In this document: positions 1-64,000 of the stretch, piece after piece
Layout of the letters: the number at the start of each line of letters is the position of its first letter
Position numbering within the stretch: position 1 is the first letter of the stretch
DNA from: Bacillota bacterium
GTDB taxonomy: Bacteria > Bacillota > Negativicutes > Sporomusales > CTSoil-080
Direction: 5' to 3'
Assembly: GCA_017889635.1 (NCBI GenBank)
Contig: JAGGAC010000001.1
Location: 124,001 to 188,000 of the forward strand
Length of the DNA: 64,000 nucleotides
Made by a program: the position numbers and the translations under genes
Notes under the pieces: model-generated
The model's input: only the letters and a program-made list of their open reading frames with translations
What the model was told of the DNA's origin: nothing
The model's database searches: none

Positions 1-885
1 GGTTTTAAGCAGGAAGCCGCTTGCAGCATTGGCTGCAAGAAGCATATCAGCATCATGTTGGCTGATGACCACATTAGAGTTGAAGTCTTTGAGGCCAATG
101 GCCTTTATGATAAGGGGATAAGCGCCGGTGCGAGAATGTCCGGTGGTTGCGTCTTCAACTTGTTCTGGTGTCGCAGCGTAGTCTACCATACCTTTGCGTA
201 CTACTATATCAGGGTCAAGATAAGAGTTGCCATACACTACACGGCCAGCTTCATCATAAATACGCGGCGACATCACCCTATCGAGTCCTAGTCCTCTGGC
301 GTCGATTATTACCCCGGTGTATACTGGAGCTAACCGAGCCGGAGAGGCGTAGGCTGGTGAAGGAGAGGGAAACGGCAATATTTCAGAAGGCTGCTTGTCC
401 TGTAGTGCTGCAGCTAGTCCATTATCACCGTAAAGATGTAGTTCCATAATTACCTGGTAAGATCCATCCGGCATTTGATGTTCTTTAATTATTCGCGCTC
501 CTTTTACCAGGCCGGAGACTTTCGTCTGGACGACATCGTTTTCAACTGCAAAATTGCGAACTGTGGTTTTGGCTGTGACTTTTACCCCATTAACAACTTC
601 AGCTAGATTACGGTAGGCATCAATAGTAGCAGCTTTTCGAGCCATTATGCCAGCTTGAGTCGACCTGGTCGCATTTTCGGGAGGTACGCCTATCCCAATA
701 GCATAGATGACTCCGTTCGCCCAGTCGACCGTTCCGATAGTCTGATTGTCTTTGCTAAATTGGTCGATTGGACCAAATGAAATCAGATTAATGTTTGTAG
801 TAGCAGTTTCGGCATAGATTGGCTTTGGTAAAAATGCAAGGCTAAAAGCCATGATTATTAGGGCAAGGAGAAATCTTTTCGGCAT
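1..885 (-). CDS. LPP20/FlgT-like exported envelope protein (3' end off window)
   Basis: This gene reads off the left edge: 295 codons are present and no stop is seen. The start is an ATG at 885 preceded by a GAGG Shine-Dalgarno sequence. The product begins with a cleavable signal peptide (MPKRFLLALIIMAFSLAFL, predicted cut after IYA). A region of roughly residues 60-150, with the pattern RKAATIDAYRNLAEVVNGV and a later YQVIMELHLYG, resembles the LPP20/FlgT-type fold of envelope proteins. It is the third gene of a minus-strand set with a CsgG-like and a FlgT-like gene, 48 bp downstream of the latter. It is probably periplasmic or outer-membrane associated; its biochemical role is unknown. There is no lipobox Cys, unlike true LPP20 lipoproteins. 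Confidence 0.7.
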   Translation of the reverse strand, partial: MPKRFLLALIIMAFSLAFLPKPIYAETATTNINLISFGPIDQFSKDNQTIGTVDWANGVIYAIGIGVPPENATRSTQAGIMARKAATIDAYRNLAEVVNGVKVTAKTTVRNFAVENDVVQTKVSGLVKGARIIKEHQMPDGSYQVIMELHLYGDNGLAAALQDKQPSEILPFPSPSPAYASPARLAPVYTGVIIDARGLGLDRVMSPRIYDEAGRVVYGNSYLDPDIVVRKGMVDYAATPEQVEDATTGHSRTGAYPLIIKAIGLKDFNSNVVISQHDADMLLAANAASGFLLKT

Positions 886-933
886 GGTTGTTGACCTCCT
901 CTGCTTAAGTGTTAGTCGTCCCTAATTTACCAG

Positions 934-2031
934 TTAATTCAACACTGCTGTTACAGTACTGTTGGTGATTCCTGTAATAAGAATAGAGATGCCTTCAGCA
1001 TTTTCCATTGTCTCAGCCAGTATTTTAGGGGCACCGGGATAAGTTACATCTATCTCGGCAATGCCTCCGTTGTAGGAGCGGAGAAATACCGCCTTAACTC
1101 CTGGAATTTGTTTTAAGACGCTTTCTAGCGCAGTAAGTTTTTGAAAGCTAATCTGTTTAATAGTGATAGTTACAGGCTTATCAGGGACGCTGGCATATTG
1201 TACTAGTAGTTCTGCTATAGCATTGGCAAGTTGACTGCTTGCAAGGACGCGCGCTTTTTGAGCGCTGCTTTGTGGTGTAATGTCTACGCCACTAGCATCA
1301 AAGCCTTGAGCGGCTATAATTTCGCCTGTATCTACTTTCAGAACCCTCGCGTCTACATGAGCCCGACTGGATTTGACTCCGCTGTCATAAAGATCCCCAA
1401 CATATTGGCTGGTAGCTTCGCCAATGATAACAAAGTCTAACTGCTGTGTAGTTGCCATAACCTTGGCTTCTTGATAGTTTCCGTCTAAAATAGCCCGAAT
1501 GAGGTTAGTTTTTTGATTGTCTGATACTTGGTGAGTATCTAGAACATGTTTAAATCCCGCAGAACGCAAGCTTTGAATAACAACTGTTTCACAACCTGAG
1601 ACAGGCGTCGGTGAACCGTGGAAGTATTCAGGAATAACAACGGCGATACGGGGGTCCCGAAGCATTACTTCAATAAGGCGCAGTTGCTGCAGGCGAGTAT
1701 AAAGGGCGGAAGTAGGATCGGTGTTCACAGTAACAGTTGCAGTTACTGTGTATGTTTTGTTTGGGTATTCGCTTAAAATGCGGTAGTCCTGGACAAAACC
1801 AAGAGATTTTGTATATACTTCGTCGCTGATTAACTGGTAGTTACGGGTACGGCTTTCGCTACTGATTAATACTCCGACAGCTTGCTCCACCGCTAAACGG
1901 AGTGCATCGCGGATGGCATCGTCTCGAGAAGCGCCGCTACCGCTCACTGTTACTTCTTGCGCCCAGGCAACAGGACAAAATAAGAGAACTGAAACAAGTA
2001 CCATTAGGCACCAGAGTAATATAGTTCTCAT
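934..2031 (-). CDS. FlgT N-domain-like exported protein
   Basis: This is a 365-residue exported protein with a signal peptide ending near CPVAWAQ. Residues 27-110 match the pattern of the FlgT N-terminal domain: alternating Ala-rich helix (DDAIRDALRLAVEQAVGV), then SLGFVQDYRILSE and a YTVTATVTV strand. A central domain (residues 115-270) looks like the CsgG/TolB-type fold that computes a secreted-protein assembly partner. It lies 26 bp downstream of the CsgG-like gene, so the two are almost certainly co-transcribed. In Vibrio, FlgT is an outer-membrane flagellar collar protein; here there are no flagellar genes in view, so the target structure is open. Confidence 0.7.
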   Translation of the reverse strand: MRTILLWCLMVLVSVLLFCPVAWAQEVTVSGSGASRDDAIRDALRLAVEQAVGVLISSESRTRNYQLISDEVYTKSLGFVQDYRILSEYPNKTYTVTATVTVNTDPTSALYTRLQQLRLIEVMLRDPRIAVVIPEYFHGSPTPVSGCETVVIQSLRSAGFKHVLDTHQVSDNQKTNLIRAILDGNYQEAKVMATTQQLDFVIIGEATSQYVGDLYDSGVKSSRAHVDARVLKVDTGEIIAAQGFDASGVDITPQSSAQKARVLASSQLANAIAELLVQYASVPDKPVTITIKQISFQKLTALESVLKQIPGVKAVFLRSYNGGIAEIDVTYPGAPKILAETMENAEGISILITGITNSTVTAVLN

Positions 2032-2057
2032 AGCAGGAAAACTCCCTTGCGCTTATA

Positions 2058-2951
2058 TTAAATTGAACGAATTTTGTCGCCTTGTTGGAGCAGAGGTGGC
2101 TTTTTGTCCGCTATTTCTGCAATTGACATATTTCCTTCTACCCTAGTGATTTTTATTGTGCAAAGGTCGGTTTTGTCAATGCCAATGATTTTGCCAGCAG
2201 CATTGGTAATAACATCACCTTCCCGAAATACCATAAACTTTTGGCCAGGCTGAACTCCCTGATCAACGCCGATATCTAAATAAAGTTTAGTGCCGCTAAT
2301 TTTGACGATACTGCCTTCTGTTGGGGCCTGGTGATTAATGCGGCTGACAATTTGATCGATAGCGCTGCGGATTGCCTCGTCATAAACACTTGCCGAAACT
2401 CTTGTTCCAGTAGCGCCAACTCCGGCTATGCCGCCACCTTTCTTGTCCACTTTTCCTTCGACTTGGTCAGCCCAGACAATTGCACCAGTGGTTGTATCGA
2501 TCATTCGGACGGCAATCTGAACTTTTACTGAAAGCTTATTGATCATGACTCCCATGAGTTCAGTATGCTTGGCTTCGGCGCCGGCAGAAAGTATTTTGCC
2601 ATATACAATATATTTAAGACCTAGTAAATGTCCGACTTTAGCGGAAGTTGTAGGATCAACTGCGCCTGATGCTCCAAAACCTTGTTCTTGAAGCACAGAC
2701 CGGATTTGCTCGCGTTCAATTACTTGAAAATTTTTATTTTTTGATAACTCTGTGGTCAGCATATCAGAGGCTCCTAGGCCGATATCGTAGGACCCTCCTC
2801 CAGGGACGGCTACATAAAAGTTGTTGGTTTCAAAGCGGGTTACTCCAATTCTTTTTGGGGCGCCGTAAACGGTTACTGCGGAAAATAAGAAACTGAAAAC
2901 AGTCACAAGAATAGCCCAATACAAGATTTTTTTGCTGGGTAACAAGTACAT
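2058..2951 (-). CDS. CsgG-like protein with FlgT C-terminal-like domain
   Basis: This 297-residue protein starts with a signal peptide (cut near VTVYGA). Residues 30-205 carry a CsgG-type core: RIGVTRFE, LTTELSKNKNFQVIERE, GLKYIVYGKI and VRMIDTTTGAIVWADQVEG. Residues 210-295 form a small beta domain (KISGTKLYLDIGVDQGVQPG, then CTIKITRVEG) that resembles the FlgT C-terminal domain. CsgG itself is a lipoprotein pore; no lipobox Cys is visible here, so pore formation is not assured. It is the first gene of a three-gene minus-strand operon with a FlgT-N-like and an LPP20-like gene. The function is inferred as outer-membrane assembly or transport in a diderm. Confidence 0.75.
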   Translation of the reverse strand: MYLLPSKKILYWAILVTVFSFLFSAVTVYGAPKRIGVTRFETNNFYVAVPGGGSYDIGLGASDMLTTELSKNKNFQVIEREQIRSVLQEQGFGASGAVDPTTSAKVGHLLGLKYIVYGKILSAGAEAKHTELMGVMINKLSVKVQIAVRMIDTTTGAIVWADQVEGKVDKKGGGIAGVGATGTRVSASVYDEAIRSAIDQIVSRINHQAPTEGSIVKISGTKLYLDIGVDQGVQPGQKFMVFREGDVITNAAGKIIGIDKTDLCTIKITRVEGNMSIAEIADKKPPLLQQGDKIRSI

Positions 2952-3216
2952 TGTGTGGCCTCCTTATTAAAGTAGAATACTAATGCATGAATATTCTTCA
3001 AATTATGGCAAAATCCTTTGTTTTGGAGCTTTGACTTTTGCCGAAATTATGGCTATTCTAAAGAATAATGTTAATATTTCTGCCAGAGATATTAGGACTC
3101 GTAACTTGGCATGAAATGCCCTGTAAAATAAAAAAATCCTTTAAAATGGTTTTCAAAGAAGCTATTATTAAAATGAAAAATAGAGTCAAAAATTTAAATA
3201 AATTGGGTGTGAAAAA

Positions 3217-3627
3217 GTGGAAACATATCTACTGTTAAATGGCGAAGCTTTAAATGTACATTGGGATATTCCCCCAGGAACAGATAATATTGAAGTAATT
3301 AACAAGGTTGCAGATACTAATTTCTTTCTGATTGCGGAAATGAAAGGCAAAATGGTAGGATTACTGACAATTAAACGCGGGCAAAAATTAAAAACTACAT
3401 ATATAGGCGATTTGGATATTAATGTCCATTGTGATCACTTGAGAATAGGCATAGAAAAAGTACTTTTTCAATGTTTGGCCCGATGGTTTAACAAAATGGA
3501 CGCGGTTCGCAAAGTGCATCTTAAAGTAAAAGTAAATAGTTTGATGAAACTTGAGTTATTAATTGATATGTGTATGATACAACAAGAAACGGGAGCGGTT
3601 GATTTTCAGCTTTTTCAGTTTGAATGA
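3217..3627 (+). CDS. Degenerate GNAT-like protein
   Basis: This 136-residue protein has a GTG start at 3217. The order of elements resembles a GNAT acetyltransferase: FFLIAEMKGKMVGLLTIKRG (beta3-beta4), TYIGDLDINVHCDHLRIGIEK (motif A region) and KVHLKVKVNS. The acetyl-CoA loop, normally R/Q-x-x-G-x-G/A, reads R-I-G-I-E, so the pyrophosphate-binding glycine is replaced, and the C-terminal part is short. It may bind a ligand without catalysis or be decaying. It stands alone, between a divergent envelope operon and a transposase remnant. The family assignment is by pattern only. Confidence 0.5.
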   Translation: METYLLLNGEALNVHWDIPPGTDNIEVINKVADTNFFLIAEMKGKMVGLLTIKRGQKLKTTYIGDLDINVHCDHLRIGIEKVLFQCLARWFNKMDAVRKVHLKVKVNSLMKLELLIDMCMIQQETGAVDFQLFQFE

Positions 3628-3717
3628 GTTTTTTCTTTTCAGGACGGTAGTTGCAATTTATTCTGGCGACCATGTTGCAGTAAGTTTTCACTCAATCACG
3701 CCAGCTATCTCATTACT

Positions 3718-3937
3718 TTACTTGCCGTTAGTCTTAGCGTACTTTCTGTAAATAGTATAAGCTTCATGAGCTTTTGGGGCGTGATATTCGGTGTTGACGT
3801 TATTACGCATCAATTCTCTATCAATAGTTGAACGATGTCTGCCTAAACTTCAAGGCTATTTTTCGCGTAGAATTATCTTAGCTTTGAAGGGCTTCTATGC
3901 ACCCACGCTTATATGTGCTTAGCTGGTGGTAGCTCAT
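3718..3937 (-). pseudogene. IS30-family transposase remnant (N-terminal HTH)
   Basis: Reading the minus strand from an ATG at 3937 gives MSYHQLSTYKRGCIEALQS, then a stop codon, then DNSTRKIA. After a frameshift it continues GRHRSTIDRELMRNN, TEYHAPKAHEAYTIYRKY and a stop at 3718. This is the N-terminal helix-turn-helix region of IS30-type transposases (STRKIA...GRHRSTIDREL). The DDE catalytic domain is absent. At least one nonsense mutation and one frameshift make it dead. The rest of the 600-bp gap 3628-4230 is AT-rich and shows no other gene; I saw no clear terminal inverted repeats. Confidence 0.8.
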
Positions 3938-4230
3938 TCTGAAACCCCCGTTGAATGGTGTGTGGGAACTTCATTCGACACGAAGGTTTCTTTATGGGCT
4001 ATCTTTTTTGCTATTCTTTATGTAGTACATTTTATTTTACATTTTATCTTAAAATAAAATAAAAAATAATCTGCGATATGTTACAGAAACAAAGAAAAAT
4101 CAAAGAAATGATTGCGATATATACGATGTTAAATTGTGACTGAATTGACTTTCTTATGACTGTGTCATTAAAAGTGCGCATACAAGATAATGAAGGATTC
4201 TAATAATGCACTCATGAGGAGAGTTTAGCA

Positions 4231-4980
4231 ATGAGAGCTATTTATGCAACTTGTATAATTTTCGCATGCGTTGTTTTTACGATTAATATTGGGTATTGTG
4301 CAAGCTCTAGCAGTCCAGGGATATATAATGCTGCTGATATATATCAGGAAATTGCATGGATAAATATGAACCTCCCTGAGGTGCAACGTACGCAAATTGA
4401 TACAATTATTGCAAATAAAAATAAAGAAGTGCAAAAAATAGTAAGTGACGCAGCATTGCAGTTTGCAATTAAGCTTAAAGGCAAAGATTCTTTGAAGAAT
4501 GTGTCGGACTTGAGTAAAACTGCCCAAACTGCTAAAAAGACAACTGTAGATTTAAAAAATGCGGCTAGTGATTCAACAAAACCTACAGGTAGTTTCAATA
4601 GCTCTAACTTAATAAATTATCTAAGAGTTGTGAAAAAGATTGATGAAATAAGATCAAGCACGCATGATGAGATAAAGCAATGCTTAACTCCGGAGCAGCA
4701 AGCAGTTTACGAAACAAATTTGGAAAAGCGGAAAACTGAGGCGGCAAATTTTGTGGCTGTATTAGTTGGGTTAGATATGGATAATAATCAACAAGCTCAG
4801 GTTATTAGGACGCTTTTATTGTGCCAACAGCAAGTTTGGTCAACTGTGACAGATACCTCCATGTCATGGGATAAGAGGATGAAGAGGGCTCAAAGCATAA
4901 CAACATTTAGGGCGATACTTAGCAATTTGACACAAGACCAGCAGGACATGTTAAATACTTATTTTATGGCTATGGGATAA
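4231..4980 (+). CDS. Exported Spy/CpxP-like LTxxQ protein
   Basis: This 249-residue protein starts at an ATG after a GAGGAG site and has a signal peptide ending around IGYCASS. The mature part is helical and charged. It holds two LTxxQ-type motifs, LTPEQQAVYE (about residue 151) and LTQDQQDMLN (about 230), and an earlier related LPEVQRTQID (about 49). LTxxQ motifs mark the Spy/CpxP family of periplasmic chaperones and stress sensors. It heads a plus-strand run of small envelope genes, some 60 bp before the next. Family membership is inferred from motif and secretion; no partner kinase is nearby. Confidence 0.6.
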   Translation: MRAIYATCIIFACVVFTINIGYCASSSSPGIYNAADIYQEIAWINMNLPEVQRTQIDTIIANKNKEVQKIVSDAALQFAIKLKGKDSLKNVSDLSKTAQTAKKTTVDLKNAASDSTKPTGSFNSSNLINYLRVVKKIDEIRSSTHDEIKQCLTPEQQAVYETNLEKRKTEAANFVAVLVGLDMDNNQQAQVIRTLLLCQQQVWSTVTDTSMSWDKRMKRAQSITTFRAILSNLTQDQQDMLNTYFMAMG

Positions 4981-5042
4981 AGCTTAATGTGTGGTATCTG
5001 GGTAAAGCGTTTGTAATTTGCTAAAACTAGGAGGGGTCTGTA

Positions 5043-5480
5043 ATGAGTATATTTTCTAGTTATCCCAGGGAAGTTCGCCAGCTTAGTGCTCAAATCCCTA
5101 GAAGTGACCGTAATGCGATTTTGCATATGTACAAAAAGTTGCCCAAACAAGCAAAAACAGAATTTTCGAAGGCTCTGAAAAATGCCGATTCTGATACTGC
5201 GGGGCGGATATTGGGCACAGATTTAGCAAAATACAATATCAAAATTGATAAGCCGGTTGTCAAGACAAGGGCGGTTAAAATGCCAATGAAACCTGCTCAG
5301 GTTGGCATAAAGCCTGCAAATGATATCATTACTAGAGTCAACCGTATTTTGGCTGTTCCGACCAGCATTGATCCGGAGCTGGTTGCTGAAGCGGCTCGGC
5401 GTTATGAGCAGGCGGTTCCTTATGTGAATGATGCGTCATCAACGCTTAGTTCTAAAGCTCATACTGATAATCGGGGCTAA
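5043..5480 (+). CDS. Uncharacterised cytosolic protein, 145 aa
   Basis: I do not recognise this family. The start ATG at 5043 follows a strong GGAGGGG site 5 bp upstream. There is no signal peptide or membrane segment. The N-terminal half is helical and basic (SDRNAILHMYKKLPKQAK), the middle is Pro/Lys-rich (VKMPMKPAQVGIKPAN), and the C-terminal part is a helix (DPELVAEAARRYEQAVPYV). It sits between an LTxxQ exported protein and an exported adhesin-E-like protein, and its end is only 7 bp from the latter's start. Confidence 0.6.
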   Translation: MSIFSSYPREVRQLSAQIPRSDRNAILHMYKKLPKQAKTEFSKALKNADSDTAGRILGTDLAKYNIKIDKPVVKTRAVKMPMKPAQVGIKPANDIITRVNRILAVPTSIDPELVAEAARRYEQAVPYVNDASSTLSSKAHTDNRG

Positions 5481-5487
5481 GAAAAAT

Positions 5488-5988
5488 ATGCTAAAGAATT
5501 TTTTGAGAATAATTGTAGTACTTATCGTCATAGTTGCGCTTGGAACAGCGGATAAAGTTAGTGCTCAGGCAAGCTATGTATTAATACAGTCAGATGAGGC
5601 TTCAAACTTTTATATTGATACATCAAGAATGCAACTATTTTCCAAAAGTAAGTTTCGCGACGGCTGGGTAAAAAAGGTCTTTATTGATAATGGCAAAGAA
5701 AGAAGCAGTGAACTAGATAAAAAAAGTAAGACAAAGCGGGACAAAAAGGCGAAACCGAAGGAAAATAAGAATCTATCTTATCAATTAGTTCATGTGCAAT
5801 TTGATCCAGCGAGCTTCAAATATAAAGTATTGGAAATATACTCTTTTGAGGAAAGCGGTCAAATGATAGCAACAGATGTTCAACAAGCAGCATGGATGAA
5901 TATCTGTCCTGGTTCAATAGAAGAAAAAATGCTGACAACTATGAACCAATATATTGAGCAGAATATTGATATGATTGTAATAAGATAA
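5488..5988 (+). CDS. Exported protein resembling surface-adhesin E family
   Basis: I place the start at the ATG at 5488 because a clean signal peptide begins there (MLKNFLRIIVVLIVIVALG, cut near KVSAQA); an in-frame ATG at 5428 would add 20 residues overlapping the upstream gene. The mature part contains YVLIQSDEASNFYIDTSRM, a Lys-rich linker (KKSKTKRDKKAKPKEN) and a C-terminal WMNICPGSIEEKM. The YxLxxxxFD...YSFxESG...W..I.PGSxxE layout resembles small exported proteins grouped with surface-adhesin E. The role is unknown. The family call is an inference. Confidence 0.55.
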   Translation: MLKNFLRIIVVLIVIVALGTADKVSAQASYVLIQSDEASNFYIDTSRMQLFSKSKFRDGWVKKVFIDNGKERSSELDKKSKTKRDKKAKPKENKNLSYQLVHVQFDPASFKYKVLEIYSFEESGQMIATDVQQAAWMNICPGSIEEKMLTTMNQYIEQNIDMIVIR

Positions 5989-6161
5989 TTGTTTAATTCC
6001 TTGTTTGGGTGTCCGGCTTCAGTGTTGGCTAGATGTATCCTAATGATTTTACTTTATAAGATCCCTATGAATAAGGAGGCCGATACTTAGTAATATCAAA
6101 AAAATGTGCTAAACCAATAAACCGAAGTTCTTTAAATTAAAAATTCAGGAGGTTTTTTCGA

Positions 6162-6671
6162 ATGAAGAAAGCATTATTAATTTTGGCGGCTTCTTTAGCG
6201 TTGCAAGTTAGCACCGCGTTTGCTTTTCCTGTGGTTGAGTTGATGCCACAACAGTCATCTATTAGTCTCTCGACTCATGGTGGTGATCGCAGTAACGAAT
6301 TTTCATTGAATACTCAGCTTTCACCTACTTTTGCAGTTGGTTTTCAGCATGTTGACTGGACTGATTATGGTAACATGAATGATTTTTATGGACAATTCTT
6401 TATTGATGAAGGCGGCCAAACCCGGCTAATCTTGGGTTCGAGAAATTATAGTTCGGAATCTAAAACCTTTGTCGGTGCAGCGCTAACAACTCCTTTAAGT
6501 GAGGAGTGGAAAGGTTACGCAGCCTTAATTGGCGGGGATGGCTTTCATGAATTAAGTGTTGGCGCTAACTACAAGATTACTGATACTGCATATCTTAATT
6601 TTGATTACCGGACGTTAAGCGACCATGGAACCAAAAATGGTGTAGGCATAGGTTTGACTACTACCTTCTAA
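6162..6671 (+). CDS. Small outer-membrane beta-barrel protein
   Basis: This 169-residue protein starts after a perfect AGGAGG site and has a signal peptide cut after STAFA. The mature chain is made of alternating amphipathic strands (SISLSTHGG, FSLNTQL, FAVGFQHVDW, TRLILGSRNY, YLNFDYRTL) and ends GIGLTTTF. A C-terminal Phe after alternating hydrophobic residues is the classic signal for BAM-dependent insertion into an outer membrane. It therefore probably forms an 8-strand barrel. This is direct evidence of a diderm envelope. The ligand is unknown. Confidence 0.7.
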   Translation: MKKALLILAASLALQVSTAFAFPVVELMPQQSSISLSTHGGDRSNEFSLNTQLSPTFAVGFQHVDWTDYGNMNDFYGQFFIDEGGQTRLILGSRNYSSESKTFVGAALTTPLSEEWKGYAALIGGDGFHELSVGANYKITDTAYLNFDYRTLSDHGTKNGVGIGLTTTF

Positions 6672-6720
6672 GAAGATTATTGGCGGCGTTATAACGGGTG
6701 AATGAACTAGGAGGCAACTC

Positions 6721-7293
6721 ATGAGTAACAAAACATTTACCCTGGGGTTCATTCTTAGCCTAGTGTTATTTTTTCAAACGATAGTTAGCGCTGCGCCAGC
6801 ACCCAGCGGTTTTCTTAACGCGACATGGGGAGATAGTATAGAGTTAGTTACTGCCAGCATGGAGGCAAATGGCTATAAAAAGACTGGGCAAGGTCCAGAC
6901 TACTTGAGTTTTACTGGTCTATTTGCTGGAGAAATGGTTGAAATTCGTACTGAATTTATAAATAACTCAATGTACTTCGGATCAATGCTTTTTCTTAGCA
7001 GTAGATCGTTTGATTCATTAGTTATTCGGGATAAGTATGAGACAACAAAAAAGATGTTGGTAGAAAAATACGGGTCGCCAAATAAAACGACAAAAACCCG
7101 CTGGCTTTATGAGGCAAACTGGCAGACCGTTACTAATGGCACTAGAATCGATCGAGTTAGTATTTTCCTGCGGGGTGAGAATCCTTGGTATTATAAAGCC
7201 GAGGATCGAAACCGACGAGGCTCAATAGTGATTTATTATACTAATGAAAGTTTGAAAACACGTCTTCTCAATAAATCTAGGACTTTTCTCTAG
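6721..7293 (+). CDS. Exported protein of unknown function, 190 aa
   Basis: The start follows AGGAGG with 7 bp spacing. A signal peptide ends at IVSAAPA. The mature part starts with SGFLNATWGDSIELVTASMEANG, a pattern (WG.S...V...M...G) seen in several exported Gram-negative-type proteins, followed by an alpha/beta domain with TTKKMLVEKYGSP. I do not assign a function. It ends the envelope gene run and is followed by a strong terminator at 7304. Confidence 0.6.
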   Translation: MSNKTFTLGFILSLVLFFQTIVSAAPAPSGFLNATWGDSIELVTASMEANGYKKTGQGPDYLSFTGLFAGEMVEIRTEFINNSMYFGSMLFLSSRSFDSLVIRDKYETTKKMLVEKYGSPNKTTKTRWLYEANWQTVTNGTRIDRVSIFLRGENPWYYKAEDRNRRGSIVIYYTNESLKTRLLNKSRTFL

Positions 7294-7303
7294 GGACAAA
7301 ATG

Positions 7304-7338
7304 AAAACCGCTTAAAACTTAAGTTTTAGGCGGTTTTT
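7304..7338. terminator. Bidirectional intrinsic terminator
   Basis: The arms AAAACCGC and GCGGTTTT, with an inner TAAAACTT/AAGTTTTA, give a long stem with T-runs on both sides. It serves the exported-protein gene on the plus strand and the MarR gene on the minus strand. Confidence 0.8.
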
Positions 7339-7377
7339 ATTATAGCTTAACTAATAAATGCGTAGATATTTGGTGCC

Positions 7378-7809
7378 CTATATTTTTTGGAGGACATTAT
7401 AAAGATCAGTTAAAGCATTATACAAACAGTTCAAGTCAGTTTCATCCAAATTATCAAGCTTTGCTTTAAGCATATTGAGGGTATAAGCTGTCAGGGTATC
7501 ATGCCATTTTAAGCCTAGCGGAGTTAGGCTAATTCTGATAACTCTCCCGTCATTTGGATCGTGCTCGCGTTGGACAAGTTTTTTTAATACTAAATCTTTT
7601 ACTAATGGTGTCAGTTGTTGCTTTGACATCATCATTTCATTGGCAAGCGTTGTCATTGTTAGTGAAGATTTCTCTTTTATATAAAGAAGGACACGGATTT
7701 GTACAGGAGTCATTTCTCCGGCATAATGTTGATCAACTGGTCTCATAAATTTGGATTCGATAAAAGGGATTAATTGAAAAAGTGTCTCGGTTATTTTTAT
7801 ATCTGACAA
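7378..7809 (-). CDS. MarR-family transcriptional regulator
   Basis: This 143-residue protein has the winged-helix layout of MarR: TPVQIRVLLYIKEKSSLTMT, then LANEMMMSKQQLTPLVKDLV (recognition helix) and the wing DPNDGRVIRISLTPLG. It is transcribed away from the MFS transporter at 8060 with a 250-bp shared promoter region, the usual arrangement for a repressor of an exporter. The inducing ligand cannot be read from sequence. The DPNDGR wing is fully conserved, so it should bind DNA. Confidence 0.88.
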   Translation of the reverse strand: MSDIKITETLFQLIPFIESKFMRPVDQHYAGEMTPVQIRVLLYIKEKSSLTMTTLANEMMMSKQQLTPLVKDLVLKKLVQREHDPNDGRVIRISLTPLGLKWHDTLTAYTLNMLKAKLDNLDETDLNCLYNALTDLYNVLQKI

Positions 7810-8059
7810 GAAGTTCCCTCCAGTTTTATAGGTCTATACCTGACATTTTAATTTAAAAGATTGATTGCCGCAACATTAACTTTCAGTTGCCTAGCATAGC
7901 AGTTTCTCTAAGCCGTATTAAGAACATGCTGTATTGCCTAAATTTTACATTTGGTTTAAAATGACTGTATATATATGGGCGAATTACGCAAAAGTAAATA
8001 TCAAATGAACAATTGAAGAGGGTAAGAGTGGGTATCCTAATGGTGAAGAGAGGAAGGAT

Positions 8060-9346
8060 ATGATGGATAAAGGTGCTAAAGCAGCTGTTCCGACACAATA
8101 CAGAGGTTATCAGTGGTTTGTTTTAGCAGCAGGAATTTTAATGATGTTTATTACTTTTATGACTAGTTTAGTATTCGCACCATTAATGGGTGTAATTGCC
8201 AATGGTGTTGGCGTTAGCATAGGTGCTGCATCCTTTGGGTTTATGGGGATAATGATGTTTGCAAATGCTATATTTGTTCTTTTCTGGGGATACCTTGTCG
8301 ATAAAATTGGGATTTTTCGAGTAATTCTCGGAGGGCTTGGAGTGCTATTTGCAACACATCTCTTGTACCCTGTCTTCGGTAATAGTTATAATGCGGTAGT
8401 TGTTCTCCGTGTCCTAACGGCGTTTGGCGGAGCACCTGGACTAATTATGATTGAACCTATTGTATCCCGTTGGATTCCTGTTAAACAGCGAGGCTTTGCT
8501 CTTGGGTTGAATTCTTTATCTGTATTTGGGGCGGTAACTGGTTATATCTTAGGGCCGATGCTTGTAGGCTGGGCTGGTAACTGGCAGGCTGGGCTGGCGT
8601 GGCTGTCTGTTATTATTGGGGCCGCTATTATATATGTTATGGTTGTCGCGTATGCTGTGCGAAACAATCAGCCGACGGTTATGCCAGCTTTAGCGGTTGA
8701 AAGAGTGAGCGCTGATGAGAATTTCCTGAAAATTTTAGGGCGTAACCCGGCGTTTTGGCTGGGATTGGCAGTAATGGCGCTCAGCAATTGGGCCAATAAC
8801 GCCTTTAATGACCTGAGCCCAGGATATTTGGCGGTCGATCCGCCGATAGGGGTAGGCTATGGGCCTGAACAAGCAGGACGCTTGGCCTCGGGAAATATGG
8901 TTGGGATAATGCTGGGGATATTTGTTGGCGGTATTATAATCGATAAAATCTTTAAGGGTAGATCAGGACTATTAGTTATGGTTGGGTTTATAGCAAATTT
9001 GATTTTTTTTAACGGAATTTTGTTTCCAGAGATCCATAGCAATCCGTCTGTTCTCTCAGGGTGGTTGCTCGCAACTGGATTTGTCAATCCTTTTACTGCG
9101 GTTGGAAATCAGTATTTTGCGGTACGAAGCTTTTCTTATCGCATTATTGGCAAAGTTGCAGCAGCATGGACCTGTATTAGCAACTTTGTGGGATCATTTG
9201 GCGTTATGATTGGTTCATATGCTTTGCACACTACCGGAAATTATTACCTGTCGTTTATCATTGTGGCAGTGATTTGTATTCTAGGCTTTATTGCAGCGTT
9301 AGTTTCAAGAGAACGACGTTCAGCTATTGAAACTAATGCTAGGTAA
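8060..9346 (+). CDS. MFS transporter
   Basis: This 428-residue protein has 12 predicted membrane segments. Diagnostic motifs are the loop 2-3 motif GYLVDKIGIFRVILGG (MFS motif A) and RWIPVKQRGFALGL in the region of helices 4-5. It starts at an ATG at 8060 after GAGGAAGG. The gene is divergent from a MarR regulator, which suggests MarR-controlled uptake or efflux. The substrate is not predictable; the sequence is closer in feel to organic-anion carriers than to multidrug pumps, which is only an impression. Confidence 0.85.
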   Translation: MMDKGAKAAVPTQYRGYQWFVLAAGILMMFITFMTSLVFAPLMGVIANGVGVSIGAASFGFMGIMMFANAIFVLFWGYLVDKIGIFRVILGGLGVLFATHLLYPVFGNSYNAVVVLRVLTAFGGAPGLIMIEPIVSRWIPVKQRGFALGLNSLSVFGAVTGYILGPMLVGWAGNWQAGLAWLSVIIGAAIIYVMVVAYAVRNNQPTVMPALAVERVSADENFLKILGRNPAFWLGLAVMALSNWANNAFNDLSPGYLAVDPPIGVGYGPEQAGRLASGNMVGIMLGIFVGGIIIDKIFKGRSGLLVMVGFIANLIFFNGILFPEIHSNPSVLSGWLLATGFVNPFTAVGNQYFAVRSFSYRIIGKVAAAWTCISNFVGSFGVMIGSYALHTTGNYYLSFIIVAVICILGFIAALVSRERRSAIETNAR

Positions 9347-9423
9347 ACAATGCTAAGTATAAGTGGGTTAACTGAGGCATAGACTAAAAATTCAGTTGGG
9401 GCAAGGTAGTTTATAGGACCAAT

Positions 9424-9453
9424 TTGACCATTAACTGGGTTTTGTTGTACAAT
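9424..9453 (+). promoter_or_regulatory. Candidate sigma-A promoter of serC
   Basis: A -35 element TTGACC (9424-9429) and a -10 element TACAAT (9448-9453) are separated by 18 bp, about 60 bp before serC. No T-box or riboswitch is visible here, in contrast to serA. Confidence 0.5.
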
Positions 9454-9514
9454 AACTTTACAGTTAGAACTTTTATTATCATATTATTAACGTTAATGAT
9501 GCAGGAGTGATTTT

Positions 9515-10609
9515 ATGTCAGATTTTAAACGGGCGTATAATTTTAACGCTGGGCCTTCGGCACTGCCGTTAGCGGTACTAGAAAAAGCCCAGGCCGAGTT
9601 GGTAAACTTTAGGGGTTTAGGAATGTCGGTGATGGAAGTGAGTCACCGCAGCAAGGATTTTGAAGCAGTTCATAATCAAACCATCAGCCTAACAAAAGAA
9701 CTATTGTCTATTCCAGAAGACTACGAAGTTCTTTTCCTTCAGGGTGGGGCAAGCCTTCAATTTACGATGGTACCAATGAATTTTCTTCCCCAAGGCAAAA
9801 AAGCCGCTTATGTTATAACTGGCTCATGGTCAGAGAAAGCTTATAAAGAGGGGAAGATGCTGGGCGAGGTTTATGAAGCCGCCAGCGCAAAGGATAGCAA
9901 TTACAACTATATTCCGGCGTTGTCAGAACTAAAGTATGACCAAGACAGCGCATATATTCATATTACGTCAAACAATACTATTTTTGGAACCGAGTGGCAG
10001 GAATTTCCCGATACTGGCAACGTGCCGCTGATTGCGGATATGTCAAGTGACATATTGTCCAAGCCATTTGATGTAAGTAAATTTAGTCTGGTTTATGCCG
10101 GGGCGCAGAAAAATCTCGGCCCTTCAGGGGTAACGGTGGTAATTGTTCGCCGCGATCTGCTTGAAACTGCTAATACCAAAGTGCCGACTATGCTTAGTTA
10201 TGCTACACATGTTAAAAATAATTCGATGTTTAATACTCCGCCGACTTTCGGGATCTATATGATGGGGCTGGTTCTGGAATGGGTTAAAGAGCAGGGCGGA
10301 GTAAAAGCGATCTATAAGCGTAACCAAGACAAAGCAGCCCTCATTTACGATACAATTGATGCTAGCGGCGGATACTATAAAGGTCATGCCCGTCAAGATA
10401 GCCGTTCGCTGATGAATATCACTTTCCGACTGGGAAGTGACGAACTTGAGAAAAAATTCCTTGCTGAAGCAAAGGCCGCCGGCTTTGTTGGACTTAACGG
10501 TCACCGCTCGGTTGGCGGATGCCGCGCCTCGGCTTATAATGCTGTGCCGGTAGAAGCATGCCAAGCTTTGAAAGAATTTATGATTAACTTCCAAAAGGCA
10601 AATGGATAA
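9515..10609 (+). CDS. serC: Phosphoserine aminotransferase
   Basis: SerC converts 3-phosphohydroxypyruvate and glutamate to phosphoserine and 2-oxoglutarate, the second step of serine synthesis; it uses pyridoxal phosphate. The 364-residue length is typical. Visible marks are YNFNAGPSALP at the N-terminus, MEVSHRSKDFE, FLQGGASLQF, the PLP lysine in GAQKNLGPSG (about residue 198) and the C-terminal GHRSVGGCRASAYNAV. SerA, the first enzyme, is 12 kb away at 22748 on the same strand, and no serB is in view, so the pathway is scattered. A terminator follows at 10644. Confidence 0.96.
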   Translation: MSDFKRAYNFNAGPSALPLAVLEKAQAELVNFRGLGMSVMEVSHRSKDFEAVHNQTISLTKELLSIPEDYEVLFLQGGASLQFTMVPMNFLPQGKKAAYVITGSWSEKAYKEGKMLGEVYEAASAKDSNYNYIPALSELKYDQDSAYIHITSNNTIFGTEWQEFPDTGNVPLIADMSSDILSKPFDVSKFSLVYAGAQKNLGPSGVTVVIVRRDLLETANTKVPTMLSYATHVKNNSMFNTPPTFGIYMMGLVLEWVKEQGGVKAIYKRNQDKAALIYDTIDASGGYYKGHARQDSRSLMNITFRLGSDELEKKFLAEAKAAGFVGLNGHRSVGGCRASAYNAVPVEACQALKEFMINFQKANG

Positions 10610-10643
10610 ATAAAAAGCCTAACCCAAAATTTTAAGCCTAATT

Positions 10644-10682
10644 AAGATGGGAAGCGCGTACAAAAATTCGCTTCCCATCTTT
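10644..10682 (+). terminator. Intrinsic terminator after serC
   Basis: Arms AAGATGGGAAGCG and CGCTTCCCATCTT form a perfect 13-bp stem 34 bp after the serC stop. The T-run after it is weak. Confidence 0.7.
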
Positions 10683-10759
10683 GTCAATTGATATGGTCTG
10701 ATTAGATTTCCGTATAATCTTTATATGTAATAATATTGGGCATAAATGAATTTTACATC

Positions 10760-10789
10760 AATCCCTGGACTTTTCGAAGTCTGGGGATT
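10760..10789 (+). terminator. Second terminator; may end a short RNA
   Basis: AATCCCTGGACT pairs with AGTCTGGGGATT (two G-T pairs) and is followed by GTTTTTAT. A TTGATA...TATAAT pair with 19-bp spacing lies about 60-90 bp upstream (near 10685-10716), so the piece could be an independent short transcript of about 70 nt. No protein is encoded. Confidence 0.55.
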
Positions 10790-10803
10790 GTTTTTATATC
10801 GTT

Positions 10804-10853
10804 AAAAGCCTGTAAGACTTTGCTTTTTGGGGGGCGGATTCTTACAGGCTTTT
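10804..10853. repeat. 14-bp perfect inverted repeat
   Basis: AAAAGCCTGTAAGA (10804-10817) and its exact complement (10840-10853) flank a 22-nt loop with a G-run. It is the third hairpin within 210 bp. From 10854 to 11105 I see no gene, only AT-rich promoter-like DNA. Confidence 0.6.
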
Positions 10854-11105
10854 AATGCTCGAATTTATATGTAAAAAGGGGATGCCGGGGCCTGGATAGT
10901 TTGCCTGGAGTTTATGCTGATACTAGCGCACTTGCGTATTGTTGAAGGCGTTGCAGGGTTGGTGGTAGTCGGGTGAAGATATTCAAAATGTGAACAGCTG
11001 ATTTTTAATTATTTTATTTATATTTATGTTCGTTTTATTGATAGCAATATTATTATTTATATAATGAGAAGGAGCAAGCTCTATATATTTGGGAGGGGAT
11101 AGTTA

Positions 11106-12044
11106 ATGAATATATTACTTGCTGGTGGTGCTGGCGATGTTGGGACGCATTTGAACGATTTTTTTTGTCGCTCCGGGCATCAGGTAGTTATAGTTGACAA
11201 GCAGCAGTACGTTTCAGCAGGATTATTGGCTGACAATGTAACCTTTTATGAAAAAGATCTTACGGATGCTTATGCTTTAAAAAGAATAGTTACTGATCAT
11301 GCAATCGATGTAATTGTTGACTTGGCCTGGAGTTTTGCTGATAACCCGAGGGTATTATTTGAACAAGATATTGTTGGTCAGATTAATTTAATGGAGGCGG
11401 CGGTCGAAGGCGGAGTGAAACGTTTTATATATACGAGTACGGCTGGAGTGTATGGAACGCCTATGCTTCAGCCAATAGTTGAGGAGCAAACGTGCCGACC
11501 GGAACTGGCACGCAAGCCGCTATATTCTGTTGCTAAGTTGGCGGCAGAACAATTAGGATTGGCCTGGGGAGTACAATATAAGCTACTGGCGACAGTAATT
11601 CGTTTTTGGTGGGCTTTTGGCGATACTATCGGTGGCAAACATTTACGAGCATTGGTGGAGGCTGCGTTGAAAGATGAGCCAATAAGGCTGGTGGCTGGTG
11701 CTGGCGGTGCTTTTACCAGTATGGACGATTTGGCTGTAAGTGTAGAATTAGCGGCTGGTAAGGAGGCGGCTATAGGTCAGACGTATAATATTGCCAGCTT
11801 ATTTCTTACTTGGCAAGAAATAAGTGCTATGCTTATTGAACTAACGGGGTCGAAGTCACAGGTTGTAATGGTGGATTCATCAATATGGAGCGGGCCGGCT
11901 TTTTTGGCTGAAAGATGGCAGCTTAGTTGGGAGAAGGTCGCACGAGAACTAGGATATAAGCCTTTGATTAAGCCTGACCAAGCAAAAGTTTCTTTTCAGC
12001 GGGCGTTAGCACACTGTGTTGATCAAGTCCGCGAACACATGTAA
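11106..12044 (+). CDS. NAD-dependent epimerase/dehydratase (extended SDR)
   Basis: This 312-residue protein shows the extended short-chain dehydrogenase plan: a Rossmann glycine motif at the N-terminus (LLAGGAGDVGTH, fitting GxxGxxG), the acidic residue ending strand 2 (VVIVDK), the active-site strand RFIYTSTAGVYG and the catalytic YSVAKLAAE (Y-x-x-x-K). It probably acts on a nucleotide sugar or similar substrate; the substrate is not predictable. It stands alone, 110 bp before an exported protein gene, and starts after GGGAGGGG. Confidence 0.85.
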   Translation: MNILLAGGAGDVGTHLNDFFCRSGHQVVIVDKQQYVSAGLLADNVTFYEKDLTDAYALKRIVTDHAIDVIVDLAWSFADNPRVLFEQDIVGQINLMEAAVEGGVKRFIYTSTAGVYGTPMLQPIVEEQTCRPELARKPLYSVAKLAAEQLGLAWGVQYKLLATVIRFWWAFGDTIGGKHLRALVEAALKDEPIRLVAGAGGAFTSMDDLAVSVELAAGKEAAIGQTYNIASLFLTWQEISAMLIELTGSKSQVVMVDSSIWSGPAFLAERWQLSWEKVARELGYKPLIKPDQAKVSFQRALAHCVDQVREHM

Positions 12045-12157
12045 TAATATTTTTTCGAGAGCATCTTTTTCATCTAGTTGGAATATGAAGGTGAATGTCT
12101 GTTTTTGTCGAAATATAAAATAACTAATTTGAAAGAAAAACTATACCAAAGAGGTGA

Positions 12158-12841
12158 ATGGTGTTGGGAATATTTGAAAAGTCTTTAATTAGATGGTTAG
12201 CAAGTGTATTTCTTGTTTTAGCGGTAATGACAAGTTTAATAAGTATAGTTGCGGCTAACTCACAAGAGCAACCATTAGCACAAGGAGATACAACAACTTT
12301 CACTGTTCGAACTACAAATGGCAATATATTAGTGGGGGCTCGGGTGATATTCCGGGCGGGGGATGCTGAGAGAGATGGATATACAGATTCAGAGGGTAAG
12401 GTAACTTTTGATACTTCATCTATGTATGCTGTTAGTGGCTCATATACATTAGATTTTGATTATATTTATGTAAGTGGTAATGCAAAAAGAGGTCAAAATA
12501 ATATAATAAAAGTTTCAATGCCTTATGTTATGAGATATACCTGTAAGTTTACGAGTAACATGTTCATATTAGCTCCTTATATACAAGCTTCTAATTTAAA
12601 TAAAGTGCAGAAGGTTTTATGTCGGATAGGGAAAGAGGTTATAATTGAGATGCCAAAATCTGATTGGAATTGGGTTATAAATATCCCTTACGGGCCCCTT
12701 GCCGTCGTAGGGCAAAAAATTATTTTTACCAATGCTGATCGCAGTGATGCATTAGAAGCCCAAAGAATAAAAGGTACACCTGAAAATTGGTATAAACAAA
12801 TCTACAAAGGTAAAAATTTACATATGATTGATTTGCCATAA
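12158..12841 (+). CDS. Membrane-anchored or exported protein with Ig-like domain
   Basis: This 227-residue protein has one hydrophobic segment (residues 13-33, WLASVFLVLAVMTSLISIVA) that is either a signal peptide or an anchor. Residues 45-105 (TTFTVRTTNGNILVGARVIF ... DGYTDSEGKVTFDTS) look like a carboxypeptidase-regulatory or Ig-like fold. The remainder is unrecognised. The gene is more AT-rich than its neighbours, which may mean transfer. ATG at 12158 lies only 3 bp after GAGGTG; the GTG or TTG just after it would have better spacing. Confidence 0.6.
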   Translation: MVLGIFEKSLIRWLASVFLVLAVMTSLISIVAANSQEQPLAQGDTTTFTVRTTNGNILVGARVIFRAGDAERDGYTDSEGKVTFDTSSMYAVSGSYTLDFDYIYVSGNAKRGQNNIIKVSMPYVMRYTCKFTSNMFILAPYIQASNLNKVQKVLCRIGKEVIIEMPKSDWNWVINIPYGPLAVVGQKIIFTNADRSDALEAQRIKGTPENWYKQIYKGKNLHMIDLP

Positions 12842-12860
12842 AGATAAAAAGAAAGCTAGA

Positions 12861-12903
12861 AAAAGGAGCGGAGCCTACTTATTGCGGGCCGGCTTCTTTT
12901 TTT
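12861..12903 (+). terminator. Intrinsic terminator
   Basis: AAAAGGAGC (12861-12869) pairs with GCTTCTTTT (12892-12900) and is followed by further T residues. Confidence 0.5.
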
Positions 12904-12975
12904 AGACATGTGGCCGGTTATGTTGGATTGGTTACAAAAGTATTAAGTTAAGGCTTGTATACAAATTAACATAAA

Positions 12976-13003
12976 AAGGGATTTAGCATTAGCTAAATCC
13001 CTT
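12976..13003 (-). terminator. Terminator of the tRNA-Thr gene
   Basis: A 12-bp perfect stem (AAGGGATTTAGC and its complement) is followed on the minus strand by TTTTTATG. It lies 9 bp beyond the tRNA 3' end. Confidence 0.8.
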
Positions 13004-13011
13004 AATTTTGC

Positions 13012-13087
13012 TGGAGCCGAGAGTCGGACTCGAACCGACGACCTGCGCATTACGAATGCGCTGCTCTACCAGCTGAGCTATATCGGC
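13012..13087 (-). tRNA. tRNA-Thr (anticodon CGT)
   Basis: A 76-nt cloverleaf with encoded CCA. The anticodon stem is GCGCA/TGCGC around the loop TTCGTAA, giving anticodon CGT, which reads ACG. The D arm (GCTCAGCTGGTAGAGC) and T arm (GTCGG TTCGAGT CCGAC) are regular. The acceptor stem GCCGATA/TCTCGGC has one T-C mismatch at pair 6-67, otherwise it is intact. Confidence 0.95.
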
Positions 13088-13156
13088 AATTTTTACGACT
13101 CTAATTTTAACGGTTTAGGATGAAAAAGTCAACAGGTTTAATAAATATGTGTGTTA

Positions 13157-13600
13157 CTAGGTCGGGTCATCTTGTACTGCTTCCAGGATGATTCCATCCG
13201 GATCACGAAAATACATGGTCCAGCCAAAGCCAATATGTTGGGGAGCGCAGTGCAACTGTACTCCATTGGCCATAAGCTTATGATAAAGTTCATGCAAGTT
13301 ATCTGTCTTAAAGCAGACGTGAGCAGCGCCGATATTGCTGGCTTTATTGTCGACCAGTGGTTTTCCGGTAGGTGTGAACTGAACAAATTCGATTCGATAA
13401 TTATTTCCAATACTCATGAAAACAAGCCTTTGCTCTGTATTAGGGCATCCAGTCACCTTGTCGGCTTCCGGTCCTTTGAAAACAACGCCTTCGGCTGCCG
13501 AATCCCAATCTACCTTCATTCCAAGGATATCCCGATAGAAAGCAATTGTTCTTTCCATGTTGCTTACTGTAAAACAGGCATGGTCGATGCTATAAATCAT
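13157..13600 (-). CDS. VOC (glyoxalase/dioxygenase) family protein
   Basis: This 147-residue protein has two beta-alpha-beta-beta-beta modules of the vicinal oxygen chelate fold: YSIDHACFTVSNMERTIAFY at the start and GAAHVCFKTDNLHELYHKL in the second half, ending DPDGIILEAVQ. Candidate metal ligands are His7, Glu in IEFVQ, His in AAHVC and Glu in LEAVQ. Typical members are lactoylglutathione lyase-like or bleomycin-resistance-like. The substrate is unknown. It is 69 bp downstream of the tRNA-Thr 5' end and divergent from a LysR gene. Confidence 0.85.
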   Translation of the reverse strand: MIYSIDHACFTVSNMERTIAFYRDILGMKVDWDSAAEGVVFKGPEADKVTGCPNTEQRLVFMSIGNNYRIEFVQFTPTGKPLVDNKASNIGAAHVCFKTDNLHELYHKLMANGVQLHCAPQHIGFGWTMYFRDPDGIILEAVQDDPT

Positions 13601-13951
13601 GGCTGTTCCTCCCGCTTGATTATTTTAAGACTTAAATAGGTTATAGTAATTTTCCCTTCCGGTACTAGTGCTGTTTTGATCCTGTATAAATGAAGATTTA
13701 CAATTAGAATTTTTATAGTAGAACACTTATGTTTACTATTATCTTTTGTATGATATACTCTTAATAAGAATAATGTTTAGTCAAATGGTTTCCTGAATCA
13801 GCTCAGTAGTTTTCTGATCCATTTAAACTTTCAGAATAAAATGCAATTTTAATTATAAGTTAAATATACAATGGACAGCTGTAATTGTAAAATATAGATT
13901 GCAGTGTTTTGATATAAGAAAAACTGATAATCACTTTTGAGAGGAATAGGC
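13601..13951. other. Intergenic region between VOC and LysR genes
   Basis: A 350-bp AT-rich divergent promoter region. I see no reading frame with a Shine-Dalgarno site, no stable hairpin and no RNA motif. A LysR box (T-N11-A) may be present but cannot be picked out with confidence. Confidence 0.5.
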
Positions 13952-14887
13952 ATGATGATACTTACTCAGTTACATTACTTCAGGGTTATCGCCAGGGAGC
14001 AGAATATTACAATTGCGGCACAGAAACTTCATATTTCTCAATCAGCTCTTAGTCAAACAATATCGAAGCTTGAAGGAAACTTAGGCGTTCCGCTGTTTGA
14101 GCGAAGAAAGGGAAAAATCAGTCTTACTCCGATTGGGGAAGTTTTTTGCGAATATGTTGAACGTTCTTTGGCTGAATTAGATAATGGTATTAATATGGCT
14201 AGAAGGCTTTACGCCCATGGTAAGAGACAAATTTCTGTGTCATCATCTATTCATAGTTTTTTGAACGAATTATTAATAGCCTTTTATTTAGAAAATCCGG
14301 AAATAAGTATTCGGCAATTTCATTATCAAGATAATCAAATTGCCGAGCAATTAGTTAACAATGAAATTGACTTTGCTATAGTTACTGCTCCGATTAACAA
14401 TCCACTAATTGAATGGGAGTCTATGCTTGAAGTCGAAATATTTGTGTTGGTAAGTGATAAACACCGGCTTGCAAATAGAAAACAGGTTTCAATAAACGAG
14501 CTTCAAAACGAAAGATTTTTATGCCACTATGCGGGTGGTTTAAATAGAGAAATAACAGAAAGAATATGCGCTAATGCGGGTTTCACGCCTAATTTTGTCC
14601 TGGAAGGCAATGAGGATGCACTAATCGTAGATTTTTTGGATGCGGATTTGGGAATTTCATTTATTCCTTCTTATGCCGTTATAAAGATGAAGCGGGAGCT
14701 TCACGTTTCTCCTACAAAGGCAATTCGTTTAGAAGAGCAGTCATATACGGCATCAATCGGTATCGCCAAAAGAAAAGGACGCGTTTTTTCAAAAGATACT
14801 ACGAAGTTTAATGACTTTGTTAAGACGTCTTTCGTCGAACTTAACCGTGAGGTGCAAGAATATATACAGACTAATTATGTTGATTAA
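13952..14887 (+). CDS. LysR-family transcriptional regulator
   Basis: The start ATG at 13952 follows AGAGGA; an in-frame TTG at 13937 is less likely. Residues 1-60 form the LysR winged helix (QLHYFRVIAREQNITIAAQK, LHISQSALSQTISKLEGNLG, PLFERRKGKISLTPIG). Residues 90-300 form the periplasmic-binding-protein-like effector domain. The length (311 residues) is typical. The regulated gene is not evident: the divergent neighbour is a VOC protein, and the next plus-strand gene is a small protein. Confidence 0.9.
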   Translation: MMILTQLHYFRVIAREQNITIAAQKLHISQSALSQTISKLEGNLGVPLFERRKGKISLTPIGEVFCEYVERSLAELDNGINMARRLYAHGKRQISVSSSIHSFLNELLIAFYLENPEISIRQFHYQDNQIAEQLVNNEIDFAIVTAPINNPLIEWESMLEVEIFVLVSDKHRLANRKQVSINELQNERFLCHYAGGLNREITERICANAGFTPNFVLEGNEDALIVDFLDADLGISFIPSYAVIKMKRELHVSPTKAIRLEEQSYTASIGIAKRKGRVFSKDTTKFNDFVKTSFVELNREVQEYIQTNYVD

Positions 14888-15105
14888 CTTGATTGATAGT
14901 AGTTTTACCTAGGCCGGGATTCTCTATAAATAATGCAACTCCCAAGAGCATTTTTAATGGTAATTTTGTATGATTTCAATAGTTAATCTGTTTAAATAGT
15001 TTTTGCTTGTTAACATCTAGCAACAGATTAACCAACTATTTCTACAAGACAATCGCCCTTTGGTCTGGTAGACTATAGATAACCTTAGCGAAAGGGGAGA
15101 ACGCA

Positions 15106-15270
15106 TTGACTGTATACGATGTGCTTGATAAGCTAGACAAAGACCTTGCAGACTGCGATGAGACCATAAAACGTTCTCGCCGCTCTAAAACAGTCATCCA
15201 TCTAGTTAGGGCCACAGAACGGAAGAAAGTATTGAATAAGTTGAAAAGCTATATTCTAACTAATCATTAG
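15106..15270 (+). CDS. Small basic protein, 54 aa
   Basis: A short gene with a TTG start at 15106, preceded by AAAGGGGAG with 5-6 bp spacing, and closed by its own terminator. The product (MTVYDVLDKLDKDLADCDET, then IKRSRRSKTVIHLVRATERK) is helical, acidic at the front and basic at the back. I do not recognise the family. The independent ribosome site and terminator argue that it is real. Confidence 0.6.
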   Translation: MTVYDVLDKLDKDLADCDETIKRSRRSKTVIHLVRATERKKVLNKLKSYILTNH

Positions 15271-15274
15271 ATAG

Positions 15275-15304
15275 AACGACCGGAGGCTTGTCCGGTCGTT
15301 TTTT
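15275..15304 (+). terminator. Intrinsic terminator
   Basis: AACGACCGGA pairs with TCCGGTCGTT around a 6-nt loop, followed by TTTT, 5 bp after the small gene at 15106. Confidence 0.85.
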
Positions 15305-15423
15305 GCTATAGTAAATGTATCATTGAATGCATGTTCAGGATTGCGGTTAGGTGGATTGCATGCATTGACACCGTAGGGTAGAAGCGATATACTTAAAATA
15401 AGTAATATGTTAATACTGTACTC

Positions 15424-15543
15424 TGAAGGGGAGTAGCTTGGATAGGCTGAGTCAACATACTGATGGAAACATCTGGCTCTGCCGTCGGCGGATGCGGCGA
15501 TTAGCGAGACCTTTAGTGTGACCGTTTTTTTTTGGTCATACTA
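15424..15543 (+). promoter_or_regulatory. yybP-ykoY-type manganese riboswitch plus expression platform
   Basis: The leader contains GGGGAGTAGC (15428-15437), ATACTGATG, CTGGCTCTGCCG and GCGAGACCTTTAG in the order expected for the yybP-ykoY aptamer; the first and last elements pair through AAGG/CCTT. This class binds Mn2+ and controls Mn exporters, including UPF0016 and TerC proteins. The next gene is UPF0016. Immediately after the aptamer, TAGTGTGACC (15514-15523) can pair with GGTCATACTA (15534-15543), with a run of nine T in the loop. The gene starts 57 bp later. Confidence 0.85.
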
Positions 15544-15600
15544 AATATGGGCTCGTTTTTATTTTGTGAAAAGGGTGCAGACAAACTTAGGAGGGTGATT

Positions 15601-16254
15601 ATGGTAGCATTTATGACAGCGTTGATTTTTGTTATTTTAGCTGAAATGGGGGATAAGACGCAGTTGTTAGCGATGGCGTTCGCTACACGGTATCGGTGGC
15701 AGACGGTAATGTGGGGAGTTTTTGCGGCTACGCTATTAAATCATTTATTGGCTGTGCTTGTAGGCAGCTATTTGACCCGAATTATACCGTTAAATTATAT
15801 TGAAATTGCTGCTGCCGTTTCCTTTATTATATTTGGGTTATGGACAATTCGCGGTGATGAACTAGCTGGTGAGGATAAAGTAAGTAACTATAGCCCATTT
15901 TGGACGGTATGTATTGCCTTTTTTCTTGCCGAGATGGGGGACAAGACCCAATTAGCAACTGTTGCGTTGGCTGCTCAATTCAATACCATATTACCGGTGT
16001 GGGCTGGTACAACTGCTGGTATGATGGTTGCTGATGGGATAGGGATTATTGTCGGAGTGGTATTATGTAAAAGAATACCTGAGAAGATTGTAAAATGGAT
16101 CTCTGCACTGATTTTTATCTTATTTGGCTTTTATGGTCTTTATGAATCAGTGCCAATTCATTTTTTGACAACGACTAATATTATTGCAGTACTAGCATTG
16201 ATGACTGTAGCCGTCTATGTGATAGCTCGACGAGGCGGTGGATCAACTATATAG
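15601..16254 (+). CDS. UPF0016 (TMEM165/Gdt1) family Mn/Ca transporter
   Basis: I place the start at the ATG at 15601, which follows AGGAGGG; the upstream in-frame TTG at 15532 lies in the riboswitch region. The 217-residue product has six membrane segments in two repeats, each with the family motif E-x-G-D-K-T: LAEMGDKTQLLAMAFA and LAEMGDKTQLATVALA. Family members export Mn2+ or Ca2+ from the cytosol. The yybP-ykoY riboswitch upstream strongly supports Mn2+ as the signal and probably the substrate. Confidence 0.92.
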   Translation: MVAFMTALIFVILAEMGDKTQLLAMAFATRYRWQTVMWGVFAATLLNHLLAVLVGSYLTRIIPLNYIEIAAAVSFIIFGLWTIRGDELAGEDKVSNYSPFWTVCIAFFLAEMGDKTQLATVALAAQFNTILPVWAGTTAGMMVADGIGIIVGVVLCKRIPEKIVKWISALIFILFGFYGLYESVPIHFLTTTNIIAVLALMTVAVYVIARRGGGSTI

Positions 16255-16264
16255 ATAAATATAC

Positions 16265-16312
16265 AAAAGGGGCAGCTTCATAAGCTTTATGCTTATGAAG
16301 CTGCCCCTTTTT
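16265..16312. terminator. Bidirectional terminator
   Basis: A 21-bp stem beginning AAAAGGGGCAGCTTCATAAG with loop TTTAT has T-runs on both strands. It closes the UPF0016 gene and the convergent ppdK operon. Confidence 0.9.
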
Positions 16313-16317
16313 AAAAA

Positions 16318-18978
16318 TTACTTTGTGCCTAGTAACTCACCAGAGCTGACTGCTGCTTGGGCGGCAGCCAAGCGAGCGATAGGAACCCGATAGGGCGAAC
16401 AGCTGACGAAGTCTAGACCAATTTGATGGCAGAATTCTACTGAGCTTGGTTCGCCGCCGTGTTCGCCGCAAATTCCGATTAGAAGGCCGGGATGGGTTTT
16501 GCGTCCTCCTTCTACCGCCATGCGCATTAGCTTGCCGACACCTTTTCGGTCAAGGACGATGAAGGGGTTCTCCTTAAGAATCTTTTTTGCCAGGTAGTCG
16601 TTAAGGAATTTGCCTTCAGCATCGTCGCGACTGAAGCCGAGTGTTGTCTGCGTAAGATCGTTAGTCCCGAAGCTGAAGAATTCGACTTCTTCAGCTAACT
16701 CATCAGCTAAGAGCGCAGCCCGTGGCAGTTCGATCATGGTACCGACAGTGTAATGGAAATTAACCTTTTCGCTTTCCATGATCTCATTGGCAATATTAGT
16801 TATGCGCTCTTTAAAGAAATGCATTTCGTTGATATCGATGGTCAAGGGGATTTCAATTTCCGGCAGCACTTTGAGCCCTTCTTTAGTGAGGCGAGCGACG
16901 GCGCTGAAGATAGCGGTAATTTGCATTTCATAGACTTCCGGATAGGTTATTCCCAGACGGCAGCCGCGATGGCCGAGCATAGGATTGAACTCATGCAGTG
17001 TTTTGACTTTTTTCAGCAATGCCTCTTTTTCAGCTAGTGCTGATTGATTTTTATCGATAATTCTCATTTCAGCAATTTCTACCATGAGGTCGGTCAAATT
17101 AGGAAGAAACTCATGGAGCGGCGGGTCAAGAAGGCGGATACAAACTGGGTATCCATCCATAGCCTTTAGAATACCATAAAAGTCACCGGCTTGCATTGGC
17201 AGGAGGTGTTTAAGGGCTTCACGGCGAGATTCTTCGTTGTCGGCAAGGATCATGGCCTGAACATAAGGCAGACGGTCTTGCCCCATAAACATGTGCTCGG
17301 TACGGCACAGACCGATGCCTGTAGCACCAAATTCGCGAGCTTTTAAGGCATCTTCAGGAGTGTCCGCGTTGGCTCTGACACCAAGACGCTTCAGATCGTC
17401 AGCCCAGCCGAGGAAGGCGAGAAACTCGTCGGAAAGTATTGGATCAATTAAAGGAACAGCACCAAGGATGACATTTCCGGTAGAGCCGTCGATAGACACC
17501 AGGTCGCCTTCCTTTATAATCTGTGTTTTTACCGAAAATTCGCGTTTGGCATGGTCGACTTTGATTGCTTCGCAACCGCAGACACAAGGTTTACCCATTC
17601 CACGGGCGACAACCGCAGCATGGCTGGTCATGCCGCCGCGACTAGTCAGGATACCTTGGGCAGCAACCATGCCGTGAATATCATCAGGCGTTGTTTCAGT
17701 GCGGACAAGAAGCACCTTTTTCCCTTGTTTTGCAAGGCGCTCGGCGTCATCAGCATCAAATACTACCGTGCCGGAAGCTGCACCAGGAGAGGCGGGAAGA
17801 CCCCTGGCAATATATTCAATTTTGGCATTAGTATCAATTTGGCGATGCAGCAGGGTATCCAGCTGTGCCGGTTCGACCATTAAAATGGCATCTTTTTTGT
17901 CTACTAGGCCTTCGGTTACCATGTCATAGGCGATTTTTACGCCGGCCTGAGCGGTACGCTTGCCGTTACGGGTCTGGAGTAGATAGAGTTTGTTGCGTTC
18001 AATAGTGAATTCGATATCCTGCATGTTTTTATAGTGACGTTCCAGGAGTTGGGCAGTGTTAACAAATTGACGAAAGATCTCTGGCATTTCCTCTTGCAAC
18101 TTGGCAATTGGCTGGGGTGTGCGAATGCCGGCAACAACGTCTTCGCCTTGGGCATTAGTAAGGTATTCGCCATACAAAACTTTTTCACCGGTGGATGGAT
18201 TGCGGGTAAAGGCTACTCCTGTGCCTGAATCATTACCCATGTTACCAAAGACCATCGACTGAATGTTAACAGCGGTGCCGAGATCATGAGAGATTTTGTT
18301 TAAATTACGGTAGGTGATGGCACGGTTATTGTTCCATGAACGGAATACTGCCTCTATTGCCATTTCGAGTTGCTCGCGAGGATCTTCAGGAAAAGGACGC
18401 CAGATTTTTCGCTGGACAAATTCCTTGTAAGTGTCAATCAGCTCTCGCAACGCTTCGGCTGAAAGTTCCTGGTCAAAAGTAACCCTGTGCTTATGTTTAA
18501 GGTCCTCTAGGAGGTTTTCAAATTCATACTTGGGAATTTCCAGTACGACATCGCCAAACATCTGGATGAATCGTCGATAAGCATCATAGGCGAAACGTTG
18601 GTTAGTTGTATTGTCAGCGACTCCTTTTACGGTCTTCTCATTAAGACCAAGATTGAGAATAGTATCCATCATGCCTGGCATAGAGAACATCGCTCCAGAG
18701 CGAACTGAAACTAACAAAGGGTTGACCGGGTTACCGAACTTTTTGCCGGCCTTTTCCTCTACAACAGCAAGATTGGTATAAACTTGATCCATAAGACCAG
18801 CTGGAAATTTTTTATTTAGTCGGTAATACTCAATACAAGTCTCTGTAGTAATAGTCATTCCAGGAGGTACTGGCAGACCAATGTTGCTCATCTCAGCAAG
18901 ATTGGCACCTTTGCCGCCGAGGAGGGCGCGCATGTCGGCACGGCCTTCGTTAAATAAATAAACATACTTTTGAGTCAT
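16318..18978 (-). CDS. ppdK: Pyruvate, phosphate dikinase
   Basis: PpdK interconverts pyruvate, ATP and phosphate with PEP, AMP and pyrophosphate. The 886-residue length is normal. In order: an N-terminal ATP-grasp part (LLGGKGANLAEMSNIGLPVP, SGAMFSMPGMMDT), the swivelling phosphohistidine domain with GGMTSHAAVVARGMG (catalytic His in SHAA, preceded by the regulatory Thr), and a C-terminal TIM barrel with RLLDPPLHEFLP, GHRGCRLG and FGTNDLTQTT. It is the last gene of the ccpN-ppsR-ppdK operon and its start abuts the ppsR stop. This arrangement suits a gluconeogenic or PEP-balancing role. Confidence 0.97.
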   Translation of the reverse strand: MTQKYVYLFNEGRADMRALLGGKGANLAEMSNIGLPVPPGMTITTETCIEYYRLNKKFPAGLMDQVYTNLAVVEEKAGKKFGNPVNPLLVSVRSGAMFSMPGMMDTILNLGLNEKTVKGVADNTTNQRFAYDAYRRFIQMFGDVVLEIPKYEFENLLEDLKHKHRVTFDQELSAEALRELIDTYKEFVQRKIWRPFPEDPREQLEMAIEAVFRSWNNNRAITYRNLNKISHDLGTAVNIQSMVFGNMGNDSGTGVAFTRNPSTGEKVLYGEYLTNAQGEDVVAGIRTPQPIAKLQEEMPEIFRQFVNTAQLLERHYKNMQDIEFTIERNKLYLLQTRNGKRTAQAGVKIAYDMVTEGLVDKKDAILMVEPAQLDTLLHRQIDTNAKIEYIARGLPASPGAASGTVVFDADDAERLAKQGKKVLLVRTETTPDDIHGMVAAQGILTSRGGMTSHAAVVARGMGKPCVCGCEAIKVDHAKREFSVKTQIIKEGDLVSIDGSTGNVILGAVPLIDPILSDEFLAFLGWADDLKRLGVRANADTPEDALKAREFGATGIGLCRTEHMFMGQDRLPYVQAMILADNEESRREALKHLLPMQAGDFYGILKAMDGYPVCIRLLDPPLHEFLPNLTDLMVEIAEMRIIDKNQSALAEKEALLKKVKTLHEFNPMLGHRGCRLGITYPEVYEMQITAIFSAVARLTKEGLKVLPEIEIPLTIDINEMHFFKERITNIANEIMESEKVNFHYTVGTMIELPRAALLADELAEEVEFFSFGTNDLTQTTLGFSRDDAEGKFLNDYLAKKILKENPFIVLDRKGVGKLMRMAVEGGRKTHPGLLIGICGEHGGEPSSVEFCHQIGLDFVSCSPYRVPIARLAAAQAAVSSGELLGTK

Positions 18979-19787
18979 TATTCTGCTCCTTTGCGATAAT
19001 ATTCTAGTATATTGGCGGCGGTTTCTTCCACTGCCTTGCTAGTAACATTAACTACCGGACAACCGATACGGCGCATAATACGTTCGGCAAAATGTAGTTC
19101 TTCGGTGATTCGGTCGATATTAGCATAGTCGACATTCTCGGCTAGCCCCAGCGTTTTTAGGCGTTCCCTTCGTACTGCAAATAGGTGGTCAGGACTAACA
19201 GTAAGGCCTACAACCTTGCGGGGAGGAAGTTCGAAAAGTTCGGTTGGTGGAGCAACTTCCGGTATCAGCGGTACGTTAGCGGCTTTAACTCCTTTGTAGG
19301 CAAGATACATCGAGAGCGGAGTTTTTGATGTGCGAGAAATGCCAATGATGACAAGATCGGCTTTGGCTAGTTCCCAAGGCTGCTTTCCGTCGTCATATTT
19401 TACGGCAAAATCGATGGCCTCGATTTTATTGAAATATGCTTCATCTGTCTTTCGAATTAATCCTGGCTCATAACGTGGTGACGTCTGGGTTACAGATTTA
19501 ATGGTCTCAAGAATTGGTCCCATGACATCGACGCAATTTAAAGCCAGTTCCTGACTTTTGGTTTTGAGTGTTTCCTTCAAATCAGGCCGTACTAGGGTAT
19601 AGATGACGGCGCCGCTACAAGCTGCTGCTTCGAGGAGTGCGTCCTCCACTTCGTGGGGAGAGTTTAGGAATGGAATGCGGCGAATATCTATTTTTACAGA
19701 ATTAAACTGGCTGATAGCAGCTTTGACTACCAGTTCGCCTGTTTCGCCGATCGAGTCGGAAAGGACATATACAACAGGACAATCCAA
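18978..19787 (-). CDS. ppsR: PpdK regulatory kinase/phosphorylase (DUF299)
   Basis: This bifunctional enzyme phosphorylates PpdK on a Thr with ADP to inactivate it and removes the phosphate by phosphorolysis. Marks of the family are VYVLSDSIGETGE at the N-terminus, the P-loop-like GISRTSKTPLSMYLA (about residue 150) and GLTVSPDHLFAVRRERL. The length of 269 residues fits. Its stop overlaps the ppdK start, so they are translationally coupled, and the target Thr is present beside the PpdK catalytic His. Confidence 0.95.
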   Translation of the reverse strand: MDCPVVYVLSDSIGETGELVVKAAISQFNSVKIDIRRIPFLNSPHEVEDALLEAAACSGAVIYTLVRPDLKETLKTKSQELALNCVDVMGPILETIKSVTQTSPRYEPGLIRKTDEAYFNKIEAIDFAVKYDDGKQPWELAKADLVIIGISRTSKTPLSMYLAYKGVKAANVPLIPEVAPPTELFELPPRKVVGLTVSPDHLFAVRRERLKTLGLAENVDYANIDRITEELHFAERIMRRIGCPVVNVTSKAVEETAANILEYYRKGAE

Positions 19788-19811
19788 CTTTAAGTAGATG
19801 CTAAGCCCTCC

Positions 19812-20453
19812 CTACTTGCCGACTAATTGAACGAAAAGCCGGGTGATGTTAGTTTTAGTAAAGCGTCCAATGACTTGGTATTTTTCAGTGCCATCGACTT
19901 CAAGAATATTGACTACCGGCAAGGAGTCTATCTGATGACTTAAAAGCTTCTGTGCTGCTACAAGAATAGATTCATCAGGGTAAGTCACGACAATGTTAGG
20001 CATCCTGGTCATGGCGACATTAACCGGAAGATTATTAAGGTTTGTTCCCGCAAGTGCCGCCTTTAACATATCTTTACGGGAAACGACCCCTTCTAGGTGG
20101 CCATCAGCTGAAACAACAATAAGCGTTCCGACATCTTCGACAAACATAGTTACGATAGCGTCGTAAACCGAGCAGGTATTTCTTACTGCTACTGGCTGGG
20201 ATTGTAATTGGGCAACTTTAATATTGCCTAAAACACCTGCGATGACATCTGACGGTGTTTTGCCGGTAAGATAATAGCCGACCCGTGGTCTGGCTCCTAA
20301 AAGTCCTGACATAGTAAGTATTGCCAGATCTGGCCGAAGGGCTGCACGGCTGAGGTTAAGTTTATCCGCAATCTGTTCGCCGGTAATTGGGCCAGAATCT
20401 TTGACAATCGCTAGAATCTGTTCTTGCCGTTTCGATAGTTCGATTTCGCTCAC
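19812..20453 (-). CDS. ccpN: CcpN-like regulator (HTH plus CBS pair)
   Basis: This 213-residue protein has a winged HTH at residues 1-60 (KRQEQILAIVKDSGPITGEQ, then LSRAALRPDLAILTMSG) and two CBS domains (about 75-205; GTLIVVSADGHLEGVVSRKD and IDSLPVVN). That matches CcpN/YtzB-type repressors, which in Bacillus repress gluconeogenic genes and sense nucleotides through the CBS pair. It is the first gene of the operon with ppsR and ppdK, 24 bp upstream of ppsR, and so probably controls them. Confidence 0.9.
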   Translation of the reverse strand: MSEIELSKRQEQILAIVKDSGPITGEQIADKLNLSRAALRPDLAILTMSGLLGARPRVGYYLTGKTPSDVIAGVLGNIKVAQLQSQPVAVRNTCSVYDAIVTMFVEDVGTLIVVSADGHLEGVVSRKDMLKAALAGTNLNNLPVNVAMTRMPNIVVTYPDESILVAAQKLLSHQIDSLPVVNILEVDGTEKYQVIGRFTKTNITRLFVQLVGK

Positions 20454-20788
20454 CTGCGCTTCTTTGCCAATTGTGTTACACTATTTTGAAACTATCAAGA
20501 TATAGTATACGATATATAACTAATAATCCCTGCAATTTTAGCGTAATCTTTTTTTTATATTAATAAAAAAAGTATACTGTTTGCTTATTAAATTTATTTA
20601 AAAGCACATTAATGTATGCCAGGTTGGCTAATTGAATTGAATCGCTTAGAGTATATTGGAAAAGGGTTTTAAAAATTTTTGTCTAATAAATTCTAGAGCA
20701 TGGAAAGTTTGGATAATTATGACGAAAAGTCGAATACAGGCCGGATGCCATAACTTTCGCAGAATAAATGCAAGAAGAAGGGACAATA
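20454..20788. other. Divergent intergenic region
   Basis: A 335-bp very AT-rich stretch between ccpN and the DUF2225 gene. It holds a T8/A7 inverted repeat around 20549-20571 and a short palindrome-like ATAGTATAC near 20503 that could be a regulator site. I saw no gene or RNA motif. Confidence 0.5.
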
Positions 20789-21466
20789 ATGGCCGACATT
20801 TTATTTGTTGCGACTAAGAAATGTGGTGTTTGCGACGGTGATGTTAATGTTACAAAAGTACGAAGCCGCCTTAGCATGGTTAAGCAGGATAGTGATTTTT
20901 GCACATACTATAAAGAAGTAAATCCTAATTATTATGTAATATTTGTCTGTCCACATTGTGGCTATGCCGCACAGGATACTTATTTTGAAGAGACTCCAAC
21001 GGCACTAAACAGCATCAAGGATTTTTTAGCAGGTCGTACAGTTAATGTCAACTTCTCTGGGCAGCGGTCGTGGGAGCAGGCTGTTGCAACCTTTAAGTTA
21101 GCGATCTTTTTTGCAGAAATGTCATCGACCCAGCCCAGCCGATTGGCCGGACTATATTTAAAACTAGCATGGTTGCTTCGGGAAGAAGGTTGTCCGGAAG
21201 AACTAATTGCGTTAGGTAAAGCGTTGGAATATTATGAGCAGTCGTTTCTGCGCGAGAAGATGCCGATAGGTAATATGACTGAGCTTACGGTGGAGTATCT
21301 TTGCGGTGAGCTATTAAGGCGCACAGGGAAACTGCCGGAAGCGCTAACCTACCTTGGTAAGGTGGTTGCTAACCCGCAGGCAAAAAACGAAAAAAGAGTA
21401 TTTGATATGGCTCGAGAGGCCTGGAGAGAGGCGCGTGAGGCACAAAAGCTAGCAAGCGAGGCCTAA
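20789..21466 (+). CDS. DUF2225 family protein
   Basis: I choose the ATG at 20789 because GAAGAAGGG sits 6-8 bp before it; the ATG at 20768 lacks a site. The 225-residue product has an N-terminal zinc-ribbon-like part (TKKCGVCDGDVNVTKVRS, later VCPHCGYAAQD), then a helical TPR-like part (LYLKLAWLLREEGC, EALTYLGKVVANPQAK). This is the DUF2225 arrangement common in Clostridia and Negativicutes. The four Cys should bind Zn. The function is unknown; it may be co-transcribed with the methyltransferase 27 bp downstream. Confidence 0.88.
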   Translation: MADILFVATKKCGVCDGDVNVTKVRSRLSMVKQDSDFCTYYKEVNPNYYVIFVCPHCGYAAQDTYFEETPTALNSIKDFLAGRTVNVNFSGQRSWEQAVATFKLAIFFAEMSSTQPSRLAGLYLKLAWLLREEGCPEELIALGKALEYYEQSFLREKMPIGNMTELTVEYLCGELLRRTGKLPEALTYLGKVVANPQAKNEKRVFDMAREAWREAREAQKLASEA

Positions 21467-21493
21467 GCTGAATATCAGAGTGGAGAGTTTAGT

Positions 21494-22210
21494 ATGCTTG
21501 AGTTAAAGTCTGAGGACAGAGAAAAATTTTGTCAGAGATTATTTTCCGACATCGCTTGCCGCTATGACTTTCTTAATACAGTGTTGAGTTTAAACCAGGA
21601 TAAGTACTGGCGCCGGTTTACTGTAGCTAAAACCGGGCTTAAAGTCGGGGAGCGCGGGTTAGATGTATGTTGCGGAACTGGGCGCATATGTATCGAACAG
21701 GCTAAAATAGTTGGTGTAACAGGATCTGTAATTGGACTTGATTTTTGCCATGATATGCTTAATATAGCAGAGCGAGATATACAACATACTCAGTTCAATA
21801 ATACTATCAAGCTGGTGGAGGGAAATGCCATGGAATTGCCATTCCCTGATGATACCTTTGATTGTGCGACAATAGGATTTGGTCTACGTAATGTGTCTAA
21901 TATTAAGATAGCACTGACTGAAATGCGACGGGTTATCAGGCCGGGCGGCAGGGTAGTATCACTTGATTTGGCGAAACCAGGTATTATAGGATTCAAAGAG
22001 CTTTACAAAATATATCTGGAGCGAGTTATACCGCTTTTGGGGCGGCTGGGGGTTGGGAAGGATGCTCCTTACCGTTGGCTACCAGAGTCGCTTAAGCAGT
22101 TTCCGCATCAAGTTGAGTTGTGTGCCATGTTTGGTTCGGTTGGACTAAAAGAGCCGACTTATTATGAGTTGACGGGAGGCATTGTAGCTGTACATGTCGG
22201 TATTAAATAA
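21494..22210 (+). CDS. MenG/UbiE-type methyltransferase
   Basis: This 238-residue SAM-dependent methyltransferase has motif I GLDVCCGTGRICIEQ, motif II LDFCHDMLNIAE, EGNAMELPFPDDTFDCATIG and GLRNVSNIKIALTEMRRV, the last being the UbiE/MenG signature (GLRNV...A..E..RVL.PGG). MenG methylates demethylmenaquinone in the last step of menaquinone synthesis. The C-terminus is slightly short and ends with GGIVAVHVGIK. The glycine of the E/DxGxGxG motif is Cys-Cys-Gly-Thr-Gly here, as in other members. No other menaquinone genes are in view. Confidence 0.85.
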   Translation: MLELKSEDREKFCQRLFSDIACRYDFLNTVLSLNQDKYWRRFTVAKTGLKVGERGLDVCCGTGRICIEQAKIVGVTGSVIGLDFCHDMLNIAERDIQHTQFNNTIKLVEGNAMELPFPDDTFDCATIGFGLRNVSNIKIALTEMRRVIRPGGRVVSLDLAKPGIIGFKELYKIYLERVIPLLGRLGVGKDAPYRWLPESLKQFPHQVELCAMFGSVGLKEPTYYELTGGIVAVHVGIK

Positions 22211-22296
22211 CCCTGATATCTTTAGGGAGTACAGTATAGGTCTAACTTGTAAGTTCTAGTAAAGGAATAAAAAAAGTGTTTTTCCTAAAAACACAC

Positions 22297-22325
22297 TTGA
22301 CTCTTGTCGAAGGATAATTTATAAT
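22297..22325 (+). promoter_or_regulatory. Promoter of the serA T-box leader
   Basis: TTGACT (22297-22302) and TATAAT (22320-22325) are separated by 17 bp, just upstream of the T-box. The -35 overlaps the right arm of a small hairpin (from 22274). Confidence 0.8.
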
Positions 22326-22383
22326 AAACATAAACTTTAAATAGGTAATGTAATGAAAGGGAAACTGATTGTTTGAGGTTTTT

Positions 22384-22645
22384 AGAGAGCTGGCGGATGG
22401 TGTAAGCCGGTAACCGGACATGAGGTTCCGCCCTGGAGCGGCTGGTGAGGAATCAGGACGGGTTCGCCCGATATAGCGATTATTAAAGTTGGCTGTACAG
22501 CAATGTGGGTGGCAACGCGGGAGATCCTCTCGTCCCTGGTGGGATGTGAGGTTTTTTGATATATTGCTTGATATTGTTTATGGTCTAAACTGGGTGGCAC
22601 CGCGGGAATCAACCTCGCCCCAATATTTTGGGGACGAGGTTTTTG
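22384..22645 (+). promoter_or_regulatory. Serine T-box riboswitch with two antiterminator/terminator units
   Basis: AGAGAGC (22384-22390) opens Stem I. The specifier region GAGGTTCCGCCC followed by TGGAGC places codon TCC (Ser) at 22427-22429. A first T-box, GGGTGGCAACGCGGG (22507-22521), is followed by terminator CCTCTCGTCCC/GGGATGTGAGG and six T (22526-22556). A second T-box, GGGTGGCACCGCGGG (22592-22606), is followed by CCTCGCCCC/GGGGACGAGG and T-run (22613-22645). Both carry TGGC, which pairs with the GCCA end of tRNA-Ser. Only one Stem I is seen. Uncharged tRNA-Ser should allow serA expression. Confidence 0.9.
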
Positions 22646-22747
22646 TTTTTAATTGACACTAAGGGGGGCAGCTGAGCGCAACAGGCTTGATTTTAGAAAA
22701 GAAACAACGCCGAAGAAAAACGGCAGTAAAAATAGGAGGGGTAAAAA

Positions 22748-24334
22748 ATGAAAGTATTAGTAGCTGATAATGTTTCGGAGCAAGGGGTAGCCATTCTAAA
22801 GAAGGAGCATGAGGTCGATGTTAAGCTAAAGCTATCGCAGGAAGAGCTTATCAAAATTATTCCGGACTATGATGCGTTAGTAGTGCGGAGTGAAACCAAA
22901 GTTACCAAACCGATTATTGAAGTTGCTGACAAACTTAAGGTCATTGGGCGGGCCGGAGTAGGGGTTGACAATATTGATGTTGAGGCCGCCACGCAGAAAG
23001 GGATTATTGTATTAAACGCCCCTGAGGGTAATACAATTGCGGCTACAGAGCATACCATGGCGATGATGCTTGCTTTGGCACGGAATATCCCTGATGCACA
23101 CAAATCACTTAAGGAAGGCAAGTGGTTACGCAGCCAATTCATGGGTGTTGAAATGCGCGGGAAAACACTGGGCATTCTAGGATTAGGCCGTATCGGAAGC
23201 GGCGTGGCTAAACGGGCATTAGCGATGGATATGAAGGTAATCGGCTATGATCCGTACATAACTGAGGAACGGGCCAGCGCTATGGATATTGAACTGGCAG
23301 AACTTGATCAGGTTTTAGCCAACGCAGATTTTCTTACCTTTCATCTGCCATTAACTGCAGATACTAGAAATCTTTTAAATAAGGAAGCATTTAAAAAGTT
23401 AAAGCCTGGTGTTCGGATTATCAATTGCGCCCGCGGCGGGGTAATTGACGAATTGGCATTAGCGGAAGCGATAGAAGAAGGCCTTGTAGCTGGAGCTGCG
23501 ATTGATGTATTCGCGAAGGAACCGGCTGATCCTGAGAATCCATTATTTAAATTGGATAAAGTTGTTGTTACTCCACATTTGGGCGCGTCGACTGCTGAAG
23601 CTCAGGTAGGTGTTGCGGTGGATGTAGCCCATGGAATTCTTGTTGCTTTGCGCGGCGAGCCTGTTAGTACAGCAGTTAATGTTTCGGCTGTTCCTGCTCA
23701 AGTAATGCAGGTTATTAAACCGTATCTTACGTTAGCTGAGAAAATGGGTTGTTTGGCGGTTCATTTGGCGGAAGGAAGAATTAACAGTGTTGAAGTTGAA
23801 TATGATGGTGAAATCAGCGAAGTAGATACTAAAATGTTGACAACCGCCGTGCTCAAGGGTATCTTTAATCCTCTTTTGCAGGAACCTGTTAACTATGTTA
23901 ATGCTCCGGGGATGGCTAAAGCCCGCGGTGTAAAGGCGAAGGAAATCAAGAGCAAAGAAGCGGCGCATTTTGTTAACCTGATTACTGTTCGAGCACGTAC
24001 TGAAAAAGGCGAGACTGTGGTTGCTGGCACTTTGTTTGGTAAAGAAGACGGGCGTATTATAATGATTGATGGTTACCGGGTTGATGCTAATCCCAGAGGC
24101 TGGTTGTTGATTAGCCCGCATATCGATAAACCAGGCATAATTGGTCAGGTCGGCACTGTTTTGGGTGGCCATAATATCAATATTGATCGGATGCAGGTTG
24201 GTCACGCTGCTAAAGCCGGAACTAATATAATGGTAATGGGCGTGGAAGCTGAAATTCCGACTGCTGCGCTGGAACAGATTAAAGCAATTGACGGTATTCT
24301 TGGAGCCAAATTAGTCAACTTTAATGCAGGCTAA
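22748..24334 (+). CDS. serA: D-3-phosphoglycerate dehydrogenase
   Basis: SerA oxidises 3-phosphoglycerate to phosphohydroxypyruvate with NAD, the first step of serine synthesis. The 528-residue form has three parts: the catalytic domain and Rossmann fold (LGILGLGRIGSGVAKRA, about 145-160), the catalytic Arg in NCARGGVIDE and His in TPHLGAST, an intervening allosteric-substrate-binding domain (about 315-450), and a C-terminal ACT domain (DKPGIIGQVGTVLGGHNINI) for serine feedback. It starts after AGGAGGGG. The T-box above it ties expression to serine supply. It is followed at 20 bp by DUF1015. Confidence 0.97.
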   Translation: MKVLVADNVSEQGVAILKKEHEVDVKLKLSQEELIKIIPDYDALVVRSETKVTKPIIEVADKLKVIGRAGVGVDNIDVEAATQKGIIVLNAPEGNTIAATEHTMAMMLALARNIPDAHKSLKEGKWLRSQFMGVEMRGKTLGILGLGRIGSGVAKRALAMDMKVIGYDPYITEERASAMDIELAELDQVLANADFLTFHLPLTADTRNLLNKEAFKKLKPGVRIINCARGGVIDELALAEAIEEGLVAGAAIDVFAKEPADPENPLFKLDKVVVTPHLGASTAEAQVGVAVDVAHGILVALRGEPVSTAVNVSAVPAQVMQVIKPYLTLAEKMGCLAVHLAEGRINSVEVEYDGEISEVDTKMLTTAVLKGIFNPLLQEPVNYVNAPGMAKARGVKAKEIKSKEAAHFVNLITVRARTEKGETVVAGTLFGKEDGRIIMIDGYRVDANPRGWLLISPHIDKPGIIGQVGTVLGGHNINIDRMQVGHAAKAGTNIMVMGVEAEIPTAALEQIKAIDGILGAKLVNFNAG

Positions 24335-24354
24335 GTCGGGGGAGGAAAAACTTA

Positions 24355-25596
24355 ATGGCTAGTATAAAACCTTTTCGAGGCTTAAGGCCAACTCCGGAGC
24401 TGGCCTCAAAGATTGCCTCCCTTCCCTATGATGTGATGGACTCGGAAGAGGCAAGGGCGCTGACGGAAAATAACCCATATAGTTTTTTGCGGGTTACAAA
24501 GTCGGAAGTTGATCTTGCGCCTGAGGTTGATCCTCATTCACCAAGCGTCTATGAGAAAGCACGTGATAATCTGGCAGCTTTTAGACTGCAAGGCTTTTTA
24601 GAGCAGGACGCTGAACCGCATTTTTATATTTACCGACAGGAAATGGGCAGCCATGTTCAGGTCGGGTTGGTTGCAGCGGCTTCTGTGGATGAATATGAGA
24701 ACAATCTGATCAAAAAGCATGAATTAACCCGACCTGATAAAGAACAGGATCGCGTGGACCATATAAGGACGACTGGGGCTCAGACCGGTGCAGTATTTCT
24801 AACCTATAAGGCCAATAAGACGGTTGAGAGTATTATCAGAAGGTGCATGGAAAAGTCCGCTGTATACGACTTTTCTGGTGTAGATGGTGTGCGGCACACG
24901 TTGTATGTTGTTGACAGTGTAGCTGACGAAAGTGCTATCGAGGAGGCTTTTGCTGCGATTCCGGTAATGTATATTGCCGACGGGCATCACCGTTCTGCGG
25001 CCGCCAAACGGGTGCGAGATATTTGCCGTAATGCTAATCAAAACCATACCGGTGATGAAGAATATAACCGCTTTCTGGCGGTGATATTTCCTCATAATAT
25101 GATGAAAATTATGGACTACAATCGGGTAGTTGCCGATTTGAACGGTTTGACAGCAGACAGCTTTGTGTCTATTGTCCGGGAGAAGTTTGTGGTTGAGGAA
25201 GCGCGTGGCGGGGCGGTGAAACCTAACCAGGCCCGCCAGTTTGGAATGTATCTGGACGGCAAGTGGTATAAACTTGTGGCGAGGCCTGAACTATACAGTG
25301 AGAACGATTTGGTAGAAAATTTGGATGTTAGTGTTCTCCAGAATCACTTACTTGCACCGGTGTTAGGGATAAGTGACCCTCGTACCGACAAACGGATTAA
25401 TTTTGTTGGCGGAATTCGCGGTATGCGGGAACTAGAGCGACTGGTGGATAGTGGTAAATATGTGGTGGCTTTTTCTATGTTTCCTACTTCGATTGAAGAG
25501 CTTATGGCGATTGCCGACAATGGACAAATTATGCCGCCGAAGTCCACCTGGTTTGAACCGAAACTGCGTGATGCAATGGTAGTGCATATTATTTAA
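24355..25596 (+). CDS. DUF1015 family protein
   Basis: This 413-residue protein opens with KPFRGLRPTPELASKIASLPYDVMD, the DUF1015 signature, and has MYIADGHHRSAAAKRV in the middle, a HxxR-type motif like ParB/sulfiredoxin-fold nucleotide-binding proteins. Members are commonly found next to serA and serC and have been linked to a serine kinase-like or DgkA-like activity in some annotations; I cannot confirm the reaction. Its spacing to serA makes it part of the same T-box-controlled operon, so a serine-related role is likely. Confidence 0.85.
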   Translation: MASIKPFRGLRPTPELASKIASLPYDVMDSEEARALTENNPYSFLRVTKSEVDLAPEVDPHSPSVYEKARDNLAAFRLQGFLEQDAEPHFYIYRQEMGSHVQVGLVAAASVDEYENNLIKKHELTRPDKEQDRVDHIRTTGAQTGAVFLTYKANKTVESIIRRCMEKSAVYDFSGVDGVRHTLYVVDSVADESAIEEAFAAIPVMYIADGHHRSAAAKRVRDICRNANQNHTGDEEYNRFLAVIFPHNMMKIMDYNRVVADLNGLTADSFVSIVREKFVVEEARGGAVKPNQARQFGMYLDGKWYKLVARPELYSENDLVENLDVSVLQNHLLAPVLGISDPRTDKRINFVGGIRGMRELERLVDSGKYVVAFSMFPTSIEELMAIADNGQIMPPKSTWFEPKLRDAMVVHII

Positions 25597-25610
25597 GGCG
25601 TATGGAAAAA

Positions 25611-25636
25611 AGGGCTGCCGCATTTGCGGCAGCCCT
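25611..25636 (-). terminator. Intrinsic terminator (T-run on minus strand)
   Basis: AGGGCTGCCGC/GCGGCAGCCCT with loop ATTT. The strong T-run (six T) is on the minus strand, so it mainly ends the gene at 25733-26080; it also lies 15 bp after the DUF1015 stop. Confidence 0.85.
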
Positions 25637-25732
25637 TCAGGCTGTCGATATAGGTCCAGCATGGAATGATATTGCACATAAAACGTGATATTTGGCAAAA
25701 GCTAAAGTTAGAATTTACTTTTGCTAATCAAA

Positions 25733-26080
25733 TTAGTTCTTGATTGTTTGCTGGTGCTTTAAGTGAGAGGGAAGTTTTTTTATATGGGGCTTAACGGCTA
25801 GTTCCGAGAGGAAGGTTTGCCTATCTGACTGTTCAAGGTATATAGGCAAGCCGCCGAGCGTAGGTGCTAATGCATTAAATACCACTGCATAAACAAAACC
25901 CAAGAAGCCGGAAAATAGGCCAAAGGTTAGCCCGAAAAACATTCCACCAAAAAGGCCGATGGTCATTTGTTCCCAAAGACCGAGAGCAATGCCGATAAGA
26001 CCGCCGAAAAGGATTCCGGCGATAAGGCATAGCCGTAATACTACGGAGCAGGAAAGGCGCATAACTCGGTAATTATACAT
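25733..26080 (-). CDS. Small integral membrane protein
   Basis: The start ATG at 26080 follows AAGAAGGTG; an in-frame GTG at 26089 is part of that site. The 115-residue protein has two or three Gly-rich membrane segments (residues 16-75: LCLIAGILFGGLIGIALGLW, FGGMFFGLTFGLFSGFLGFV) and a basic cytosolic tail. Gly-rich segments of this sort occur in small glycine-zipper membrane proteins. I do not recognise a family. It is divergent from the reductase-like gene at 26118. Confidence 0.65.
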   Translation of the reverse strand: MYNYRVMRLSCSVVLRLCLIAGILFGGLIGIALGLWEQMTIGLFGGMFFGLTFGLFSGFLGFVYAVVFNALAPTLGGLPIYLEQSDRQTFLSELAVKPHIKKLPSHLKHQQTIKN

Positions 26081-26117
26081 ATTTATCACCTTCTTATTAA
26101 ACTGGAGGGATTATATT

Positions 26118-26996
26118 ATGGCAGGACAAGTTTTTGACATTGTAATCGTTGGTGGTGGACCGGCTGGATTATCGGCTGCTCTGACCGGACGCATTCGTAA
26201 TAAAACAGTGGCAATTTTCGAACATATGGAGTTTAGTCCTAAGTTGCAAAAAGCGCACTTGGTGGATAACTACCCTGGATTGCCGCAAGTCACAGGCAAA
26301 GGATTAATGCAGCAAATGGTCGCTCACTGTCAGGCCCATGAGCCAACGATAATTAAAGAAAAGGTGCTAAATATTTTCCCGGGAGAGGTATTTACCTTGT
26401 TAACTCCGGGAGGGACTTATGAAGCAAGGAGCGTCATTTTGGCAACGGGGGTTGTTAGTACGCTATTATTTGACGGAGAAAAGGATTTTCTTGGTCGGGG
26501 GGTTAGTTATTGCGCTACTTGTGATGGAATGTTTTACAAAGACAAGAACGTGGCCGTTATTTCCTATACCACTGAAGGCGAGCATGAAGCTGCATATTTA
26601 GGAGAACTTTGCCGCAAGGTTTACTATTTGCCCCAATATAAAAAGCAAGCTGCGCCTATGCGAGATAATGTGCAGGTTCTGACCGCTAAGCCCTGCGCTA
26701 TCAGGGGAGACAGTCAGGTAGAAAAACTGGTAACTGATGAGGCGGAGGTAAAGGTTGATGGGGTGTTTATAATTCGCCAGTCTGATCCGGTGGAGAATGT
26801 GCTAGCAGGACTTGAACTGGAGAGCGAAGTAATAAAAATAAAGCGTAATATGTCCACCAATATTCCTGGTGTATTTGCCGCCGGTGATTGCACCGGAAAG
26901 CCTTGGCAGATTGCCAAAGCTGTCGGAGAAGGATTGGTAGCGGTGCTCAGCGCTATCGAATACCTCGAAACGAAACCCAAGCCAGTCGAAAAGTGA
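26118..26996 (+). CDS. Thioredoxin-reductase-like flavoprotein lacking an NADPH site
   Basis: This 292-residue protein has the FAD-binding Rossmann motif DIVIVGGGPAGLSAALTG, the redox-active CATC in GVSYCATCDGMFYKDK (about residue 132) and the C-terminal FAD motif GVFAAGDCTGKPWQIAKA. In NADPH-dependent TrxB, CATC is followed by VAVIGGGDSA and a downstream HRR. Here the sequence reads VAVISYTTEGEHEAAYL and then VYYLPQYKKQAAPM: both NADPH motifs are absent. That matches ferredoxin-dependent (FFTR) or DFTR-type flavin thioredoxin reductases known in clostridia. Its 3' end overlaps the convergent YkvI gene by 44 bp. Confidence 0.85.
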   Translation: MAGQVFDIVIVGGGPAGLSAALTGRIRNKTVAIFEHMEFSPKLQKAHLVDNYPGLPQVTGKGLMQQMVAHCQAHEPTIIKEKVLNIFPGEVFTLLTPGGTYEARSVILATGVVSTLLFDGEKDFLGRGVSYCATCDGMFYKDKNVAVISYTTEGEHEAAYLGELCRKVYYLPQYKKQAAPMRDNVQVLTAKPCAIRGDSQVEKLVTDEAEVKVDGVFIIRQSDPVENVLAGLELESEVIKIKRNMSTNIPGVFAAGDCTGKPWQIAKAVGEGLVAVLSAIEYLETKPKPVEK

Positions 26997-28011
26997 AAAA
27001 TAGTGTTGCGTAGCCGAACAGTGGAAACATGAGGCGAATAAGGGCAGCAAAGCCTAGGTTGCTAAAAACAAGTGCTAAAATAGTTATGATCAGGATAGCA
27101 GTTGTGGAATTAATTTTGGTTGTTTGTGTAACCTTTACGCTGCAGCCGTAGAGGCTCGCAATAGCTGTTGTATACATTGCCGCAAGTAGTGTATAGGAGT
27201 AAATAGCGCTACTCCATTTATATTGGGCTGCAGCTATCTGGAGAATTGGCACTTCATACTTTAATGCTGCTGGATAATGGATGAGGAGGACAACGGCTAA
27301 AAAGGCAGCTATCAGTCCTAAAACAATTCCGCCAGCCAGACCGCCCAGCCGCCGTACTTTCCGGCTTGTGACATAGGCGCCGAGCGGCACTAGCACTGTT
27401 GCTCCCATAACCAGATTATATGAGGCATATAACAGACTGCCGAGCAACCAGTGCGGCGTGGCAGGATTGGTCACAGGGGCTATTGTTTGCAACATATTCG
27501 GGGTAAAACTGTGATACAAAAGCGAATAACCACTAATAAATAAAATCGATAATATTAGAAGTGGTGCAATAATCAGGTTGGCGGTTGAAATGCCATTTAC
27601 GCCGAAGGCTACTGTGACGATGACAATTACTGCCGCTAACGCGAGGCCGGTCAAGTAAGCTAAACCTAAGTAATCATGCAGTACCGTTGCCGCACCTGCT
27701 AACATGATGGCTAGGGTAATAAAAAGAAAGATGCTTGTGATAAAATCAATTACAATTCCCAGGTGGCGTCCGCAAATATGATATATAACAGGGGAGTAAG
27801 CGCTTGCCTTCAGTTGGTATCCCAGCTCCAGCAGAAATGTACCAAGCCAGGCGAATAATATTGTGGATACGCCGATTCCAAGAAGTCCGGCACTACCGTA
27901 ACTTGCAAAAAACTGAGAAATTTCTTGACCTGACGCGAAGCCTGCGCCGATGAGCGTGCCAGCGTAGGTTGCGGCTACTCTGGCGACTGCCAAAAGTGGT
28001 TGGAGTCTCAT
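26953..28011 (-). CDS. YkvI-type membrane protein
   Basis: This 352-residue protein has about ten membrane segments. The N-terminal AATYAGTLIGAGFASGQEISQFF is the signature of the YkvI family, distantly related to LeuT-fold and branched-chain amino-acid carriers. The role is unknown; transport of an amino acid or ion is the usual guess. The start at 28011 lies after GGAGGC. The 3' end overlaps the flavoprotein gene by 44 bp on the opposite strand. Confidence 0.85.
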   Translation of the reverse strand: MRLQPLLAVARVAATYAGTLIGAGFASGQEISQFFASYGSAGLLGIGVSTILFAWLGTFLLELGYQLKASAYSPVIYHICGRHLGIVIDFITSIFLFITLAIMLAGAATVLHDYLGLAYLTGLALAAVIVIVTVAFGVNGISTANLIIAPLLILSILFISGYSLLYHSFTPNMLQTIAPVTNPATPHWLLGSLLYASYNLVMGATVLVPLGAYVTSRKVRRLGGLAGGIVLGLIAAFLAVVLLIHYPAALKYEVPILQIAAAQYKWSSAIYSYTLLAAMYTTAIASLYGCSVKVTQTTKINSTTAILIITILALVFSNLGFAALIRLMFPLFGYATLFFTFRLAWVSFRGIR

Positions 28012-28149
28012 GTGCTGCCTCCTCGGATAAATTTACTAAATTGTAGTCTATTGCTGTTGTAGCCTAATGTGTACAGCAGCATCCTTAGGTTCACTAAAGT
28101 CTATGACAAAAGGCAGCAGTTTTTGACTTGTTTTTTGCTTAAAAAAAAT

Positions 28150-28183
28150 AAAGCCATGCGGCAAAGGGTGCCAACATGACTTT
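28150..28183 (-). terminator. Terminator of the uracil-DNA glycosylase gene
   Basis: On the minus strand AAAGTCATG pairs with CATGGCTTT and is followed by ATTTTTTTT, 12 bp after the stop at 28195. Confidence 0.8.
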
Positions 28184-28194
28184 ATTATGGTAAA

Positions 28195-28857
28195 CTAATT
28201 TTGGCGGCGCATATCACGCCGGGAAGCATACATACTTAATAAATCTGGTTTTTCGACCGAATCGAATTGGTAGTCAGGAGCTAAAGCTTGGCATTTTTCT
28301 ACGGCGGCTTTGAGGTCGTAGAAGACTTCCCACTTGGCTTTTATTAGCGCTTTGCCGGTAAGTCGGAGGAGGTAAGCTGGGTGATAGGTAGCAATAGCTG
28401 CTACGCCATACTTAGTATCGAACCATTGACCACGATCCTTGGTAATGCGCCCATCAGCGCGGTAGAGATATTTTAGCGCCACACTACCTAACGCGATAAT
28501 GATCTTGGGACGAACAAAGCTAAGTTCCTGGTCCAGCCAGTTTTGGGCGCAAAATGCACCTTCTTCAATGGTAGGTGTGCGGTTGTTTTTTGGCCGACAT
28601 TTAATAACATTAGTGGTATATATTTTATCGCGGCTTACACCAACGCTTGCCAGAGCTTTATCAAGGAGCTGCCCGGAAGGGCCGACTAATGGGACGCCGT
28701 ACTCATCTTCGACGCCGCCGGGACCCTCGCCGACGATTGCTAAAGGACTTAGTACGTTCCCGTTATATGAGGTTGGCCCAATGGCATCCTTATGAAGCTG
28801 GCATAATTCACAGGTCAGTAAACTCTGTTCCAATTCGTCGTGATTCGAAAAAGACAT
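28195..28857 (-). CDS. Family-4 uracil-DNA glycosylase
   Basis: This 220-residue protein has motif A IVGEGPGGVEDEYGVPLVG, the Fe-S cysteine region (CELCQLH near residue 15, then TTNVIKCRPKNNRT and CAQNW) and motif C ATYHPAYLLR. It removes uracil from DNA. The pattern CxxC...C...C is that of the 4Fe-4S family-4 (UdgA-like) enzymes. It stands alone, divergent from serS. Confidence 0.92.
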   Translation of the reverse strand: MSFSNHDELEQSLLTCELCQLHKDAIGPTSYNGNVLSPLAIVGEGPGGVEDEYGVPLVGPSGQLLDKALASVGVSRDKIYTTNVIKCRPKNNRTPTIEEGAFCAQNWLDQELSFVRPKIIIALGSVALKYLYRADGRITKDRGQWFDTKYGVAAIATYHPAYLLRLTGKALIKAKWEVFYDLKAAVEKCQALAPDYQFDSVEKPDLLSMYASRRDMRRQN

Positions 28858-29068
28858 AATATCACCTCAAAGTTAGCTTCGTTCTTCGGCGAAATATCTC
28901 CTGCGAACAAAGTGTTGCAGGGGAATATATTGTTGGGAGCGAACTAATGATAAAGTAATAAAGGTATTATGGGAGCGGGTAATTAGACTGGGTTCTTACT
29001 AATACTATCTTTCTCGCGATACCCAAGGCTTGCCTGAGTATGTAGTGGAAATTTGACTTCGCCAGTCT

Positions 29069-29096
29069 AATTGCCGCCCAAGGTGCGGCAATTGTT
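29069..29096 (+). terminator. Hairpin in the serS leader
   Basis: AATTGCCGC pairs with GCGGCAATT around CCAAGGT, followed by GTTGTG. It may be a weak terminator or attenuator 50 bp before serS. No T-box GGTGGNACCGCGG motif is present in this leader. Confidence 0.45.
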
Positions 29097-29146
29097 GTGT
29101 AATACAAGGCAGGAAAAGTTACTAGGGTAAGGAGGTATTTTTTGTT

Positions 29147-30418
29147 ATGTTAGATATTAAGCTTGTGCGTGATAATCCCGAACAAGTTATGAAGGCCTTG
29201 CAAAACCGCGGCCTTAATCTTAAGCTAGATGATTTTTTAGTTCTTGAAAAAAAACGTCGGGAGCTACTTGGTGAAGTAGAGTCACTAAAGAATAAGCGAA
29301 ATACCGTTTCGCAGGAGATTAGCCGGTTAAAGAAAACCGGTGGTGCGGCGGAGGATCTTATTGCTGATATGCGTGAGGTTGGTGACCGGATTAGCAGCCT
29401 TGATACCGCAGTCAAAGAGACAGAGAATGAGATATCGGCATTTATTATGAATATCCCTAATATTCCTCATCCATCAGTTCCAATGGGGTCCGATGAAAAT
29501 GACAACGTTGAGATTCGTCGCTGGGGCGTGCCACGACTCTTCGAAGGAGATCCGGCGGCGCATTGGGATATTGGCGAAAAACTTGGAATACTTGATTTTG
29601 AACGGGGCGGGAAAGTGACCGGAGCCCGGTTTACCTTTTACAGGGGGTTAGGGTCAAGACTGGAGCGTTCGCTAATTAACTTTATGATTGATCTTCATAC
29701 CAGAGAACATGGTTACACCGAATTTTTCCCGCCGTTTATTGTTAATCGAGACAGTATGCTAGGAACTGGCCAGTTACCGAAATTTGCCCAAGATATGTTT
29801 AAACTTGAAGGCATGGATTATTATTTAATTCCTACAGCCGAGGTGCCGATAACAAATTTTCATCGCCAGGAAATTCTAGATGTCAAAGACTTGCCGCGTT
29901 ATTACGTGGCATACAGTGCTTGTTTTAGAGCCGAAGCTGGAGCAGCCGGGAGGGATACACGCGGGCTTATTCGTCAGCACCAATTTAATAAAGTTGAATT
30001 AGTTAAGTTTGCCTTGCCGGAAGAGTCCTATAATGAGTTAGAGAAGCTGACTAATAATGCTGAACGGGTGCTGCAACTGCTTGGGCTACCTTATCGGGTA
30101 ATGCTGCTTTCTAGCGGAGATATGGGCTTTAGTTCAGCCAAAACCTATGATTTAGAAGTGTGGCTACCGAGCTTCAATACCTATCGGGAAATTTCTTCAT
30201 GTTCTAACTTTGAAGACTTTCAGGCACGCCGGGCTGACATTAAATTCCGTCGTGACACCAAAGCCAAACCTGAATACGTTCATACATTGAATGGATCAGG
30301 TGTAGCTATAGGCCGGACGGTGGCGGCCATACTTGAAAACTACCAGGAGCCGGACGGCTCGGTTGTCATCCCAGAAGTGCTGCGGCCTTATATGGGGGTT
30401 GACGTGATAAGGACGTAA
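29147..30418 (+). CDS. serS: Seryl-tRNA synthetase
   Basis: SerS charges tRNA-Ser. The 423-residue protein begins [20 protein letters not shown] with the long antiparallel coiled coil (residues 25-105), then the class II core: motif 2 [20 protein letters not shown] and motif 3 [18 protein letters not shown]. It starts after AAGGAGG. It is the third serine-metabolism gene in the window (with serA and serC), but it lacks the T-box that controls serA. Confidence 0.97.
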
Positions 30419-30441
30419 ACCCCTGTTGACTATATATAGCA

Positions 30442-30488
30442 AGAAAAGCGCCTGCTACTTAACTAATCTGCAGGCGCTTTTCTATTTT
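30442..30488 (+). terminator. Intrinsic terminator of serS
   Basis: AGAAAAGCGCCTGC pairs with GCAGGCGCTTTTCT, a perfect 14-bp stem with loop of 14 nt, followed by ATTTTA. Confidence 0.85.
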
Positions 30489-30498
30489 ACAAAACTAC

Positions 30499-30524
30499 GA
30501 AAAAAAGCCAGCCATAAGGCTGGC
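30499..30524 (-). terminator. Terminator of the glnK gene
   Basis: On the minus strand GCCAGCC/GGCTGGC with loop TTAT is followed by seven T, 13 bp after the P-II stop. Confidence 0.85.
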
Positions 30525-30536
30525 GAGAGAGGTAAA

Positions 30537-30899
30537 TTAACTTTTGGGCTCAATAATTGCAGCGTCGCCTTCGTCTCCAGTACGAATACGGATAGCGTTT
30601 TCCAGTGAATAAACGAAGATCTTTCCATCGCCGATTTTACCGGTGCGACATACCCGTTTAGCGGTATCGAGCACCTTTTCTACCGGAACTTCACACACTA
30701 CAATTTCGACTTTTACCTTGGGTACTAGATTAATAGAAACTTCTTTGCCACGATAGATTTCTGTATGACCTTTTTGCAACCCGCAACCATATACCTGAGT
30801 TACAGTCATACCTTTTACAGCAATGGCATTCATAGCTTCCTTCAGTTCTTCAAGCTTTTCTGGACGAGTAATTATCTCAATCTTAGTTATTTTATTCAT
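30537..30899 (-). CDS. glnK: P-II nitrogen regulatory protein (GlnK/GlnB)
   Basis: P-II proteins sense 2-oxoglutarate and ATP/ADP and block AmtB. I use the ATG at 30899; a TTG directly precedes it. The 120-residue protein has the T-loop YGCGLQKGHTEIYRGKEVS with Tyr at the uridylylation position (about 51), and the B-loop CRTGKIGDGKIFV. Its place directly downstream of amtB (15 bp) is the classical amtB-glnK operon order. Confidence 0.95.
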   Translation of the reverse strand: MNKITKIEIITRPEKLEELKEAMNAIAVKGMTVTQVYGCGLQKGHTEIYRGKEVSINLVPKVKVEIVVCEVPVEKVLDTAKRVCRTGKIGDGKIFVYSLENAIRIRTGDEGDAAIIEPKS

Positions 30900-30914
30900 C
30901 AAGATCGCCTTCCC

Positions 30915-32318
30915 TTACTTAAGATTTAAGCCTACTTGAGTGCCTACTGCACTATGCTGTGCTAATGAACTGTGAGCCATCATCTGAGAACCGGCCAAAA
31001 AGTCCTGAGCGTAGCTGCGTTCACCATGTTCGGTAATATCAAGACCGCTAACCTCTTGATCGTTGTCGGCGCGTAACTTCATAAACATACCAAGAACTTT
31101 CAGTATAATGTAAGTTCCTACGATAGCAACGGCCCAACTTACGACAACACCGATGAATTGAGTCGTCAAGAGATCGGGATTACCAAAGAAAAGACCATTA
31201 TTGCCAGCAGGATTAATTTCTTTTGAGGCAAAGAGGCCGGTAGCTAGAGCTCCAAAGGTACCACCGATACCATGAACACCGAAGGCGTCAAGGGCATCGT
31301 CGTAACCAAGTTTAGCTTTAATGATACCTACTGCTACATAGCAGATTACACCTGCCAGTAGGCCAATAATTACAGAAGACATAGGTCCAACAAAACCGGC
31401 TGCCGGAGTAATTGCCACCAGGCCAGCTACGGCACCGCTGGCAGCACCAAGTACGGTTGGTTTGCCATGATGCAACCATTCGGATGCAACCCAGGAAAGA
31501 CAGGCAGCTGCGGCTGCGGTATTAGTAGTGACAAAAGCACTTGCAGCCAGACCATTAGCGGCTAATGCGCTGCCAGCATTAAAGCCGAACCAGCCGAACC
31601 AAAGAAGCGATGCTCCCAATACTGTCATAGGCAAATGATGCGGCAGCATTGCTTCTTTGCCATGTCCTTTACGCTTGCCAATAACTAAAGCTACGACAAG
31701 TCCTGAAACGCCGGAGAGAATGTGGACAACGGTACCGCCTGCGAAGTCAAGGACGCCAAGGGTGGCCAACCAACCACCGCCCCATACCCAGTGAGCTACA
31801 GGATCATATATTATAGTTGCCCAAATTAGGGTGAATATTACAAATGCCGGGAATTTCATGCGTTCTGCAAATGCGCCAGTAATCAGCGCCGGAGTAATAA
31901 CCGCGAACATCCCTTGGAAGACCATAAATACCAAGTGAGGAATTGTAGAAGTGTCGCTCATCGGTGTTTGACCAACACCGTTTAAGCCTAAGAAATTCAA
32001 ACCGCCGATAATACCATTGATATCGGTTCCGAAAGAAAGTGTATAGCCCCATAGTACCCATTGTACAGAAATTAGAGCAACAATAAAGAAGCTTTGCATA
32101 ATCACGCTTAAAACATTTTTGGTTCTGACCATACCTCCATAAAAGAAGGCTAACCCTGGAGTCATAAGCATAACAAGTGCAGCAGAAATAATTACGAATG
32201 CTGTATCTCCGGCATTAATAGCCGGTGCTGCTGGTGCAGCTTCTTCGGCCAGCGCAACGGGAGCCAGAAGAACTATTAATATGAGACATAATCCGAGAAT
32301 TGACCAAAACTTTTTCAT
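30915..32318 (-). CDS. amtB: Ammonium transporter AmtB
   Basis: This 467-residue protein has a signal peptide (cut near PVALAEE) and 11 membrane segments, with the Amt signatures DTAFVIISAALVMLMTPGLAFFYGG, FAGGTVVHILSGVSGLV (first pore His) and FGVHGIGGTFGALATG (second pore His). The ammonium site and twin-His pore are present. It conducts ammonium into the cell and is blocked by P-II, encoded just downstream. Expression is likely controlled by the hairpin leader upstream (32358-32478). Confidence 0.97.
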   Translation of the reverse strand: MKKFWSILGLCLILIVLLAPVALAEEAAPAAPAINAGDTAFVIISAALVMLMTPGLAFFYGGMVRTKNVLSVIMQSFFIVALISVQWVLWGYTLSFGTDINGIIGGLNFLGLNGVGQTPMSDTSTIPHLVFMVFQGMFAVITPALITGAFAERMKFPAFVIFTLIWATIIYDPVAHWVWGGGWLATLGVLDFAGGTVVHILSGVSGLVVALVIGKRKGHGKEAMLPHHLPMTVLGASLLWFGWFGFNAGSALAANGLAASAFVTTNTAAAAACLSWVASEWLHHGKPTVLGAASGAVAGLVAITPAAGFVGPMSSVIIGLLAGVICYVAVGIIKAKLGYDDALDAFGVHGIGGTFGALATGLFASKEINPAGNNGLFFGNPDLLTTQFIGVVVSWAVAIVGTYIILKVLGMFMKLRADNDQEVSGLDITEHGERSYAQDFLAGSQMMAHSSLAQHSAVGTQVGLNLK

Positions 32319-32357
32319 TGCAGAACATCCTTTCTAATAAAATTTATAGACCATATC

Positions 32358-32478
32358 GATAAAAAAACACAATGGCATTCGGGATAACCCGGACGCCATT
32401 GTCGCGAGGGGACAGAAAAAGCCTTCGTAGTTACTACGAAGGCTTCATTGCCCGAACTATTTTTTTATCTATGCTAAT
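32358..32478 (-). promoter_or_regulatory. amtB leader with two hairpins (candidate attenuator)
   Basis: Between the amtB promoter and its start (minus strand) the leader has a near-perfect palindrome AAGCCTTCGTAG/CTACGAAGGCTT (32419-32445) followed by TTTTTCTG, then a stem CAATGGC/GCCATTG with inner CGGG/CCCG (32369-32402) followed by TTTTTTTATC. Both are shaped like intrinsic terminators, the second strongly. As no gene is upstream on this strand, they should attenuate amtB unless read through. The controlling factor (ANTAR-type protein, or other) is not visible. Confidence 0.7.
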
Positions 32479-32508
32479 ACTATACCAGCGAAACAGAGGC
32501 CGTGTCAA
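32479..32508 (-). promoter_or_regulatory. amtB sigma-A promoter
   Basis: On the minus strand TTGACA (32508-32503) and TATAGT (32484-32479) are 18 bp apart. The predicted start at about 32472 gives a 155-nt leader. Confidence 0.75.
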
Positions 32509-32857
32509 CCTATATTCCGTATTTGAATATTGCGAATATATTCCTATAATTATGTCTCGGATTGAAGAGCGGTATTTGTAATAATCGACAAAAATCTCTC
32601 GTTCAGCCCAAATCCTTCTTGCCCTAATTCTTCAAGCCCCTTATAATAAAAGCCAATGATTAAGAATTTAATTGAAAAAACTAATCAGCTTATTACTGAA
32701 GAGATCGGGCAGAAGGTAAGGAGGTGAACTATTGTTTTCCGGATCTTTTCGCAGTAAGTGATATAATGGCCTTGCCAAGTTGCTGTTAAGGAAATTATGA
32801 GAATGTTTAGCAAAGGCATCTTGACAAGGTTTAACAAGCTACATAAGGAGTGTATGC
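32509..32857. other. Intergenic region before ompM-like gene
   Basis: About 350 bp without a supported gene. A 23-codon frame (32656-32727) ends in a strong AAGGAGGTGA site that is followed by TTG and only nine more codons; neither peptide resembles anything. A possible weak promoter TTGCCA/TTATGA lies near 32773-32802. Confidence 0.45.
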
Positions 32858-34129
32858 ATGAGGAGAGGTTTAGTTATTGTTTTGTTTGTGCTGGTGGTGT
32901 TAAGTTGCGGGTGTACGGCGTTTGCTGGTCCGTTTGCTGATGTACCGGCCAACCATTGGGCTTATGCTGCTATCAGCAAGCTGGAGAGTGCCGGTATTAT
33001 TGACGGAGTTGCTGCTGGTCAATTCCAAGGTGACAAACTTGTTACTCGCTATGAGATGGCGCAAATTGTTGCTAAGGCAATTGAGAATTCTAAAAGGGCT
33101 GATGCTGAGAACAACGTGCTAATTAATAAATTAGCTGTTGAATTTGCGCAAGAATTAAAAACACTAGGCGTTCGTGTTTCTGCATTAGAGACCAAGGTTG
33201 ATAATGTAAAGTTTACTGGGGAAGTTCGTATGCGTTATACCAATCTTGATGCTAACAATAAAAAAAGTGATGAAAATTCAAATAGCTATTTGGATTTATG
33301 GGTTAATGCCCGTATAAATGATACCTGGGTAGCTAAGGCTGAATTGGAAAGCGTCAAAGGGCAAGACGGTTCAGGGGCGGATAATCAGGGGAATGCCACC
33401 AAAATCTTTGCAACTGGCCCGGCCTGCGGCGGGACATTGACTTTAGGGAAATTTGACCCATTCGGTGCTTATGGGTTGGTGATCGATGACAATATAAGCG
33501 GCGGGATGTATGAGTTTGGCAAGAAATTTAAAACCCGCTTAGCGTTTGGCAAACTAAATGCGGGTACTTTGGGGAGTCCACATATCGACTTTGATAGTGA
33601 TGCTCGATATATAGATAATGCAGCTGGTTCGAAATATACATTGGCTGAAATGGGGTATGCCATTTCGCCGACAACTAATATTAAGGCGGCTTATCATAGC
33701 GTAGGGCTTACAGCGGCAGCTCAAAACAGTACGATTATTAGCGATTTAGATAAGAATGTTTCTTATTACGAGGGAGGCTTTGACAGCAAAATCGGCGCTA
33801 ACTGGGGGTTTCTTGCCACAGCCTCGAAGTCTGACATTGACGTAGTCGGTCAGGACAACAAGGGATATTTTGCTCAGCTTCAGTATAAAGCTGCCGTCAA
33901 GGACAAACCTGGTTCATATGGTGTTTTCTATAATTATAGGAAGATCCCAACTTTGTCGGAAATTGACTCTACCTGGGATTATAGTCACGGTATCAAAGGA
34001 AACCAAGTCGGTGTAGAGTATGTACCGATGATTAACTCTAAAATTACTGCCTTCTATTTAAATGGTAAACTTGTTGATAATGATAAGGCTATTAAAGTCT
34101 ACCGAGCCCAAGTTGAGTTCTTGTTTTAA
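32858..34129 (+). CDS. SLH-domain outer-membrane porin (OmpM-like)
   Basis: This 423-residue protein has a signal peptide (cut near TAFAGPF), one SLH domain (FADVPANHWAYAAISKLESAG, ending near residue 75), a coiled-coil linker (KLAVEFAQELKTLG, SALETKVDNV) and a C-terminal beta barrel (EVRMRYTNLDA onward) ending EFLF. SLH binds pyruvylated or polyaminated peptidoglycan and the barrel sits in the outer membrane, so it tethers membrane to wall. OmpM proteins with this plan are hallmarks of Negativicutes. The barrel should also act as a porin. Confidence 0.92.
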   Translation: MRRGLVIVLFVLVVLSCGCTAFAGPFADVPANHWAYAAISKLESAGIIDGVAAGQFQGDKLVTRYEMAQIVAKAIENSKRADAENNVLINKLAVEFAQELKTLGVRVSALETKVDNVKFTGEVRMRYTNLDANNKKSDENSNSYLDLWVNARINDTWVAKAELESVKGQDGSGADNQGNATKIFATGPACGGTLTLGKFDPFGAYGLVIDDNISGGMYEFGKKFKTRLAFGKLNAGTLGSPHIDFDSDARYIDNAAGSKYTLAEMGYAISPTTNIKAAYHSVGLTAAAQNSTIISDLDKNVSYYEGGFDSKIGANWGFLATASKSDIDVVGQDNKGYFAQLQYKAAVKDKPGSYGVFYNYRKIPTLSEIDSTWDYSHGIKGNQVGVEYVPMINSKITAFYLNGKLVDNDKAIKVYRAQVEFLF

Positions 34130-34159
34130 TAAATGTCACAAAGAATAAGGCTGGGAAAG

Positions 34160-34207
34160 AAAAGCGCAAGCTTGCACTGAAATAGTGCGAGTTTGCGCTT
34201 TTTTCTT
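34160..34207 (+). terminator. Intrinsic terminator
   Basis: A long stem starting AAAAGCGCAA and ending TTGCGCTTTT, with a second part GCACT/AGTGC and loop GAAAT, followed by TTTTCTTT, 30 bp after the porin gene. Confidence 0.85.
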
Positions 34208-34368
34208 TCTTTATTTGTAAATATATTGATAAAAGTAAAAGAAAAGTATAAAAAATGAATAAATTCCATTGATTTTCAAAATAATACAAAAGTTTCCAAT
34301 AGTATAATGGATAAAACTGCCTGAGAATATCGAAGGTGGGTAAAACAAAGTATAAGGAGGCGTATATT

Positions 34369-35631
34369 ATGTCACAGAATGATCGATTGACAAAGAATCA
34401 CTGGTTGAGTTTAGCTGGAGCAACAGCTGGCTGGACTCTGGATGCAATGGATTGGATGATGTTGGCGTTAGCATTGCCAATGATCAAAATATCTTTTGAT
34501 TGCACGCTGCCACAGCTTGGTCTTTTGGCAACGTTTACTTTGGGCGGCGCCGCTCTAGGTGGTGTGATAGTTGGTATTCTAGCCGATTATTATGGACGGG
34601 TTAGGGTGCTTATGTTCACAATGCTATGGTATAGCATTTTTACCGGGATTTGCGGCTTTGCTCAATCTTACGATCAACTCCTGGCCTTGCGGTTTATAAC
34701 TGGTTTTGGTTTGGGCGGTGAATGGGCTGTTGGCGCTGCGCTGGTGTCGGAATACTGGCCAGATCGACATCGTGCTAAGGCTACTGGGTTTGTTCACAGT
34801 GGATGGCCGCTAGGCTATGGCATAGCTTCGGTGGTTTTTATGTATGTTGCTCCGCTTTGGGGTTGGAGGGCACTATTCTGGGTGGGCGTGATTCCGGCTC
34901 TCCTGGCAATTCTTGTAAGGCTTTTTGTACCTGAGCCTGAAGCTTGGGTGGAAGCCAAAAAGAATCGAACTGCTAATGGTGCTGAAAAAGCGCCGGCAAA
35001 GTTTCCGCTTACGACGCTTTTTACCGGAGGGTTATGCAAGATTACTCTTTTGGGAATGGTCTTGTCGTCTGGCGCGCTTATGGCTTATTGGGGATCTGCA
35101 ACCTGGTTACCATCCTTTTTAGCAAACACAAAAGGGCTTAATATTGTGAAAACGGGCGGTTTTCTTATTACGTTGAACGTAGGCGCGTTTCTGGGGTATC
35201 AGTTTTTTGGCTGGCTTGCTGACAAAAGAGGGCGGCGCCTTGCCTTTATCAGCGGTATGGTCTGCGCTATTATTACAACAATTATATATGTGACAATTAA
35301 CAATGACTTAGCACTACTATTTTTTGGGCCGGTTTTTGGTTTTACCACATACGGTTTTTTTGGTATCTTCGGGGCCTATATTTCCGAGCTTTTTCCAACT
35401 GAGGCCAGAGCTACTGGCACCAGTTTGGTATGGAATGTAGGACGAGTGATGTCCATGTTATCGCCATATATTATCGGGGCGTTAGCAGAGAGTAGCGGGA
35501 TGGCTTTGGGATTAGGGATTACGGTTGTCTTTAACTTACTTGGCTTGATTGCGGTATACAATTTGCCGGAAACGGTAAAAGCAGGCGTAAAACTATATAA
35601 TAGAAGTTCAACGGAAGTTGGCAGAATTTAA
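34369..35631 (+). CDS. MFS transporter, AAHS/sialate-type
   Basis: I choose ATG 34369, which follows AAGGAGGCG; the in-frame GTG at 34336 is too early. The 420-residue protein has 12 membrane segments, with WTLDAMDWMMLALALPMIK in helix 1 (the D in the first helix is typical of aromatic-acid:H+ and sialate symporters), ILADYYGRVRVLM (loop 2-3) and ITGFGLGGEWAVGAALVSEYW in helix 4. Uptake of an organic acid is the best guess. It stands alone between terminators. Confidence 0.88.
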   Translation: MSQNDRLTKNHWLSLAGATAGWTLDAMDWMMLALALPMIKISFDCTLPQLGLLATFTLGGAALGGVIVGILADYYGRVRVLMFTMLWYSIFTGICGFAQSYDQLLALRFITGFGLGGEWAVGAALVSEYWPDRHRAKATGFVHSGWPLGYGIASVVFMYVAPLWGWRALFWVGVIPALLAILVRLFVPEPEAWVEAKKNRTANGAEKAPAKFPLTTLFTGGLCKITLLGMVLSSGALMAYWGSATWLPSFLANTKGLNIVKTGGFLITLNVGAFLGYQFFGWLADKRGRRLAFISGMVCAIITTIIYVTINNDLALLFFGPVFGFTTYGFFGIFGAYISELFPTEARATGTSLVWNVGRVMSMLSPYIIGALAESSGMALGLGITVVFNLLGLIAVYNLPETVKAGVKLYNRSSTEVGRI

Positions 35632-35643
35632 TTTGCCAATTAT

Positions 35644-35687
35644 AAGAATAGAAGCTCTGCAATTCAAGATTGCAGGGCTTTTATTCT
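35644..35687 (+). terminator. Intrinsic terminator
   Basis: AAGAATA...AGCTCTGCAAT pairs with ATTGCAGGGCT...TTATTCTT, with an internal T-run, 13 bp after the MFS gene. Confidence 0.75.
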
Positions 35688-35804
35688 TGGATGAGGAAGT
35701 AAATGGATATACAGGATAGAGTTTTTCGGATTATCTGGTGGCGTTTCCGTGACATATTAGCATTAGAAATTATCTAGCGCTGAATTAGGACAGGGAGGTA
35801 TACT

Positions 35805-37178
35805 ATGCTAATTGATAAAAAAAGCGATTTTGATAATCGTGATTTGAACTTTGATGAAATAGACGAGGGGCTTAATACTAGAGAAGCTATAGCTGAAGCT
35901 AAGCGATGTCTAAATTGTGCTAATCCCCTCTGTCGCAAGGGATGCCCCATTGCGAATGAAATTCCAAGTTTTATTCAAGAACTAGCCAAGGGAAATATCG
36001 GCGAGGCAAGCGCAGTTATAGCTAGGAGAAGTAATCTTCCAGCTGTTTGTGGCAGGGTATGCCCGCATGAAAAGCAATGTGAAGCAGCTTGTGTGCTCAA
36101 CAAAAGAGGTTGCGGTATTAAAATTGGCAAACTTGAGCGATTTATTGCCGATTTTGACGCTGAAATGAATATAAGCTCAGTTAACAAAAAAAATGCCACT
36201 AGAGGTAGAGTCGCGGTTATTGGATCAGGTCCGGCCGGACTTACGGTGGCTGGTGATTTAGCAAAGCAGGGGTTTGATATTACTGTTTTCGAAGCTCAGG
36301 CCGAACCAGGCGGAATTCTGATGTATGGTATCCCTGAATTTCGTCTTAGTAAAGAAGTGGTGCGCCGGGAAATACGCAGCATTGAGCGGCTGGGAGTGGT
36401 TTTTCGAACGGGGGTCCTTATTGGTAAGGACCTAACATTAGATGACATGTTTGACGATGGTTACGATGCCATATTTATTGGTACTGGAACTGCTCTGCCT
36501 AAAGAGTTGGAAATTCCAGGCAAGGAGCTGGCTGGTGTTATTCAGGCTATATATTTTTTGCGAATGGTGACACTGGTGAATAGTGGAGCGGTAGCTCGAA
36601 TGGAAGTACCAATTAATGTTGGCGATAAGGTTATTGTGGTTGGCGCCGGTAATGTTGCCATGGATGCCGCTCGAACGGCATTGCGTGTTGGTGCAGCCAA
36701 GGTTACAGTAGTATATCACCGTAGCGAAAGGGATATGTCTGCGCTTAGGTCTGAGTTTGAGGAAGCTAAGCTGGAAGGGGTAAGTTTTAAATGGTTGACA
36801 AGTCCGGTGCGTTACCTGGGAACGGGCAATTTAACAGGTTTAGAATGTACTCGTATGATCTTGACGGATGCTGGTGAGAGAATTAGCACCCAAGAACTGG
36901 AGAAAATTCCAGCTGATAAAGTTATTATCGCGGTTGGACAGCGACCGGCTGCTCGTATTGTTTCGACAACTAAAGGAATTGAGGTAAGTCCGAAAGGGTT
37001 TGTTATTACTAAGGAGCGCCCTTATGGTATGACTACTCGCCGAGGTGTATTCGCCGGGGGCGACGTGGTGCATGAACCGGCTACCGTAGTATTGGCTATG
37101 AAGGAAGCTAAAAAGGTAGCTGTTGGGATTGCGCAATATGTCGAAGCAAAAAAATTGATGGATGAATGCGGTTTATAG
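35805..37178 (+). CDS. GltD/NfnB-like FAD oxidoreductase
   Basis: This 457-residue protein has an N-terminal ferredoxin-like domain with two Cys clusters (CLNCANPLCRKGCPIANEIP and VCGRVCPHEKQCEAACVLN), then a tandem FAD and NADPH Rossmann unit (GRVAVIGSGPAGLTVAGDLA, DKVIVVGAGNVAMDAARTA) and the C-terminal GVFAGGDVVHEPATVVLAMK. It resembles the small subunit of glutamate synthase and NfnB. No large GltB or NfnA subunit is adjacent, so it may be an orphan that works with a ferredoxin partner. The start follows GGGAGG. Confidence 0.9.
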   Translation: MLIDKKSDFDNRDLNFDEIDEGLNTREAIAEAKRCLNCANPLCRKGCPIANEIPSFIQELAKGNIGEASAVIARRSNLPAVCGRVCPHEKQCEAACVLNKRGCGIKIGKLERFIADFDAEMNISSVNKKNATRGRVAVIGSGPAGLTVAGDLAKQGFDITVFEAQAEPGGILMYGIPEFRLSKEVVRREIRSIERLGVVFRTGVLIGKDLTLDDMFDDGYDAIFIGTGTALPKELEIPGKELAGVIQAIYFLRMVTLVNSGAVARMEVPINVGDKVIVVGAGNVAMDAARTALRVGAAKVTVVYHRSERDMSALRSEFEEAKLEGVSFKWLTSPVRYLGTGNLTGLECTRMILTDAGERISTQELEKIPADKVIIAVGQRPAARIVSTTKGIEVSPKGFVITKERPYGMTTRRGVFAGGDVVHEPATVVLAMKEAKKVAVGIAQYVEAKKLMDECGL

Positions 37179-37207
37179 GAGAAGTCCGCGAATTAGAGGT
37201 GTAAATT

Positions 37208-38581
37208 GTGTCAGCTGTTTGTAAAATCGCGATGCTGCTTTTGGCAGGGTTAAGTATCGTGAATCAATTTGTGCCAGGAAACCAGATGACAGTATCGTTC
37301 GTCGCTGCTATTGTTGTATTAGTGTCTGGCATTTGGATTATGGGAAGCGGGTTTAAGAAAGTTACAATAGGTTTCCTTTTTATCGGAATAAGTTTGATGG
37401 TTTATTTTGGGCAACCGTTTTCAGTATGGGTTACCGGGATCAATTACCTGACTAATGTAATATCAATACTGGTTATTATGCAACTCTTTTCTGTTCCGAT
37501 TGAAGTAGGAAAATATGATGAAGCGGTGCGGTATTGGCTAACGAAGTCGTTTAAGAAGGAACCAGGACTTTTTCTTTTTGCGACACTTACTACACATATA
37601 TTTTCAAGCTTTCTACTGTTCGGAACAATACCTGTAATGGTTTCTCTACTTGGACAAACCTTGAAACTTAGTGTGTCAAATTATGAACGGTTTATTTCGG
37701 CAGCAATTTCGCGCGGGTACGCACTGGCAGTATTGTGGGCGCCGGGGGCGATTAACCTGTTATTAGTAGTTCAGGCAACGGAAGTAGGGTGGACGGAACT
37801 TTTTTTCCCTGGCCTAATCTTAAGCCTGATTGGTATTGTAACTTCCTGGATTATTGAAACAAAATTAGTATTGACGGCAAAGCCTATTTTGGGAGATGCA
37901 TTTGGAGCAGGGGTTAATCAAAATCAGGCCGTTGCTGCTAGGAAGGCTGGACATATTATCTTAGTGGTGGTCGGCCTGGTGCTTATTACTGTGCTTTTTG
38001 ATAAACTAAATGTCGGCGCTTCTACTGGCCGGGTTATGTTAGCTGGAATAATTATTGTTCTTGTTTGGAGCACGGCATGCTTAAAACAACCTGATTTTAA
38101 AGCTAATATATTGAATTACTGGCGTAGTGGACTGTTGAAGGCTGGCGATTTAGCTCCCTTGTTTATTGCCATGGGGCTGCTTGCGACTGCTGTGGAAAAA
38201 TCAGGATTGTTGGCATTGGTTCAGCCGGGTCTACAGGAACTTACAAATACAATGGGAGTTTTGGCGATTATAGTGTTACCGGTATTAATGATTTTGGGCG
38301 CGGTTTTGGGTATTCATCCGTTTATTTCTATTGTATTGTTTGGTCATGTGTTTACTGCACTGGCGCTCCCGGTCGCGCCAGTTTCACTTGCTTTGTGCCT
38401 GGCTCTTGGAGGGTCGATTTCTTATATTGTCTCGCCGTTCGCTGGAATAGTCCTTACACTTGCGAAGTTTATAAAGTGTCGGACTGTGGATATTGCTTTA
38501 CGCTGGAATTGGATTTACAGCTTGGTATTTTTTGTGGAGGGTATAGCGTTTTCATATTTTTGGGGACTGTTTTTTGGATAA
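37208..38581 (+). CDS. Multi-pass membrane protein (ion-transporter-like)
   Basis: This 457-residue protein starts with a GTG at 37208 after AGAGGTG, 29 bp after the flavoprotein gene. It has about 11-12 membrane segments. Features such as the tandem helical hairpins with FGTIPVMVSLLGQTLKLS and GIHPFISIVLFGHVFTALAL recall the ion-transporter superfamily (ArsB, DcuC, TRAP-DctM), but I cannot name a family. A transport role is inferred. Close spacing suggests co-transcription with the GltD-like gene and the HD protein downstream. Confidence 0.65.
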   Translation: MSAVCKIAMLLLAGLSIVNQFVPGNQMTVSFVAAIVVLVSGIWIMGSGFKKVTIGFLFIGISLMVYFGQPFSVWVTGINYLTNVISILVIMQLFSVPIEVGKYDEAVRYWLTKSFKKEPGLFLFATLTTHIFSSFLLFGTIPVMVSLLGQTLKLSVSNYERFISAAISRGYALAVLWAPGAINLLLVVQATEVGWTELFFPGLILSLIGIVTSWIIETKLVLTAKPILGDAFGAGVNQNQAVAARKAGHIILVVVGLVLITVLFDKLNVGASTGRVMLAGIIIVLVWSTACLKQPDFKANILNYWRSGLLKAGDLAPLFIAMGLLATAVEKSGLLALVQPGLQELTNTMGVLAIIVLPVLMILGAVLGIHPFISIVLFGHVFTALALPVAPVSLALCLALGGSISYIVSPFAGIVLTLAKFIKCRTVDIALRWNWIYSLVFFVEGIAFSYFWGLFFG

Positions 38582-38631
38582 GTGATTTACATTTTTTATA
38601 AATGTTTAAAAGTGCAAAGGAGGATTGGAAA

Positions 38632-39822
38632 ATGCTCAGGAAATCATTGTTGGAGTTAATATATGATGGCGCTCATATTCAGCGTTGGAACGACCACATT
38701 CGGCCCAAAGGTGGGTTTACTGAACTTGACAAGCAAGCACACAAAATGATTATTGCCTATATTTTAGGCAAATTTGAAACCGACGAAAAGCCGGACGCGC
38801 TAAATTGGCGGCAGTTAATTGAAGGAGGGATCTTCGAATTTCTCCATCGGATTGTACTTACGGACATAAAGCCGCCTGTATTTCATGAACTGATGGACAA
38901 ACATGGTGATCAGCTCAATAATTGGGTGTTAGGACAATTGAAAAATACAATGGATTGTGTCGGACAGGATTTTTATGAGAAGTTTGCCAGGTATTTATCT
39001 GATACGACCTACTCAGCGAGAGAAAAGAAGTTGTTGAAGGCAGCGCATTATTTGGCTACTGAATGGGAGTTCCGAATTATTTATCAGCTTAATTCCCATA
39101 TCTTTGGCGTTGAAGAAACAAAAGCCAGAATTGACAATCAGTTGGAAGAACATTCTGATTTGGCGGGAGTACAAAAAATAGGGCTAAGTGTTAGAAACCG
39201 TAATTTCATTGATTTGATTGGTCAACTAAGATTTCAGCAGCGCTGGACACAGTCGCCCAGAGTGCCTGAAACTTCAGTTATGGGGCATATGCTTATTGTG
39301 GCGATGCTGGCTTATTTTTGCTCTGTGGAAAGCGGCGCTTGTGACAAGCGCCTAGTTAACAACTATTTAACCGGGTTATTCCATGATTTACCTGAAGTGT
39401 TGACTAGAGATATTGTTTCGCCGATAAAAAGTTCAGTCGAAGGGCTGGGCGACCTAATTAAGCAAATTGAGACAAAGCAGGTAGAAGAGAAAATTTTTCC
39501 CTTGCTCCCGGAAGCCTGGCGCGGTGAGCTCAGTTATTTTATCGAAAACGAATTTGCTAATAAAATAATTGTGAATGGTGAGATACGGATTGTTAAAGCT
39601 GAAGAACTTGGTAGTACATATAATTCTCCAGAATACTCGCCAATTGATGGTGAGATGATCAAAGGGTGCGATGAACTAGCGGCGTATATCGAGGCAAAAT
39701 TATCAATTGCCCATGGAATAACTTCCCGGTATTTAAGAGAAGGGGCTGTCTACTTGTATAAGAAGAATGCCAATAAGAAAGTTGCTGGAATAGATTTCGG
39801 ACAATTATTTGACTACTTTTAA
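38632..39822 (+). CDS. HD-domain phosphohydrolase, YfbR/HDDC2-like
   Basis: The ATG at 38632 is chosen because AAAGGAGG precedes it; an ATG at 38602 has none. The 396-residue product has HD-type metal residues: TSVMGHMLIVAMLAYF, GLFHDLPEVLTRDIVSPIKS and a later ELAAYIEAKL. The HDLPEVLTRDI string is like the 5'-deoxynucleotidase YfbR. The N-terminal 180 residues are helical and unrecognised, so this is longer than YfbR (about 200). It may hydrolyse nucleotides; membrane context gives no further hint. Confidence 0.8.
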   Translation: MLRKSLLELIYDGAHIQRWNDHIRPKGGFTELDKQAHKMIIAYILGKFETDEKPDALNWRQLIEGGIFEFLHRIVLTDIKPPVFHELMDKHGDQLNNWVLGQLKNTMDCVGQDFYEKFARYLSDTTYSAREKKLLKAAHYLATEWEFRIIYQLNSHIFGVEETKARIDNQLEEHSDLAGVQKIGLSVRNRNFIDLIGQLRFQQRWTQSPRVPETSVMGHMLIVAMLAYFCSVESGACDKRLVNNYLTGLFHDLPEVLTRDIVSPIKSSVEGLGDLIKQIETKQVEEKIFPLLPEAWRGELSYFIENEFANKIIVNGEIRIVKAEELGSTYNSPEYSPIDGEMIKGCDELAAYIEAKLSIAHGITSRYLREGAVYLYKKNANKKVAGIDFGQLFDYF

Positions 39823-39930
39823 AAGAATACAGCCTACTGATAAAGCTTGCATGTAATTATTTTAAAAGCTTATGTATAAATTTTAATAAAGCGGGCTATA
39901 ATGTAGACAATCCAGAAACATATTCCTTAT

Positions 39931-39960
39931 TTGACATATCTATGAAAGTTATGGTATAAT
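39931..39960 (+). promoter_or_regulatory. Sigma-A promoter of the YabE-like gene
   Basis: TTGACA (39931-39936) and TATAAT (39955-39960) with an 18-bp spacer, 27 bp before the ATG at 39988. Confidence 0.8.
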
Positions 39961-39987
39961 TTTCGAGCGCTAGAAAGGGGGAACTGC

Positions 39988-40992
39988 ATGAGTGGTACTC
40001 AGCTATCTAATTTACGTAAGCTGGGAGGTTTAGCAAGCAGAAATAAGGTAGTTCTTATTATGGTGCTTGTCATAACATCGCTAGTAGTTACCGGGTTTGT
40101 TTGGGCGCATAAGAGAGTAAATATTATTGCAGATGGAAAAAATATCAGCATAAAAACAATTTATAATAAACCAGAAGAAATTTTAGCCCAAGCAAACATC
40201 TATCTCGGACCAAATGACGAGTGTCGTTTATCAACGCCGACGTTGGTAAATAATACGACCATTGAAGTATATCGTTCTATACCTGTAGCAGTAACAGTCA
40301 ATGGAAAAACCGAGGTAATTAATACCGGTAAACCAACGGCTGGTGAATTGGCGGCAAGTTTAGGTTTTTCTAAGGAAAATAGCCGGGTAATTCCCAGCGA
40401 AGATACCAGATTAACCTCTATGATGGATGTCAAGATTGTAACTGTAACAGAAAAATTAGTTACCCAAAAATTGCCGTTAGAATCACAGATTATTCGCCAG
40501 CCAGACAATAGTATGGAAACAGGGGTAGAGGAAACTGCCCAAATCGGTGAGGCAGGACAAAAAGAAGTTCATTTTAAGGTTAGTTTCGAAGATGGGCACG
40601 AGGTTTCGCGTGAGGTTATTGATGAAAAGGTGCTTACACCGGCGAAACCACAAATTATTAGGGTTGGCACGCGGGATACTGTAGAGACTTCGCGTGGTGC
40701 TATGCGTTTTCGGCAGATATACAGGATGGAGGCTACGGCGTACAATCCTACCGATGGCTCAGGCGCTGGTATTACTGCCAGTGGAATTCCGGCGCGACAT
40801 GGCATTGTTGCTGTCGATCCGGCAGTAATTCCGCTGGGTAGCAGGGTGTTTATTCCTGGCTACGGTTTGGCGTTGGCTGCTGATACTGGCGGGGCTATCA
40901 GAGGACATCGTATCGACCTATGTATGGAAAGTTATGGAGAAGCATCCAGTTTTGGACGCCGTATGGTAAAAGTGTACGTTATTGCTGATTGA
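39988..40992 (+). CDS. yabE: YabE/RpfB-like cell-wall protein (DUF348, G5, 3D)
   Basis: This 334-residue protein has one N-terminal membrane segment (VVLIMVLVITSLVVTGFVWA), DUF348 repeats (VNIIADGKNISIKTIYN; IPVAVTVNGKTEVINTGKP), a G5 domain (around 190-230) and a C-terminal 3D domain (MEATAYNPTDGSGAGITASG, VDPAVIPLGSRVFIPG, AADTGGAIRGHRIDL) with the three conserved Asp. 3D domains are lytic transglycosylase or amidase relatives of MltA. YabE next to rnmV and rsmA is the Bacillus yabE-rnmV-ksgA order. It likely remodels peptidoglycan. Confidence 0.92.
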   Translation: MSGTQLSNLRKLGGLASRNKVVLIMVLVITSLVVTGFVWAHKRVNIIADGKNISIKTIYNKPEEILAQANIYLGPNDECRLSTPTLVNNTTIEVYRSIPVAVTVNGKTEVINTGKPTAGELAASLGFSKENSRVIPSEDTRLTSMMDVKIVTVTEKLVTQKLPLESQIIRQPDNSMETGVEETAQIGEAGQKEVHFKVSFEDGHEVSREVIDEKVLTPAKPQIIRVGTRDTVETSRGAMRFRQIYRMEATAYNPTDGSGAGITASGIPARHGIVAVDPAVIPLGSRVFIPGYGLALAADTGGAIRGHRIDLCMESYGEASSFGRRMVKVYVIAD

Positions 40993-41013
40993 TTGGTGTT
41001 AGGTAGTTAATTT

Positions 41014-41060
41014 AAACAGGTAAACCCTGCTTTGCTCTCGGCAGGGTTTACCTGTTTTAT
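41014..41060 (+). terminator. Intrinsic terminator after yabE
   Basis: AAACAGGTAAACCCTGC is perfectly complementary to GCAGGGTTTACCTGTTT across a 10-nt loop, followed by TAT. Confidence 0.85.
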
Positions 41061-41096
41061 CATAAACTAATTTTTTAGACTCGGCGGGGTGAGCAA

Positions 41097-41642
41097 ATGA
41101 TACAGGAAGTTATCGTTGTTGAAGGTAAAAATGATATAGCGGCTGTAAAGCGTTCTGTGGATGCGGAATGTCTGGCAACCGAAGGATTCAGGCTTTCAAC
41201 AGAAGCGCTTAATAGAATCGGAATTGCTTATAAGAAGAATGGGATTATTATACTTACTGATCCTGATAGTGCTGGGGAGCGAATCCGTACAATTCTAACC
41301 GACCGGTTTCCTGAGGCAAAACATGCCTTTATACCCCGGGCGGCGGCGACAAAGAGCGGCGATGTGGGGGTGGAACAAGCCAGCGTTGAGGCTATTCGCT
41401 CAGCATTGGCGAAAACTCGCTATCGGGAGCAGGTACGTAAAGAAGAGTTTACAATAAAGGATATCTGTGCGGCTGGCTTGACTGCATCTGCAGATGCTAT
41501 GAATCGCAGGGCAATTATCGGTGATAAATTAGGTATTGGCTACGCCAATACTAAGACTTTCTTGCACCGGCTTAATCACTATGGGGTGCAGCGCAAAGAA
41601 TTTGATGAAGCTGTAGTACAATTGGAGGAAAGTAATGATTAA
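41097..41642 (+). CDS. rnmV: Ribonuclease M5
   Basis: RNase M5 matures 5S rRNA. The 181-residue TOPRIM protein has QEVIVVEGKNDIAAVKR at the start and GIIILTDPDSAGERIR (DxD) in the middle, followed by the ribosomal-protein-binding C-terminal part. Its stop overlaps rsmA by 8 bp (41635-41642), so they are coupled. Confidence 0.95.
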   Translation: MIQEVIVVEGKNDIAAVKRSVDAECLATEGFRLSTEALNRIGIAYKKNGIIILTDPDSAGERIRTILTDRFPEAKHAFIPRAAATKSGDVGVEQASVEAIRSALAKTRYREQVRKEEFTIKDICAAGLTASADAMNRRAIIGDKLGIGYANTKTFLHRLNHYGVQRKEFDEAVVQLEESND

Positions 41643-42495
41643 ACCATGCATCGCGAAACGAGAAGTTACAACCCATATTTTAAAGTCGTTTGGTATTCAT
41701 GCCAGCAAAAAGCTTGGTCAAAATTTTCTGGTAGATGAAAGTATCGTACGCCAGATTGTTGATGCCGCAGGAGTTACTCCGGCCGATACAGTATTGGAAA
41801 TTGGGCCAGGGATTGGAACGCTGACCCAGGGTCTGGCAGAAGCTAGAGCCGAGGTTGTGGCTGTGGAACTCGATCGCCGCTTGGTGGAGGTGCTGTCAAA
41901 AACTCTTGCCGGCTATGACAATGTAAGGATAGTACAAGGCGATATTTTGAAACTTAATATTGCACAGGAAATACCGAAAAAGGGTTTTAAGGTTGTTGCG
42001 AATCTTCCATATTATATTACGACGCCGATTATAATGAATCTGTTAGAACAGAGGCTGCCAATTGAGTGTTTGGTTACTATGGTGCAAAAGGAAGTGGCGG
42101 AGCGAATGGTGGCTAGACCGGGCGGCAAGGATTATGGAGCATTATCGGTAGCTGTCCAGTATTATACTATTCCCGAAATCATCTTTTGTGTTCCGCCAAA
42201 GTCATTTCTACCTGCGCCAGCAGTTGAGTCGGCGATCATTCGCTGCACTTTGCGCACCGAGTCGCCAGTTAAGATTATTAGTGAGAAAACTTTTTTCCGC
42301 GTTGTCCGGGCTGCGTTCGCGCAACGACGAAAAACTCTTGCCAACGGATTAAAAGCGGCGGGAATCGCGCCAGCGGCAGTTGCCAATATACTGGAAGAGG
42401 CCGGTATAGATGCCTTGCGGCGGGGAGAAACGTTGTCGTTAGATGAATTTGCTGCTGTGGCTAACGCATGGGAAAAATATCATACAGGCCAATAG
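41635..42495 (+). CDS. rsmA: 16S rRNA dimethyladenosine transferase
   Basis: RsmA (KsgA) dimethylates two adenines in helix 45 of 16S rRNA. The 286-residue product has SKKLGQNFLVDESIVRQIV, the SAM motif LEIGPGIGTLTQGL, EEQ-type acidic residues, and the catalytic NLPYYITTPIIM. The start ATG lies within the rnmV 3' end. Confidence 0.97.
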   Translation: MIKPCIAKREVTTHILKSFGIHASKKLGQNFLVDESIVRQIVDAAGVTPADTVLEIGPGIGTLTQGLAEARAEVVAVELDRRLVEVLSKTLAGYDNVRIVQGDILKLNIAQEIPKKGFKVVANLPYYITTPIIMNLLEQRLPIECLVTMVQKEVAERMVARPGGKDYGALSVAVQYYTIPEIIFCVPPKSFLPAPAVESAIIRCTLRTESPVKIISEKTFFRVVRAAFAQRRKTLANGLKAAGIAPAAVANILEEAGIDALRRGETLSLDEFAAVANAWEKYHTGQ

Positions 42496-42498
42496 ATA

Positions 42499-42536
42499 AT
42501 GAAAACGTGCGCTCATTTTAAGAGCGCACGTTTTCA
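42499..42536. terminator. Terminator overlapping two convergent genes
   Basis: ATGAAAACGTGCGCTC pairs with GAGCGCACGTTTTCAT. T-runs occur on both strands. The last codons and stop of the glycosyltransferase (42518) lie inside the stem and loop, so the hairpin is also coding sequence. Confidence 0.8.
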
Positions 42537-43315
42537 TTTAGAAAGCTATCGAGCAAGTCGAAGCGGCGATCTTGGTGATAGCCCAGGTAAGTGGTGTTTT
42601 GCCATTGCCGCGTTCGGGGTTGCTGGTGAAAAACTGCAATTGCCTCAAGACAGTCACCGACGATGGTGTCAATTATTTTGTTAGTATGGATCTGGTTTTT
42701 GATTGATGATCCTAAGCGGTAATGGGGAATGGTTGTTGCTACATCGATTTTTAATTTATGTGTTCTGGCTAACGCCATAACAACCGGTGGAATTGCAATC
42801 TCTTTGGTAGGGATAGTTTCAAGGAGCCGACGGGAAACAGCATGCGGCCCATGTGCTGTAGTGGATAAGTTTACTTTTTTATCCAGACCTAGAGCCTTGT
42901 TTAAATTAAGCCGCCATTGGAAAGTTGGATTATAGCGTTCGATATGACGTGGCGGCGAAGGGTAGCAATTGGTAAGAGCTACATCAAGGTGTTTCAGTTG
43001 AATCCCGTCAACCAACTCTATCAGGTTTTCGTTGAAAGTTCCTACCATATCACCGTCAACAAACAGGACGACATCACTGCCCAGCGATAGTGCAGCTTTT
43101 GCGCCAACCGCCCGAGGAACGTCAATACCTAGGCACTCGTGAAAATACATGATTTGGAGTTTAGGAAGCCGTAATTGTAATATTTCACGCATTGTTGAAT
43201 CTTTTGAACCGTTGGCGATGACAATGATATGATCAATCGGCAAAGTCCCAAGATTTTGTAAAACTGTGGAAATTCGGCCTGCTTCGTTCTTTGCAGGAAC
43301 GACAACACTAATCAA
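42518..43315 (-). CDS. Family-2 glycosyltransferase
   Basis: This 265-residue protein is a GT-A enzyme: SVVVPAKNEAGRISTVLQNL at the N-terminus, HIIVIANGSKDST, VLFVDGDMVG (the DxD metal motif as DGD) and a C-terminal acceptor part. It transfers a sugar from a nucleotide sugar to an unknown acceptor. It ends inside the terminator shared with rsmA and is divergent from yabG. Such spore-adjacent glycosyltransferases may act in coat or exosporium sugars, an inference from context. Confidence 0.85.
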   Translation of the reverse strand: MISVVVPAKNEAGRISTVLQNLGTLPIDHIIVIANGSKDSTMREILQLRLPKLQIMYFHECLGIDVPRAVGAKAALSLGSDVVLFVDGDMVGTFNENLIELVDGIQLKHLDVALTNCYPSPPRHIERYNPTFQWRLNLNKALGLDKKVNLSTTAHGPHAVSRRLLETIPTKEIAIPPVVMALARTHKLKIDVATTIPHYRLGSSIKNQIHTNKIIDTIVGDCLEAIAVFHQQPRTRQWQNTTYLGYHQDRRFDLLDSFLNENVRS

Positions 43316-43344
43316 GTGCCCATCACCTCAGTGGATTGAGTACT

Positions 43345-43366
43345 GTAAAGTCTAGCCAGACTTTAC
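43345..43366. repeat. Inverted repeat upstream of glycosyltransferase and yabG
   Basis: GTAAAGTCT (43345-43353) and AGACTTTAC (43358-43366) with a 4-bp spacer. There is no T-run; it may be an operator in the divergent promoter region. Confidence 0.5.
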
Positions 43367-43499
43367 TACAGTATATCGACAGACAACCTTGTTTGACACT
43401 CCTGCAAAAAAATATCGCTGAGCCGATTAGCCGCTCCTTATTGGTAGCAAATATTCGGCAGAATACATACTATGTAATAGTCAGTAGGGAGGGATGATC

Positions 43500-44375
43500 G
43501 TGGCTGACATAGCGGTAGGAGATTTGGTGATTCGTAAGTCTCACGGTGGCGACATATTGTTTAAAGTAACTGATATTGAGGTTAATGAAAGCGGACAAAA
43601 ACAATTTACGCTAAAAGGGATGCACCTGAGGCTTTTAGCCGATGCTCCGCTAGAAGATCTGGAAAAAGCCGATGCCGCTCACCTCAAACGAATAATAAGC
43701 GAGATGGAGAGGAAGTATGATGCTTCATTGCGGCGAGTAATTGAGAGGCGGGGAATGGAGGCCGAAAAGAGGGAAATGCACCGTTCAGATGCGAGTAAAA
43801 AGTACACTTCGTTTGATGTTCCTGGACGGGTATTGCACCTAGATGGCGATGAAGATTATTTAAAAATGTGTTTAAAGACGTATAGCCAGTTGAATATTGA
43901 GGCTGTAGGCCGATGGATCGATGAGGAAAAACAGCCGAATCAGCTCTTAACACTATTAAAGGAGGTCCGGCCTGATATTGTGGTGGTGACCGGACATGAT
44001 GCGTTAATTGGCGGCGGGAAAAAGAATTTTCGGGACATTAATAATTATCGTACCTCGAAATATTTTGTGAAGTCGGTACAAGTTGCCCGCGAGTTTCAGG
44101 CATCAAGGGATGATTTGGTTATATTTGCGGGAGCCTGCCAATCTTATTTCGAAGCAATTCTTGGGGCTGGAGCAAACTTTGCCAGCTCTCCAACTCGAAT
44201 ATTTATTCATGCCTATGATCCGGTTTTTATCGCCGAGAAGGTGGCCTTTACTCCAATTTCTAAAACAGTGGATATAAATGATGCTATAACCGCTTCGGTC
44301 ACAGGCGTCGAAGGCGTTGGCGGCATTGAAACAAGGGGGAAATTCCGTTTGGGAATGCCAAAATCTCCTTATTAA
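43500..44375 (+). CDS. yabG: Sporulation-specific protease YabG
   Basis: YabG processes spore coat proteins in the mother cell. The GTG at 43500 lies 6 bp after GGAGGG; the ATG at 43494 directly abuts it. Characteristic text includes VGDLVIRKSHGGDILFKVTD, DVPGRVLHLDGDEDYL, VTGHDALIGGGKKNFRD, FAGACQSYFEAILGAGANFA and GVEGVGGIETRGKFRLGMP. The length near 291 residues is normal. Candidate catalytic residues are the His in TGHD and the Cys/Ser in GACQSYFEA. It heads a sporulation group with two SPOCS proteins. Confidence 0.95.
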   Translation: MADIAVGDLVIRKSHGGDILFKVTDIEVNESGQKQFTLKGMHLRLLADAPLEDLEKADAAHLKRIISEMERKYDASLRRVIERRGMEAEKREMHRSDASKKYTSFDVPGRVLHLDGDEDYLKMCLKTYSQLNIEAVGRWIDEEKQPNQLLTLLKEVRPDIVVVTGHDALIGGGKKNFRDINNYRTSKYFVKSVQVAREFQASRDDLVIFAGACQSYFEAILGAGANFASSPTRIFIHAYDPVFIAEKVAFTPISKTVDINDAITASVTGVEGVGGIETRGKFRLGMPKSPY

Positions 44376-44489
44376 GAATGGTAACGGATAATGGTGGATT
44401 CTCTAAATGAACACTAATGGTGCTTTTTTGTCACATCAGACAAAATCCCGGCATATATATAACTAGAACATATAAAGGGGGGAATATGT

Positions 44490-45146
44490 GTGGACGATAA
44501 AAAACGCCAAACGGTAAGTGCGTCAACGAGCGGGTCGGTGATGGGCGCATCTTCAAATCAATGTGTACTGGGGGCTCAGACTGGGCCTATAATTGTACGG
44601 CAGGTAGTTGGCGAGCAAGAAAGGCAAAAGGTACTGGATATTCATGTTGTTGTACCGGAAGATAGGCCACCAATTGAACAGATTATTGACGTGTTTATCA
44701 AGAATGTTGAGGTAAACAGTGTTGATGTAATTACCGACAAAGTAATTGTTCGTGGAGACCTTGAAGTAAAGGCTATATATGTGGCTGGGACTGCTGACCA
44801 ATCAGTACATGCTGTTGAAATTAAGAATTTTAAATGGACCCAGGATGTTGATTTAGCTGGCGCTCGTAAAGGTATGGATGCCGATGCCAGTGTGGTCGTG
44901 GAATTTGTTGATTTTGATGTGGAGGAGCATACTCGGGCGTATCGCCATAAATATGGAACTATGGGGAATTACGACGATGATGATTGTGATGATCACGATG
45001 ATCATGACAAGTGCGATGAAACTCCGCCAGAGCCGAGAGGTACTCGCGAGTTTGATGTATCCATTGTGCTGAAGGTTACGGCCAAAGTTTTGGCTGATCG
45101 GGAAGTTCAATTGGGGCCGTCAATGCCGCCAATACCGAAGGGGTAA
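44490..45146 (+). CDS. SPOCS (DUF3794) protein with Asp/His-rich insert
   Basis: This 218-residue protein uses a GTG start after AAGGGGGG. Its core is a SPOCS/DUF3794 domain (VLDIHVVVPEDRPPIEQIID, KVIVRGDLEVKAIYVAG, VEIKNFKWTQDVDLAGA). SPOCS domains occur in spore-associated proteins of Firmicutes. Between strands there is a 16-residue DDDDCDDHDDHDKCDE stretch (near residue 162), which could bind divalent metals such as Ca or Zn. The N-terminal 40 residues are Ser/Thr/Gln-rich and probably disordered. Confidence 0.85.
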   Translation: MDDKKRQTVSASTSGSVMGASSNQCVLGAQTGPIIVRQVVGEQERQKVLDIHVVVPEDRPPIEQIIDVFIKNVEVNSVDVITDKVIVRGDLEVKAIYVAGTADQSVHAVEIKNFKWTQDVDLAGARKGMDADASVVVEFVDFDVEEHTRAYRHKYGTMGNYDDDDCDDHDDHDKCDETPPEPRGTREFDVSIVLKVTAKVLADREVQLGPSMPPIPKG

Positions 45147-45184
45147 ATTAAAAACCTTCATTTTTAAAAAAAGGGGGGGATAAA

Positions 45185-46111
45185 ATGGCTGATAAAAGTA
45201 GACAGAGTTCAGGGTCTTCTACGAAAACTTCGCAAGGGGTGACGGTCGCAACCGGGACAGGAACGACGGAAAGTGCGGAACTTTTGTGCGGGTGCCCAGA
45301 ACCTGGGCCAGAAACAATCGAAGTAGAACAAGTGCTGGGTATGGATATGGCTCAGCGGGTGTTGGAATTCGACATGGTTGTACCAGATCCTAAGCCAAGT
45401 ATCGAACAGATTATTGATGTTTATGTTAAAGATTTGGAAATAACTAAAGTTGATGTTATTCCGAACAAAGTAATTATTCGCGGTGACCTAGCGGTGAAAG
45501 TGATGTATGTTGCCGACTTGCCGAATCAGCCGGTTCATGCGTTTGAACGAGATAAAATTCGCTGGACGAGGGATATTGAGATTTATGGTGCTGCACCAAA
45601 TATGAAAGCAACTGCTGATGCAGTTGTCGAATATGTAAATTACGATTTTGATGAGTCTAAGCCTCGACAATTATATATAACTATTGTACTTAAAGTATGG
45701 ACTCGTGTTGTAACGACAACTGAAATGGATGTTTATGCGCTGACTCCGGTAGATCAGGTGGGAGAAGCTGAATTTACAACCGCTAGTGCATCCCAGAACC
45801 TGACCTCTGGTCCTAGTTCAGCCTCGCAGTATGCAGAGGCTAATGTCATTGTTTCCGGACCGGGAATTACTCCCATTGCAGGAACCTCGCTAGAGGTGAG
45901 TGGGACGGCAACGGTTACCGGCAATAAGGTAAATGTCAGGAGTGGCCCTGGCACTAATTTTCCGGTTGTGGTCCAGGTTAATAAAGGTGAAGTTGTGACA
46001 CTTAAGGATCAAGCATTTGGTTGGAACAAAGTCGTTTTAAGCGATGGCAATACGGTAGGCTGGATTGCAGGTTGGCTTTTGAGTTCAAGCACATCTAAGG
46101 CGAAAGGTTAA
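45185..46111 (+). CDS. SPOCS (DUF3794) protein with C-terminal SH3b domain
   Basis: This 308-residue protein, 38 bp after the previous SPOCS gene, is a paralogue: EQIIDVYVKDLEITKVDVIP, NKVIIRGDLAVKVMYVADLP. It lacks the acidic insert but adds a Ser/Ala-rich linker (residues 200-240) and an SH3b domain (TVTGNKVNVRSGPGTNFPVV, then GWIAGWLL). SH3b domains bind peptidoglycan, so it may dock onto cortex or coat. Start after GGGGGGG. Confidence 0.88.
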   Translation: MADKSRQSSGSSTKTSQGVTVATGTGTTESAELLCGCPEPGPETIEVEQVLGMDMAQRVLEFDMVVPDPKPSIEQIIDVYVKDLEITKVDVIPNKVIIRGDLAVKVMYVADLPNQPVHAFERDKIRWTRDIEIYGAAPNMKATADAVVEYVNYDFDESKPRQLYITIVLKVWTRVVTTTEMDVYALTPVDQVGEAEFTTASASQNLTSGPSSASQYAEANVIVSGPGITPIAGTSLEVSGTATVTGNKVNVRSGPGTNFPVVVQVNKGEVVTLKDQAFGWNKVVLSDGNTVGWIAGWLLSSSTSKAKG

Positions 46112-46177
46112 AGCTTTGTTGCATTCTTATATAGAAATGAAAGCATAAAAGTGAGGTTTGTGTAGGTAAATGGAATT

Positions 46178-46227
46178 ATCCCCTTTAGGTGGACTGTTTA
46201 ACACTGTCTACTTAAAGGGGATTTTTA
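46178..46227 (+). terminator. Intrinsic terminator after the SPOCS genes
   Basis: ATCCCCTTTA pairs with TAAAGGGGAT, with further TAGG/CTA pairing inside, followed by TTTTT, 67 bp after the gene. Confidence 0.8.
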
Positions 46228-46350
46228 GTGATAGCTAGAGAGCATACTCTGTGCAATTTTGTAGGAGGAGAACACTCATTTAATTATAATAGGTAAGTTA
46301 TTGTTGGTGTGATCATATACTTTAGCGTTCAGAAAAAGGGGGCTGGAAAT

Positions 46351-47151
46351 ATGCTTACCGCAGTTGAGTATCTAAGACCAGTTGGCTTTGGGGCAACTTC
46401 GCCGCAGCTTTTTCGGGCCGATGACGGCAAAAGTTATGTTGTTAAATTACAAAATAATCGGTTGGGTCCCAGGGTGCTTGCCAATGAGTTACTTGGAACC
46501 CGCTTGGGTGAAAGGCTAGGTCTGTGTTTTCCACCAGGAGGAATTATAAAACTGGATGACCGATTGATAAGGAAAAGCAGGATACTGTCCAATGCTCATG
46601 TCAGCCCAGGGAAGCATTTTGCCTGCCAATATCTAAATGGTACTCAGTATCTCTGCGTTCACAACCTTCATAAGGCAATCAACAAACCGGAAATGGCTGG
46701 AGTAATGTTGTTTGATCATATGCTACATAATCTTGACAGAACTATGAATCGGCGAAATCTTTTGCTGCGTCGCGAAGAGCATGGTTATAAAATTTATGCC
46801 ATCGATAATTCGCACTTATTCCGCAGTGCGATATGGTCTGAAGAGCGGCTAAGAAGGCTGGCTACACGTATTCAGGTAAACCATCAACGATCTTATGGTG
46901 CCTTGTTGAAAAAATTTTTGCGCCCGGCGTATTTTGAAACATATTTTGCTAAAGTTAAGGATATTTCAGATGGCGAATTTCAGGAACTGGTAGCAACAAT
47001 CCCAACGGAATGGCTACCGCATGCTAGTGAACGGGAAACGTTATGCCAGTTCCTGAGTGCACGACGCGATATGGCAGAAGAGATCATAACATGCTTATGC
47101 TCGTTAATTCCGAATAAACACAGGTGTTCCAACATTGACCAGGGAAAATAG
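46351..47151 (+). CDS. HipA_2-type kinase-like protein
   Basis: I place the start at ATG 46351, after AAAAAGGGGG. The 266-residue protein fits the HipA-like family PF20613: YVVKLQNNRLGPRVLANELL (nucleotide-binding Lys and Asn), RLGLCFPPGGIIKL, GKHFACQYL, then MLFDHMLHNLDRTMNRRNLLL with the catalytic NxDR and YAIDNSHLF with the DN metal pair. Whether it phosphorylates protein or lipid is unknown. Its last 48 bp overlap, on the opposite strand, the truncated ykuD. Confidence 0.82.
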   Translation: MLTAVEYLRPVGFGATSPQLFRADDGKSYVVKLQNNRLGPRVLANELLGTRLGERLGLCFPPGGIIKLDDRLIRKSRILSNAHVSPGKHFACQYLNGTQYLCVHNLHKAINKPEMAGVMLFDHMLHNLDRTMNRRNLLLRREEHGYKIYAIDNSHLFRSAIWSEERLRRLATRIQVNHQRSYGALLKKFLRPAYFETYFAKVKDISDGEFQELVATIPTEWLPHASERETLCQFLSARRDMAEEIITCLCSLIPNKHRCSNIDQGK

Positions 47152-47225
47152 TTCTTCTACGTTATGGTTATGCATGCGGATGCAGCCGTTGGATACCATT
47201 GAACCGATCGCCCAAGGCGCATTTA
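47104..47225 (-). pseudogene. 3' fragment of an L,D-transpeptidase (ykuD) gene interrupted by the prophage
   Basis: The minus strand from about 47225 to the TAA at 47104 reads NAPWAIGSMVSNGCIRMHNH, then NVEELFSLVNVGTPVFIRN. That is the end of a YkuD-type L,D-transpeptidase, with the catalytic SxGCxR motif and the following NxDVxxLF and GTPV. The upstream half (including the HGT motif and earlier domain) is missing: it is replaced by the serine-recombinase gene. The stop lies in the hipA-like 3' end. The missing 5' part should be at the far end of the element, outside the window. Confidence 0.85.
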
Positions 47226-47232
47226 AAATCAC
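47212..47232. other. Prophage/host junction (att site)
   Basis: Host homology (N-A-P-W of YkuD, AATGCGCC at 47218-47225) ends just where the recombinase stop codon (47229-47231) begins. Serine integrases recombine at a 2-bp core within such a junction. The exact core cannot be found without the other end. Confidence 0.7.
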
Positions 47233-48743
47233 ACGTTCAAAGTCCAGGTTATTTTATAATCTGGCTTTACCCTTGTACTCATAGTGCCTGTTCGTTTATC
47301 CGTTCTTACAACCGTGATCTTAGAAAATACTGCGTGTATAATTAGGGCTTTTTCTTCCTCGTCCAGGTCGCCCCGCTTTACTACGGCACTGAACTGTTCA
47401 AACAATCCCGCCGCATCGACTTGTTGCGGTTGTGGCTCGATGACAGTTTTTCTTTTTTGTATATCGTCAAGCTGTTGTTTGATCTGTAATAATTCTGCTT
47501 CTGCCTCTTGCTCTGATACCATTTGCTGCCGGAACCAACGTGCTAATATTTCCCTGCGCTTAATTAATTCCGACTCTAATTTTATCAGCCGATCTATTTC
47601 TTTTGAATCAGCAACAGGCTCAACTTTTGGCAGGAACTTCTTAAATCCATTAGGTTTATTAAAAGCTTTTAATACTTCATGCCACAATACTTCATCAAAT
47701 GATTCTGCGGGGATAGTTCTGCTTTGGCATTTGATCCCGGCGTTACGATAATTAACCGAAATCTGGGTGGCGCAGCGGTAATATGGTTTGCGGGTATCGT
47801 TAAATACATTTTGATGTACTGTCATCCTGCGACCACAAAGGCCACAATAGAGGATGCCGGACGCTAGATAAGGATAAAAGTATTCTCGCTTGCGTATTGT
47901 TTTGTGTTGTTTTAGCTGTTTTTGCACTCGTTCAAAAGTTACTTCGTCTATTATTACCGGTATAGGTATACTTACCCACTCATCTTCAGGACGTTCCATC
48001 ATTATTCGTTTGTTTATCCCTGACTTTTTATATCGAGTTTTCATGCTGACAAAAGTCCCGGTGTACGATCTGTTTGTCAAAACTCTGTGCAAAGTTGATG
48101 CCGACCATTGCGGTTTGCCTGTAGGTGATAATATTACTTTTGCCCTAAGAGCGCGTTGCAGACCTGATATGCTTAGTTGCTCGTTAAGGTAAGTATTATA
48201 TATCTCTTTTATTATGTTGGCCTGTTCCTCATTGATAATATAACTAAAGTTTTCTGCATCATAGGTATATCCGTAAAGGCCAAAATCCTGTATTATTTTC
48301 CCTTCGGTCGATTTGCGACGTTTACCTCTCATCGACCTGTCCAATATCTTTGCTTTTTCATACTCCGATATAGCTCCGCGCATAGAAAAGAACAGCTTGC
48401 CTTCGGGGGAGGCGTCATAATCGCCTGTACAAAAGTGCAGTGGGGTTTTAGCTAGTTCTAGTTCATTGGCTATAAGTAACTGAATTGAAAGGTTACGCGC
48501 CAGTCTGTCCGGGTCATAGACGATAACAAGATTAATTCTGCCGGCTGCAATGTCTTCGCGCATACTTGTAAGCGCGGGCCGATCTATAAATTCTCCGCTG
48601 TATCCATCATCAACAAACTCTACAGTGTCTGTAATCCCCATTCCCAAAAGACGAGTGCGGCATGTTGCTATTTGGTCAGGCAAAGAATAACCGGCTCTTG
48701 CTTGATCTTCTGTTGATACCCTTGCATATATAGCTGCTCTCAT
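47229..48743 (-). CDS. Large serine recombinase (integrase)
   Basis: This is the integrase of the element. The start ATG at 48743 follows GTGGTGA. The 504-residue protein has the N-terminal resolvase domain with catalytic Ser10 in AIYARVSTEDQ, later YDPDRLARN with the catalytic Arg, a recombinase domain (about 160-270), a zinc ribbon (CGLCGRRMT and CQSRT) and a coiled coil (KEIDRLIKLESELIKRREIL). Large serine recombinases integrate at one site and need a directionality factor for excision. It sits directly against the interrupted ykuD, as phiC31- or SpoIVCA-type elements do. Confidence 0.95.
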   Translation of the reverse strand: MRAAIYARVSTEDQARAGYSLPDQIATCRTRLLGMGITDTVEFVDDGYSGEFIDRPALTSMREDIAAGRINLVIVYDPDRLARNLSIQLLIANELELAKTPLHFCTGDYDASPEGKLFFSMRGAISEYEKAKILDRSMRGKRRKSTEGKIIQDFGLYGYTYDAENFSYIINEEQANIIKEIYNTYLNEQLSISGLQRALRAKVILSPTGKPQWSASTLHRVLTNRSYTGTFVSMKTRYKKSGINKRIMMERPEDEWVSIPIPVIIDEVTFERVQKQLKQHKTIRKREYFYPYLASGILYCGLCGRRMTVHQNVFNDTRKPYYRCATQISVNYRNAGIKCQSRTIPAESFDEVLWHEVLKAFNKPNGFKKFLPKVEPVADSKEIDRLIKLESELIKRREILARWFRQQMVSEQEAEAELLQIKQQLDDIQKRKTVIEPQPQQVDAAGLFEQFSAVVKRGDLDEEEKALIIHAVFSKITVVRTDKRTGTMSTRVKPDYKITWTLNV

Positions 48744-48860
48744 AATTATCACCACTTTAATATAAAATAAAAAGCCGTTGGATACACCAACCGGCTTTTG
48801 TTATAATGGTTTTTGGGAGAGGGGCAATCTCTCCCAAACTGAATAGAGGAGGTGGTCACT

Positions 48861-48953
48861 TTGTGGATTTCTCCACGCGTGATTGTCTGGTTAATTATCG
48901 CTGTAACGATAATTTTACTTAGACCAGATCATATCACGTTTTGGCTTAAATAG
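48861..48953 (+). CDS. Putative small membrane peptide, 30 aa
   Basis: A TTG start (48861) follows AGGAGGTGG with 5 bp spacing. The product, MWISPRVIVWLIIAVTIILL then RPDHITFWLK, has a single membrane helix. Upstream is a TATAAT (48802-48807), a hairpin (48770-48799) and another 8-bp inverted repeat (TTGGGAGA/TCTCCCAA). A terminator lies 18 bp after the stop. The compact transcript with structured leader resembles a type I toxin or a small phage membrane effector. Confidence 0.5.
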   Translation: MWISPRVIVWLIIAVTIILLRPDHITFWLK

Positions 48954-48970
48954 CCTCGCCTATTCAACCG

Positions 48971-49000
48971 AACGTCCTGTTATCAGCAGGGCGTTTTGGT
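48971..49000 (+). terminator. Intrinsic terminator
   Basis: AACGTCCTG/CAGGGCGTT (one G-T pair) with a 7-nt loop, followed by TTGGTTTTAT. Confidence 0.75.
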
Positions 49001-49076
49001 TTTATATTATATACCCATTATAACTAAAGTATTCCCGGTTGTAAAATATTTAATAATTGAAAAGGAGTGATTTACT

Positions 49077-49238
49077 ATGCTTAAAACAAGAAGCGGAGTT
49101 ACTATTTTAGGGTCGGCAGATGATCCTAGATTGGCAGCAGAATTTAAAAAAATGCTTGGAGCTGCTAAGAAAGAGAAATTGGATCGTCAACAGGATTCTT
49201 ATAAACAGCGTTTACTTTCTCGCCAGGAATCCTACTAA
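49077..49238 (+). CDS. Small charged protein, 53 aa
   Basis: ATG at 49077 lies 7 bp after AAAGGAGTG. The product is MLKTRSGVTILGSADDPRLA, then AEFKKMLGAAKKEKLDRQQD and SYKQRLLSRQESY: soluble, helical and Lys/Gln-rich. The last 74 bp overlap the minus-strand gene at 49165 in antisense. I do not recognise the family. Confidence 0.5.
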   Translation: MLKTRSGVTILGSADDPRLAAEFKKMLGAAKKEKLDRQQDSYKQRLLSRQESY

Positions 49239-49425
49239 AATATTGTGGATCTAGCGGAACCATATAAGCGGGCTTTTCCGTACCGTCAGTTTGCTGTTGC
49301 CACTCAAAGACAAGATGAGGAATTTCATCAATATAAATAGTGTCAACAATAGCAACTAAACTTTTCCCCGCCCGTTTAACAATGCATTGAGTTTTTAACA
49401 CTTCATATTCAGTTTCATTATCCAT
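49165..49425 (-). CDS. Uncharacterised 86-aa protein
   Basis: The start follows AAAGGAGAA. The product (MDNETEYEVLKTQCIVKRAG, DTIYIDEIPHLVFEWQ) is a soluble beta-rich protein with no signal peptide. It is the last gene of a five-gene minus-strand run that otherwise encodes membrane and exported proteins. Its 3' end overlaps, in antisense, the 53-aa gene. The family is unknown. Confidence 0.55.
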   Translation of the reverse strand: MDNETEYEVLKTQCIVKRAGKSLVAIVDTIYIDEIPHLVFEWQQQTDGTEKPAYMVPLDPQYFSRIPGEKVNAVYKNPVDDPISLS

Positions 49426-49452
49426 TTTTATTTCTCCTTTATCTCCTATTAT

Positions 49453-49767
49453 TTACTGGTTTCTTTGAGTAAGTTTCCCGTACTCGCAATAAGCTCTATT
49501 GTAGAGGTTTACGAAATTGCCTAAAAGTCCTCCTAGTAGCCACACTAAAGTCATTACCCACAAGAAACCAGTATACCAAGGCGTTAAAAAATAAGATAAT
49601 GCTAAAGCTATTATAAGCGTTATGGGGTTAATAAAAATCAAAAGTTCGCCACCGGCAATTAGCAATATACCTGCAATTATCATTAAATAGTCAATACCGC
49701 TTATATATCCAACGAGAAATAGAATAGCCCCAATTGTATTACTAATAAGTGAGAATAAAAAATACAC
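49453..49767 (-). CDS. Membrane protein, 104 aa
   Basis: Three or four membrane segments: FSLISNTIGAILFLVGYISG, LMIIAGILLIAGGELLIFIN, PITLIIALALSYFL and FLWVMTLVWLLGGLLGNFVN. The start follows AGGAGGGT. It is in the cassette between integrase and repressor. No family is recognised. Confidence 0.65.
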   Translation of the reverse strand: MYFLFSLISNTIGAILFLVGYISGIDYLMIIAGILLIAGGELLIFINPITLIIALALSYFLTPWYTGFLWVMTLVWLLGGLLGNFVNLYNRAYCEYGKLTQRNQ

Positions 49768-49790
49768 AGTACCCTCCTAAACGTATTTAT

Positions 49791-50024
49791 CTATGGTCTG
49801 CACACTTTGCATGGTTCATAGCCTTTTTTTATAGCCTCTTCACGAGTAGAAAAAGTAATTTTATTTCCTGCTGAAATTTTATGCGCCCATTGACAGTCTG
49901 GCCTATGGAACTTAGCAGAAGTTGAACTGGCGACATACGCAGCCTGTGATGACTGGGTTGGCGTGGTTGTCCCACACCCTGTTAATAATAAGGTAGTAAG
50001 AAGTATAAGTGCCAATCGTTTCAT
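49791..50024 (-). CDS. Lipoprotein with Ada-like zinc motif, 77 aa
   Basis: A lipobox LLLTGC (Cys at residue 17) follows a short signal peptide, so the mature protein is lipid-anchored. The C-terminal half, SAKFHRPDCQWAHKI then GYEPCKVCRP, fits the Ada-type metal-binding domain (C...C..C) that appears in small secreted and nuclease-associated proteins. One Cys plus CxxC and a His could bind Zn. It starts after GGAGGAA. In a prophage, an outer-face lipoprotein of this kind may act in superinfection exclusion; that is inference. Confidence 0.75.
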   Translation of the reverse strand: MKRLALILLTTLLLTGCGTTTPTQSSQAAYVASSTSAKFHRPDCQWAHKISAGNKITFSTREEAIKKGYEPCKVCRP

Positions 50025-50035
50025 AATATTCCTCC

Positions 50036-50293
50036 CTATGGCATACTTGTTACATCAACATCTAATGGCGTATTAGTTATTTCTACAGATATAGGCTCAT
50101 TTAATTGAGCGTGAGCAAGAGGCACTTTTAATGATAATTGTTTCTTTAGTTCTGGCTGTTTGGCGTTTACGAAATCCCCATAAGTCGGAGGTTTATTGAT
50201 AAAAGTGCCAATAATTTGAACAAATAAAATGCCAGCTAATAAAATGCAGACTGTTAAGCGAAAACTGTTATCGCTCACCGAAATCAACTCCAT
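50036..50293 (-). CDS. Membrane-anchored protein, 85 aa
   Basis: One N-terminal membrane segment (LTVCILLAGILFVQIIGTF) is followed by about 50 residues outside the cytosol (KQPELKKQLSLKVPLAHAQL). The first 26 bp overlap the upstream gene in another frame, so they are coupled. The function is unknown. Confidence 0.6.
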   Translation of the reverse strand: MELISVSDNSFRLTVCILLAGILFVQIIGTFINKPPTYGDFVNAKQPELKKQLSLKVPLAHAQLNEPISVEITNTPLDVDVTSMP

Positions 50294-50744
50294 TATTATC
50301 TTGTTGTGATGATTTCCTTAAATCTAGATAACTTTTAATTCCTGCGCCGACCCCAAATATTATAGAAATGCCGAGCGAAGAAAACTCTAATTGATGTATC
50401 TTCTCGTTAACATTATTTATCAGAGTTGTTAGTTCTTGTTTTGATGGATTATGGCCGTTGGGATATTCAACAGAATAATTATCGCCAAAATCGTCTGGTA
50501 TAGGTATATCTAGTTTGAGCAAAGTAAGTTCTGCTTCTTTTTGTTTAATTTGCATTTGCTTATCTGCTAGTTCATAATTGGCTATTTCTTCATCGGTAGG
50601 TGGATATAAATTTAGTTTATCAGAATAAGCTGCTTCTAAACGGGTAATATCCTCATGATAATAGCTCCAAGCAAAAGGAAAAGTAACTATTAGACATACG
50701 ATAAAAAATAAAATCCCGTGTGCAAATGCAATTTTCTTTGTCAT
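50268..50744 (-). CDS. Membrane-anchored coiled-coil protein, 158 aa
   Basis: The start ATG (50744) follows GGAGGAGGG. Residues 8-28 and about 128-143 are membrane segments; the loop between (ADKQMQIKQKEAELTLLKLD) is a charged coiled coil of about 90 residues. It is the first gene of the minus-strand cassette, 20 bp from the switch-like palindrome region. The function is unknown. Confidence 0.6.
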   Translation of the reverse strand: MTKKIAFAHGILFFIVCLIVTFPFAWSYYHEDITRLEAAYSDKLNLYPPTDEEIANYELADKQMQIKQKEAELTLLKLDIPIPDDFGDNYSVEYPNGHNPSKQELTTLINNVNEKIHQLEFSSLGISIIFGVGAGIKSYLDLRKSSQQDNNGVDFGER

Positions 50745-50765
50745 AAAACCCTCCTCCAAACATAA

Positions 50766-50820
50766 AGACACGGCTTGTCCAATTTGCCGTGTCTATTTAT
50801 TTTGACTTGCTAGTCAAAAT
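50766..50820. promoter_or_regulatory. Hairpin and 9-bp palindrome between cassette and HTH gene
   Basis: AGACACGGC/GCCGTGTCT (50766-50794) is followed by ATTTTGACT/AGTCAAAAT with a 4-bp spacer (50799-50820). The second contains TTGACT on the minus strand, so an operator over a cassette promoter is likely. Confidence 0.55.
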
Positions 50821-50834
50821 CATACCTCCTTTAA

Positions 50835-51083
50835 ATGTTGATTTTGTATACTATTGCAATCACATTTAAGGTTAGGTGTTGTATTATTATTTATCATATT
50901 TATTGCAGTGATTGGAGAAAGAAAAAAGGGTGGACACAAGAAGAGTTAGCTATAAGAGCGGAGATAGGCCCGTCAACAATCGGCGAAATAGAGACATACC
51001 ATAAAAGACCTAAGTTTGATGAGGTTGTCAAAATCGCCAATGCCTTGGGCATAACCGTAGAACAATTACAACAGAAACCTTAA
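50835..51083 (+). CDS. XRE-family HTH protein (N-terminus uncertain)
   Basis: From about residue 26 the sequence DWRKKKGWTQEELAIRAEIG, STIGEIETYHKRPKFD and IANALGITVEQLQQ is a clear Cro/CI-type helix-turn-helix. The first 25 residues are unlike HTH proteins, and no good Shine-Dalgarno site precedes the ATG at 50835; the true start or a frameshift may lie near 50900. It faces the minus-strand membrane cassette and could regulate it through the 50799 palindrome. Confidence 0.6.
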   Translation: MLILYTIAITFKVRCCIIIYHIYCSDWRKKKGWTQEELAIRAEIGPSTIGEIETYHKRPKFDEVVKIANALGITVEQLQQKP

Positions 51084-51093
51084 ATATGGTTTA

Positions 51094-51112
51094 AGTGACA
51101 AAAAATGTCACT
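51094..51112. repeat. Short inverted repeat after HTH gene
   Basis: AGTGACA/TGTCACT with a 5-A spacer, 11 bp after the stop. Too short for a confident terminator; it may be an operator. Confidence 0.4.
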
Positions 51113-51174
51113 ATTTGACGAGAAGATTCTGTAAATTTTTGCAGGAATTTGGAATTTTCCACACGAATTAACTG

Positions 51175-51231
51175 ACTCCCTATACCCAAATTTAGGCTAC
51201 TTCAAAGGGTTGGCATATGGGTATAGGGAGT
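51175..51231 (+). repeat. 14-bp inverted repeat enclosing the start of a small gene
   Basis: ACTCCCTATACCCA (51175-51188) is exactly complementary to TGGGTATAGGGAGT (51218-51231), with 29 bp between. The right arm covers the ATG and first codons of the gene at 51217, and the loop holds its AAAGGG site, so the fold could block translation. Confidence 0.7.
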
Positions 51232-51351
51232 GATGCTATCTATATAAATTTAGTCGAATTACTATTCGTAGCTTTGCATATTCTTTTAGACTTTGCACTA
51301 ATATTTCTTCCAATTTTTACATTGATTCAAAGGAATTTTGGCGGTCAATGA
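51217..51351 (+). CDS. Putative small membrane peptide, 44 aa
   Basis: ATG 51217 lies 8 bp after AAAGGG. The product MGIGSDAIYINLVELLFVAL, then HILLDFALIFLPIFTLIQRN is almost all membrane helix, with a short polar tail. The start codon is in a long inverted repeat (51175-51231), which suggests a leader that folds back, as in type I toxins. No antisense antitoxin RNA is proven. Confidence 0.5.
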   Translation: MGIGSDAIYINLVELLFVALHILLDFALIFLPIFTLIQRNFGGQ

Positions 51352-51408
51352 TGAAGTAGTTACCAAACATATGTTCGATAATTCGTTGTGCAGACGGAGG
51401 TATACATC

Positions 51409-51507
51409 GTGGGTGATTCGAAGAATACTGATACTCTTGAATTGTTGGGAAGATTATTATTAGATCAAATTATTACGAAGAAGAAAGCTTTGAAAGCGAA
51501 TCAATAA
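51409..51507 (+). CDS. Small protein, 32 aa
   Basis: A GTG start lies 8 bp after CGGAGG. The product is MGDSKNTDTLELLGRLLLDQ then IITKKKALKANQ. Its end overlaps the 3' end of the repressor gene by 35 bp in antisense. The strong site favours translation; the function is unknown. Confidence 0.4.
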   Translation: MGDSKNTDTLELLGRLLLDQIITKKKALKANQ

Positions 51508-51892
51508 TTAATCCTAGAGCTTTCCGGTGTTCAGCCGGAAGGCTTTTTAATTTGCCGAGGAGTTCAACTAATTCTTTTTCTTGTTCATCGGCTGACATTT
51601 TTAATAAATCTTGATAGGCTTCTTTTTCTTCTTCGTTCATTTCCATAGTTTTATATTTTTCCATAATCTGAGGTAGCAAATTAGCTGCCTCAGATTTATT
51701 ATCGTCAAACTCAGACATCGAAACGCCAAGAGCTTGCGCTATTTTTTGAAGAGTAGCAGTTGTTGGAGATGGATTTTTGCCAGATTCTATTTGGCTAATT
51801 CTTCCTTGACCAACTCCCGCTTCCTTAGCAAGCCGATATTGTGACAAGCCCCTTTTTTCTCTTAGTTCAATAATCTTCTTGCCAATATTCAT
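51473..51892 (-). CDS. CI-like phage repressor
   Basis: The start ATG (51892) follows GAGGTG; upstream in-frame codons to 51934 lie in the operator region. The 139-residue protein has an N-terminal HTH (IIELREKRGLSQYRLAKEAG, GQGRISQIESGKNPSP) and a helical C-terminal domain (EEEKEAYQDLLKMSADEQEK), without the S24 peptidase domain of LexA-type repressors. It is divergent from the Cro-like gene at 52018, with shared operators. It likely maintains lysogeny; induction would not use RecA self-cleavage. Confidence 0.85.
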   Translation of the reverse strand: MNIGKKIIELREKRGLSQYRLAKEAGVGQGRISQIESGKNPSPTTATLQKIAQALGVSMSEFDDNKSEAANLLPQIMEKYKTMEMNEEEKEAYQDLLKMSADEQEKELVELLGKLKSLPAEHRKALGLIIDSLSKLSSS

Positions 51893-51904
51893 GTTACACC
51901 TCAT

Positions 51905-51995
51905 ATACATTCTCGTATGTATTATACATTGCAAAAATAAATTTTAAAATACTTACGAATTGGTATTGACATACATACGAAGACGTAAGTATAAT
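51905..51995. promoter_or_regulatory. Lysogeny switch: three operators and divergent promoters
   Basis: Half-site ATACWTACG occurs four times: O1 51905-51922 (minus half), O2 51949-51966, O3 51971-51992 (both halves, facing). The rightward promoter is TTGACA (51966-51971) and TATAAT (51990-51995) with an 18-bp spacer that is filled by O3. A leftward -10, TATAAT near 51922-51927 on the minus strand, lies beside O1. The layout resembles the lambda OR region: repressor on O3 blocks the early operon. Confidence 0.85.
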
Positions 51996-52017
51996 ATAAG
52001 TGAAAGGGGGGCAGTCA

Positions 52018-52230
52018 ATGAAACTACAAGAGCTATTAAAGAAGCTTATGATAAAACAAAATGTTTCACAATATCGTCTTGGAAAAAATTCTGGCGTTTC
52101 TCAAGCCCAAATATCGCGGATTTTGCAAGGGCAACAACCGACAGTACCGACACTTGAAAAAATAGCATCAGGGCTTGGTGTTAGTGTATCCGAATTGATC
52201 GGCGAGAAACCACAGCGAAAAACTGGATGA
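52018..52230 (+). CDS. Cro-like HTH regulator
   Basis: ATG 52018 lies after AAAGGGGGG. The 70-residue HTH protein reads MKLQELLKKLMIKQNVSQYR, SGVSQAQISRILQGQQPTVP and IASGLGVSVSELIG. It is the first gene of the rightward early operon and shares the operator region with the CI-like gene. It presumably turns off the repressor after induction. Confidence 0.85.
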   Translation: MKLQELLKKLMIKQNVSQYRLGKNSGVSQAQISRILQGQQPTVPTLEKIASGLGVSVSELIGEKPQRKTG

Positions 52231-52285
52231 AGGGGGCGTGATCAGGACAAGGCGTTATTACATATGATCTATTGAGGTGGTGGCA

Positions 52286-52423
52286 ATGGTAGAGCTAGTT
52301 GATTGCCCAGTAACCGCAGCGGGGCAGGAACTATTTGACAGAGCGCTTGCCGAGGTATTTCGGCGGCGACTGATCAAAGCAGCGGAACAAGCAAAGGAAA
52401 AATCTAATGACCAAGCCGGTTAA
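52286..52423 (+). CDS. Small phage protein, 45 aa
   Basis: The ATG follows GAGGTGGTGG. The product MVELVDCPVTAAGQELFDRA then LAEVFRRRLIKAAEQAKEKS is helical and charged. No family is recognised. Confidence 0.5.
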   Translation: MVELVDCPVTAAGQELFDRALAEVFRRRLIKAAEQAKEKSNDQAG

Positions 52424-52452
52424 TTCCGGCGCGAGAAGGGAGTAGACAAGCT

Positions 52453-52563
52453 TTGTTGAGATTTTTAAGAAGATTATTTGGTAAGCAAAAGCCCTTGCAA
52501 ATTGTTCGGGTAACACCAGAACGGGCATGGGCGCGATACTGGGCGCGTGGTGGTCAGTGGTAA
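52453..52563 (+). CDS. Small basic phage protein, 36 aa
   Basis: TTG start after GAAGGGAG; product MLRFLRRLFGKQKPLQIVRV then TPERAWARYWARGGQW, very basic and Trp-rich. Such peptides can bind nucleic acid or membrane. A second TTG follows directly. Confidence 0.4.
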   Translation: MLRFLRRLFGKQKPLQIVRVTPERAWARYWARGGQW

Positions 52564-52658
52564 AAGAGAAGCCCACCCCTGGGAAGGAGGTAGGCCGTAA
52601 AGTGGGGAGGGTGTTAACCTCACGATTAGATTGTAGCAGAGATTAGAGGTGAAAGTCG

Positions 52659-53117
52659 ATGTATCAAGATTGCCGAAAAAGTGCCGGAATATCACTTTTA
52701 ACAGCCGAAGCACTTCTAAATATGGGCAGAAAGCGAATTGTCCGGATTGAATATGGCGAAGAAGAAGTGCCGCCGGACAAAGTTGTATTGATGGATGACC
52801 TTTATCAGGCACAAAGCCGGCTGATGATGTGGCATTGTGGTAACGGTTGCAGCGTAGGGAAGTGTCTTGGTTATCAGTATTATGAAATATCTCCAAGTTT
52901 GGCAGGGGTAAAAATACTTAACTCAGCCGAGAACATCATAAAAAAGCGGCATGATCTCTTAACCATCTTGGATGACGGTAAGATCACGCCGGACGAATTG
53001 CCCCGCTTGGAGGACTTATGCGAGGATTATAAAACTATCAGGGCTGCATCACTAGCCCTGGAGGTAGAAAAAGAAAAACACCGTTTGAGCGGTGCGGAAA
53101 AAGAATCTCACGACTAA
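52659..53117 (+). CDS. HTH (XRE-like) phage protein
   Basis: This 152-residue protein begins YQDCRKSAGISLLTAEALLN, then RIVRIEYGEEEVPPDKVVLM: an HTH of the Cro type with an unusual recognition part. A WHCGNGCSVGK stretch follows, with two Cys that may bind metal. The C-terminus is a coiled coil (YKTIRAASLALEVEKEKHRL). The start follows AGAGGTG. It probably regulates the early operon. Confidence 0.7.
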   Translation: MYQDCRKSAGISLLTAEALLNMGRKRIVRIEYGEEEVPPDKVVLMDDLYQAQSRLMMWHCGNGCSVGKCLGYQYYEISPSLAGVKILNSAENIIKKRHDLLTILDDGKITPDELPRLEDLCEDYKTIRAASLALEVEKEKHRLSGAEKESHD

Positions 53118-53150
53118 GTTGATTATACCATATGAAAGGGTGAATTGACA

Positions 53151-53444
53151 ATGTTAGAAAAAGCGGTTAGACCTTGGGCAACAAGGTTAGCTGATGCAGG
53201 TACAGAGGAGTTAGTAGCCGAGTTAAAACGGCGTGGAGATATAAATGAGCTGCTTAAAGCGGTGGATCGGTATGACATAGCAGAGCATTTGGCGGCTGAT
53301 TATGATGTGCAAGAGGTAGTAACCAGGTTTGATAATGACAATTGGTCAGTGTGTGTAGAGGGCCAGAAACCAATATTCGGCAGCGGAAAAGCTCAGGTAT
53401 TGATTGTGTTACCGCAGTACGATAAGGCGAAGGTGGCTGTGTGA
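53151..53444 (+). CDS. Uncharacterised phage protein, 97 aa
   Basis: The ATG at 53151 lies 8 bp after AAAGGGTG; an in-frame TTG at 53145 is less likely. The product is LEKAVRPWATRLADAGTEEL, then IAEHLAADYDVQEVVTRFDN. No family is recognised. The stop overlaps the next start (TGATG). Confidence 0.6.
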   Translation: MLEKAVRPWATRLADAGTEELVAELKRRGDINELLKAVDRYDIAEHLAADYDVQEVVTRFDNDNWSVCVEGQKPIFGSGKAQVLIVLPQYDKAKVAV

Positions 53445-53734
53445 TGGATATGAATGTTGTATACGACAATTACAACAAGGAATGTCGTATTGCTCGATAC
53501 AACTGCCAACCGAAGCCGAAAGTCATCTGGGGCAAGCCTGAGTCAAAGTTTGAAGCAGTACCATTTACGCCTTCTGATGATAATACTTTAGCTCTAAGAA
53601 TGTATTGGAAGGTTTGCAAAAGGGAACACGTTAACGGCTTTGGCTATTACGAATATAATACTGGCAAACATGATATTTCAGAAGCCAGTAAAGATGTGAT
53701 AAACGGCCTAATCAAAAAGTTGGGGGGCTACTGA
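53444..53734 (+). CDS. Uncharacterised phage protein, 96 aa
   Basis: ATG at 53444 overlaps the previous stop. The product (MDMNVVYDNYNKECRIARYN, WKVCKREHVNGFGYYEYNTG) is aromatic-rich and soluble. It directly precedes the Sak4-like ATPase, with a 1-bp step. The family is not recognised. Confidence 0.55.
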   Translation: MDMNVVYDNYNKECRIARYNCQPKPKVIWGKPESKFEAVPFTPSDDNTLALRMYWKVCKREHVNGFGYYEYNTGKHDISEASKDVINGLIKKLGGY

Positions 53735-54631
53735 ATGTTCAAAAAAGCCGAGCGACGCAAAATAAAATTACGGTTGGCCTTATGTGGGCCTTCCGGTTCT
53801 GGTAAGACCTATAGCGCGTTAAAAATAGCAAATGGTATTGGCGGCAAGATTGCCTTACTTGACACCGAAAACGGTAGTGGTTCGCTTTACAGTCACCTTT
53901 GCGATTATGATACAGCCGAAATAGCTCCACCGTTCACCGTTGAAAAATACATAGCGACAATCAAAGAAGCAGAGGCGGCAGGTTATGATGTACTGATAAT
54001 TGACAGCTTGACACATGCTTGGGCTGGGCAGGGCGGTCTGTTGGAGGAAGTTGATAAGCGGCAAACTGGCAAGGCTAATTCTTTTGCCGCTTGGCGCGAT
54101 GTAACGCCGATGCACAACAGATTAGTTGATACCATCCTGCAATCAAAGATGCACATTATCGTGACAATGCGGTCAAAGACAGCTTATGAGATTGAAACTG
54201 ACGAACGTGGTAAAAAAGTACCAATAAAAAAAGGAATGGCTCCGATCCAGCGGGACGGACTAGAATATGAATTCACGGTAGTCTTAGACCTGGACAATAA
54301 AAAACACGTTGCAGAGGCGGGAAAAGATCGTACAGGGCTATTTGACAGCAAGGTGTTTGTGCCAGATGAAAGTACCGGACAGCAGATTATGGAGTGGCTA
54401 GAGTCTGGAGCAGAGCCGCCAAAGCCGCGCATCACCGATATACAACGACGTAAGGTTTTTGCAATGAGTAAAGAGGCCGGAATTAAGCCGGACGAAATGA
54501 AAGACCATATCCATACTTCCTACAATGTGGAAAGCAGTAACGATATAACAGCCGATCAAGCGCAAGAGTTAATTGAATGGCTTGATAAGCGGATTGTTGA
54601 ACGGCAAGAACAACAAGAAGCAGCACAGTAA
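53735..54631 (+). CDS. Sak4-like phage recombination ATPase
   Basis: This 298-residue P-loop ATPase has Walker A LCGPSGSGKTYSALK, IALLDTENG, and Walker B DVLIIDSLTHAWAG with the following SH/T sensor; then QSKMHIIVTMRSKTAYE. The RecA-like core is short, as in Sak4 single-strand annealing proteins of phages. The C-terminal 60 residues (ITDIQRRKVFAMSKEAGIKP) form a helical accessory domain. It likely loads ssDNA for recombination. No Redbeta or RecT is seen. Confidence 0.85.
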   Translation: MFKKAERRKIKLRLALCGPSGSGKTYSALKIANGIGGKIALLDTENGSGSLYSHLCDYDTAEIAPPFTVEKYIATIKEAEAAGYDVLIIDSLTHAWAGQGGLLEEVDKRQTGKANSFAAWRDVTPMHNRLVDTILQSKMHIIVTMRSKTAYEIETDERGKKVPIKKGMAPIQRDGLEYEFTVVLDLDNKKHVAEAGKDRTGLFDSKVFVPDESTGQQIMEWLESGAEPPKPRITDIQRRKVFAMSKEAGIKPDEMKDHIHTSYNVESSNDITADQAQELIEWLDKRIVERQEQQEAAQ

Positions 54632-54635
54632 ATAA

Positions 54636-54653
54636 GGGGGCTTAATCGCCCCC
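54636..54653 (+). repeat. Short GC hairpin in the early operon
   Basis: GGGGGC/GCCCCC with a 6-nt loop between the ATPase and the next gene; no T-run follows. It may process or pause the transcript. Confidence 0.4.
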
Positions 54654-54729
54654 AATACCCTTATACAAGTGGGACAAGCCTCACAAGAATATGATACCCA
54701 ATACCTAAGAAGTTATGCGGGGAGGCGTA

Positions 54730-54939
54730 ATGATGGGGTGTGCTGATTATTTAAAAGGCTTTGCATATGCCAAAACTTATCACCGGAGTGTACTTAATAA
54801 ATCATCAGACGAAGATATAGCGTTTTTGATAAAGGATTTTAAGAGTCAGTATAGACAGCGTAGGGATTTTCAAGCGTTAGGTATGGCGGGTTATTATTGG
54901 CGGTTCCTGACCGAGAGACGAAAGCATGGAGCGGTGTAA
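54730..54939 (+). CDS. Uncharacterised phage protein, 69 aa
   Basis: The start is ATG 54730 (or 54733) after GGGGAGG. The product MMGCADYLKGFAYAKTYHRS, then SDEDIAFLIKDFKSQYRQRR, is helical and soluble. The end overlaps the next gene by 14 bp. No family is known to me. Confidence 0.5.
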   Translation: MMGCADYLKGFAYAKTYHRSVLNKSSDEDIAFLIKDFKSQYRQRRDFQALGMAGYYWRFLTERRKHGAV

Positions 54940-55132
54940 GATGTGTGGAAGGCCCATACACAAAGATGAATCAATCAGATGCAAACATGGGCCTGTGTGC
55001 AATAGAAAGTACATAGCAATGGGATCGCCGGTACAGACAGAGTTTGAGTTTAGAGAAAGCCGGTTGTTCAAGCCGGGAATGAGCTTGATGGAGCAACATA
55101 GGAAAGTTTGTGAAGTGATTCGGGGGCGGTGA
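54926..55132 (+). CDS. Small zinc-finger phage protein, 68 aa
   Basis: CKMCGRPIHKDESIRCKHGPVC fits a short zinc finger (CxxC...C...C), followed by a helical tail. It overlaps the preceding gene and lies just before the replisome organiser. It may be a replication accessory protein or DUF6011-like; both are guesses. Confidence 0.6.
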   Translation: MERCKMCGRPIHKDESIRCKHGPVCNRKYIAMGSPVQTEFEFRESRLFKPGMSLMEQHRKVCEVIRGR

Positions 55133-55141
55133 CGTTAAAAA

Positions 55142-55834
55142 ATGAAATGGTTTAGGATGTATGGAGAATTTGCTAATGACCCAAAGGTACAGACGATGCC
55201 TGAGAATATGCAAAGGCGGCTAGTAATGTTGTTCTGTATGCAATGTAATGATGATCTTGATAGTGCAACGGATGACGAGATTCTTTGCGTATTGCGGATA
55301 AGCAAGGCTGAATTAAAAAAGACTAAGCAGCTTTTTATAGATAAGGGTTTTATTAACGAACGTTGGCAATTGGTCAATTGGGGAAAACGGCAATTTGAAT
55401 CGGACAATTCAACAGAACGTAGTAAACGTTGCAGAGAGAAAAAAAGAAACGTTGATGCAACGTTGCAAGCACAACAAGAAAACGTTTCTGCAACGCCCCC
55501 AGATACAGATACAGATACAGATACAGAAACAGATACAGATACAGAATTATCATCCTATAATCCTTCTTCGGATGATGCCGCCGCCGAGGTATATAAAACT
55601 TTCCAGAATGAGATTGGGGTAATATCCCCTTTGACTAAAGAGTATCTAGATGATGCTATTAGCGAGTACCCACCAAATTGGATTGTGATGGCGATTAGTG
55701 AGGCTGTAACTCATAACGCCAGAAATTTTAAATATATCGACACTGTATTAAAAAGCTGGAAGGCTAATGGCTTTAGAGCAAAGCCAACTAGGGCCGCACC
55801 TGAAGCATATGGGGGAGGTTTACCACTAGCATGA
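55142..55834 (+). CDS. DnaD-like replisome organiser
   Basis: This 230-residue protein begins with a phage replisome-organiser N-terminal domain (WFRMYGEFANDPKVQTMPEN, RISKAELKKTKQLFIDKGFI) and ends with a DnaD-type C-terminal domain (YKTFQNEIGVISPLTKEYLD, FKYIDTVLKSWKANGF). The linker is a TDTD...E run encoded by an AGATAC repeat (55501-55544). DnaD proteins open the origin and load the helicase; the DnaB-like helicase follows with an ATGA overlap. The phage origin may be within this gene. Confidence 0.88.
   Translation: MKWFRMYGEFANDPKVQTMPENMQRRLVMLFCMQCNDDLDSATDDEILCVLRISKAELKKTKQLFIDKGFINERWQLVNWGKRQFESDNSTERSKRCREKKRNVDATLQAQQENVSATPPDTDTDTDTETDTDTELSSYNPSSDDAAAEVYKTFQNEIGVISPLTKEYLDDAISEYPPNWIVMAISEAVTHNARNFKYIDTVLKSWKANGFRAKPTRAAPEAYGGGLPLA
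55501..55544 (+). repeat. AGATAC microsatellite in the DnaD-like gene
   Basis: Seven near-identical 6-bp units (one with AGAAAC) encode the acidic/Thr linker. Unit-number changes would stay in frame but alter linker length. Slippage-prone repeats are common in phage replication initiators. Confidence 0.8.
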
Positions 55835-57213
55835 TGGACTTAGATATTGAGCGTCAGGTATTAGCTTGCATGATTGCTGATAAAAGCTGCCTGGAATCTG
55901 GCATATACGATGTTAACCCTGACCATTTTACACAAGACTTTTGCCACGATATATTTTATGGCATCAAAAAAATGTACGAGGAAAAGAAGACTGTAAATCC
56001 TGTAACGGTAGCGACTGAGTTAAAAGATATAGTCAAGCACAATGGGACTTCGTGGCTACTCTTGAAAGATGGGTTTTACAGTACGGCGAGTTTCCAGTAT
56101 TACATAGATCGGCTGCAAAAACTCTTTATTTCCAGGCAAATAGTAATGGTAGCACAGGAGGCTATTCATCGTCTGGAAGATCAAGAAGATCCGGGCGAGG
56201 TTGCCAAGAGTTTCGAGGAGCTCACTTACAAAGTTTCAACCGGTAAAGCTGATGAAATCGTTACGCCCAAGCAATTAGCAGAGCGGATACTTAACACAGT
56301 ATCGGAGCGGATGGACAAAAGGTCTAACGGGGGTATAAGTACAAGCTATGTCAGGCTTAACTACGCTTTAAACGGCGGCTATTTACCGGGGCAGCTAATC
56401 ATATTTGCGGCACAGACCGGTAAAGGGAAAACGGCATTCGCTATGAACCAGATGCGCGATATTGCGATAACGCAAAAAATCCCAAGCCTGTATGTTAATA
56501 CAGAAATGGGCGCGGAGCAAATGGACATAAGAAATGCAGCGATATTGAGCGTGGGGGAATCGTTCACACACACTGACCTAGCGGCCGGCAAATTGAGCAA
56601 CGAACAATTTAACCGGTTGGCGGCATTGCTGGATAAGATGCATACATCAGGATTCTACACGGTAACAGTGCCGGACTTGACTATAAATACTTTGATTAGC
56701 ACAGCGCGGCGGTTTAAAGCCCAGACCGGAATGAAATTTATGATTGTGGACTATGTAGGCCGGATGGATACAGCAGATGCAAAGCTTACTGAGTGGCAAG
56801 TATATAAGACAATTGCCAAGAAGCTGAAAACCTTGGCACAACAGCTTGAAATAACAATCATAATGCTGGCTCAGGTTAACGATGATGAGAAGCTTGAAGG
56901 GGCCAGAGGGATGAAAAATGAGTGTGACTTATTCGGGTTACTTCGAGAAATGACCTTCGAGGAAATGCAAGAGTGCCAAAGCCGGTTCAACTATTATCTA
57001 GTTTTGGACAAAAACCGTGACGGTGGCAGGGGAAAAGTACCACTTAAATTTATCGGCGAAAGGATGACTTTTAAGGGGGAAACAGCGGATGAAGTGGCTA
57101 GAAGCAAACAAAAATCGGGAACAGATATTGAGGCTACAGCAAGAACGGGAACGGTGGTTAACATTGGCTATTCAGGGACGCACAAGCGTAAGCGTATGCC
57201 GTACGATGATTGA
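55831..57213 (+). CDS. DnaB-like replicative helicase
   Basis: This 460-residue protein has the DnaB N-terminal domain (DLDIERQVLACMIADKSCLE) and a RecA-type motor: Walker A FAAQTGKGKTAFAMNQ, NTEMGAEQMDIRNAAILS, FMIVDYVGRMDT and IIMLAQVNDD. It is the replicative helicase of the element; it unwinds DNA after loading by the DnaD-like protein. The start overlaps the previous stop as ATGATG. Confidence 0.92.
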   Translation: MMDLDIERQVLACMIADKSCLESGIYDVNPDHFTQDFCHDIFYGIKKMYEEKKTVNPVTVATELKDIVKHNGTSWLLLKDGFYSTASFQYYIDRLQKLFISRQIVMVAQEAIHRLEDQEDPGEVAKSFEELTYKVSTGKADEIVTPKQLAERILNTVSERMDKRSNGGISTSYVRLNYALNGGYLPGQLIIFAAQTGKGKTAFAMNQMRDIAITQKIPSLYVNTEMGAEQMDIRNAAILSVGESFTHTDLAAGKLSNEQFNRLAALLDKMHTSGFYTVTVPDLTINTLISTARRFKAQTGMKFMIVDYVGRMDTADAKLTEWQVYKTIAKKLKTLAQQLEITIIMLAQVNDDEKLEGARGMKNECDLFGLLREMTFEEMQECQSRFNYYLVLDKNRDGGRGKVPLKFIGERMTFKGETADEVARSKQKSGTDIEATARTGTVVNIGYSGTHKRKRMPYDD

Positions 57214-57280
57214 TAATATTAACCGGGCGATTGAGACACTGGCAAGGGAGGGCGCGCATGATAACACTGATATTGCCTGA
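57089..57280 (+). CDS. Small overlapping protein, 63 aa
   Basis: This frame starts 125 bp inside the helicase gene and ends 22 bp into rusA, filling what would otherwise be a 44-bp gap. The product MKWLEANKNREQILRLQQER, then CRTMIDNINRAIETLA looks like a helical, natural protein with a plausible GGGGAAA site. The long overlap makes it uncertain; a shadow frame is possible. Confidence 0.4.
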   Translation: MKWLEANKNREQILRLQQERERWLTLAIQGRTSVSVCRTMIDNINRAIETLAREGAHDNTDIA

Positions 57281-57608
57281 TGTACCGCCTAGCCTTAACC
57301 GGTGGGCCAGGAAACACTGGCGAAGTCAAAGCGAAATAAAAAAGCGGTGGGAACAAGAAGTATGGGCGGCGGCTGTCAATGCAAGAGTTAAGGGGTTAAA
57401 CCTACTCAAAGCAAAAGTACATATCGTTTATGAGTTTAAGACAAATGCGCGCCGAGATAAAGACAATTATACTCCGAAATTTATAATGGACGGTCTGGTT
57501 AAATCGGGGGTAATCGTTGACGACAATGATTCAAACATTGACTTGTCTTGGGAATTGGCTGTGGCTGGCAGCAATGCGACGAGGATTATGATCGAGGCGG
57601 TGAGCTAA
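57258..57608 (+). CDS. rusA: RusA-like Holliday junction resolvase
   Basis: The ATG at 57258 lies after GGGAGGGC; an upstream in-frame start at 57210 is less likely. The 116-residue product begins ITLILPDVPPSLNRWARKHW and contains DKDNYTPKFIMDGLVKSGVI followed by VDDNDSNID, the RusA pattern with the three catalytic Asp. It resolves Holliday junctions during phage recombination, likely with the Sak4-like protein. Confidence 0.9.
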   Translation: MITLILPDVPPSLNRWARKHWRSQSEIKKRWEQEVWAAAVNARVKGLNLLKAKVHIVYEFKTNARRDKDNYTPKFIMDGLVKSGVIVDDNDSNIDLSWELAVAGSNATRIMIEAVS

Positions 57609-57847
57609 TGGACGGTACAGCGGCAACGGCTAAACATTATCAGGCAGCAGAAGTACAGCCGATTGAGATTATGCAGATGCACATGACGAAAGAGGAGTTT
57701 TGCGGATTTTGCAAAGGCAACATTATCAAATATGTGCTGAGATGTGGTAAGAAAGATGATCCAACGCAGGAGATTGCAAAAGCGAAGCAATATGCGGAGT
57801 GGCTATTTATAGCGCAGACAGGCGGGAAAATTGATCCGTGGGGGTGA
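57608..57847 (+). CDS. DUF3310 family protein
   Basis: The ATG at 57608 overlaps the rusA stop by one base and follows GGCGGTGAG. The 79-residue product has KHYQAAEVQPIEIMQMHMTK and GNIIKYVLRCGKKDDPTQEI, then KAKQYAEWLF, the DUF3310 pattern (nucleotide-kinase-like) of many phages. Confidence 0.85.
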   Translation: MDGTAATAKHYQAAEVQPIEIMQMHMTKEEFCGFCKGNIIKYVLRCGKKDDPTQEIAKAKQYAEWLFIAQTGGKIDPWG

Positions 57848-57974
57848 GTAGACAAAAAAAGAACAAGGCCACTGGCTATGGCCTTGCAAGGAGATAAATA
57901 AGGAGATTATTTGGGCTGTTCAGTAATATTATGCCCGGTAAATGCTGGGTTTATACATAGGGGAGGGGTTAGCG
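57848..57974 (+). other. Short intergenic region with hairpin
   Basis: CAAGGCC/GGCCTTG with loop ACTGGCTAT, then no T-run. A 28-codon TTG frame at 57911 overlaps the next gene; I do not call it. Confidence 0.4.
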
Positions 57975-58160
57975 GTGATAGATTACGTAATTTTTAAAAA
58001 AGATATGTATTGTGATGATGCACTGCATTTTAAGGCAGGTAAAAAATATGAAATTATTGGCGAGGCTGAAGGTAAGTATGCTGTTTCTTATGGACGAAAA
58101 AATGAAATGGAGTGCTGCTTAGTACCTAAAGATTATGATGGTGTAGAAGTTTTTGATTAA
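57975..58160 (+). CDS. Small phage protein, 61 aa
   Basis: A GTG start (57975) follows GGGGAGGGG. The product MIDYVIFKKDMYCDDALHFK, then YEIIGEAEGKYAVSYGRKNE is a small beta-rich protein, possibly SH3-like. The family is not known. Confidence 0.55.
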   Translation: MIDYVIFKKDMYCDDALHFKAGKKYEIIGEAEGKYAVSYGRKNEMECCLVPKDYDGVEVFD

Positions 58161-58176
58161 GCGCGGAGGGGTTAGC

Positions 58177-58368
58177 GTGAGATATACCAAGCAACAACTT
58201 AGAAACGCGATGTACTTACTATTAGATGATGCCTTACCTAAAATTGAGTGCGAAAAAGTCGAAAGAGAAGGCAATTGGCGTTGTCATAGATGCGATAATT
58301 GCATGTTTGAGCAGTATGTGAAGCGAGCAAAGGCAGGAGAACTGCCAATAGTGGAGCGGAGGGGTTAG
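58177..58368 (+). CDS. Small Cys-rich phage protein, 63 aa
   Basis: A GTG start follows GGAGGGG. The product RYTKQQLRNAMYLLLDDALP, then CHRCDNCMFEQYVKRA has CxxCxxC, a likely metal site. Unknown family; one base separates it from the next gene. Confidence 0.5.
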   Translation: MRYTKQQLRNAMYLLLDDALPKIECEKVEREGNWRCHRCDNCMFEQYVKRAKAGELPIVERRG

Positions 58369-58369
58369 T

Positions 58370-58945
58370 GTGAGAGAGATTGAGAAAGTGATCAGAGAAA
58401 AATGGTTTAAAGATCATATAGCTACATTAACTCAGCATGGAGATTTACAAGTACTGGATTGGGGAAGGCCAGATAGTATTACACTTTATTGCCGTTATGT
58501 TTTTGATGGATCGAAGATGTACATATCTGGTGATATAGGAGAAGCGGTATTTAATTTAACATGGAAGGCTGGAGTTCATACCTTTGATGATGTTAATATT
58601 GGATATTTCAAAAGTAAAATGAGCGCATTCTGCGACGAAAAGATAGACTTTGATTCGGATGAAGCGGTAAAGGGCTTGCGTGAGTGGCTAAAACGATTAA
58701 GAAAAGATCAAATCGATTATGACCACGACCAAATGAAAGACTTATTTGATTTAGCTAGGGGGTGCGAAAATAGGCAACAGTGGGGTTGGAGGTTACAAGA
58801 TCACAGGTATTACTTTATAGAAGAACTTGACCGTGACTATTGGGAATGGATTTACTCGGTTGGAGACGTGATTCCAGCAAGGGTATACGCTTATTTGATC
58901 GGCTTAAAAATGGCATCGGAGCAACTTAGGGAGGCAGTAGCATGA
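58370..58945 (+). CDS. Uncharacterised phage protein, 191 aa
   Basis: The GTG at 58370 follows GGAGGGG. The product (REIEKVIREKWFKDHIATLT, FDGSKMYISGDIGEAVFNLT, HTFDDVNIGYFKSKMSAFCD) is a soluble alpha/beta protein with a Trp-rich C-terminal part. I recognise similar proteins in Firmicute prophages but no function. The stop overlaps the next start as ATGA. Confidence 0.6.
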   Translation: MREIEKVIREKWFKDHIATLTQHGDLQVLDWGRPDSITLYCRYVFDGSKMYISGDIGEAVFNLTWKAGVHTFDDVNIGYFKSKMSAFCDEKIDFDSDEAVKGLREWLKRLRKDQIDYDHDQMKDLFDLARGCENRQQWGWRLQDHRYYFIEELDRDYWEWIYSVGDVIPARVYAYLIGLKMASEQLREAVA

Positions 58946-59100
58946 GAGAGATTAGCACAAAGGATAAATTGCGGCTCGGTCAGGCGATATGGGACGTATT
59001 TGGAGATAACGGTAATTGCCCACTATTTGATGATTGCCCTGATTGCCCGTTAGACAAAGTTTGCCAGATGGCAATAGATATTGAAGGTGATAGCAAATGA
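58942..59100 (+). CDS. Small Cys-rich phage protein, 52 aa
   Basis: An ATGA overlap at both ends (58942 and 59097) ties this short gene to its neighbours. The product MREISTKDKLRLGQAIWDVF, then CPLFDDCPDCPLDKVC has five Cys in a metal-binding-like pattern. It begins with the same MREI as its neighbour, suggesting a shared site (GGGAGGC). The family is unknown. Confidence 0.55.
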   Translation: MREISTKDKLRLGQAIWDVFGDNGNCPLFDDCPDCPLDKVCQMAIDIEGDSK

Positions 59101-59492
59101 GAGAGATAAAGTTCAGGGGATTAAGCATAGATGATCACAGATGGCATTATGGGGATATTGCACATCATGATGGGAAAGTGTCGTATATTGGACAACATCC
59201 GGCAGATGGTTCGATGGTCTGCATTGATTTACAGCCTGAAACTGTGGACCAGTATACCGGGCTGAGAGATAAAAACGGCGTTGAGATTTACGAGGGCGAT
59301 ATTGTTACTATGGGCGATGGGAAAGTTCCAACATTGGTTTTCTGGGATGAAAATGATATTACTTTTAAATTCAAAAACCTTAAACGGAACGAAGTCCATG
59401 ATATTAGCAAATATTCATTACGGTTTTTAGGGGAAGTAGTCGGCAATATATACGATAATCCAGAGCTATTAGAAGGTGATAGCAATGGATGA
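59097..59492 (+). CDS. YopX family phage protein
   Basis: This 131-residue protein starts MREIKFRGLSIDDHRWHYGD and has VDQYTGLRDKNGVEIYEGDI, the YopX signature, then LGEVVGNIYDNPELL. YopX proteins are common in Bacillus and Clostridium prophages; their function is not established. Confidence 0.88.
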   Translation: MREIKFRGLSIDDHRWHYGDIAHHDGKVSYIGQHPADGSMVCIDLQPETVDQYTGLRDKNGVEIYEGDIVTMGDGKVPTLVFWDENDITFKFKNLKRNEVHDISKYSLRFLGEVVGNIYDNPELLEGDSNG

Positions 59493-59574
59493 CTGCAAGG
59501 CGGCGTGTGTAGCTGATGGGGAATTGTGCCAGTGGTTTTATGTGTGTAGCAAAGGGGGCGCGGACAATGGCTAA
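59485..59574 (+). CDS. Small Cys-rich phage peptide, 29 aa
   Basis: ATG 59485 after GAAGGTG; MDDCKAACVADGELCQWFYV then CSKGGADNG. Overlaps both neighbours by 8 bp each. Coding is suggested by the coupling, not by homology. Confidence 0.4.
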   Translation: MDDCKAACVADGELCQWFYVCSKGGADNG

Positions 59575-59866
59575 GATAACGGCTGATGAGGCCAGAACAA
59601 AGTTGATGAATCATAACCCGCGAGTGATATATAACGCTCACGCACAAGAAGACCAGATTATTAATTCTATATGGGATTTTGATGCAAAAGATATAGCAGA
59701 CCTAATACGCGCACAGGATGATGCTCTTAATAAAGCAACAAAAATAATGGGCAGAGAGTGTCCAGCAGATTGTGGATTAAAACAATGTGGTTGTGCAACA
59801 TCTGGAACATCTGCGACAAAAAAAGTAAGACAATGCTGGATCGATTATTGGTTAGAGGGGCGGTAA
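59567..59866 (+). CDS. Uncharacterised phage protein, 99 aa
   Basis: ATG 59567 follows AAGGGGGCG. The product AKITADEARTKLMNHNPRVI, AQEDQIINSIWDFDAKDIAD, then CPADCGLKQCGCATSG is helical with a Cys-rich tail that may bind metal. No family is known to me. Confidence 0.5.
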   Translation: MAKITADEARTKLMNHNPRVIYNAHAQEDQIINSIWDFDAKDIADLIRAQDDALNKATKIMGRECPADCGLKQCGCATSGTSATKKVRQCWIDYWLEGR

Positions 59867-59869
59867 GTA

Positions 59870-60094
59870 ATGGCTTTTACTGGATTAGTCAATATTGTAA
59901 AACGGAAAAAGCTTTTGCATTGCGGATTTAAAGTTAGACTGGGCGGCGATGTTAAAATCGCAAGCGTTTGCAATAATACATGGAATCTAGCAGATGAGGT
60001 TTATGAGGATATTTCATCGTCGGTTACTTGCAAGCGTTGTAAAAAGATACTGGAAAAAGCAGACGAGGATGGTTGCGTAAGAAAGGGGCGGTAG
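59870..60094 (+). CDS. Small zinc-ribbon phage protein, 74 aa
   Basis: The start follows GAGGGGCGG. Two Cys pairs (LHCGFKVRLGGDV and TCKRCKKILEKAD) suggest a zinc ribbon. It precedes two frameshifted genes. The family is unknown. Confidence 0.5.
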   Translation: MAFTGLVNIVKRKKLLHCGFKVRLGGDVKIASVCNNTWNLADEVYEDISSSVTCKRCKKILEKADEDGCVRKGR

Positions 60095-60096
60095 CG

Positions 60097-60177
60097 ATGG
60101 GCAAACGTACACATATATGGGAATACGAAAACAAGGCAGGAGCTGTCGCCGTTAAATGTGCAAAAATGCGGAGTTGA
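60097..60177 (+). CDS. 5' part of a frame-split gene, 26 aa
   Basis: ATG 60097 lies after GAAAGGGGCGG. It reads MGKRTHIWEYENKAGAVAVK then CAKMRS and stops. If one A is removed from the A5 run at 60162-60166, the frame continues into the next gene and gives KCAKCGVDPILG, a CxxC knuckle. So this is probably the start of the gene at 60158, split by a 1-bp indel or by +1 frameshifting. Confidence 0.5.
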   Translation: MGKRTHIWEYENKAGAVAVKCAKMRS

Positions 60178-60541
60178 TCCTATACTTGGGTATCAACTTT
60201 TAGGGGATGAAGTTACAGCATTACGCCAGCAGTTACGGCAGGAACAGGCAGATTGCGCGGCTCTGCGTTGGGTTATGAGTGTTTATTTTAAATGGCATGT
60301 ACCTGCGTTTGTTGTAAAGTCGGCTACTTACCGAAAGGTTATGGAAGTTCTTGAATCAACAACAGCCGGAGCCGACCTTCTTGCCAAGATTGAGCAGTTA
60401 GAGCGTGAGAATAAGGCGTTGCGGTGCTGCGGGAATTGCCAGCATTGTAAATGGGTATATGGGAAAGCAAGATGTAATGAAAATTGCGATGTTGACCGTT
60501 CGGGGTGGCAACTAGCTGAAAGGCTGGTGAGTAAATGCTGA
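60158..60541 (+). CDS. Coiled-coil, Cys-rich phage protein (3' part of a frame-split gene)
   Basis: The nominal GTG start has no well-placed Shine-Dalgarno site, so translation alone is doubtful. The product has a coiled coil (LLGDEVTALRQQLRQEQADC), a helical middle and a CCGNCQHCKWVYGKARCNEN cluster. With the 60097 frame it would be a 147-residue protein. The C-terminal Cys cluster may bind Zn. No family is recognised. Confidence 0.5.
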   Translation: MQKCGVDPILGYQLLGDEVTALRQQLRQEQADCAALRWVMSVYFKWHVPAFVVKSATYRKVMEVLESTTAGADLLAKIEQLERENKALRCCGNCQHCKWVYGKARCNENCDVDRSGWQLAERLVSKC

Positions 60542-60690
60542 TTGGTTACGGTAAAAACCATGAATTGATAAAAGCAATGCTTAAAAATGAGGAATCGAAG
60601 GATACGGATATTTGCCTCATGTGCGGGCAAGAGATACCTAAATCTAAACCAGTAATATTCACACTAAAAAGGCTGGTGAGCAAGGGTTGA
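60535..60690 (+). CDS. Small zinc-finger-like phage protein, 51 aa
   Basis: ATG 60535 overlaps the previous stop by 7 bp, with AAAGGCTGGTGAG before it. The product MLIGYGKNHELIKAMLKNEE, then CLMCGQEIPKSKPVIFTLKR has one CxxC. Coupled by TTGA to the next gene. Confidence 0.45.
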   Translation: MLIGYGKNHELIKAMLKNEESKDTDICLMCGQEIPKSKPVIFTLKRLVSKG

Positions 60691-60860
60691 AAGTTAAATT
60701 TATACCTACACACGAATCGAAGAGCCAAAAATTGTTACGTTTACTGCGTGAAAATGATATATCCCCGGTTGAGGCTTTGGGCTTACTAGAAGAGCCGATG
60801 GCCCAACCCAAAAGATATGAAATAGTGGAAACGTGGCGAAGGGCTGGTGAGCAAGGGTGA
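60687..60860 (+). CDS. Small phage protein, 57 aa
   Basis: TTG start overlaps the previous stop. The product MKVKFIPTHESKSQKLLRLL, then NDISPVEALGLLEEPMAQPK is helical. AAGGCTGGTGAGCAAGGG recurs before this and the next gene, a repeated ribosome-site motif. The family is unknown. Confidence 0.4.
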   Translation: MKVKFIPTHESKSQKLLRLLRENDISPVEALGLLEEPMAQPKRYEIVETWRRAGEQG

Positions 60861-61263
60861 ATAGTGAATCGTTTGAACTTTTTGAAGCTATTAAATTGAT
60901 AAAAAAGATTTATCAGAGTTACGGGCAGAAAAAGCCAGAGCCGATAATGCAGAGGCTGAACTAGATACTGCGCAAAAAATTGGACAGTTAAACATTGAAA
61001 ATGAGGAAGAAATAGACATTTTGAAGGCGAAGGTAAAAGTGCTGGTTGGGGCATTGGAAGAAGTTGAAAGGCGATTAGCAAAGGCATACGAAACCATGAA
61101 TTTATTTGCTAGTGGTGAAACTATGAAAACATATCGCAGGATAGAACCTACAGACATATTAATCGAAGTATATCAAGGACTTGCGCCGCTTGTCCAAAGT
61201 GTTAGCGAAGCCCTAGCCAAAGCGAAGGAGGCCGATCAAAATGAGCAGAGAGAAGACCGTTGA
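60857..61263 (+). CDS. Coiled-coil phage protein split at a slippery A AAA AAG site
   Basis: The zero frame (GTG 60857) reads MNSESFELFEAIKLIKK and then a short tail to a stop at 60962. At 60901-60907 there is A AAA AAG in the correct phase (ATA AAA AAG). A -1 slip leads to DLSELRAEKARADNAEAELD and on to QREDR at 61263, 135 residues in all, a long coiled coil. Without slipping, the long part has no good start before 61021, and a stop precedes it. A lost A in the run is the plain alternative. The function is unknown. Confidence 0.6.
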
Positions 61264-61573
61264 TGAAGTCAGAGAGCAATTTTTAGAGTATGTTGTTGCA
61301 TTAATTAATTACTGGGATAAAAGCGTTGAAGGCACAGCTAGATACAAATTAGAAGGATTAGCGCATTCTTTACTGTCTACTTTGGATGGTTGCTCTAGTG
61401 GTTTACCGAGATTTATTGTTGCTCCTTACCCACATCCTGACGACAAACAATTTTGTATAGAGATTGGCGATGACTATTATGCTGAAAACAATAGCAAAAT
61501 TAAATGCGATATTGCCGGTGGATTGCATGAACAGCTTTGCCGCTATCTTAAAGCAAAGGAGTCCAAGCCGTGA
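61241..61573 (+). CDS. Uncharacterised phage protein, 110 aa
   Basis: The start overlaps the previous gene by 23 bp, after AAGGAGGCC. The product begins SREKTVDEVREQFLEYVVAL and has a soluble alpha/beta middle (LPRFIVAPYPHPDDKQFCIE). No family is recognised. It overlaps the next start by 4 bp. Confidence 0.5.
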   Translation: MSREKTVDEVREQFLEYVVALINYWDKSVEGTARYKLEGLAHSLLSTLDGCSSGLPRFIVAPYPHPDDKQFCIEIGDDYYAENNSKIKCDIAGGLHEQLCRYLKAKESKP

Positions 61574-62016
61574 GTAGGGATGATATTTTGGCAATGAAGC
61601 CAGGTAATGAGTTAAATGCGCTTGTGGCCGAGAAGATTATGGGATGGGAATGGCATGATAGAGAGTGGTCAGGTGGACCTAAATTCAGCCCGATGTTATG
61701 CAGACCTAATTCATGCATTGGACCACAAGCGATACCAGATTACAGCACAGATATTGCGACGGCATGGGAAGTAGTTCAGGTAATGCCACAACCTTTTATG
61801 ATTCAAAAATCATATGAAAAAGAATTTTACGAAGAAGAATACGACAAGAACGGGACAATTGGTTTTGAGATTAATTGGTGTGATAAAGGATACTGCGGTA
61901 TAGATTATTGCATGGCACAAGAATGTGTTAATAAAAAAATATGGTGCAAAACCGCGCCGGAGGCAATATGCAAGGCTGCGCTATTGGCTGTAATGGGGGA
62001 CAAGGTTATTGACTAA
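61570..62016 (+). CDS. Phage ABA-sandwich-like protein
   Basis: This 148-residue protein starts MSRDDILAMKPGNELNALVA then MGWEW, with DYSTDIATAWEVVQVM and the final TAPEAICKAALLAVMGD. That LNxLVAxxxxG...YSTDIxxAWEV...APxAICxAAL pattern is the phage ABA-sandwich domain. The function is unknown. Confidence 0.8.
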   Translation: MSRDDILAMKPGNELNALVAEKIMGWEWHDREWSGGPKFSPMLCRPNSCIGPQAIPDYSTDIATAWEVVQVMPQPFMIQKSYEKEFYEEEYDKNGTIGFEINWCDKGYCGIDYCMAQECVNKKIWCKTAPEAICKAALLAVMGDKVID

Positions 62017-62101
62017 CACACTATACTATCTGCTATGCACTCCGGTAGGTTGGCTGGTGCTGATCGGAGCCGGGGTGCTGGCGGTAGTAGCAATAAAATA
62101 G
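62009..62101 (+). CDS. Putative small membrane peptide, 30 aa
   Basis: A TTG start (62009) overlaps the previous stop. MTNTLYYLLCTPVGWLVLIG then AGVLAVVAIK is one membrane helix. GGGGGA lies 8 bp upstream. It is similar in size and type to the peptide at 48861. It could be a small holin-like or membrane effector peptide, unproven. Confidence 0.45.
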   Translation: MTNTLYYLLCTPVGWLVLIGAGVLAVVAIK

Positions 62102-62150
62102 ATAAGGGGCGGCTGAATAAGCTGCCCTACACGTGTGGGGAGGGGCAAAT

Positions 62151-62498
62151 ATGAAAAGCTGTATAGCAAGTGATAGTTACGAAGGGGTATTTGTGTACTA
62201 TCAGGATGAGATAGAACGCGATGAAGCGTTAGAATATGCAAAAGATGAAATCAAAGATTGGGAGGAAAAGGGCAAGAGGCTGGAGAGTGTTAGCCTTAGT
62301 TTAGATAATGAGGATGTTGTAATTACAGCAAGAGAATGGTCACATATACGGCGTATAAGGCGCATCACCGGCTACTTGAGCGAGGTAACAAATTTCAACG
62401 ATGCCAAACGCGCTGAGCTGAGCGACCGGACAAACAATGATAATCAAGAGTACAATTATCCGAGTGACAGAGAAAGATATTTAAATAAAATGCTTTGA
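62151..62498 (+). CDS. Phage protein with NrdD-like C-terminal motif, 115 aa
   Basis: ATG 62151 follows GGGGAGGGG. The C-terminal half, RRITGYLSEVTNFNDAKRAE then LSDR, resembles the RVTGYL...FN.AK..E...R segment near the end of anaerobic ribonucleotide reductases (NrdD). The N-terminal half is acidic and helical. It lacks the radical Gly and catalytic domains, so it cannot be an active reductase; similar phage proteins exist. The role is unknown. Confidence 0.6.
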   Translation: MKSCIASDSYEGVFVYYQDEIERDEALEYAKDEIKDWEEKGKRLESVSLSLDNEDVVITAREWSHIRRIRRITGYLSEVTNFNDAKRAELSDRTNNDNQEYNYPSDRERYLNKML

Positions 62499-62518
62499 TT
62501 TTGTGGGGAGGGGTTAGG

Positions 62519-63001
62519 ATGGGAGCAGCATTAAAAATAAACTACCAGGACGAGAACAAACAGGCGGCAAAGTGGCTTTTGGAGTACCCCGAACGTAGAC
62601 AGGCTTATTTAGAGAGAATGAACAGTATTCAATTCCTGGGGGCAGTGGTATGCGATGGTATGCCACATGGTACAGATACAGGCAGACCGGCAGAAAAGAA
62701 GGGCATAAGGTTAGCTGATTTAGACTATGACAAACGATGGATTATAGCTATTGAGATGGCAGAGCAGACATTAAGCCGGAGAAAGCGAGCCTTTTTAGAC
62801 ATACGGCGCATGGCTGAATTAGTGAAAACATCTACAGGTGGTAGGCCGGGGTGGATAGATTACACGATGTCCCGGTATTCGGATTGGCATGAGAGGGAAT
62901 ATGGCTATTGCAATATACCAACTAGACAGACCTTTTATAAATGGTGGGATGAGATGGTTAATATTGTGGTAAGGATAGCAATTCGACAGAGTTGTTTATA
63001 A
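62519..63001 (+). CDS. Uncharacterised phage protein, 160 aa
   Basis: ATG 62519 follows GGGGAGGGG. The protein is Lys/Arg/Trp-rich and helical: YQDENKQAAKWLLEYPERRQ, WIIAIEMAEQTLSRRKRAFL, IDYTMSRYSDWHEREYGYCN and a basic C-terminus. It is the last gene before a 200-bp gap with RNA-like hairpins. It could be an ArpU-like late regulator, but that is only a positional guess. Confidence 0.5.
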   Translation: MGAALKINYQDENKQAAKWLLEYPERRQAYLERMNSIQFLGAVVCDGMPHGTDTGRPAEKKGIRLADLDYDKRWIIAIEMAEQTLSRRKRAFLDIRRMAELVKTSTGGRPGWIDYTMSRYSDWHEREYGYCNIPTRQTFYKWWDEMVNIVVRIAIRQSCL

Positions 63002-63199
63002 AAATACTTTTGTAATTTACCAAAGTCCTAATTTACCGTGGTACTATGATAGTGTGCAGAAGCACAAATAATAGACCTTGGACCAGGTCTAGTTCTTGCA
63101 AAGCGGCCATGTTGTATTCTTAGGCCGCTAATTTTTAAAGTAGAGCCTGACAGCTTATGTTGTTGGGCTTTTATAATGCCTAAAAATAGGGGTGATTAT
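63002..63199 (+). promoter_or_regulatory. Intergenic region with hairpins and a terminator
   Basis: A palindrome ACTATGATAGT is near 63044-63054. Then AGACCT/AGGTCT (63073-63090) and AGCGGCC/GGCCGCT (63102-63129) with tail AATTTTTAAAG. The last is a terminator-like hairpin. This could end the early operon and start a late one, or encode a small RNA. No protein is encoded. Confidence 0.5.
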
Positions 63200-63373
63200 A
63201 TGCCGACTGTAAAATGCGATAAACGGGATTGCGAGAGACAAGGGACGGATGTGTGCATGGCACCGAGGATTGCACTTACAAAGGGGAAATGTGATATGTA
63301 CCAACCTGATCGGCAGACCGCGCTTAATCATGAGCCGGTGCGCAGTGGCAAGAGGGGCAGGGTGCTAAGATGA
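63200..63373 (+). CDS. Small Cys-rich phage protein, 57 aa
   Basis: ATG 63200 follows AGGGGTG. PTVKCDKRDCERQGTDVCMA then CDMYQ has four or five Cys in a DUF1540-like spacing. It overlaps the next gene as ATGA. Confidence 0.55.
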   Translation: MPTVKCDKRDCERQGTDVCMAPRIALTKGKCDMYQPDRQTALNHEPVRSGKRGRVLR

Positions 63374-63480
63374 GGCTGTTATGCTGGTTGGGCTGGCACA
63401 AGTGGCTAACATATTTCGGGATGAGATTCTGCGACAGGTGCGGTAAAAAGCAATATAAGCGATATGGTATATGGTCATGA
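63370..63480 (+). CDS. Small zinc-finger phage protein, 36 aa
   Basis: ATGA overlaps at both ends. The product MRLLCWLGWHKWLTYFGMRF then CDRCGKKQYKRYG has one CxxC and is Trp-rich; CWLGWHKW is like zinc-knuckle phage peptides. Unknown function. Confidence 0.5.
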   Translation: MRLLCWLGWHKWLTYFGMRFCDRCGKKQYKRYGIWS

Positions 63481-63719
63481 TACCAAAGCCACGCAGGGTA
63501 GTGGATAAAAAGCTAATACAGCGTATACATGAGATCGGCTGCTGCGAATATTGCGGGAGCCGTTTTAATTTGCAGGTGCATCATATCAAGAGCCGGGGCA
63601 GCGGAGGCCATGATGTGCCGGAGAATCTTATATTGTTGTGCTATGTGTGCCATAACAAGGTACACGCTGGCAATATAGGCCGGGATAAGTTGAGAGAGAT
63701 TGTGAGGGATAGACAATGA
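63477..63719 (+). CDS. HNH endonuclease
   Basis: ATG 63477 overlaps the previous stop. The 80-residue protein has the zinc ribbon pair CCEYCGSRFNLQVHHIKSRG and CYVCHNKVHAGNIGR, with the HNH residues in HHI, N of PENLI and the last His in NKVH. In phages, a small HNH nuclease next to terminase aids DNA packaging; terminase may lie just beyond the window. Confidence 0.92.
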   Translation: MIPKPRRVVDKKLIQRIHEIGCCEYCGSRFNLQVHHIKSRGSGGHDVPENLILLCYVCHNKVHAGNIGRDKLREIVRDRQ

Positions 63720-63922
63720 AATGGCTTAAAGATTTTATTTGGTTTGTGATAGCGTCGTATGGATTTATGGTTGGACATAGGGGGATTAATTTTTGGGTTA
63801 CTCTTGTCCCCAAAGGTATATGGTTTTGCAAACAGCAGCACGCATGGAGGAAACTTACACCTAAACAACGCGAAGCATGGTATTTGTCGGGCGAGGGAAG
63901 GACAATTGACATTGTATGCTAA
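63716..63922 (+). CDS. Phage membrane-associated protein, 68 aa
   Basis: ATGA overlap with the HNH gene. MKWLKDFIWFVIASYGFMVG has one membrane-like segment; then WVTLVPKGIWFCKQQHAWRK. Unknown family. Confidence 0.5.
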   Translation: MKWLKDFIWFVIASYGFMVGHRGINFWVTLVPKGIWFCKQQHAWRKLTPKQREAWYLSGEGRTIDIVC

Positions 63923-64000
63923 CAGCGACTGAGAGAGCCGAACGCGACCCGGCAGCATTACAGCGGGCATTATTAGAGATTGAACAAGCGATAGCAGAGC
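63916..64000 (+). CDS. Partial phage gene at right edge
   Basis: ATG 63916 overlaps the previous stop (ATGCTAA). It reads MLTATERAERDPAALQRALL then EIEQAIAE and runs off the edge. The charged helical start could be a small terminase subunit or regulator; the rest is needed. Confidence 0.45.
   Translation, partial: MLTATERAERDPAALQRALLEIEQAIAE

Follow-up and report, generated by a model that had tools for sequence, protein, structure and literature searches.

What do the five small genes lying between the integrase and the repressor of this prophage of an anaerobic Bacillota bacterium do for the phage or for its host? Genes in the repressor-integrase slot are usually expressed in the lysogen, and an earlier note on this DNA had suggested a superinfection exclusion or defence role for them. 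We examined the five genes, named P1 to P5, and the elements around them; all positions are those of the window, that is, the whole stretch of 64,000 nucleotides that was analysed.

Prophage and layout of the cassette

The genes belong to a prophage of ~43.5 kb that extends from about 47229 to about 90780 in window numbering, its right end lying beyond the window. The prophage interrupts a gene whose 3' part occupies 47104-47232 and whose 5' part runs from 90784 onward (L010), and which reads from its sequence as L,D-transpeptidase-like. As for the attachment core, the longest word common to both prophage ends was 8 bp. The integrase, repressor and cro-like genes confirm that the region is a lysogeny module, with the following features:

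47229-48755, minus strand: large serine integrase at the left prophage end (Resolvase, Recombinase and zinc ribbon; Pfam PF00239, PF07508 and PF13408; PHROG 95 integrase, 1.4e-94)
48779-49045, plus strand: type I toxin-antitoxin-like element between integrase and cassette, separate from the cassette (30-aa peptide 48861-48953, terminator 48970-48996, predicted antisense promoter 49045-49017)
49165-49425, minus strand: P1, which closes the cassette; soluble protein of 86 aa, orphan (Shine-Dalgarno AAAGGAG; codon score positive in this frame alone)
49453-49767, minus strand: P2, polytopic membrane protein of 104 aa with about 3 transmembrane (TM) helices, orphan (Shine-Dalgarno AGGAGG, GTG start)
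49791-50024, minus strand: P3, 77-aa lipoprotein (lipobox LLTGCG) with the Ada-like zinc module HRPDC...PCKVC (H40, C44, C72, C75)
50036-50293, minus strand: P4, single-TM envelope protein of 85 aa, orphan, overlapping the 3' end of P5
50268-50744, minus strand: P5, which opens the cassette; membrane protein of 158 aa containing long helices
50766-50794, no strand: perfect 9-bp stem with an 11-nt loop, in the cassette leader
50799-50820, no strand: 9-bp palindrome ATTTTGACT-4-AGTCAAAAT, between the HTH gene and the cassette
50835-51083, plus strand: divergent Cro/CI-type HTH gene, start uncertain (PF01381, 2.7e-13; no Shine-Dalgarno)
51473-51892, minus strand: phage repressor, HTH_3 (PF01381, 2.1e-17; PHROG 8, 1.7e-20)
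52018-52230, plus strand: Cro-like HTH gene, divergent from the repressor (PF01381, 1e-13)

The cassette consists of five minus-strand genes at 49165-50744, between the serine integrase and the repressor, and the order, positions and characters given for them in the earlier note all proved correct. From P5 through P4, P3 and P2 to P1, the successive gaps are -26, 11, 23 and 27 bp, which gives the cassette the form of one transcription unit. Good Shine-Dalgarno sequences precede P1, P2, P3 and P5; P4 has none at its listed ATG, and its Shine-Dalgarno is better placed for a GTG at 50278. A codon-usage score trained on other genes of the prophage preferred the stated frame in all five cases, weakly for P2 and P3. 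Every product except the soluble P1 is predicted to reside in the envelope.

The leader of the cassette contains two perfect stems, of which the palindrome at 50799-50820 is a candidate operator. Within the 164-bp stretch concerned, a perfect 9-bp stem arose in only 0.65% of dinucleotide shuffles and two stems in none of 2,000. An HTH gene and a 9-bp palindrome had both been placed at the head of the cassette; the palindrome is real, but the HTH gene is encoded on the other strand, pointing away from the cassette, and its N-terminus is uncertain because no Shine-Dalgarno precedes the listed start.

Small elements were also seen at either side of the cassette. A 53-aa open reading frame (ORF; 49077-49238, plus strand) runs antisense to the 3' end of P1, with the Shine-Dalgarno AAAGGAG and a positive codon score, and matched no family in Pfam, PHROG, NCBIfam or PADLOC. 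Between the HTH gene and the repressor lie a 17-nt inverted repeat (94%; 51175-51231) and two small plus-strand ORFs (51217-51351 and 51409-51507), the first encoding 44 hydrophobic residues and the second 32 residues, with a good Shine-Dalgarno and a terminator after it.

An Ada-like zinc module in a lipoprotein

The earlier description of P3 as an Ada-like zinc-motif lipoprotein is upheld by the lipobox, a Pfam Ada_Zn_binding (PF02805) score of 30.8 bits against a cut-off of 23, and the fold of the model. The AlphaFold model reached a pLDDT of 97-98 over residues 31-77, and the four best PDB matches in Foldseek were all Ada N-terminal domains (probability 0.99-1.00, best E 2.6e-3, with 1u8b at the top). 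The model thus indicates that the Ada zinc fold is kept in P3, which is the sole PF02805 protein of its genome.

P3 and the Ada N-terminal domain (PF02805; PDB 1u8b, 1zgw and 1adn) have the same predicted fold and the same spacing of the zinc motif, whereas P3 is predicted to be extracytoplasmic and has neither an effector nor a DNA-repair domain. With no further domain, it lacks the architecture of a cytoplasmic DNA-binding regulator. The Ada motif FCRPSC reads FHRPDC in P3, which replaces the methyl-acceptor cysteine by histidine; all 16 aligned sequences have histidine at this position and keep the other three cysteine ligands. Because the methyl-accepting cysteine is a histidine, P3 is not a methyltransferase, and its identification as an Ada repair enzyme was ruled out.

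Conservation of the cassette genes

The other four genes were searched for in three collections: 380 genomes from the class of the host, 50,697 phage records, and IMG/VR. None of the three contained a relative of P1, P2 or P4. The sole IMG/VR match in these searches, contig 3300033406_000399, agreed with the window at every one of the 7,668 bases compared and represents the same prophage, so that it provides no independent evidence. In P5, a first TM helix (TM1) is followed by a helical loop and probably by another TM helix at the C-terminus; its predicted structure was of low confidence and gave no significant fold match in BFVD. One relative of P5 was found, a protein of 298 aa with 34% identity over 147 residues (E 4e-24), which stands alone between the serine integrase and the S24-type repressor of a distant prophage (G019/L015). 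A scan of genome contigs with the P5 alignment gave no match.

These comparisons do not support the view that the five genes are conserved together: only P3, at the family level, and P5, through one relative, are kept in position. We rejected a conserved five-gene system since none of the collections searched contained the full set a second time, the outcome that the earlier note had named as refuting its suggestion. What is homologous is how the slot is used, and not which genes fill it. Because P1, P2 and P4 are orphans, a part for them in any joint function is unsupported.

The earlier statement that no known exclusion or abortive-infection system can be recognised here held up against PADLOC and NCBIfam. 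In PADLOC-DB, P1, P2, P4 and P5 had no match and P3 had only one, with E 0.004 and covering its first 47 residues, while no cassette protein matched NCBIfam above cut-off. Searches of Pfam, PHROG, NCBIfam and PADLOC found no nuclease domain in P1 to P5.

Recurrence of the P3 family between repressor and integrase

We searched IMG/VR for DNA coding for GYxPCKVC, a query that uses sequence only and is blind to gene context, and called integrases and repressors around the hits with purpose-built HMMs and staphylococcal-nuclease-type (SNase) domains by single-pass search. The hits formed 28 groups of Ada-like proteins at 80% identity, or 27 without the phage of the window. In nine of these 27 independent viral groups (L052, L055, L061, L063, L065, L074, L077, L079 and the L096 group), the gene lies co-directionally between repressor and integrase. 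One further group, L084, has it directly before an integrase where the sequence examined stops, and four (L050, L051, L066 and L081) have a repressor upstream, with the sequence examined ending soon after.

Assuming that half of all genes are co-directional, 1.1, 1.8 and 2.6 groups would be expected in slots of 2.1, 3.5 and 5 kb, respectively. The corresponding probabilities of nine or more groups are 3.5e-7, 2.4e-5 and 3.9e-4, values that are approximate because groups at 80% identity are partly related and L074 was already known from the search with P3. Among bacterial-genome loci retrieved with the same query, an integrase was close by in only one of 28 (L029), and L047-L049 were left unclassed by the motif test.

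Slots of this type are flanked by integrases of both classes, serine and tyrosine. A relative from IMG/VR (L019) has an S24-type repressor to one side and a serine integrase to the other and adjoins a two-TM protein, and the exceptional bacterial locus (L029, a metagenome-assembled genome) reads repressor, TM protein, small membrane ORF, 89-aa Ada-like lipoprotein and tyrosine integrase. Short P3-type genes generally adjoin small membrane or anchored proteins (L019, L029, L063, L079, L096 and L050), and the four-TM partners in L079 and L096 are homologous to each other (E 1e-9). In the slot the module is also found C-terminal in larger proteins, namely SNase-Ada fusions with a multi-TM anchor (L065 and L096) or a lipid anchor (L084), and an MBL-fold hydrolase on a TM anchor (L055). 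Taken together, these sequence comparisons indicate that P3 is a member of a recurrent family of phage cargo.

The slot of L096 (L096:10676-13095) holds both forms at once ahead of the integrase, an Ada-like lipoprotein standing alone and an SNase-Ada protein in the membrane; between the two lies a gene for a secreted protein resembling copper-amine-oxidase-N and transglutaminase domains.

Two cultured phages, Aeribacillus AP45 and Anoxybacillus A403 (L118 and L119), place a membrane SNase in the same slot, in the order repressor, ImmA peptidase, membrane SNase, two small genes and integrase, with one extra gene between ImmA peptidase and SNase in A403.

A toxin-antitoxin-like element beside the cassette

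The element at 48779-49045 is arranged like a type I toxin-antitoxin locus and may form a new family. It occurs in 21 of 380 genomes of the class and 14 of 102 genera, some with two copies (further copies are L107-L117). Its parts are a promoter whose -10 is conserved, a 5' hairpin with arms that covary across species, GGAGGTG, a 30-aa hydrophobic peptide (MWISPRVIVWLIIAxTIILLxPxxITxWLx) and a terminator; a conserved ATTATA reads as the -10 of a predicted antisense promoter. The predicted RNA fold has an energy of -82.4 kcal/mol (z -7.7). The element had no match in Rfam, Pfam or NCBIfam, and an Rfam search of the region gave nothing significant.

In the L107 prophage, a copy 85% identical to that of the window is likewise enclosed by an HTH repressor and a serine integrase. 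A locus at L115:1480-1784 combines the same RNA scaffold with a different 29-aa peptide, MRLETKWFRIEVSLADLLAMIKVIVNLFR, which looks like an exchange of the coding portion. A cas6-like identity for genes beside chromosomal copies had no Pfam support and was dropped.

Proposed function and alternatives

The reading we favor, with a probability of about 40%, is that the cassette is envelope cargo acting at DNA entry, most likely in superinfection exclusion, as suggested by sequence comparison and by analogy with described systems. The five genes would form a lysogenic-conversion cargo operon with its own leader and candidate operator, presumably expressed in the lysogen. P3 would be its key member, holding the Ada-like module either on the outward side of the inner membrane or in the periplasm. 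Anchored by lipid or TM helix and accompanied by small membrane proteins, a module of this type would touch the DNA of an arriving phage or its injection apparatus; P2, P4 and P5 might form or position a complex with P3, and the DNA of the second phage would not be delivered. The position beside the repressor indicates a benefit to the lysogen, and the surface nuclease and MBL hydrolase fusion partners make extracytoplasmic DNA the likely object. From recurrence in the slot of unrelated phages together with the nuclease fusions, we infer that P3 probably helps to bar foreign DNA from the host. The exclusion or defence role raised earlier is thus strengthened by the recurrence of P3-type genes in the slot and by a zinc module common to surface nucleases, but not in the form of one joint conserved system.

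Three known systems bear on this reading. Ltp of the Streptococcus thermophilus phage TP-J34 is a lysogeny-module lipoprotein that blocks DNA injection (PMC3952083); like P3 it is small and located outside the cytoplasmic membrane, but P3 has an Ada-like zinc module and no Ltp family appears among its listed Pfam and NCBIfam matches. SNIPE of Escherichia coli, a nuclease in the membrane, cleaves DNA while it is being injected (PMC13190303). Its proposed site, DNA entry at the membrane, would be the same as that of the cassette, whereas its cytoplasmic DUF4041 and GIY-YIG domains were not reported in the cassette. The prophage surface nucleases of the YokF/SNase type (SPbeta, AP45 and A403) resemble P3 in being anchored, extracytoplasmic and near an integrase. 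Slot relatives of P3 include SNase-Ada fusions, while the window cassette has no SNase domain, and the C-terminal module of the nucleases YokF, AP45 and A403 is of the Excalibur type rather than Ada (by Pfam for AP45 and A403, by similar C-terminal sequence for YokF).

We also considered a broader proposal, which we hold only tentatively and think somewhat unlikely to be right as a whole. Temperate phages of anaerobic Firmicutes may have put a methyltransferase-dead Ada zinc module to new use, as a catcher of DNA or tail anchored at the surface. It would serve a modular form of superinfection exclusion, either on its own in a lipoprotein that has small membrane partners or in fusion with SNase or MBL nucleases, and typically in the repressor-integrase slot.

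The cargo could instead benefit the lysogen in another way, through extracellular DNA as a nutrient, metal handling or envelope maintenance, with P3 a surface zinc- or DNA-binding lipoprotein unrelated to exclusion. The HCCC zinc module is also present on many chromosomal secreted proteins, most of them nucleases or other secreted enzymes, and is therefore not by itself a sign of defence; in Bacillus subtilis, YokF and YncB serve extracellular DNA metabolism (PMC3929857). The phage-borne copies, however, are strongly confined to the lysogeny slot, which suggests lysogeny-linked selection, and we regard this explanation as unlikely.

The surface nucleases raise a further possibility, that the prophage is protected from curing by anchored Ada-like proteins which, whether or not they carry a nuclease, would stop or degrade incoming DNA if the host is naturally transformable. 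YokF of SPbeta, a lipoprotein SNase adjoining the serine integrase, lowers transformation about tenfold, and other mobile elements act likewise, for example through the CJIE DNases of Campylobacter jejuni (PMC4774983). The host encodes ComEC, but P3 has no nuclease; for our cassette we judge anti-transformation improbable.

We give equally little credence to five unrelated morons gathered one by one in a permissive slot and lacking a joint function. The five genes are indeed not conserved together, the relative of P5 is alone in its slot and the neighbours of P3 relatives differ. Against this, the cassette shows tight operon spacing and an overlap, and short Ada-like lipoproteins in the slot are generally flanked by small membrane or anchored proteins.

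Finally, spanin-like, holin-like or other lytic-cycle genes misplaced in the lysogeny region are very improbable, since the weak PHROG similarity of P3 to Rz-like spanins lies mainly in the lipoprotein signal peptide (for which a spanin or lysis role for P3 was rejected), none of the five genes has a convincing lysis-gene match, and the cassette adjoins the repressor and runs opposite to the early and structural genes.

Implications

Superinfection exclusion by envelope cargo remains our preferred reading. The Ada-like family of the repressor-integrase slot, together with its nuclease-fused forms, appears to be a new variant of known exclusion and conversion cargo. In the freely accessible literature searched, we found no paper that connects lipoproteins of the Ada-like kind with the lysogeny module.

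Cargo of the lysogeny module is among the chief sources of defence by one phage against another, and it is poorly recognised because its proteins are short and fast-evolving. The anchored H-x3-C...C-x2-C Ada-like signature marks such cargo across unrelated phages with both integrase classes and may provide a handle for finding these systems. An intracellular repair and regulatory domain is here reused outside the cell, with its catalytic cysteine gone. The fusion of the module to surface nucleases gives a definite prediction of the step attacked, namely DNA entry. Because AP45 and A403 are cultured and carry a membrane SNase in the slot, the question is testable, and these phages would be good experimental models.
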